Positions 1 to 36,441 of a DNA stretch of 36,441 bases are shown here, in pieces. Source of the stretch: Fibrobacteria bacterium (GTDB lineage Bacteria > Fibrobacterota > Fibrobacteria > UBA11236). The stretch covers positions 1-36,441 of the forward strand of contig JAJNBB010000021.1 of assembly GCA_021155885.1 (NCBI GenBank), in the 5' to 3' direction. Under the pieces are notes generated by a model. It saw only the letters and a program-made list of their open reading frames with translations. It made no database searches and had not been told where the DNA came from. Both the position numbers and the translations under genes were made by a program. Position 1 is the stretch's first letter. Each line of letters opens with the position of its first letter.

Positions 1-1514
1 ACGCGCCCTTCGATGGAGTGGGCCATCAGGATGCGGTCGGTGCGGTGCAGGATCGTTCTCAGGTGGCCGCGCAGGTTGTCCAACATCAAGGCCTGGACGG
101 GCCCTTCCTCGGGAGGAAGGTGCGCGTAGGTCCGCAGGCATTCATCCCAGCGCTTCCAGGCGTGAAAGTTTTCGGCCGACAAGGCCCGGCCCTTGAACAG
201 GGTTTCCAACGCGGGCGCGGGGTAGCACAGGCCCGCCGCCGCGAAGCGCGCCGTCGCCGCGGGCGAGAAGTGCGGGTTTCCCAACCGGCGGTCCCACAAG
301 GTGCGCAGGCGGCGCAGGGCGGCCTCCGCCGTTTTTCCGAAACGCGCCGCCCGCGCGCGGCCCCGCAGCATGCGCGCCAGGTCGCGCTGCCAGGAATAGC
401 CGCCGAACAGTTCGTCGGCCCCTTCGCCGCAGAGCAGGACCTTGACGCCGTCGCGGTGGGCGCGTTCCGCGATCCGCGAGAGCGCCATGTCGTTGGGATG
501 ATAGAGCGGCAGATCGAGATGCCAGGTGACCGCCGGCATGCGCTCCAGGAACTCCCGGCGGTCGATCCGCTCCACCACGAGTTCGGCGGAGAGGTGGCGC
601 GCCGCCTGTCGCGCGAACGCCTCTTCGCCTCCCGGGCCGTCCACGCCGCAGTGGTATAGGCGCATGTCGGGACGGCGGTTCAGCGCCATGGCCGCGAGCA
701 AGGTCGAGTCCACGCCGCCGCTGCACAGCGCGGCCAGGGGCGCGTCGCTTTGCAGGTGCAGGTCCACGGAGGCCTCGAGTTTTTGCCGAAGGTCCGCGGC
801 CAGCGAAGACAGGTTCCGGGCTCCCAGCGCGGCCATGCGCGGCGGGGTGGCCGCGGCGGAAAGCGAGGCGAAGCATCCGGTTTTGCCGGTGCCGGTGCGC
901 ACGTCGAGGCGCAGGTAATGCCCGGGCTCGAGTTCGCGCGCGCCGCGAAAGGGCAGGTTCCCCGCGCCGATGTGGCCTTCCGCGAGAACTTCCTTGAGGA
1001 GGTCGGTTTTTCCCGCGGGGCGCTCGAAGGCCTTGAGCTCGGAGGCGAACTCCAGGCCTTCGGCGTCGAGGCAATAGTACAGCGGCTTGATCCCCGCGCG
1101 GTCGCGGGCGAGCAGCAGGGACTCCCCGTTCCAGTAAGCGAAGGCGAACATGCCGTTCAACGAGTCGAGGCAGGCTTCGCCTCGCAGGCGCAGCAGTTCG
1201 AAAAGCACCTCGGTGTCGGAGTGCGTTTTCCAGGCCGCGCGCGGAACGTCGTTCTTCAAGGTGGAGAAGTTATAGATCTCCCCGTTGTAAACCAGGCGGC
1301 AGGGATCGTCCCCGGGATCGGCGGGGGGAAAGGGCTGATGGGCCGCGGGATCGGGATCGAGAACGCTCAGGCGCGCGTGCCCGAAAAACACCCGGTCGCC
1401 GAGGAAAACGCCCGCATGATCGGGGCCGCGATGCCCCAGCCGGGTAAGGCGGCGCAGGCAGGTTTCGCGGTCCGGGGCCTCATGGAACCGGAGCTGGCCG
1501 TAAATTCCGCACAT
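1..1514 (-). CDS. asnB: asparagine synthase (glutamine-hydrolysing), 3' end truncated by window edge
   Basis: Manual reverse-strand translation from 1514 gives MCGIYGQLRFHEAPDRETCLRRLTRLGHRGPDHAGVFL..., with the Cys2 nucleophile and class II GATase motifs, then LVYNGEIYNF and SDTEVLFELL. No stop before the window edge, so it is absent from the ORF track. Confidence 0.93.
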   Translation of the reverse strand, partial: MCGIYGQLRFHEAPDRETCLRRLTRLGHRGPDHAGVFLGDRVFFGHARLSVLDPDPAAHQPFPPADPGDDPCRLVYNGEIYNFSTLKNDVPRAAWKTHSDTEVLFELLRLRGEACLDSLNGMFAFAYWNGESLLLARDRAGIKPLYYCLDAEGLEFASELKAFERPAGKTDLLKEVLAEGHIGAGNLPFRGARELEPGHYLRLDVRTGTGKTGCFASLSAAATPPRMAALGARNLSSLAADLRQKLEASVDLHLQSDAPLAALCSGGVDSTLLAAMALNRRPDMRLYHCGVDGPGGEEAFARQAARHLSAELVVERIDRREFLERMPAVTWHLDLPLYHPNDMALSRIAERAHRDGVKVLLCGEGADELFGGYSWQRDLARMLRGRARAARFGKTAEAALRRLRTLWDRRLGNPHFSPAATARFAAAGLCYPAPALETLFKGRALSAENFHAWKRWDECLRTYAHLPPEEGPVQALMLDNLRGHLRTILHRTDRILMAHSIEGR

Positions 1515-1560
1515 GGATGCATGAAGGTACAAAAAGGGGATTTGTACTTTAGGGAGCCCT

Positions 1561-2769
1561 TTGGAAAGAATCCTCGTGGCCAAACTCGCCCTGGACGGCG
1601 GCAAACCCGTCCGCGCCCGCAAAGACTTCCTGGTGTTCGGCGCGCCGCAAATCGGCGCGGAAGAAATCGCGGGCGTGACCGATTCCCTGCGCCGTCGCTG
1701 GATCGGGACCGGCCCCAAGGTCGGCGAGTTCGAGCGCGCCTTCGCGGCCTACAAGGGAATTCCGGCGTCGCGGGCCGTGGCGGTGAATTCCTGCACCGCG
1801 GCGCTGCATCTTTCCATTCTTTCGCTCGGCATCGGCCGGGGCGACGAGGTGATCACCACGCCGCTGACCTTTTGCGCCACGGCCAACGCCATCCTGCATG
1901 CCGGAGCGACGCCGGTGATCGCGGACGTCGATCCGTTCACGCTGAACATCGATCCGGAGCGGGTCGCGAGGAAGATCACGAAGAAAACCAAGGCCATCCT
2001 GCCCGTGCATTTCGCGGGCCGCTCCTGCGACATGGACGCGCTTTCGCGCCTGGCGAAGGCGCACCGGCTCAAGGTAGTGGAGGACTGCGCCCACGCCATC
2101 GAAACGGAGTGGCGCGGCAAAAAGGCCGGAACTTTCGGCGACGCCGGCTGCTTCAGCTTCTATGCCACCAAGAACCTGACCACCTCGGAGGGCGGCATGA
2201 TCCTGGCGTCGGGCGAGGCGATCGCGGACCGCGTGAAGCGGCTCGCGCTGCATGGGATGACGAAGGACGCCTGGAAGCGCTATTCCGATTCGGGATACGT
2301 GCATTACGACGTGGTGGAGCTCGGCTACAAGTACAACATGACCGACCTGCAGGCCGCCATCGGGATCCCGCAGCTGGCGCGCCTCGAAAAGAACTGGAAG
2401 CGCCGCCGCGCGATCTGGAACCGCTACCAGGAGGCCTTCGAGGACTTGCCCGTGGACCTTCCCATGGACGCGGGCCGCGACGAGCGGCACGGCTACCACC
2501 TGTACACCCCCCTGGTGCGCGCGGGCGCCCCGCGGAACCGCGACGTCGTGCTGGCGGCGCTCACGGCCGAGAACGTCGGCGCCGGCGTGCACTACCGCGC
2601 GCTGTGCGACCATCCCTACTACCGCAAGAGCCTCGGCTGGAAACGCAAGGATTGCCCTTTGGCGTCGGACATCGGCGACCGCACGGTTTCCCTGCCGCTT
2701 TCGGCCGCGCTGACCAACCGCGACGTCGACGACGTGATCGAGGCCTTCCGGAAGGTATTGGGGAAGTAA
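1561..2769 (+). CDS. DegT/DnrJ/EryC1/StrS family PLP-dependent aminotransferase
   Basis: 402 aa; typical AVNSCTAALHLSILSLGIGRGDEVITTPLTFCATANAI and GCFSFYATKNLTTSEGGMI motifs. Confidence 0.93.
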   Translation: MERILVAKLALDGGKPVRARKDFLVFGAPQIGAEEIAGVTDSLRRRWIGTGPKVGEFERAFAAYKGIPASRAVAVNSCTAALHLSILSLGIGRGDEVITTPLTFCATANAILHAGATPVIADVDPFTLNIDPERVARKITKKTKAILPVHFAGRSCDMDALSRLAKAHRLKVVEDCAHAIETEWRGKKAGTFGDAGCFSFYATKNLTTSEGGMILASGEAIADRVKRLALHGMTKDAWKRYSDSGYVHYDVVELGYKYNMTDLQAAIGIPQLARLEKNWKRRRAIWNRYQEAFEDLPVDLPMDAGRDERHGYHLYTPLVRAGAPRNRDVVLAALTAENVGAGVHYRALCDHPYYRKSLGWKRKDCPLASDIGDRTVSLPLSAALTNRDVDDVIEAFRKVLGK

Positions 2770-2800
2770 GAGGGAGGCTCCCCGTAGGCGCGACTTCGTC

Positions 2801-2900
2801 GTTGTTTGTTGTTGGTTGTTGGAAAGCGCAAAACGCAAAAATCCCGACAGGATAGGGGAATTTTGGCGTTTCCAACAACCAAGTACCAACAACCAACAAC
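2801..2900. repeat. heptad-arm inverted repeat element 1
   Basis: Left arm with TTGTTGG-type heptads, right arm CCAACAA CCAAGTA CCAACAA CCAACAA; exact 14-bp inverted repeat TTGGTTGTTGGAAA (2812-2825) / TTTCCAACAACCAA (2869-2882). Confidence 0.85.
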
Positions 2901-2914
2901 TACTTTTTACCTCC

Positions 2915-4357
2915 ATGAACGACGCCTATTCCCAATACGACAACCCGCTGATCCGCCGCTACGCCTCGCAGGCGATGAGCTTTTTGTTTTCGCCCCAGTT
3001 CAAGCACCAGACTTGGCGCGCGCTCTGGATCCATCTGGCCGAGGCGGAGCGCGACCTGGGATTGCCGATCACCCCGGAGCAAATCGCCGAGCTGAAGGCC
3101 CACGCCACCGACATCGACTTCGCCGAGGCCGAGGCCCAGGAAAAGATCGTGCGCCACGACGTGATGGCCCACGTGCACGCCTACGGCAAGCAGTGCCCCA
3201 AGGCCGCCGGCATCATCCACCTCGGCGCGACCTCGGCCTACGTGGCCGACAACACCGACCTGATCCAGATGCGGGACGGCCTGCACCTGGTCCGCAAGCG
3301 CCTGCTGCGCACCCTCGACGCGCTGGCGAAGTTCGCGGAGGAATGGAAAGCCCAGCCCACCTTGGGCTTCACGCACTTCCAGCCCGCGCAGCCCGTCACG
3401 GTCGGCAAGCGCGCGACGCTGTGGATCCAGGAGCTGTTGCTCGATCTCGAGGAAGTCGAAGGCCTGATCGAATCCCTGCCCTTCCTCGGGGTGAAGGGCA
3501 CCACCGGGACGCAGGCCAGCTTCCTCGAGCTGTTCAACGGCGACCACGGCAAGGTCAAGGCGCTCGAGGCCGAGGTCACGAAGCGCGCCGGATTCTCCCG
3601 CGTCCTGGCCGTGTCGGGCCAGACCTATACCCGCAAGCTCGACGCGCGCGTGCTCTCCGCGCTTTCCAACATAGCGCAGTCGCTCTCCAAGTATTCCACC
3701 GATCTGCGCCTGCTCCAGCACCTCAAGGAGGTCGAGGAACCCTTCGAGAAAAGCCAGATCGGCTCCTCGGCGATGGCCTACAAGCGCAATCCCATGCGCA
3801 GCGAGCGCATCGGATCGCTGGCGCGCTTCATCGAGTCGCTGCACGCCTCGGTGGCGTTCACCTCGTCCACGCAGTGGTTCGAGCGCACGCTCGACGACTC
3901 CGCCAACAAGCGCCTCGCGGTCGCGCAGGCCTTCCTCGCCGTGGACGCGATCCTCATCATCGCGGAGAACGTGTCCTCGAACCTCGTGGTCTATCCCAAG
4001 GTGATCGAGCGCCGCCTGCGCGAGGAGCTGCCGTTCATGCTGACGGAGAACATCATGATGGATGCGGTGAAGCGCGGCGGCAATCGCCAGGACTTGCACG
4101 AACGGATTCGCGTGCACTCGGTCGAGGCCGCGCGCCAGGTGAAGCAGTACGGCCACGCCAACGACTTGCTCGAGCGCATCGCGGGGGACAAGTCCTTCGA
4201 CACCACGGTCGAGGCGCTGACGAAGATGCTGGATCCGGCCCTGTATACGGGCCGCTCGGCGCAGCAAACCGAGGAATTCCTCGCCGAGCAGGTGAAGCCC
4301 GCCCTCGCGAAGTGGAACGACTGGAAGACGCTCGGGGAAGAGGCGCTGCGGGTCTAG
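2915..4357 (+). CDS. purB: adenylosuccinate lyase
   Basis: MNDAYSQYDNPLIRRYASQAM...; signature SSAMAYKRNPMRSERI. The ATG at 2915 is preferred over the ORF-track start at 2816, which runs through a repeat. Confidence 0.94.
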   Translation: MNDAYSQYDNPLIRRYASQAMSFLFSPQFKHQTWRALWIHLAEAERDLGLPITPEQIAELKAHATDIDFAEAEAQEKIVRHDVMAHVHAYGKQCPKAAGIIHLGATSAYVADNTDLIQMRDGLHLVRKRLLRTLDALAKFAEEWKAQPTLGFTHFQPAQPVTVGKRATLWIQELLLDLEEVEGLIESLPFLGVKGTTGTQASFLELFNGDHGKVKALEAEVTKRAGFSRVLAVSGQTYTRKLDARVLSALSNIAQSLSKYSTDLRLLQHLKEVEEPFEKSQIGSSAMAYKRNPMRSERIGSLARFIESLHASVAFTSSTQWFERTLDDSANKRLAVAQAFLAVDAILIIAENVSSNLVVYPKVIERRLREELPFMLTENIMMDAVKRGGNRQDLHERIRVHSVEAARQVKQYGHANDLLERIAGDKSFDTTVEALTKMLDPALYTGRSAQQTEEFLAEQVKPALAKWNDWKTLGEEALRV

Positions 4358-4683
4358 CCCCGCGAAGGATGCTTGTCGCGCCGGCGGTCCTCGATCCCGG
4401 CCAGCAACCGTTCCAGCTTGGCCGCGGCGCCTTCGAAGGCGTCGCGGACGCTGGCCGCGTGGTGCGTCGTCGTGACGGGCGGCTGTCCCGCCACGTGGGC
4501 TTCCAAGGTGCAGCGCTTGTCACGGCCCGACCCCTTGTCCCCGTTTTCGTCCGCCAGATGCGCGTCCACGCGCGTGACGCGGTCCGCCAGGTGCCCGAGG
4601 GCAAGGTGTATGCTGGATTCCGCATATTCGGAAAGGCGTTCATCGCCCTCGATGTGGTTGTCCGTATGAACTTGAATGTGCAT
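4354..4683 (-). CDS. HPF/RaiA family ribosome-associated protein
   Basis: 109 aa, MHIQVHTDNHIEGDERLSEYAESSIHLALGHLADRVTRVDAHLADENG...; RaiA/HPF-like N-terminal pattern. Convergent stop overlap (CTAG) with purB. Confidence 0.8.
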   Translation of the reverse strand: MHIQVHTDNHIEGDERLSEYAESSIHLALGHLADRVTRVDAHLADENGDKGSGRDKRCTLEAHVAGQPPVTTTHHAASVRDAFEGAAAKLERLLAGIEDRRRDKHPSRG

Positions 4684-4822
4684 GGTATTCTCCTCTGAGA
4701 GGAGTATACCAAGAGCGGGCCCCCGGGATCAGCCCACGCCTTCCGTGCCGTGAATCATGACGATAAATTAACGGAAGGCCCGGGATAGAGGGGCGCCGGC
4801 AAGCCAGAATCCGTTGCCAATT

Positions 4823-4876
4823 GTGAACGGCGGCTGCGCCGCGGGTGAACGGCGGCTGCGCCGCGGGTGAACGGCG
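4823..4876. repeat. 22-nt tandem repeat, about 2.5 copies
   Basis: GTGAACGGCGGCTGCGCCGCGG twice (4823-4844, 4845-4866), then GTGAACGGCG; each unit contains a GGCG-GCTG-CGCC hairpin. Confidence 0.85.
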
Positions 4877-4896
4877 AAACCGCCGGCAAACGGCCG

Positions 4897-5334
4897 TCAG
4901 GCCACGGCGGAGTCTTCGAGGCGCGTCTCCAGCGTGACTTCGGCCTTCAGCAGCCGGGACACCGGGCATCCCGCCTTGGCCGCTTCCGCCGCCTTGTGGA
5001 AGGCCTCGGCGACGGCGCCCGGCAGGCGCGCCACGGTTTCCAGGTGCACGGCGGTGATGGTGAATCCCGCCTCCGTCTTGTCCAAAGTCACCGTCGCGGT
5101 GGTGCGCACGCTTTCCGGCGTGAGGTTCGCCTTGCCCAGCTCCGCGGACAAGGCCATGGAAAAGCACCCCGCGTGCGCGGCGGCGATCAATTCCTCGGGA
5201 TTCGTCCCGACGCCTTCCTCGAAGCGCGTCCCGAAGGAATATTGCGCTTCTTTCAGGACGCCGCTTTCGGTCGATACGGTGCCCTTGCCTTCGCGCAGCC
5301 CGCCGCGCCATTCCGCCGATCCCTTGCGTTTCAT
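4897..5334 (-). CDS. OsmC/Ohr family peroxiredoxin-like protein
   Basis: 145 aa, MKRKGSAEWRGGLREGKGTVSTESGVL...; OsmC motifs NPEELIAAAHAGCFSMALS and AGCPVSRLL. Confidence 0.92.
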   Translation of the reverse strand: MKRKGSAEWRGGLREGKGTVSTESGVLKEAQYSFGTRFEEGVGTNPEELIAAAHAGCFSMALSAELGKANLTPESVRTTATVTLDKTEAGFTITAVHLETVARLPGAVAEAFHKAAEAAKAGCPVSRLLKAEVTLETRLEDSAVA

Positions 5335-5381
5335 AAAGCCTCCGTCCTTAAACTAGAAAGCGCTCGAACCCGCCAGCAACA

Positions 5382-5903
5382 TCAGTCCAGCTCGCGCACC
5401 ATCACGATGTTGTCCAGCCAGGTCTGGGCCCCCGCCATAAGGCTAAGGTTGACGGGCAGATCGTTTTGCGCCTCGAAGTAATAGGTCTTGAGTTCCCAGT
5501 CCGGGGCGTCGAAGGGCGCCTCGCGCAGCAGCTCCTCGTTTCCCTGTTTGACCATCACCATGAACTGGGCCGCGCAAAAGACCTGGCTCCCCACCCCCAC
5601 TGGTTCCATCTTAACGTGGAAGGACAGGGAATACCGGCGTCCTTTTTTTACGGGAATGCCCGTCTGCCGGTCCGCATGGTAACAGCCGGTCGGTGAAAAA
5701 TGGAGGGAGGCGGCTCCCTGGAATTTGACGGCGGTGTCGAGCGAGGCTTCGCCTTCGGATGAACCCAGGTTCCAGTTGGAAAGTTCGGACGGGTCGTCGA
5801 AGCCGATGGAGGCTACGTTGACCCGCTGGTCCATCCCGTCGGTGGTGCCTGGGTCGCAGGCGAGCAAACCGCACATTGAAAGCAAAACGATGATTTTACG
5901 CAA
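5382..5903 (-). CDS. hypothetical lipoprotein, carbohydrate-binding-module-like beta-sandwich
   Basis: 173 aa with lipobox (LLSMCGLLAC); body resembles CBM-type jelly rolls (AASLHFSPTG..., RRYSLSFHVKMEP, TWLDNIVMV). Confidence 0.6.
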   Translation of the reverse strand: MRKIIVLLSMCGLLACDPGTTDGMDQRVNVASIGFDDPSELSNWNLGSSEGEASLDTAVKFQGAASLHFSPTGCYHADRQTGIPVKKGRRYSLSFHVKMEPVGVGSQVFCAAQFMVMVKQGNEELLREAPFDAPDWELKTYYFEAQNDLPVNLSLMAGAQTWLDNIVMVRELD

Positions 5904-6033
5904 AAGAAGCTCCTTTTTTTGGCGCCGCTATTCGGAACATTCCGGCTGCCGAGGAACTTAAAAAGTTTCACATGTTAAAATTGTTTCATTTGTGTTATAG
6001 GTTGGCTTTCTTTCCGTCGTTCCGGCCGGAATA

Positions 6034-7344
6034 TCACACGAGATAGCGCTCGAACCCGCCGAAGCGTTCGGTCACCCGGCCGCGGGGAATGCTGAAGGCG
6101 ATCACCAGCGCCCCGACGACCAGGTCGTTCCAGCGGCCCGCGCCCGTGGCGCCGCCGAGGATCCAAGGGGCGGCTATGAGCCAGAGTCCGAAGGGAAGAT
6201 TGATCCAGCGGACGCTGCGGCCCACCTCGGCGAGCGCGATCACGGCGACGGTGATCACCAGCGGGCCGACCAGTTGGTCGCTCACGGCCACGGAGCCGGA
6301 ATTGCCGAACACCGCCGGGGACAACATCAGCCAGGCGCCCAAGGCGGCGCTCAGGGCCAAGGTGGGCGTGATCGTGGTGAGTCCGAGCGCATTGGCGATC
6401 CAGGACGGCCGTCCCGGGTCGTTCGCGACCGCCGAGGCCGACGGCGCGGAGCCCGCGCCGGTCCGGTCGCCCCTCTCACCCTTCCATAAGGAAACCCACA
6501 AGCGTCCTTCGCGGCGCTCGCGGCCCAGGAATTGAAGGGTGGCTACGATTTCGTCGGCGGCGGGCGAGATCATCAACAACGTCGTCACCGCCGTGATCAG
6601 GCAGAACCCGCACCAGGCTCCCACCGCGACGGGCTGCAGGATGATGAGAACGATGCTCACGACCCCGGCGGGCACGACCATAAGCCCGAAGACCAGCACC
6701 AGCCAGGGCATCGTGCGCCACCGCCGCGTCCCGCCCGCGAATCCCGTCAGCGCCTCGATCAGGTAGGCGACGGCGCCCAGCCCCGCGTCCGAAACCGGGA
6801 AGGCCTTCGACACGCTAGACGTCAGCACCCGGCGCGTCCCGTCCCCGAAGAACGGGTCCCAGGGGACGTCATGATAGCCGAGCTGGAAGGCGGCCATATA
6901 TTGCGCGAAGAAAAATCCCAGAAAGGCCATGGCGATGATGGGCGCCCGCTGGGACCAGGCAGAGGGGTTGTAGCTCCATCCGGGGGGAACGTCGGTCCCG
7001 CGCGTCTCCGCCTCCAGCGCGTTGCGGGGAGTGAGGATGGCGAAGGTCAGGGCGAGCGAACCCACCAACGTCGAATTCACGTAGGCCGCGGCGCTGTCGG
7101 CCCAGAACACCAGCGGAGCCAGCATCAGCCAAACACCCACGCCCGCGGAGGCCCATTGCGCCGCGACGCCGAGGCCCGGGCGCAACGAGAGGCCCGCGAG
7201 CGCCATCAGAACCAAGCCGCCCGCCAGGTCGCTCCAGGCCTCGGGCCTGCCGCCGTAGCCGAAGGTCCAGGACCCGGCGGCCAGCCAGCCGCCCGCCAGC
7301 ATTTGCGCGTAGGGCGCCCAGGCGAAATCAGACCTTGTATTCAA
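6034..7344 (-). CDS. SPW-repeat / vitamin K epoxide reductase (VKOR)-like integral membrane fusion protein
   Basis: 436 aa; SPW-like repeats at N- and C-termini (GVGVWLMLAPLVF, GAWLMLSPAVF, GLWLIAAPWILG) flank a VKOR-like domain with WCGFC CxxC motif. Confidence 0.8.
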   Translation of the reverse strand: MNTRSDFAWAPYAQMLAGGWLAAGSWTFGYGGRPEAWSDLAGGLVLMALAGLSLRPGLGVAAQWASAGVGVWLMLAPLVFWADSAAAYVNSTLVGSLALTFAILTPRNALEAETRGTDVPPGWSYNPSAWSQRAPIIAMAFLGFFFAQYMAAFQLGYHDVPWDPFFGDGTRRVLTSSVSKAFPVSDAGLGAVAYLIEALTGFAGGTRRWRTMPWLVLVFGLMVVPAGVVSIVLIILQPVAVGAWCGFCLITAVTTLLMISPAADEIVATLQFLGRERREGRLWVSLWKGERGDRTGAGSAPSASAVANDPGRPSWIANALGLTTITPTLALSAALGAWLMLSPAVFGNSGSVAVSDQLVGPLVITVAVIALAEVGRSVRWINLPFGLWLIAAPWILGGATGAGRWNDLVVGALVIAFSIPRGRVTERFGGFERYLV

Positions 7345-8401
7345 GCCCGTTTTCCTTGTACCAGGCCTTCGGGTCGGCCTTGAGCTGGGCCACCATGACG
7401 GGCAGGGTCTCGCGCAGGGAACGGCGCGGGTCCCAATGCAGGAGCGTCCGCGCGCGCGACGTATCCAGCGCGAAGTGATCGTCCGCGCGGTCGATCATCC
7501 AGGGACGGATGAAGGGATCGCTCCCTGGCATCTTTTCCTGGAGCCAGGCGCCGAGCTTCGCCAGCGGCTTCGGAATCGGGAGAGTAAGCCAATACTTCTC
7601 CCCGTGGATCAGGCGCGCGAGTTCCCGTTGGAGTTCGGAGAAGCTCATCACCTCGGACTCGCCGAGCAGCAGCGCCGTCTCGGGCGGCAGCACGCGCCGC
7701 CGGCGAATGGTGAGGTAAAGCGCTTCCACGAGATCGTCCATGTGCAGGAAGGCCTGGCCGTGCCCGAATTCTCCGGGAAAGAAATGGCTCAGGAGCCGGC
7801 GCTCGTAAATGCGCTGCATGTGCTGGGCCAGCGGGATCGAATGCGTCCAGTCGTCGTAGACGCCCGCGACGCGCAGCGAAACGGTCGGGATGTCGCGCCG
7901 CTCCCGGTGGATGACGGCTTCGGTCTCGACCTTGGACCGGGGATAATCCCACCGGGGATCAAACGGGTCTTCTTCCGTGATGAAATCCCCCGGGACCACC
8001 GGAGGATGCACCAGCATCGTGCTGGTGAAGACGAATTGCTCGACCTCGAAGTCGCGCAGCCCTCGCAGCAGGCGCTGGGTGCCCTTCACCGTGATCTCCT
8101 CGTAAAGCGGGCTCGGCTTTCCGGAAAAGTCGTAATAGGCGGCGAGGTGCAACACCGAGGCGATGCGGCCGCCGCCGAGGCGCCGCGTTTCCGCGAGGGC
8201 GGCCTGAACGCTTTCGTCGGAGCTCATGTCGCACGGGATGACGTGCTCGGCCGAATGCGGGGGATGGGGGGGGCCTTCGCGGTCGAAGGCGAACTCGCGG
8301 AACTGGTCATGAAAACGATTGATGAAGGCCTTCCCGATTCGCCCGCTGCTGCCGGTGATGAGAATGCATTCCTGTTGTTGTTCGCGGGGGTCCGATTCCA
8401 T
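7328..8401 (-). CDS. NAD-dependent epimerase/dehydratase family protein
   Basis: 357 aa; ILITGSSGRIGKAF Rossmann motif, HLAAYYDFSGKPSPLYEEITVKGTQRLL, YPRSKVETE. Confidence 0.9.
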   Translation of the reverse strand: MESDPREQQQECILITGSSGRIGKAFINRFHDQFREFAFDREGPPHPPHSAEHVIPCDMSSDESVQAALAETRRLGGGRIASVLHLAAYYDFSGKPSPLYEEITVKGTQRLLRGLRDFEVEQFVFTSTMLVHPPVVPGDFITEEDPFDPRWDYPRSKVETEAVIHRERRDIPTVSLRVAGVYDDWTHSIPLAQHMQRIYERRLLSHFFPGEFGHGQAFLHMDDLVEALYLTIRRRRVLPPETALLLGESEVMSFSELQRELARLIHGEKYWLTLPIPKPLAKLGAWLQEKMPGSDPFIRPWMIDRADDHFALDTSRARTLLHWDPRRSLRETLPVMVAQLKADPKAWYKENGLEYKV

Positions 8402-8479
8402 GCAATCAGTATACTGACTGCGGCGAACCGGACCACCCGCTATTTGCGTAACGCGGCGTTACGCTATGCGCGTTGCCGG

Positions 8480-8578
8480 TTACTTGCCCTTCTTCTGCTG
8501 CTTGTCCGCGCGCTTTTCCTTCAGCGTCTTGGCGGGCGCCTTCTTCGTTTCTTTTTTAGTGTCTTTTTCTTTACCCAT
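8480..8578 (-). CDS. short Lys-rich basic protein (32 aa)
   Basis: Manual reverse translation MGKEKDTKKETKKAPAKTLKEKRADKQQKKGK*; upstream AAGGAA Shine-Dalgarno-like sequence at good spacing. Below the ORF-track size cut-off. Confidence 0.6.
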   Translation of the reverse strand: MGKEKDTKKETKKAPAKTLKEKRADKQQKKGK

Positions 8579-8655
8579 GGTCGTTCCTTGCTTGAGGGTG
8601 AAAGTCCCCCGCGGCGGCGAGCGCGGCCGGGGACGCCTATACTATAACTATTGTC

Positions 8656-9177
8656 TCAAGGCTTCAGGATGCCCTGCTCCACCGCTTCGCGCAGCTTCTC
8701 CTCCACGCTCAGGCAGTCCTCGCAGTCGTCGTTGCGGAAATACACGTTCAGCTGCGCCACGGGCTCGGGCTTCAGGGCCACGACCCTTTGCCGCCGCCGG
8801 CGGGAATCCTCCCAGGCGCGCCGCTCGCGCTCCTCGCGCGTCAGGCTCTCTCCCGTCCACCGGTTTTGCGGGAAAAGTTCCGGCTCGAGGTACTCGCGCG
8901 TCGTTTCGCGCCGCACCCTCGAATTCGCCACCCGGAAATAAAGAAAGCCGTTGCGCTTCCCGATTTCGGCGGCGCGCACGATGGCGAAATTCTTGGCGGC
9001 CGCGTCGTCGAGGTCGGCCGGCCCATGGAAAAACACTTCGTAACGGTTTTTCGCGATGTTCACCTCGGAATACCCGTAGCTTCCCGAATCGGCGTAGGGC
9101 CGGTACAGCGCGGGCGCGGAGCAGGCGGCCAGCAGGAGAGCGCCCAAGGCGAATTTTCCGGGATGAAAGTGCCGCAT
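8656..9177 (-). CDS. hypothetical lipoprotein, CC0125/CC1285-like
   Basis: 173 aa; lipobox LLLAACS, then YGYSEVNIAKNRYEVFFHGPADLDDAAAKNFAIVRAAEIGKRNGF. Confidence 0.65.
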   Translation of the reverse strand: MRHFHPGKFALGALLLAACSAPALYRPYADSGSYGYSEVNIAKNRYEVFFHGPADLDDAAAKNFAIVRAAEIGKRNGFLYFRVANSRVRRETTREYLEPELFPQNRWTGESLTREERERRAWEDSRRRRQRVVALKPEPVAQLNVYFRNDDCEDCLSVEEKLREAVEQGILKP

Positions 9178-9203
9178 GGCCTTAATTTACATGGGTTCTT
9201 GGG

Positions 9204-9273
9204 GGTAAGAGGTAGGAGGTAGGGTAGGAGGTAAGAAGCATTCATTCCTACCTCCTACCTCCTACCTCTTACC
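9204..9273. repeat. heptad-arm inverted repeat element 3
   Basis: Exact 20-bp inverted repeat GGTAAGAGGTAGGAGGTAGG (9204-9223) / CCTACCTCCTACCTCTTACC (9254-9273) with 7-nt internal periodicity. Confidence 0.9.
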
Positions 9274-9774
9274 TGCTTCCAAATCCTTCACCGCGAACAC
9301 CCGGAAGGGGGCATACCCCTGCGCCGTCCAGGCGGCGCCGGCCGTTTCGCTATCGGCCCCGTACGAAAGTTCCGCGAAACGGACCCCCTTCTCCCGGAAC
9401 CACTCCTCGGCCTGCGCCGTCAGCGATTTCCCGATTCCTTTTTCCCGAAACTCCGGCGACACCCACAGCGCGGCGATGCTTCCGACCTTTTCGGCGGTGA
9501 GCGCGGGCACGGAACTCTCCGTGATCTCGGCGAGCAGGCAGCCCACCTTCCTCTCGCTCCTCCCGTCCTCCTGGGCGATCAGGGGCAATTTTTCCGGGGA
9601 TTGCAGGAAGCCGAGGGCGTACTCGAATTCGCGCGGCGTAACGACGGCGGGCAGGCGAACGTTGTAGGCGCTTCCGGGCCGATCGCGCACGGAACGGGCG
9701 ATGGCGATCAGGCATTCGGCCAGGAAGGCCGCGTCGGCGGGGATGGCGGGGCGCAAGGTGAACGAGGTCGTCAT
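9262..9774 (-). CDS. GNAT family N-acetyltransferase
   Basis: 170 aa; VGSIAALWVSPEFREKGIGKSLTAQAEEWFREKGV acetyl-CoA binding motif. Confidence 0.9.
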   Translation of the reverse strand: MTTSFTLRPAIPADAAFLAECLIAIARSVRDRPGSAYNVRLPAVVTPREFEYALGFLQSPEKLPLIAQEDGRSERKVGCLLAEITESSVPALTAEKVGSIAALWVSPEFREKGIGKSLTAQAEEWFREKGVRFAELSYGADSETAGAAWTAQGYAPFRVFAVKDLEAGKR

Positions 9775-9792
9775 CGCCGAACCGAACGAAGG

Positions 9793-10812
9793 CTAGGGGC
9801 GGCGGGCGCGCCGCCGACGGAAGAAATACGCGGGCGCGCAGATCAGGGCCATCAGCAGCCCGAGCGTATGCACCAGGGCGGGGATCTCGGCCTGCCCATG
9901 CGTGGCGCCGACCGCCTTGTAAAGAACCATGCCCGCGGCTTCGCCCACGCCCAGGCCGGCCGGGGAAATCGGGATCCCGTTCACGAAGGTCAGCACCGGG
10001 CTGACGTAGGCGTGCAGGCGGAAGGGCAGGTCGACGTCGAGCGCGCGGGCGCACAGGGTGTAGATCACGATCAGGCAGAAATGGACCCCCATGGAGATCG
10101 CGATGGTGCCGAGAAACACGCCCGGAGTTTTCCGGAAGGCCGTGAGCGCGCCCGCCAGTTCCGACAAAAATCCCTTCTGTTTTCCGGCGCCCGTCCTCGA
10201 AAGGAACGCCAGCGGGTTCCAGGGCGAGAGATAGCCCAGCGTGACCACGAGCGCGCCCAGCGCGATCGCGAGGATGAAGGTGCTTTGCGCGCCGAGGAGC
10301 GGAGAATCGCGCCAGACGGGGATGCTGGCCAGCGTGGCGATCGCGGCCACGCCGATCAGGCCGAACAGCCCGACGATGCGGTCCACCACGAGGGTTCCCA
10401 GCGCGGCCGCGCCCTCGGCCTTCGTGCGGCCCTTCATCAGGTAGTAGCCCTTCACGAGATCGCCCCCCGTGCCGCCGGGAAGGAAGCCGCTGAAGAACAG
10501 GCCCATCATGTGGAGGCGCACCGTCGTGCGCAAGCGGATGGGGACCCTGGCGGAGCGCAGCAACCAGTACCAGCGCCCGCAGGCCATGATTTGCAGAAGG
10601 CTGACGTAGAGGAGGAACGACACCGCGTACAGCCATGGATGGCGCGCGATGGCGCGGCCCAGCAGCTCGGGCTTGAGCGCGCCGGTGCGGATCAGCAGGT
10701 AGATCGCGAGCAGTCCGAACCCGATGCGGGCCGCATGCCCCAGCCCCGCCCGGATGGGGGCGAGGAAGCGCTGCAGGGAGCTCATGTGGACTGAGGGGCG
10801 GGCGGCGGTCAT
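9793..10812 (-). CDS. YbhN/UPF0104 family, lysylphosphatidylglycerol synthase TM-like integral membrane protein
   Basis: Start set at [23 protein letters not shown]... (10812), overlapping the rnhB stop (ATGA); [53 protein letters not shown] is typical. Confidence 0.87.
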
Positions 10813-11519
10813 GGAGTCGTTTCGGAAAAATATTCCAGGGCGCCCAGGATTTCCTCTTCCTCCGAGATTTCCGCGAGGCCGAGCGGCAGCTCGATCGTTT
10901 CGGAATCGGGCGAGAGGCTGAACGAGCGCCGGTGCAAGGGGCATGGCCCGTGCAGGCGAAGGGCTTCGCGGTGCTCGCGCGTGGCGTATCCCTTGTGGCG
11001 CGCGAACCCGTACTGCGGGTAGAGCGCGTCCGCCTCGAGCAGCGCCTGGTCGCGGGCGACCTTCGCCAGGATCGACGCCGCGGCGATGCAGGCCGAGAGG
11101 GCGTCGCCGCCCACGATCGCGCGCTGGGGCACGTCGAGGTCGCGCAGGGTGCGGTTCCCGTCGACGAGCAGCAGCGCGGGCGCGGCCGCCGCGACGGCAT
11201 CGAACGCGCGCCGCATGGCGAGGAAGGAGGCGTGGTAGATGTTGAGGGAATCGATCTCCCCGACGCTGGCCTCGCCTACGGCGAAGGCCACCGCCTCCTC
11301 GCGGATCCTCGGGGCCAGCGCCTCGCGCATCCCGGGAGTCAGCTTCTTCGAGTCATGCACGCCCGCGATGGGCCGGCGGCGCACGTCTAGGATCACGCAC
11401 GCGGCCACCACGCTGCCGGCCAGCGGGCCGCGGCCCACCTCGTCGACGCCGCAAAGGAAGCCCGTCTCCGGCGCCAGCTTGCGGTCGTGGCGCCACAGCG
11501 CCGCCGAGTTCAGGGTCAT
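10809..11519 (-). CDS. rnhB: ribonuclease HII
   Basis: 236 aa; [44 protein letters not shown]. Confidence 0.95.
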
Positions 11520-12256
11520 GGGAAGACCGTTCCGCTCAAGTTGCGCATTTCCCGTTTCCAGGCGTCCGAAATCCGCACAGCCTGAGAGGGATCATCGGAA
11601 TCCGTGGGCACAATGTCGCCGGTGGCAAAACCGCGCAAGACGCGCCAGTAGCTGTCGTGCTCACGCTGGAGCACAAATCGGGCGAAGAACGCGGGATCGG
11701 ACGTGTTGATGTCATCCGTTCGACGTTGAAGGATGATCTGTCCCTCGTCGTATTGTTCGTTCACCATATGAATGGTCATGCCACTGAAGTTTTTACCCGC
11801 GCGCGCGACGGCTTCGTGAACGTGATGTCCATACATGCCCGCGCCGCCAAACTCGGGCAACAGCGCGGGATGAATGTTGATTACCCGGTTCTTCATATGC
11901 TTAAGAACGGCGTCAGGCACTTTCTTCATATAGCCGGCAAGCACCAGCAAGTGCACCGGGTGGGTTTTCAGCAGTAAAAGAAGAGCTTCCGAGACGCGCT
12001 CCTCCGGATCTTCAGCGTGGACGCCGTGATCCTCGAGCAGGCGGATCGCCACGGAACTGACCGAGCTGATGTGATAGGCTGGAATGCCCCTCTTTCTCGC
12101 GCGCTCTAGTACGAAAGCCTTACTATTGTTGGACGCGACGAAAGCGGCTTCGGTGGGATTTTCACTGAAAATCCCGGGATCCAAATGATCTAAAAGTGCC
12201 TGGAAATTGGAGCCGCCCCCCGAGGCGAGGACGGCGTATTTGAACGGAGCGGTCAC
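11516..12256 (-). CDS. purN: phosphoribosylglycinamide formyltransferase
   Basis: 246 aa; [58 protein letters not shown]. Confidence 0.9.
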
Positions 12257-12268
12257 GGACCGACGGGC

Positions 12269-13822
12269 TCAGGCGTCGTGGGTAACGGTTTCACGCACCG
12301 GATCCGAGGTCAGATCGCGCGCCGAGGGCTCCTTGGGCCCGGAGTAGCCGCTCGCGGCCTGGGGGGCGCCGTGCTTGCGGAACAGGTGCTTGAAGAGCGT
12401 CCCGGCGCCGCGGAAGACGCGGTAGCGCTCGCGGCTGTTGGTCATGGCCATGTAGGCCTGCTTCAGCACGTAGCGCGGACGCAGGTAGAACTCGCGGCGC
12501 GCGCGGTCGCAGAAATCGACTAGCTGCTGCGAACTCAGGTTCTTGCGGATCACGGTCGTGTTGTGCTGGCCGTCTTTGTCGAGCCACAGGTCGTAATCGG
12601 TCGAGGCCAGCTCGCCGCGCTCCTTGGCTTCCTCGTAGGCGGAAGTGCCCGGGTAGGCCATGATGGGGTAGAACTGCGCGGTGTTGGGGTTCAGCTTCTT
12701 CGCGAACTCCAGCGTCGCCTGCAGGGTCTCGGGAGTATCTCCGAGGTTGCCCACCATGAAGCAGCCGTGGATCAGGATGCCGGCCTTGTCGGCGCCGTCC
12801 ATGAACTTGGCGGCCATGCCGTCGGCGAGGCCCTTCTTGACGTTCTTGAGCACGTCGACGGAACAGGACTCGAAGCCGACGCAAAGTTCGCGGCAGCCGG
12901 CCTTCTTCATCTTGACCAGCAGGTCGGCCTTCACGTCGGCGCGCGCGTTCGCGGACCAGGTGATCTTGAGACCGCGGCTGAGGATCTCGTCGCACAGTTC
13001 GCCCGTGCGGGTCGGGTGCGCGGTGAAGGTGTCGTCCTCGAAGAAAACCTCGCCCAGGTCGGGGAAAGCGCTCTTGATGTACTCGAGCTCGTCGACCACG
13101 TCCTTGATGTCGCGCTTGCGGTAGGTGTGGCCCGTCAGCGTCTGCGGGATCACGCAGTAGGTGCAGCGGAAGGGGCAGCCGCGGCCGGAGAGGATGACGA
13201 TCAGGGGATTGATGTTCGCGCCGTAGAAATAGCGCTTGTAGCAGGAGAACAAATGCTTGCGGTAGACCTTGCTGACCCACGGAAGCGCGTTGATGTCCTC
13301 GATCTTCGGGCGCTCGGGGGTTTGCAGGGGACCTTCGACGCCGCGATAGGCGATGCCGAGAATTTTCGAGGGGGCGTCGGGGCCGTCCCCGCGGACGTGA
13401 CGGGCCAGTTCGCGGGCGGTGTAGTCGGCCTCGCCGACGATCACGTAGTCGATGGCGGGCTCGCGGTCGAGGATCTCGACCGGCTCGGCGGTGGCGTGCG
13501 TGCCCATCATGGCGACGGGGCAGCCCACGGCTTCCTTGATGGCCTTGGCCACCCGCATGTCGTTATTGATCGAAGGGGTGGAGGTGTTGAGCACGGCAAA
13601 TTCGGGCTTGAAAGCGCGAATTTTCTCAAGCGTCTGCTCCAGGTCGAGGTCCATGGCCGGCGAATCGATCAGGAGCAGTTCGTTCCCGTCCTCCTCCACG
13701 CAGCCCGCGGCATAGGCCATGAACATGGGCCAGTACAACGTGCTGGACTTGGTCACGCTCGGGCTCCGCGATTCCCGGGAAAACATCGGGAAATACGGCG
13801 GATTCAGGAAAAGAACTCTCAT
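12269..13822 (-). CDS. cobalamin-binding-domain-type radical SAM protein
   Basis: Start set at MRVLFLNPPYFPMFS (13822); radical SAM CxxxCxxC in GRGCPFRCTYCVIP; N-terminal Rossmann-like VIVGEAD region. Confidence 0.9.
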   Translation of the reverse strand: MRVLFLNPPYFPMFSRESRSPSVTKSSTLYWPMFMAYAAGCVEEDGNELLLIDSPAMDLDLEQTLEKIRAFKPEFAVLNTSTPSINNDMRVAKAIKEAVGCPVAMMGTHATAEPVEILDREPAIDYVIVGEADYTARELARHVRGDGPDAPSKILGIAYRGVEGPLQTPERPKIEDINALPWVSKVYRKHLFSCYKRYFYGANINPLIVILSGRGCPFRCTYCVIPQTLTGHTYRKRDIKDVVDELEYIKSAFPDLGEVFFEDDTFTAHPTRTGELCDEILSRGLKITWSANARADVKADLLVKMKKAGCRELCVGFESCSVDVLKNVKKGLADGMAAKFMDGADKAGILIHGCFMVGNLGDTPETLQATLEFAKKLNPNTAQFYPIMAYPGTSAYEEAKERGELASTDYDLWLDKDGQHNTTVIRKNLSSQQLVDFCDRARREFYLRPRYVLKQAYMAMTNSRERYRVFRGAGTLFKHLFRKHGAPQAASGYSGPKEPSARDLTSDPVRETVTHDA

Positions 13823-13934
13823 GCGCGCCTCCAGCAACGACTCCGAATAAACGACTCAAGCCACGAAAAATTACCTAGTAACGCGGTCTATATCAATCTC
13901 GCTTAATTAGGCGAATTTCACAAGCGGAATTCCA

Positions 13935-13965
13935 CAAAAAAGGCCGACTCCGAGGAGACGGCCTT
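13935..13965 (-). terminator. rho-independent terminator downstream of gnd
   Basis: On minus strand AAGGCCG-TCTCCTCGGAGT-CGGCCTT followed by a T-run, just after the gnd stop. Confidence 0.85.
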
Positions 13966-13989
13966 GCGTTTTACGCAGGAAAAGGCCTT

Positions 13990-15417
13990 TTAGGCCTCAA
14001 GCCACTCCGTGTGGAAATGGCCGGGCTTGTCGACCCGCTCGTAGGTATGCGCGCCGAAATAGTCGCGCTGGGCCTGAAGCAGGTTGGCCGGCAGCTCGGG
14101 GCTGCGGTAGCTGTCGTAGTAGGCGAGGGCCGAGGTGAACGCGGGAACCGCGATGCCCGAAAGGATGGCCTCGGAGACGGCGCGGCGCCAGTTGGACTCG
14201 GCCTTCTGGATCACGTTGGTGAAGTAAGGCGCCAGGATCAGGTTTCTCAGGCCGGGCTCGGCGTCGAACGCCTTCTTGATTTCCTCGAGGAAGGCGGCGC
14301 GGATGATGCAGCCGCCGCGCCACAGGTAGGCGATCGAACCGAAGTTCAGGTCCCACTTGTATTCTTCGCCCGCCGCGCGCAGGAGCTGGAAACCCTGGGC
14401 GTAGGACATGATCTTGGAGGCGTAGAGCGCGTCATGGATGGCCTGGAGGAACTTCTCGCGGTCCTCTTGTTTGCGCAGGGCCGGGGCGGGGAACTTGCGG
14501 CCGGCGGCGACGCGCTCGTCCTTGAGGGCCGAGAGGCTGCGGGCCACCACGGCCTCCATCATGGTCGGGATCGGGATGCCGAGGTCCAGCGCGTTCTGGG
14601 AGGTCCACTTGCCCGTGCCCTTCTGGCCGGCGCGGTCGAGGATCACGTCGACGAGATACTTGCCGCTCACGGGATCCTTCTTGTTCAGGATGTCGCGGGT
14701 GATTTCGATCAGGTAGGAATCCAGCGGGCCCTTGTTCCACTTGGCGAAAACCTCGCTCATTTCCGGGGGCGTCATGCCGAGCAGGTGCTTCATCATCGCA
14801 TAGGCCTCGCAGATCAGCTGCATGTCGCCGTACTCGATGCCGTTGTGGACCATCTTCACGTAGTGGCCGGCGCCGTCGTTGCCGACCCATTCGGCGCAGG
14901 GAATGTCGCCGTTCGGGCCGACCTTGGCGGAAATCGCCTGGAAGATGGGCTTGAGGTGGGGCCACGAGGCGGCGGAGCCGCCGGGCATGATGGACGGGCC
15001 CTTGAGCGCGCCCTCTTCGCCGCCGGAGACGCCGACGCCGCCGAACAGGAAGCCCTTCGATTCGAGGTAGGCCGTGCGGCGGATGCTGTCGGGGAAGTAG
15101 CTGTTGCCGCCGTCGACCAGGATGTCGCCGGGGGACAGGTGCGGGATGAGCTGCTCGATGAGGTCGTCGACGGCGGGGCCGGCCTTGACCATCATCATGA
15201 TCTTGCGGGGAAGCTTGAGCGACTGCACGAATTCGGGAATGGAATGGGCGCCAATGAGGTTTTTGCCCTTCCCGCGGCCGTTGACCAGGTCGTCGACCTT
15301 GTTCGTGGTGCGGTTGAACACAGCCACGGTGTAACCCCGGCTTTCCATGTTGAGAACGAGGTTTTCACCCATAACCGCCAGGCCGATCAGCCCGATATCT
15401 GCTTGCGCCGCCATCAA
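13990..15417 (-). CDS. gnd: 6-phosphogluconate dehydrogenase, NADP-dependent, decarboxylating
   Basis: 475 aa; ADIGLIGLAVMGENLVLNMESRGYTVAVFNRT, GGVGVSGGEEGALKGPSIMPGG, VKMVHNGIEYGDMQLICEAY. Confidence 0.97.
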   Translation of the reverse strand: MMAAQADIGLIGLAVMGENLVLNMESRGYTVAVFNRTTNKVDDLVNGRGKGKNLIGAHSIPEFVQSLKLPRKIMMMVKAGPAVDDLIEQLIPHLSPGDILVDGGNSYFPDSIRRTAYLESKGFLFGGVGVSGGEEGALKGPSIMPGGSAASWPHLKPIFQAISAKVGPNGDIPCAEWVGNDGAGHYVKMVHNGIEYGDMQLICEAYAMMKHLLGMTPPEMSEVFAKWNKGPLDSYLIEITRDILNKKDPVSGKYLVDVILDRAGQKGTGKWTSQNALDLGIPIPTMMEAVVARSLSALKDERVAAGRKFPAPALRKQEDREKFLQAIHDALYASKIMSYAQGFQLLRAAGEEYKWDLNFGSIAYLWRGGCIIRAAFLEEIKKAFDAEPGLRNLILAPYFTNVIQKAESNWRRAVSEAILSGIAVPAFTSALAYYDSYRSPELPANLLQAQRDYFGAHTYERVDKPGHFHTEWLEA

Positions 15418-15559
15418 AACCTTCCTTTTTTCAAATTGTTCAGAGGGGGTGAAAGTTAGCTAATCCCTCAAATCCCTCATAGTCATAAACAGGTCCATTT
15501 GGCGGGGATTTTGTAGAATATGGCCCAAATTCAGCCTCAAGTTCAAGAAAGGAAGCCTC

Positions 15560-17101
15560 ATGCTTTTTTCTTCCCGCTTTCCCCTTCGGTCCCTCTTGCT
15601 GACGGCGGCCGTTTTCCTTGCTTCGGCGCACGCCGCGGAGGACTCCAAGGAGGCGCGCCCCAAGCGGGGCACGCTCGAGCTCGGCAAGGGTCCGCGCGCC
15701 CAGACCGACCCCGCCCAGGTGGGCGCGATCAACGGGCTGTTCGGCAAGGTCGTGGAGTCGATCACGCCGAGCGTCGTCTCCATCAACACCGAGAAAAAGT
15801 GGAGCGCCCAGCCGCAGCCCTTCGACCACCGCTTCTACGAGTTCTTCGGGCTGCCGAAGCCGGAGATTCCGGATGATCGTTCGCCCAAGAAGAACGTCCC
15901 CCTCGGCGGCGGTTCGGGCTTCATCGCCTCGAAGAACGGGCACATCCTCACCAACGCCCATGTGCTCGAGGGAGCGGACGTCGTGAAGGTGCGGCTCAAC
16001 AACCAGAAAACCTACACGGCGAAAATATTGGGCGTCGACAAGAAGGCCGACGTGGCCGTGATCCAGATCGACGCGCCCGCCTCGGAACTGAGGCCCGCCG
16101 CCTTCGGCGATTCCCGCAACCTCCAGATCGGCGAATGGGTGCTGGCCATCGGCACGCCTTTCGCCCTGCAGAACACCGTGACCTCGGGCATCGTGTCCGC
16201 CAAGGGACGCCGCGAGCAGTTCACCGGCGCCGATTCCTACCAGGACTTCATTCAGACCGACGCGGCGGTGAACCCAGGAAATTCCGGCGGTCCGCTGGTG
16301 AACCTGCGCGGCGAGGTGATCGGCATCAACTCGAGCATTTACACGCGCACCGGGGGTTATATGGGCGTGAGCTTCGCCATCCCGATCAACATGGCGGTGA
16401 AGGTCGCCGAGGATTTGATCTACGACGGCAGGGTGACGCGCGGTTACCTCGGCGTGGCCATCGACAACGTGGACGAGAACCTCGCGGGCGCCCTCGGCCT
16501 TCCCGGAAGCGCGGGCTGCCTGATCCGCGAGGTCACGCCGGGCTCCCCGGCCGCGCGCGGCGGACTCAAGGCGGGCGACATCGTGCTGTCGGCCGACGGC
16601 GTGGAGGTGCTCGACGCCGCGCACCTGCGCAACCTGGTCGCCGACCTGCGACCGGGCCAGGCTTATCCCTTCGAGACCTGGCGCGACGGAAAGAAGATCA
16701 CCCTGAGCCTCAAGGTCGGCGCCAAGCCGGGCGAGGAAGGCCAGGCCGAGATCATCCCGGCCACCGAGGGCGAAGACACGCGCGGGGGATTCGCGAGCGC
16801 GAAGCTGGGCCTGCGCTTCGAGGGCGTCGACGCGGCGGCGCGCAAGCGCCTCGAACTCCCCGCCGACCTCGCGGGCGCGGTCGTGACGGAAGTCACCGAC
16901 GGGTCCCCCGCGGCCGAGAACGGCCTCCTGGAGGGGATGGTCATCACCCATTACAAGCGCAAGCAGGACCCCGTCTTCCAGCCCATCCAGAACGCGAAGC
17001 AGCTTTCCGACGCCGCCAAAACCCTCGCCGCGGGCGACCAGATCGCCTTCATGATTTATAACAAGGGCAAGACGGACCTCAGGGCCTTACGTGTGAGATA
17101 A
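15560..17101 (+). CDS. DegP/HtrA-like periplasmic serine protease with PDZ domains
   Basis: 513 aa; GSGFIASKNGHILTNAHVLEGAD, DAAVNPGNSGGPLVNLRGEVIGINS, two PDZ-like regions, signal peptide. Confidence 0.95.
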   Translation: MLFSSRFPLRSLLLTAAVFLASAHAAEDSKEARPKRGTLELGKGPRAQTDPAQVGAINGLFGKVVESITPSVVSINTEKKWSAQPQPFDHRFYEFFGLPKPEIPDDRSPKKNVPLGGGSGFIASKNGHILTNAHVLEGADVVKVRLNNQKTYTAKILGVDKKADVAVIQIDAPASELRPAAFGDSRNLQIGEWVLAIGTPFALQNTVTSGIVSAKGRREQFTGADSYQDFIQTDAAVNPGNSGGPLVNLRGEVIGINSSIYTRTGGYMGVSFAIPINMAVKVAEDLIYDGRVTRGYLGVAIDNVDENLAGALGLPGSAGCLIREVTPGSPAARGGLKAGDIVLSADGVEVLDAAHLRNLVADLRPGQAYPFETWRDGKKITLSLKVGAKPGEEGQAEIIPATEGEDTRGGFASAKLGLRFEGVDAAARKRLELPADLAGAVVTEVTDGSPAAENGLLEGMVITHYKRKQDPVFQPIQNAKQLSDAAKTLAAGDQIAFMIYNKGKTDLRALRVR

Positions 17102-17102
17102 A

Positions 17103-17204
17103 CGTTGGGAGTTGCGGGTTGGGGGTTGGGAGGTAACACAAAACGCAAAGACGATTCGGCGGCTTGTTTTCCGCCCCCAACTCCCAACGACCAACCCCCA
17201 ACTC
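17103..17204. repeat. heptad-arm inverted repeat element 2
   Basis: Left TTGGGAG TTGCGGG TTGGGGG TTGGGAG; right CCCCCAA CTCCCAA CGACCAA CCCCCAA. Exact 12-bp inverted repeats 17103-17114/17178-17189 and 17118-17129/17191-17202. Confidence 0.87.
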
Positions 17205-17224
17205 TTTGTTATCTTCCCCTTCAC

Positions 17225-17440
17225 TCACAGGGAGTCCGCCCGGTAATGCCGGCGCGGACATAACGAGGAATCCCGTTAAAATCGGGAGCGAGCTCGTCGC
17301 TGTAAGCGGTTGAAATTCTCCGGCGCCTTGATCTTCGGATCGGGCGCGGCCACTGCCCCACGGGGGCGGGAAGGCGGAGGGTTCCGGGAAGCGGTTCACC
17401 GCGTCCCAATCCGCAAGCCAGAAGACTCACCTGCGGGTTC
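17225..17440 (+). promoter_or_regulatory. cobalamin (B12) riboswitch
   Basis: Ordered consensus blocks: GAGGAATCCCGTTAAAATCGGGAGC, CGCTGTAAGCGG, GCCACTG (17349-17355), GGGAAGGCG, CCGCAAGCCAGAAGAC (B12 box near 17415-17426). Immediately upstream of a TonB-dependent receptor. Confidence 0.95.
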
Positions 17441-17474
17441 ACGTGCTGCTCTTCGGGACGAGGGCGGACGGATA

Positions 17475-17516
17475 GGGCGCACGCTCCCCGCCTTCGCGGG
17501 GACAGGCTGTGCGCCC
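17475..17516 (+). promoter_or_regulatory. two-tier hairpin between riboswitch aptamer and receptor start
   Basis: GGGCGCAC (17475-17482) / GTGCGCCC (17509-17516) encloses CCCCGC-CTTC-GCGGGG (17486-17501). Confidence 0.5.
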
Positions 17517-17588
17517 CTACCGCCACCCTCTTTTTCTCCCGAAGACGGCCATTCATTCCGGGGCCCAAGCCCCCGGAGGAAGGTTCGT

Positions 17589-19634
17589 GTGCCGTCTTTT
17601 CGCCCCGGGACGTCTTTCCGGTTGCTGGTCGCGTCGCTGCTGCCCGCGTTCTCCGCGCCGGGCGCGGAGGTTCCGGCGCGCGTTCACGCCGACTCGGCCG
17701 TGCTCGAGCTTCCGGCGGCGGAAGTCACGGGAAGCCCCGACGGGGACGTCGACGCCGCCGTGTATCGCCTCGACGCCGCCGCGTTGCGCCGCTTCGCGAC
17801 GCTCGAGGAGGCGCTGGACGCGCTGCCCGGGTTCCGCGTGCGGCGCCAGGGCGGATTGGGCGGCTATTCGGAGCTCAGCTTCCGCGGTGCGCGCGGCTCG
17901 CAGGTCGACATCTACGTGGACGGCATCCGCCTGAACCAGGACGGCGACGCGGCCCCCGATCTTTCCAAGTGGCCGCTGCTGTGGTTCACCTCGCTGGAGG
18001 CCCGCGCGGGGTTCGGTCCCGAGGGGTCCGGCACGGGCGCGCTGGCGCGGGTCGACCTTTCGACGCGCGACGAAAGCCGCGCGAATTTTCAGGGACGCGC
18101 GGGCAGTTTCGGGGCCGCCGAGGCCGCGCTCTCGGCGCAGGCCCCCGTCGGCGCGGGCTGGAAGCTGAGCGTGGGCGCGCAGGGGCAAGGCGCGCGCAAC
18201 GACTATCCCTACTTCAGCGACAACGGCACGGCCTACAATCCCGGCGACGACGGTGTCGTGCGCATGGACAACAACGCCTACCGGAGCCGGGGGGTACGCG
18301 CCGCGTTGCGCCGCGAGGAGGCGGCAAGCCGCCAGACGGTTTCGGTGCTATGGCTCGACAGCCGCAAGGAATACCCGGGCATCTTTCCCGGCGACGCGCG
18401 CGCCTATACCCGCCGCAGCGATTGGCTCGGCGCTTGGCGCCTGGAACGTTTCGAGGGGCGGCTGCCCTGGGAGATCGGGTTGCAGGCGCGCCGCTTCGAG
18501 GATGCCTACCGGGATCCGGGCCAGTCGCTGGGCTACCTGTCGTACGAATCCGCGCGCCTGTCGACCTCGGGCGAGGGCGACGCGCGCGCGCGCCTGCAAC
18601 TGGCGCCGCGCCTCGGCGCGCGCGCGGATGCCCGCCTGCGCGCCGAGGAGACGAAACCCCGGGTGACGCCGTACTCGGCCGCCTATTCCTCGCCCGACGC
18701 GACGCGCGGCGAAGCGCAGGGAGGCCTCGCCGCGGATCTCGATCTCACCCCGCCCGGGAACAGGGCGCGCACGCACGCTTCCGCGTCTCTCGAGGCGCGC
18801 GGTTCCCTCGTACGCTTCCGCGCGGAGGGCCTGCGGTCCTTTCCGGATACGGCCGCGGGGCTTATCGCCTCGAAGGATTATCGCCCGACGGCCCTGCGCG
18901 CCTCGCTGCAATGGGGCACGGGCGCACAGGCGCTTCGCCACACCGTGGGGTTTCAGGGCCGGCTCGAAGAGCGGGCACCCACGTCGGGCGAGTTGCTCGG
19001 CGATAATGTGGGCGTCCTTTCCAAAATGGACTTGCGCCCGGAACAGGCCCGCGCTCTCTCCTTCTCCCACGCCCTCACCGGCGCCTCCTCGCGCGCGGCG
19101 GCGAAGGCTTCCGTGCAATCCACCGTATTCTGGAACGACTACCGCGACCCCATTCGCCTCAAGGCCCATGGGGCTTCGTCGTTCATGCGCTACGAGAACG
19201 ACGCGGACTATCGTTCCCTTGGGTTCGAGGCGCAGGCGTCCGCGGGCCTGCGCCTCGCCGAAGCCTCGCTTTCGCTGACTTGGCAGGACCTGTCCGTCAC
19301 CGAGGGCTTTTACAAGGGCAACCGGCCCGCTTACCAAAGCCCCGTCGAGATTCACGCCGAATTTTTTATCAAGCCGCCCGCGAAAAGCCCGGCGCGCGCG
19401 GGCATGCTGGCGGACTTCCGGAGCGCTTACTACCCCGGTGACGCGAACGTTCCCGATTCGCGCCGCGCCGCGGAATGGGAGCTCGGCGCCCATGCGGACG
19501 CGCAGCTCGGAACGGGCGGCCCGCTGCGGCTGGCTTTCGACGCGCGCAATCTGACCGGCCGCCACTACCGTGACTTCGCTTACAGCCCCCGCAGCGGGCG
19601 CAGCTATTCCCTGTCCCTTTCATTCACCCTGTAA
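17589..19634 (+). CDS. TonB-dependent outer-membrane receptor, BtuB-like (B12-riboswitch controlled)
   Basis: Plug motif YRLDAAALRRFATLEEALDALPGFRVRRQGGLGGYSELSFRGARGSQVDIYVDGIRLN; C-terminal Phe-rich last strand (YSLSLSFTL). GTG start at 17589 with upstream GGAGGA; the longer ORF (17310) runs through the riboswitch and is rejected. Confidence 0.88.
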   Translation: MPSFRPGTSFRLLVASLLPAFSAPGAEVPARVHADSAVLELPAAEVTGSPDGDVDAAVYRLDAAALRRFATLEEALDALPGFRVRRQGGLGGYSELSFRGARGSQVDIYVDGIRLNQDGDAAPDLSKWPLLWFTSLEARAGFGPEGSGTGALARVDLSTRDESRANFQGRAGSFGAAEAALSAQAPVGAGWKLSVGAQGQGARNDYPYFSDNGTAYNPGDDGVVRMDNNAYRSRGVRAALRREEAASRQTVSVLWLDSRKEYPGIFPGDARAYTRRSDWLGAWRLERFEGRLPWEIGLQARRFEDAYRDPGQSLGYLSYESARLSTSGEGDARARLQLAPRLGARADARLRAEETKPRVTPYSAAYSSPDATRGEAQGGLAADLDLTPPGNRARTHASASLEARGSLVRFRAEGLRSFPDTAAGLIASKDYRPTALRASLQWGTGAQALRHTVGFQGRLEERAPTSGELLGDNVGVLSKMDLRPEQARALSFSHALTGASSRAAAKASVQSTVFWNDYRDPIRLKAHGASSFMRYENDADYRSLGFEAQASAGLRLAEASLSLTWQDLSVTEGFYKGNRPAYQSPVEIHAEFFIKPPAKSPARAGMLADFRSAYYPGDANVPDSRRAAEWELGAHADAQLGTGGPLRLAFDARNLTGRHYRDFAYSPRSGRSYSLSLSFTL

Positions 19635-19657
19635 TCGTTCACCTCAAAGGAGTTCTC

Positions 19658-20827
19658 ATGTATCGCAGATATAAAGCCGCATCGCGGCTGAATCAAACCG
19701 TTCACTCGCTCAGCTTCGCGGCGCGCTCATCGGCGCTGGCAGCGGCCCTGTTTCTCAGCGCCTGCGACTTCTTCCTGTCGGACCCGGGGACCGAGGCTCC
19801 CGGGGAGTCCGGCCTGAGCTCGCCCTGGATCGGCAAGTCGCTCGACAGCCTCGGGGAGGTGGCGGCAATCGCCGTGCGCGACGGCCGCCTCTTCGTGGCC
19901 AATCGTCATGCAGCCGCGCCCGGCGTGGCCGCGGTCGACACCGCCACGGGCCTGATCACGGAATATTATCCAGAGATCGTCGCGCCCTCGAGCCTGGCCT
20001 TCACGTCCGCCGGCCATTTGATCGTCACCGAGACCAGCTTCAACTACATGGAGGGATCCGTGAGCGTCATCAACGTGCCCGCGAAGAAAATCCGGAAGAG
20101 CGTGATCACCTTCGGCAGCGACAACGGCGCGGTCGCGGGGGAGGACGGCAGGGTCTATCTGTTTGACCGCACTACCGGCGCGGTCACGGGTTTCACCGGC
20201 AACGAGCCGGGAGCCGGCGTGGCTTTCGACGTGCAGACGGGAGCGGGCTCGAACCCCTACGACATCGCGGTGACGAACGGCAAGGCTTACATTCCCCGCT
20301 ATAATTCGAAGTCGCTGCTGATTCTCGACGCGACCTTGCTCGGCGGCGGCGTCCGCGATTCCATCGATCTGTCGGCCTACTCCAAGGACACGGCTACCCT
20401 GGCGCCGCGCATGGCCTCGGTCACGGCCCACGGCGGCTACGTTTTCGTGACGCTGCAGCGCCTGAGGGCCAACTATTCCGCCAATGACACGTCGCTGGTG
20501 GTGGTCATCAACGCCTCCACCAAGGTCATCGAGAAGACGATCGCGCTGAGGTTCCGGAACCCGGTGGCGACGGCCGCGCAGGGGGACTTCCTGTACGTGA
20601 CGGGCATAGCCGGCTACGGCGACCAGCTCGGCGGCGTGGAAAGGATCAACCTCTCCACGCGCCAGCACGCGGGCACGGTGATCACCGAGGCGGCCCTCGC
20701 CGCCGACGTGTTCGACTTCGTTCCCGCCGGCAACGGCACGGGCTACGTCGCGTACAGCACCGACTTCGGCGTGCACACGCGCCTCAAGAAGACCCCTTCC
20801 GCCGCCGTTGCCAAGGTTGCCCCCTAG
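19658..20827 (+). CDS. beta-propeller (YncE/YVTN-like) surface lipoprotein, candidate BtuG-like cobalamin-binding partner
   Basis: 389 aa; lipobox ALFLSAC; repeated blade-like motifs (AIAVRDGRLFVAN, NVPAKKIRKSVITFGSDNGAVAGEDGRVYLFDRTTG, NPYDIAVTNGKAYIPRYNSKSLLILD, GGYVFVTLQRL). Directly downstream of the receptor. Confidence 0.75.
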   Translation: MYRRYKAASRLNQTVHSLSFAARSSALAAALFLSACDFFLSDPGTEAPGESGLSSPWIGKSLDSLGEVAAIAVRDGRLFVANRHAAAPGVAAVDTATGLITEYYPEIVAPSSLAFTSAGHLIVTETSFNYMEGSVSVINVPAKKIRKSVITFGSDNGAVAGEDGRVYLFDRTTGAVTGFTGNEPGAGVAFDVQTGAGSNPYDIAVTNGKAYIPRYNSKSLLILDATLLGGGVRDSIDLSAYSKDTATLAPRMASVTAHGGYVFVTLQRLRANYSANDTSLVVVINASTKVIEKTIALRFRNPVATAAQGDFLYVTGIAGYGDQLGGVERINLSTRQHAGTVITEAALAADVFDFVPAGNGTGYVAYSTDFGVHTRLKKTPSAAVAKVAP

Positions 20828-20949
20828 GGCAGCCTATGAAGGCGCCTAGTCGAAGCAGTTCCCGGGAACAGCCTGAGCACCAGGGTGTAGGGGCCTGAAT
20901 CACACCGCGGCACGCTAGGAGACCGGATCCGCGGGCTTTGCCCGCTTCA

Positions 20950-20991
20950 AAAACAAAACGCCGCGGGTGAAGCCCGCGGCGTTTTGTTTTT
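20950..20991. terminator. bidirectional rho-independent terminator
   Basis: Near-perfect AAAACAAAACGCCGCGGG-TGAAG-CCCGCGGCGTTTTGTTTT. Confidence 0.9.
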
Positions 20992-21012
20992 CCCCGAAAA
21001 TTTTCTCCCCAT

Positions 21013-21045
21013 AAAAAAACGGGAAGCTTTGCAGCCTCCCGTTTT
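21013..21045 (-). terminator. terminator downstream of the RNA-binding protein gene
   Basis: Minus strand AAAACGGGA-GGCTGCAAAGCT-TCCCGTTTTTTT. Confidence 0.85.
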
Positions 21046-21069
21046 CGAATTCAAAGCGTTGCCGCCGAA

Positions 21070-21381
21070 CTACCAGCGACGCGGACCGCGCTCGCCGCCG
21101 CCGCCGAAGCCGCCGCCACCGCCGGTGCGGGGACGCTCTTCGCGAGGACGGGCCTCGTTCACGTTGATGGCGCGACCCTTGACTTCTTTGCCGTTCAACT
21201 CCTGGATGGCCTTGCGGGCATCGGCGTCGTTGGGCATTTCCACAAAGGCGAATCCACGGGACTTACCGGTCTCGCGATCCGTCATGATCTTGGCCGAAGC
21301 CACTTCACCGTATGCGCCGAACGCTGCTTCCAAATCCCCCTGAGTGGTGGTCCACGAGAGGTTACCGACGAACAAATTCAT
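21070..21381 (-). CDS. RRM-domain RNA-binding protein with Gly/Arg-rich tail
   Basis: MNLFVGNLSWTTTQGDLEAAFGAYGEVASAKIMTDRETGKSRGFAFVEM (RNP1/RNP2), C-terminus RTGGGGGFGGGGERGPRRW. Confidence 0.96.
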   Translation of the reverse strand: MNLFVGNLSWTTTQGDLEAAFGAYGEVASAKIMTDRETGKSRGFAFVEMPNDADARKAIQELNGKEVKGRAINVNEARPREERPRTGGGGGFGGGGERGPRRW

Positions 21382-21623
21382 AACACTTTTCCTTGATTGG
21401 GTTGGATGGTAAATCCAAATGGAGCGGCCTGCACAATTAGGTTCTTCAAAAGGACTCCCGAAGAATATAGAAGTAAACTCGGGAATATGCAGGAGAAAGC
21501 CGAACTATTTGCGGGAATCCGGTTGATATCAGGGAGTTAGGGGCGACATTCCGGACCTTTTTGCGTTGGAACAAGTGAAATTTAAGGTGGTTTGGGGGTA
21601 AAACGGCTCGAAGCGGCGTCCCG

Positions 21624-21974
21624 ATGCCGGTCGGTGTTTCTCTATTTCCGGGAATGCCGCCGCCCCGGAAAATCCCCGCCTGGTTCGTATATCTGCTGCG
21701 TTGCCGGGACGGCTCGCTTTATTGCGGGATTACCAAGGACGTCCCGAGACGGGTCGATCAGCATAATTCGGGGGCAGGGGCGAAGTACGTGGTCCCCGCC
21801 CGGCGGCCGGCGGAATGCGTGTGGAAACGGCGCATGGCCGACCAGTCCCGGGCGCTGGGCCTGGAGTATTGGCTCAAGCGGCAGAGCGCCGCCGTGAAGG
21901 GCCGCCTGGTGGAAAAGCGCGCCCGGCTGACGTCGGGAAAATCGGGCTGGAGGATTTCGCCTCCGAGGGACTAG
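21624..21974 (+). CDS. GIY-YIG nuclease family protein
   Basis: WFVYLLRCRDGSLYCGITKDVPRRVDQHNSGAGAKYV; the true start may be internal (21654). Confidence 0.9.
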   Translation: MPVGVSLFPGMPPPRKIPAWFVYLLRCRDGSLYCGITKDVPRRVDQHNSGAGAKYVVPARRPAECVWKRRMADQSRALGLEYWLKRQSAAVKGRLVEKRARLTSGKSGWRISPPRD

Positions 21975-22567
21975 CCGGCCGGGGCGCTTTCCGGCAGTTC
22001 GGGCAGCGACATGCGCTGGCGGATGCGCGATAGCGCGACGGGGGTAATCCCCAGGTAGCGGGAAACGTCGGCCTGGGTCACGCGGCTCGCGATGTCGGCG
22101 TGCTCCTGAAGGAAGTCGCGGTAGGCTTCCTCGGCGGTGAGGGCGAGCATGTTGCGCGCGCGCCGTTCGCGCTGAAGGAGGTAGGCCTGGATCACCTCGA
22201 AGCCCGCGCGCACCAACTGCGGGTTTTCGGCCCCGATCTTCACCAGCAGGGGATAGGGGTAGGCGGTGAACGCGCAGTCCTCGAGGGCGATCGCCGAAAA
22301 GGTCGTCTCCTCGTCGGGCCTCTGCAAGTACACCTGGCTGAAGACCCCCGGCGCCGCGGCGAAGGAGCGGATCCATTCCTTGCCGTCCCCCGAGATGAAG
22401 CAGAGCTTGACCAGCCCCCATTCGACGGCGAACACGACCTGCTCGTCCCCGGGGCGAAAGATTTCATCACCCTTCCTGGCGGTGCGCCGCACGCCGGCGG
22501 CGCGCAACTCGGGGAACGAGGCGATCTGCCGCAGGAAGTGCTGGGTGAGGTCCGAGGGGTGGGTCAT
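21971..22567 (-). CDS. Crp/Fnr family transcriptional regulator
   Basis: 198 aa; cyclic-nucleotide-binding fold plus C-terminal HTH ASRVTQADVSRYLGITPVALSRIRQR. Confidence 0.88.
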   Translation of the reverse strand: MTHPSDLTQHFLRQIASFPELRAAGVRRTARKGDEIFRPGDEQVVFAVEWGLVKLCFISGDGKEWIRSFAAAPGVFSQVYLQRPDEETTFSAIALEDCAFTAYPYPLLVKIGAENPQLVRAGFEVIQAYLLQRERRARNMLALTAEEAYRDFLQEHADIASRVTQADVSRYLGITPVALSRIRQRMSLPELPESAPAG

Positions 22568-22661
22568 GGGGGCTTGGAGGTTCGGGTGTCGGAAGAATCA
22601 CTACATCTTTAACAAAAAGGAGGAGCTCCCGCAAGACGCCGCGGTGAGGCTTCCCGGTTTT

Positions 22662-24272
22662 TTAGCCTTCGTTTTCGATCGCGGGGTCGGGGTGGGAGAA
22701 GTCCGGGCGGTCGGCGCACGCCTGCACCTCCCGTGCAACCCTGGCCGCGTCCCAGCCCAGCGTCGGAGCGATCCGATCCGCGAGGCGGTGGAGGTGTTCC
22801 GAATCCAGTCGAGCCAGGATCGACAGCGGCATGCGACGGCGAACCAGATCGGAGAGATGCAGCGCCATCTCCTCGCGGGCGCAGAAAAGAAGATCGGCCT
22901 CAATGAAGGGCAGGTCGGGAACAAGGCGACCGGCCAGGCCAGGCGCTTCCTCGATGAGGGGGAACAAGCGCGCGATCCTCGAACCATGACGACGCAGGAG
23001 GCCCTCGGCGCTTTCCGCATCGATGCCGAGACTTTGGGCCCGCGTCCGCATTTCCCGCGACCAAGCGGCGAAATTCCCGGGCGGCCTCCAGGGAAAATCC
23101 CTGTCGCGAGTCGGGCACGGGCGTTTCACGCCCATCGCCGCGCAAACCGCGTCGACGATCGAGGCGGCGTCCTCGCGCGCCGAGGTAATCTTTCCGCCGA
23201 TGGAATAGCGCAATCCGCTGGGTGCGGTCTTCAGTTCCCAATCCCTGCTGACGTCCGAAGGAGACGCTGCGGTGCTTTGCTTCATTACTCGCAATCCGGC
23301 AAAAGCACCCACTACGTCCCGACGGGTCCAAGGGGTTTCGAGATAGGTTCCTGCCGCTGCGAGCAGGTAGTCCACGTCGGCGGCCTCTACGGTCACCCCG
23401 TCGACGGCGCCGCGATAGTCCGTATCGGTGGTGCCGACCAAGGTGCGCCCGTACCACGGAATCAGGAAGAAGACGCGGCCATCGCTCTCGGCCGTGAGCA
23501 AAAGGGCCTCGCGCGTCGGCAAAGCGGGCAGCACCAGGTGGACGCCCTTGCTCAATCGGCACCACGGACCTGCTTCCGGGATCGCGGCCGACCATTGGCC
23601 GGCGGTGCTGACGCATTCCCGGGCTTTCACATTCGCCCGGGCGCCGCTCGCGCGGTCCTCCACCGTCGCGCCGGCCACATGGCCGTTCTCTAGATTCCAC
23701 TCGACAAGTTCGGCGTAATTGACGCACACCGCCCCGAGATCCAGCGCGCCCCCTACCAATTCCAGCACCAGCCTCGCGTCATCGGTTTGCGTGTCGCCAT
23801 AGGTGAAGCCGCTCTTCAATCCAGCCCGCTTCAGGAAAGGAAAACTTTTCCGGAAGGCCGCCGTCTTCAAAAACCGATGCGGCCCCGGTTCTTCGGGGAA
23901 TCCGCCGAGCATGTCGTACAAGGTCAGGCCGACCTTCAGCTTCCAGGAGCCATGATCGCCTCCGGCGTACACCGGCACGCCGAAGCGCAAGGGCCAGACG
24001 CGGTGCGGAGCGGCTTGCAACAGGCTTCGACGCTCCTTCAGGGCCTTTCTGACCAGCTTGAAGTCGAACGTTTCCAGGTAGCGCAGCCCCCCGTGGATCA
24101 ATTTGCTCGACGCGGAGGAGGTAGCGCTCCCCCAGTCTCCTCTTTCGACGAGCGCCACTTTCAAGCCGCGCAGCGCCGCGTCGTAAGCCGTCCATGCGCC
24201 GTAGATGCCGCCACCGCAAATCAGAAGATCGAAACTGTCCTGGAGGGCCGAAAAATCCCGTTTCATCGCCAT
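22662..24272 (-). CDS. glpD: glycerol-3-phosphate dehydrogenase (FAD)
   Basis: 536 aa; [53 protein letters not shown]. Confidence 0.93.
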
Positions 24273-24367
24273 TCCCTCAAGGTAAAAAGTCGGGCGCGCG
24301 CAAAATGGACTCCGGCTTGCTACAATCTCAGCATGTCGTCCCCCTCAACGTCGAACGTCGAGAAAAC

Positions 24368-25867
<1,500 letters not shown>

Positions 25868-25877
25868 CGTTTGGGAG

Positions 25878-26501
25878 TCAAGCCCGGTCGCCCTGCCGAA
25901 GTTGGGCGTAGGCTCTGCGCAGGACGCCCCACGAGGACGACAAGACCAGCACGGCCACCAACACCCCGATCCCGATATCCGGCCACCGGCTTTGCGTGAA
26001 GTGGACGGCCGCCGCGGAAACAAGCACCCCGAGGTTGACCAGAATGTCGTTCCGGGAGCAGAGCCAAACCGACCGCATGTTCAAATCGTCGCCGCGGCTT
26101 TTCCACAATAAGGCCAGACAGACCAGGTTCGCCGTCAAGGCCAACAGACCGACGGCTCCCACCGTTTCAGGGATAGGCAGGGAGGGATTGAAGGCGCGGA
26201 ACAACGCCTGGCCGAGAACCATCAGCCCGAGCGCCGTCATCAAGCCGCCCTTGAACAGGGCGGCGAAGGCATTCAACCTCGCGCCTTTCCCCAAGACATA
26301 CAGGCTGAGGCCATAAGCCAAGGCGTCCCCCAGCATATCCAGGGAATCGGCCGTCAAGGCCGTGGACCGCGCGAGGGTTCCCGCCGTAATCTCGACCACG
26401 AACATCACGGCGTTTATCGCCAGAACCGTTTTCAGGATACGGGCATGGCTTTGCCTCAGGGCGGCTACCTCGCAGGATTTGTCCTCGCAGCAATCAGTCA
26501 T
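25878..26501 (-). CDS. cation diffusion facilitator-type cation transporter
   Basis: 207 aa; N-terminal MTDCCEDKSCEVAAL, TALTADSLDMLGDALAYGLSLYVLG, STRONG CDF-like NMRSVWLCSRNDILVNLGVL. Confidence 0.85.
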   Translation of the reverse strand: MTDCCEDKSCEVAALRQSHARILKTVLAINAVMFVVEITAGTLARSTALTADSLDMLGDALAYGLSLYVLGKGARLNAFAALFKGGLMTALGLMVLGQALFRAFNPSLPIPETVGAVGLLALTANLVCLALLWKSRGDDLNMRSVWLCSRNDILVNLGVLVSAAAVHFTQSRWPDIGIGVLVAVLVLSSSWGVLRRAYAQLRQGDRA

Positions 26502-27124
26502 CCCGGCCCGTGCTTCCTGCGCAGCAACACGGAAACGAAGCGCTGATCGGACCCCGCAGGAGTCTTATGCACGAAGCGATCATGCATGACAGGATCAAAG
26601 GCTTCCCCGAAGAATTCTTCCAGGTCCCGTTCCGTATGGCGGCTGATGACGAGGCCGCTGCATTTTTCCGGGCCGTCATCCGCAAAAACATTCAGGAACA
26701 GAAACCCTCCCGGCTTCACGGCCCTTGAAGCTTTGTCGCGATAAAGCTGCCGATCGGATGTCGCGGTCAGAAAATGGAACACCGCCCGGTCGTGCCAGAG
26801 ATCATAGGCCGCGGACCCGAAATCATGCTCCAATGCGTTCGCGGCGATCCAGCTTGCCTCGGAAGCCCGTTCCCCCAGCCGCGTCTTCGCGATACTCAAG
26901 GCCGTGGGAGAGATATCCAGCACCGAAATGCCCGAATAGCCTAACTTCAACAAATCGTCCACCAAGGTCGAGGCGCCCCCGCCCAGATCCAGGATCCTGG
27001 CATCCGGTTGCAATCCCAACGACCGGATCCGGGCCAAAGAGGATTCGACGTGGTCCGCATACCAGCTCACGGACCTGGAATCCTTGTTTTGGTAGACGTT
27101 CTCCCAGTGTTCTTGCGCGTCCAT
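26498..27124 (-). CDS. class I SAM-dependent methyltransferase
   Basis: 208 aa; HWENVYQNKDSRSVSWY, ARILDLGGGASTLVDDLL, YDLWHDRAVFHFLT. Confidence 0.92.
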   Translation of the reverse strand: MDAQEHWENVYQNKDSRSVSWYADHVESSLARIRSLGLQPDARILDLGGGASTLVDDLLKLGYSGISVLDISPTALSIAKTRLGERASEASWIAANALEHDFGSAAYDLWHDRAVFHFLTATSDRQLYRDKASRAVKPGGFLFLNVFADDGPEKCSGLVISRHTERDLEEFFGEAFDPVMHDRFVHKTPAGSDQRFVSVLLRRKHGPG

Positions 27125-27136
27125 CGGATTCTCCTG

Positions 27137-31309
<4,173 letters not shown>

Positions 31310-31313
<4 letters not shown>

Positions 31314-32584
31314 TTCATTTCCTTTGCTTCAAACATGTGCGCGGATCCCGCCAGGGCATCCAGTTCGGAATAGTCGCGATGCCAGGCGGCCAGCGCCTCG
31401 ATGTATTGTTTGTTCAGTTCAAACAGAAGCCGCTGCCCGTCGAGCAATTCCAGGGAACTGAAGCGGCCGGCGGCGTAGGCGTTCCGCGCGGCGTCGTTCG
31501 ATTTCTCGGCGTCGGGGATCAGTTCTGTCTCCAGGCGCTCCAGTTCCGAGGCCAGCATGCGGAGCCCGTCCCACAACGCGCGCGCGTGCGCCAGCCGCTC
31601 CCGCCGCGCGGCTTCTTCCTCTTTCTCGACCCCGGCCATGCGGTACGAAGCGCCCGCCCGCCCGCCCGGGTTCCGGCTCCATAGCGGCAGCGGGACCGAC
31701 ACGCCGCCGACCCAAGCGTGCTCCGCGCGCCCGGCTTCGCCTTGCCGCCGAAAACCGGCATTGAAATCGAGGTCGGGCATGTTTTCGGCGTCCGCCAGTT
31801 TTCGCGCGGCTTGGCGAACCTCCTTCTCGTCCTTCCAGCGGCCCAGGTCCGGATGCGCCAGAACTCCCTCGCTGACGGTTTCCCAGGCGGGCAGGGTTTC
31901 GCGTTTTTTGAAGTCGCCCTTGGCACCGGGGAAATCCGGGTCGGGCGCGCCCAGGAAGGAAGACAAGCGAGTTCTCGCGGCGGCCGCTTCGCCCTCGGCC
32001 CGCGAGGCCTCCAGCCGGGCGCGCCCGAGCTCGACCCGCATCTTCAAACTCTCCGCGATCGTGCCGCGCCCCGCTTCCAGCCTTTGCCCGGCCAGCCGGG
32101 CCGCGTCTTCGAGAACGCGCACCTTGCGCGCCGCGAGGGTCGATTGCTCTTGGCGCCACAGGAGGTCTCCAAAAAGGCCGCGGATCGCACGCGTGATCTC
32201 GCGGCTCCGGGAGGCCAGCTCCCCTTCCACCAGGCGCGCTTCCGCTTTCGCCTGCTCGCGGCGCCAGGAACGCTTTCCGCCGAGTTCCACCGTTTGCTCC
32301 AGGCGCGCGGTGGTTTCCAGCGCTTGCGTTCCGGACAGGGGGCCCGTGCCCGCGAAGTTTTCCGCCTCGAGGGAAACGCGCGGATTCGGGAAGGCCCCGG
32401 CTTGCGAGGACAGGGCTTCGCGGGCGCGCGCCTCCAAGCGCAATGCTTCCACCGAGGGGTGGTTGCGGCCGCGTTCCAGGGCCTGCGCCAGCGTCAGGGA
32501 GTCCGCGCCGGACTGCGACCGCGCGACGCCCAAGGTTGAGATTGCGATCCATACAAGGTATGGCGCAAGATTCATGGATCCCAT
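31310..32584 (-). CDS. TolC-family outer-membrane efflux protein, CzcC-like
   Basis: 424 aa; LTLAQALERGRNHPSVEALRLEARAREALSSQAGAFPNPRVSLEAENF and internal repeat typical of OEPs. Confidence 0.92.
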
Positions 32585-32692
32585 GTTCGACTCCGATGGC
32601 CCTTTTGAAGGGCGATGAGAAAAGGCATGATGAATGGACGCACGGCGAGACGGAGGGCTCCGGGGCCTCTCCGCGAAAACGAAAAGGCGCGT

Positions 32693-33091
32693 CTAAATCA
32701 GGAGGCGGACCGAGCTTAGATGCCCGGTGACGGGGCTTCCGAAAACGGAAGCGGGCGCGGAGAGCGCTTGAGAAGGGGCAACCAGAAAGAACGCGGGATC
32801 CGCCGAGAACTCGGGGACGAAAAGTTCCGGAGAAGCGACGGCGGACCGAAGGGAGGTTTCCGACGGGAGCGGGATATCGAAGCAGGGGCCGCAATGTTCC
32901 TCGGCGCGTGCTTCCCCTTCGTGGCATTCGACTTCGAGAACGGGAGCCCCGCACTTTCCGTCACGGGACCATTCCAAGGAGACACCCCCGGCTTCTTCCC
33001 GGCACAGCGCGGCCCCCGAAAAAAATCCCTGGGCGGTTTGCAAAACCGCCAGGAGGACAAGGAGGAAAAGACGGCCGGAAGCCCTGCGCAT
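32693..33091 (-). CDS. small Cys-containing exported protein at head of metal efflux operon
   Basis: 132 aa; signal peptide, then cysteines in CREEAGG, GKCGAP, VECHEGE, HCGPCFDIPL. Confidence 0.6.
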   Translation of the reverse strand: MRRASGRLFLLVLLAVLQTAQGFFSGAALCREEAGGVSLEWSRDGKCGAPVLEVECHEGEARAEEHCGPCFDIPLPSETSLRSAVASPELFVPEFSADPAFFLVAPSQALSAPASVFGSPVTGHLSSVRLLI

Positions 33092-33139
33092 GGGCGGTAA
33101 CGTACAAAAAGCCCAAGGCGGGCGCGGATAAGGAAGAAA

Positions 33140-33216
33140 TGGTACACCAGACAGGAGTCGAACCTGTGACCTTCGCCTTCGGAGGGCGACGCTCTATCCA
33201 GCTGAGCTACTGGTGC
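33140..33216 (-). tRNA. tRNA-Arg (anticodon CCG), CCA encoded
   Basis: Minus strand GCACCAG TA GCTC AGCTGGATA GAGC G TCGCC CTCCGAA GGCGA AGGTC ACAGG TTCGACT CCTGT CTGGTGT A CCA; full cloverleaf. Confidence 0.96.
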
Positions 33217-33267
33217 CCGAAAAGAGGGCCCTAAAGGTAATTAAGACAGGGGGGGTGCGGTGCGCCT

Positions 33268-34155
33268 TTAACCCCCAAACAAAGGCATCGGCAGGCCTTT
33301 TGCCCCGGGGACGCAACGGAACAGGCTTCCGGCCAGGGGATGCTTCCTCCGTTCTTCGGGACTTAGGCCATGCGTGGCGGTGGTGATGAAAAGCGTGTCG
33401 AGATCCGGTCCGGCGAAGACGCAACTGGTGGGGTTCGGGACGGGCAAGGGCATGGTGACAAGGAGTTCCCCCCGGGGCGAATGGCGCGTGACGCGTCCGC
33501 CTCCGAAGTGACACACCCACAGGCAACCTTCGCTATCCACCGTCATCCCGTCGGGCCGGCCCGCGGCCGGATCGGGGAAATGCACGAAGACGCGCTTGTT
33601 GCGGATCTCTCCGTCCGGGTCGAAGTCGAAAGCGTAGATCGCGCCCTTCATGGTCTCGGCATGGTAGAGGGTCCGGTTATCCGCGCTGAAGGCGGGCCCG
33701 TTCCCGCAAATGTAGGGAGCGTCCATTTTCCGCACGGACAGATCCGGATCCACCCGGTAGAGCGCTCCGGTGTCGCTCTTGCAATCCGCATCCATGGTGC
33801 CCGTCCAGAAGCGGCCGTGGACGTCCACCTTGCCGTCGTTGAAACGGTTGCCCGGCCAGTCCGCCTCGACGGTCGCGATGGGCCGCGACGTCGCGATGTC
33901 CCCCTCGAAATCGAAGAAGGCGACCTCGTGCCGCGTCGTCCCGATGAACCCTCCCCGTTCGCGAGGGGCCAGGCAGGTCACCTCGGCGTCGAAGCTCCAG
34001 GATTTGCGCGATCCGTCCGCGAATCCCAGGCGATGCGCCTTGCGCCCGAACAGGTCCACCCAGTATACCGCGTTCTCCCGCGCCACCCACGAGGGGCTTT
34101 CTCCCAGGATAGAGGGCATTTTCCAGACGCATTCCAGGTCCAACTCCAGGTCCAT
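33268..34155 (-). CDS. SMP-30/gluconolactonase/LRE family protein
   Basis: Start set at MDLELDLECVWKMPSILGESPSWVARENAVYWVD; NRFNDGKVDVHGRFWTGTMD and GRPDGMTVDSEGCLWVCHFGGG. Confidence 0.93.
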   Translation of the reverse strand: MDLELDLECVWKMPSILGESPSWVARENAVYWVDLFGRKAHRLGFADGSRKSWSFDAEVTCLAPRERGGFIGTTRHEVAFFDFEGDIATSRPIATVEADWPGNRFNDGKVDVHGRFWTGTMDADCKSDTGALYRVDPDLSVRKMDAPYICGNGPAFSADNRTLYHAETMKGAIYAFDFDPDGEIRNKRVFVHFPDPAAGRPDGMTVDSEGCLWVCHFGGGRVTRHSPRGELLVTMPLPVPNPTSCVFAGPDLDTLFITTATHGLSPEERRKHPLAGSLFRCVPGAKGLPMPLFGG

Positions 34156-34166
34156 CGGGGCCGCCC

Positions 34167-34589
34167 TCAGGACGCTTTCAGAACACGGATCAACAGGGTC
34201 CGCGTTTCCGGATGCTTGCGGTGTTCGCAGAGATAAATGCCCTGCCAGGTGCCGAGCAGCATCTTGCCGTCGCCCACGGGGATCGACAAGTCCACCGCCG
34301 TCACGATCGATCGCATGTGGGAGGGGGAGTCGTCCTCTCCCTCCAGCGTATGCCGGTGCCAGTCCTGCCCGTCGGGGGCGAGGCGTTCGAGAAACGCCTC
34401 GAGGTCGCGGCGCGCGCTGGGGTCGTAGTTTTCGCTGATGCACAGGCTCGCGCTGGTGTGCCGGATGAAGACGAACAGCATTCCTTCCCGGGCTCCGGAC
34501 TTCTCCAGCTCGGAGGCGACCTCCGCGGTAATGTCATGCAGGCCCCGCCGCGAGGCCCGAACCTGGATTTCGGACGCAAACCATTCCAT
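34167..34589 (-). CDS. YjbQ/UPF0047 family protein
   Basis: 140 aa; MLFVFIRHTSASLCISENYDPSARRDLEAFL, GKMLLGTWQGIYLCEHR. Confidence 0.93.
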   Translation of the reverse strand: MEWFASEIQVRASRRGLHDITAEVASELEKSGAREGMLFVFIRHTSASLCISENYDPSARRDLEAFLERLAPDGQDWHRHTLEGEDDSPSHMRSIVTAVDLSIPVGDGKMLLGTWQGIYLCEHRKHPETRTLLIRVLKAS

Positions 34590-34687
34590 GCGATAAACTT
34601 AAATTGGCGGCGGATCTCGGGTAAAACCGCGCGATGCCGATGTAAATTCAGCGAGTCTGACGGAGTCAGGAAGTTCAGGGGAATAGG

Positions 34688-34891
34688 ATGCGCATCCAGG
34701 GAACGGTGAAGTGGTATAACGAGGCGAAGGGGTTCGGGTTCATCGGCGTGGAGTCGGGGCCGGACGTGTTCGTGCATTACAATGCGATCCAGCGCAACGG
34801 CTACCGCAGCCTGGCCGAGGGCGCGCTCGTGGAGTTCGACGTCGAAAAAGGCCCGAAGGGCCCGCAGGCGGAGAACGTCCAGGTTTTGTAA
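34688..34891 (+). CDS. cold-shock domain protein
   Basis: 67 aa; [60 protein letters not shown]. Confidence 0.97.
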
Positions 34892-34954
34892 ACCGGGACT
34901 CCGGACGGAACGTCGCCCGCCCGGAACCTCCGGCATCCCTTCCGTTCCCAACCG

Positions 34955-35737
34955 TTAGTTCTCCTTGGCCGGGAAATTTTCGCAGTACCGATCGATGGCC
35001 CGCCGCAGAAAATCGGCGAGTCCCGGCGCGACATTCTCATAAAACGCCCGGAACTCGGGATCCTCCGCATAGCCTCTTCCCAGTCCGCGGTAAGAGTCGG
35101 CATCGGGTTTCCAGAAGTGCTCGATCCACGCGCGGTGGCGCGCCACCACGGACTGGACGGCCGCATCGCCCGGGTCGCGGTCCAGCAGCGCGGCCAGGTC
35201 CGCGTTGACGGCGGCGCCTTCCCGTCCGACGGCCTCCCACTTTTCGCGGGTCATTCCCCGCACCCTTTGCTCGGAAGCCTCCACGAGTTCGTTGCCCCAG
35301 CGCTCGCGGGCTTCCCGCTTCATGCGCGTGATCTTTTCGGGGGCGAAGCCCCGGTACATTTCTTCTTCGGTCAGCATGTGTTCTCCTTCGTAATGCGCGA
35401 CGGTTTTGTCGAGCGTGTCGAGGAGGCGATGGAGCCTGCCGATTCTGTCCTCAAGGGTCTTGCGGTGCCCGCGCAGCGCGCGCGCCGGGTCGAAATCCGG
35501 CTCGGCGAGCATGCGCGCGATTTCCGCCAGCGGAAACTCCAGTTCGCGGAAAAACAGGATCTGCTGCAGGCGCAGCAATTGCCCGCGTCCGTAGAGCCGA
35601 TATCCCGCCCCGCTGCGCGCGTCCGGCCGCAGGAGGCCGATCGCGTCGTAATGATGCAGCGTCCGCACGCTGACTCCCGCCAGCCGCGCCAGTTCCTTTA
35701 CGGTCAGTCCCTTCAAGTCCATCACCTCCGGAACCAC
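34955..35737 (-). CDS. MerR-family regulator with TipAS-type C-terminal domain
   Basis: 260 aa; MerR HTH LTVKELARLAGVSVRTLHHYDAIGLLRPDARSGAGYRLYG, TipAS-like C-terminal half. Confidence 0.92.
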   Translation of the reverse strand: MVPEVMDLKGLTVKELARLAGVSVRTLHHYDAIGLLRPDARSGAGYRLYGRGQLLRLQQILFFRELEFPLAEIARMLAEPDFDPARALRGHRKTLEDRIGRLHRLLDTLDKTVAHYEGEHMLTEEEMYRGFAPEKITRMKREARERWGNELVEASEQRVRGMTREKWEAVGREGAAVNADLAALLDRDPGDAAVQSVVARHRAWIEHFWKPDADSYRGLGRGYAEDPEFRAFYENVAPGLADFLRRAIDRYCENFPAKEN

Positions 35738-35784
35738 AAGGTACGGCCTGACGTTAGGTGAGAGTCAAGGGGGCGCGTGGCGCG

Positions 35785-36441
35785 CTATCGGATTTCCCGT
35801 TCGCAGGCGGCCGCGTAGAGGGCGCGCAGGCGGGCGAACACGGGGCCGGGCCTGCCGTCGCCGACTTTTTGCTTTTCGATTTTCGTGATCGGAACGGGGC
35901 CGCGCACGGAGGAGCACAAAAAGGCTTCGCTCATGCCCGCGATCTGTGCGGGAAAAATTTCCGCTTCCCGAAACGGAATTTTCTTCCGGCGCATTTCGCG
36001 CAGCAGCACCTGGCGGGTGATGCCGGGGAGGATCCCGGTGTCGATGGGAGGGGTGACGACCACGCCGTCGAGCACGCAGAAAAAGCTCGAGGTCGACAGC
36101 TCCGCGATCTCGCCCCGCGCCCCGAGCAGGATGGCCTCATAGCACCCGCGCTTGTCGCCTTCGGCTTTGGCGAAGATGTTGGCGAGATAGTTGATCGACT
36201 TGATGCGCGGGTCCAGGCCCGAGGCGGCCGCCTTGTTGATGCCCGAGATGGCGACCTTCACGCCGCGGCCGAGAAGCGCCGCAGGTAGCGGCGAGACGGG
36301 AAGCACGGTGACGATCAACGAGGGCGGGATCGCCGGGTCGATGGAGAGGCCTCCGAGATAGCGCCCCCGGGTCAAGGTTATGCGCACCACCGCATCGTCG
36401 AGGCGGCTGCGGCGGCACAGCGTCGCGATGAGGTCGTGCAG
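35785..36441 (-). CDS. class IV PLP-dependent aminotransferase (BCAT/ADC lyase family), 5' end truncated by window edge
   Basis: IKSINYLANIFAKAEGDKRGCYEAILLGARGEIAELSTSSFFCVLDGVVVTPPIDTGILPGITRQVLL; frame stays open to the window edge (LHDLIATLCRRSRLDDAVVRITLTRG). Confidence 0.93.
   Translation of the reverse strand: MHDLIATLCRRSRLDDAVVRITLTRGRYLGGLSIDPAIPPSLIVTVLPVSPLPAALLGRGVKVAISGINKAAASGLDPRIKSINYLANIFAKAEGDKRGCYEAILLGARGEIAELSTSSFFCVLDGVVVTPPIDTGILPGITRQVLLREMRRKKIPFREAEIFPAQIAGMSEAFLCSSVRGPVPITKIEKQKVGDGRPGPVFARLRALYAAACEREIR

Follow-up and report, generated by a model that had tools for sequence, protein, structure and literature searches.

Among the long simple repeats of bacteria, heptanucleotides are the most frequent, and an origin by polymerase slippage has been suggested (reviewed in PMC4679880). 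Simple heptad repeats and inverted pairs of heptads have been reported piecemeal, in Xanthomonas, Geobacter, cyanobacteria, and Beggiatoaceae, and were interpreted as quadruplexes, regulator sites, or slippage products. In Xanthomonas, the GGGAATC heptads occur mostly as four units and form 70-75 convergent inverted pairs per genome that are mostly intergenic, follow the preceding ORF at a mean distance of 28 nt with few in divergent gaps, and have their prominent copies at different genes in two species (Rehm et al., 2015, PMC4692102).

Here we describe related elements in a contig of 36,441 bp (C79), the whole of which is referred to as the window, from a host genome (G000) that is a 2.59-Mb draft of 101 contigs and 87.5% complete. 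We compare it with its closest relative, the genus-mate G002 (98% complete), and with the further genus-mates G001 and G003. The purB protein of the window is most similar to records from Bacillota and Fibrobacter/Fibrimonadales (60-67% identity), which suggests that the host, an uncultured bacterium, is Fibrobacterota-like. The repeats are two-ended hairpins found at stop codons, and their family-specific ends are dispersed to many loci, usually without the core.

Three hairpin loci in the window

An earlier note on this DNA had described three loci of one layout, inverted heptad arms around a core, with a heptad that differs per copy. All three are present, and each folds far more strongly than shuffled sequences (z of -5.5, -4.2, and -6.8 for elements 1, 2, and 3, respectively). 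Their parts are as follows.

Element 1, left arm, 2793-2822: G-rich, GTTGTTG family; outermost heptad degenerate, clear heptads from 2801
Element 1, core, 2823-2871: unique; inner edges AAAGCGCAAAACGCAAA and GGCGTTT lengthen the stem
Element 1, right arm, 2872-2901: C-rich, CCAACAACCAAGTACCAACAACCAACAACT; same sequence at four other loci with unrelated cores
Element 2, left arm, 17104-17132: GTTGGGG/GTTGGGA family; starts 3 nt past the stop codon of ORF 15560-17101
Element 2, core, 17133-17173: unique; ACACAAAACGCAAAG close to the left edge
Element 2, right arm, 17174-17203: cobalamin riboswitch (17212-17448) directly after it
Element 3, left arm, 9204-9237: GGTAGGA/GGTAAGA family; one indel in the array
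Element 3, core, 9238-9245: only ~8 nt
Element 3, right arm, 9246-9274: runs into the minus-strand ORF 9262-9774 at its 3' end (stop at 9262)

At the Rfam gathering score the elements are unmatched, and only the cobalamin riboswitch and a tRNA are found within the window. The riboswitch is on the plus strand, downstream of element 2 and ahead of the next gene, and its sequence is recognizable in G002 (L151), where element 2 is missing. The window also contains a perfect 22-bp tandem repeat of 2.5 copies at 4823-4876 (GTGAACGGCGGCTGCGCCGCGG) and, at 20949-20991, a perfect 19-bp inverted repeat with an A-run and a T-run (AAAAACAAAACGCCGCGGG / CCCGCGGCGTTTTGTTTTT), which is probably an ordinary bidirectional terminator.

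Abundance and period

The genome was searched with a strict scanner for two inverted 21-mers of period 7 no more than 160 bp apart, and with a relaxed, gap-based scan that covered 781 kb of the host (~30% of the genome) and 880 kb of G002 (~40%). In 369 kb of the host, the strict scan gave 27 elements versus 0 in Markov shuffles, and its yield from contigs 1-20 plus the window would correspond to ~150-200 elements per genome. The relaxed scan found inverted 7-nt-periodic arms in 64 gaps of G002 and in 87 of the host, the latter count not being an unbiased density as the host sample was partly picked for GTTGTTG matches. Among 852 gaps of 40-500 bp from both species, 141 have arms of period 7 and 7 of period 8, while shuffles gave 0.7 (<1) at period 7. 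The results of both scans against shuffles thus exclude a chance origin of the inverted heptad pairs. The search for further copies beyond chance that the earlier note had suggested therefore finds many of them, and the objection that there might be none fails.

Only period 7, and rarely period 8, occurs. Strict scans at periods 5 and 8-14 gave 0-1 elements, and the counts at period 4 (23 and 9) stem from shorter seeds and were not taken as signal. Elements with 8-nt units (e.g., AACAACAC) were seen in G002 at L187:10540-10690, L151:16652, L199:1455, L246:8299, L248:6761, and L200:5517, mostly in convergent gaps. Other relatives, together with loci from other phyla that carry purB, gave 0 elements in 1.23 Mb, and none were found in the ~48 kb and ~80 kb scanned of the genus-mates G001 and G003.

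Repeat-unit families

There are about eight unit families in each of the host and G002 genomes. The host units include GGTTGTT/AGTTGTT (41), AATGATG (9), and ACGGGGG/CGGGGGT (7), together with the ACAGCNN group, AGGAGGT/AAGAGGT, GTTGGGG, and ACTTAGG, and several of them carry stop codons. Those of G002 include ACGGTAG/AGGTAGT/AGTCGGT, AAATGAG, AAATATG/AAATCAG, AGTGGAT, ACAGTTT, ACAGCNN, AATTACG, and the octads. The commonest host family, GTTGTTG, comprises ~90 elements, and its pattern has 297 matches in the host and 0 in 19 other genomes, including those of the genus-mates. GTAGACG has 158 matches in G002, 4 weak ones in the host, and 21 array-like ones in G040, while ACAGC has 116 in the host, 48 in G002, and 0 in G001 and G003, and is also found with its own variants in G010 and G030. 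Hence, as shown by these match counts, the dominant families are private and turn over within the genus, and a few are shared.

Copies of the ACAGC family (L009:15514, L015:17060, L018:2941, L256:653, L268:8460, and L271:3735) are found for the most part in convergent gaps. Several of them have TAG at their ends on both strands, such that the stop codons of the two genes are provided by the element or overlap with it. An expanded array is present at L007:1832-1931, where ~14 direct copies of GTCCCCC lie beside CCTACCTC heptads, perhaps as a result of slippage within one arm.

Anatomy of arms and cores

The elements are ~80-150 bp in size, and GTTGTTG arms are ~30 nt, equivalent to four heptads plus two bases. 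Polarity is nearly constant, with a G-rich 5' arm in 81/85 and a C-rich 3' arm in 82/85 of the host elements, and 51/61 for each in G002. The left arms contain 8% C, and the arms are heptad arrays that are unable to fold on themselves. Within the heptad, variation recurs at the same positions (G>A at 7, T>C at 6, G>C at 4, and T>A at 3).

The cores, mostly 30-80 nt in the host and 40-110 nt in G002, are unrelated even where the arms are identical, as only 9/946 pairs beat the best shuffled score and 8 of these 9 do so because they share a GCGGCCACC-GGCCGC hairpin. This palindrome, which may be either a further repeat or a widespread terminator hairpin, is found in cores in both orientations at L273:8699, L266:2559, L256:1281, L023:6623, and L265:12847. 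One right arm is exactly common to five loci that have five different cores.

The earlier note suggested coordinated replacement or templated regeneration of the two arms within a copy. This is not borne out in the GTTGTTG family, in which the two arms of an element resemble each other no more than they resemble the arms of other elements (20.6 within versus 21.3 between, p = 0.98; other families were not significant), and hairpin-templated correction of one arm by the other therefore leaves no signal. At nine loci a marker heptad, GTACTTG, occupies the heptad 3 position in just one of the two arms (seven right and two left), while it is present in both arms at L044 and is paired with GTTTTTG at L004. 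Together with the absence of any raised likeness within copies, the one-arm pattern means that two distinct ends are copied between loci, rather than one arm templating the other.

A second proposal, that elements 1 and 2 are linked by the core 11-mer CAAAACGCAAA, stands only in a weaker form. With 3 copies in 2.59 Mb versus ~1.2 expected for a random 11-mer, and the third copy (C96) outside any element, the exact sequence was rejected as a family marker. It is one instance of a degenerate inner-edge motif, AACRC, that is enriched just inside the arms of the host GTTGTTG family (16/58 edges versus 5.6 expected) and in G002 (11/94 versus 4.6), without enrichment in the other host families (2/38 versus 1.6). 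Since the terminator-like hairpin at 20949-20991 has an edge that resembles it, the motif may be a feature of terminators and not a signature of the elements.

Placement relative to genes

Arm ends that face the 3' end of a gene lie within -35 to +30 of the stop codon in 94/100 cases in the host and 75/78 in G002, based on gene calls from our own codon-usage caller, in which single starts may be wrong and stops less so. Convergent gaps are enriched in elements (24/104 in the host and 20/102 in G002) and divergent gaps are depleted (11/109 and 6/101, respectively). This has a practical consequence for annotation, as arms overlap stop codons and are called as gene ends. Genes with elements on both sides read as housekeeping, by reading only (ispE, relA/spoT, cysK, pheT, and mnmE-like), and the idea of a transposase situated between elements was therefore dropped.

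Orthologous sites in relatives

At orthologous sites an element is either there as a whole or missing, and sites are reused by different families across species. Of the orthologous gaps of the host and G002, 11 have an element in both, 20 in the host only, 3 in G002 only, and 63 in neither (Fisher p = 1.5e-4), and for gaps of at least 50 nt in both species the corresponding counts are 11/13/2/27 (p = 0.0014), so that joint occupancy is far above expectation. Additional degenerate shared cases that were apparent by eye are left out of these counts. The unit differs between the two species at 11/11 shared sites, and no core homology is visible between host and G002 at these sites. The earlier observation that the architecture is kept while the arm sequence is not, with arms matching within a copy, thus extends even to orthologous sites.

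Empty sites were seen in relatives. Measured between the flanking matches, the L043 gap is 28, 66, and 66 nt in G002, G001, and G003 versus ~185 in the host, the L274 gap is 70, 103, and 136 nt in the relatives versus ~200 in the host, and the L012 gap is ~70 nt in G002 versus ~180 in the host. At L043 and L274 the comparison points to gain in the host genome, as three relatives are without the element and one genome has it. The purB gap that holds element 1 is ~55 nt in G003 and an unrelated 176 nt without heptads in G002.

Origin of the elements

We propose, as an interpretation that we favor on balance, that these are several families of small non-autonomous hairpin repeats, REPIN-like, that would be moved by a trans-acting activity and tolerated behind stop codons. 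Each element consists of two ~30-nt ends of about four heptads, with the G-rich strand 5' on both strands, around a short core. The putative activity might recognize the ends in single-stranded, folded form or as binding-site arrays, and insert them in either orientation without target duplication. Selection would spare mostly those copies at gene ends, where a hairpin may be harmless and might incidentally end or stabilize transcripts, and new families would arise or arrive and displace old ones within the genus. This interpretation is suggested by a copy number far above chance with period 7 only, by private families, near-identical arms with unrelated cores and the one-arm GTACTTG marker, and by empty sites, placement at stop codons, and shared slots with different units. 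Against it, no autonomous partner was found in the host or G002 and the flanked genes read as housekeeping, no target duplication is seen (0/24), and cores that do not travel with their ends are awkward for simple transposition. Reuse of a site could also reflect one old element that was retained while its sequence was replaced.

Known movers were searched for directly. The Y1 transposase/RAYT domain (Y1_Tnp, PF01797) gave 0 matches in G000 (87.5% complete) and G002 (98%) with control genomes positive, and the reverse transcriptase domain RVT_1 (retron, DGR, or group II intron) likewise gave 0 in both, and the two enzymes were rejected as movers on this ground.

It is possible, if rather unlikely, that the elements are bidirectional terminators or mRNA 3'-end modules selected at fixed sites, where structure alone is selected, the sequence turns over, and recombination between loci homogenizes the arms. 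Such modules would account for strong hairpins that start at stop codons, the enrichment in convergent and depletion in divergent gaps, and the occupation of the same gaps in two species, and small terminator-like core hairpins are slightly commoner in the sense of the upstream gene (5/31 plus and 0/31 minus in the ++ gaps of the host). However, these inner terminators are a minority, an ordinary terminator lies directly ahead of the element at L008:3640, some elements are in divergent gaps, at a site common to both species (L010:4815 / L238:6850), and homologous recombination cannot swap unrelated heptads. T-runs after the stem are independent of the direction of the upstream gene, and the signal is weak for the inner hairpins. 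The check for a terminator signal that the earlier note had called for thus gives no directional one. Wobble-tolerant changes are likewise independent of gene direction, on which ground RNA-directed selection through G.U pairs was rejected, and the lack of a directional T-run or wobble signal argues against a directed terminator.

We are more doubtful that a new type of activity places matching heptad-array ends, by writing or by insertion, on either side of an intergenic segment, such that arms spread independently of their contents and the heptad of a genome can change at sites that stay the same. If true, the writing of heptad ends would be neither fixed-sequence transposition nor slippage.

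Classical MITEs, internally deleted DDE transposons that keep the terminal inverted repeats, would explain intergenic, high-copy elements with inverted ends of fixed length and a variable inside in either orientation, but this origin is improbable. A target duplication of 3-9 bp was found in 0/24 clean copies, which argues against a DDE transposon, no long element, and no autonomous one, that carries these ends was seen among the 781 kb scanned of the draft host genome, and neither a heptad period conserved across families of unrelated sequence nor a constant G-rich polarity (81/85 left arms) fits such an origin. Local generation, in which slippage builds heptad arrays at each site and template switching copies arm onto arm (quasi-palindrome correction) to give each site its own unit, agrees with arms that match within a copy, with expanded arrays such as GTCCCCC x ~14 at L007, and with the slippage proposed for bacterial heptads (PMC4679880), but is very improbable given that one unit and its variant heptads are common to half of the sites, arms within copies are no more alike than between copies, and arm length is fixed near four units.

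Comparison with known systems

The parallels named in the earlier note, the STRRs and the REP/MITE palindromes, are incomplete, as the inverted GGGAATC heptad pair of Xanthomonas (PMC4692102) is the published system that comes closest. The host elements resemble it in their convergent G-rich heptad pairs of mostly four units and in their intergenic position close behind the upstream ORF (94/100 and 75/78 within -35 to +30 of the stop). Xanthomonas has one unit type, whereas the host has about eight unrelated units per genome, and only a minority of the units contain the GGG on which the quadruplex proposed for the Xanthomonas unit GGGNATC depends (GTTGTTG, AATGATG, and ACAGCGG are without it).

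REPINs, the RAYT-moved REP doublets (PMC8049555), are similar in having two inverted conserved arms, a short and highly diverse spacer, an intergenic location, and high copy number. They need a RAYT, however, and the host genome is without a RAYT/Y1 transposase. Their arms are palindromic REPs with a GTAG/CGTC tag, unlike the non-self-folding heptad arrays of the host (8% C in left arms), among which no tetranucleotide tag is common across units and there is no general GTAG tag. The paired hepta- and octanucleotide sites of Geobacter metallireducens (Aklujkar et al., 2009, PMC2700814) are similar in that three to five tandem 7-8-nt units form opposite-strand pairs at variable distance, in dozens of copies and several classes per genome. 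Their units are different and they were read there as binding sites of global regulators, and an analysis of site turnover was not found in the text of PMC2700814. The cyanobacterial STRRs and the Beggiatoaceae TAACTGA repeat (PMC4679880) share intergenic heptads with a patchy distribution, and TAACTGA has stop codons in all frames, as have several host units. They differ in that nearly every array is direct (in Maribeggiatoa, 169 sets are direct and one is indirect) and located upstream of start codons (PMC4679880).

The best reading is thus that the host elements are of the same kind as the Xanthomonas inverted heptads and REPIN-like, but multi-family, and depart from these systems in RAYT and in unit and quadruplex, with a mechanism that we infer. 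Our findings point to mobile hairpins with no known enzyme, and two genomes of one genus, each with about eight families and with private units and sites that are reused, represent a comparative system that is able to separate the quadruplex, regulator-site, and slippage readings.
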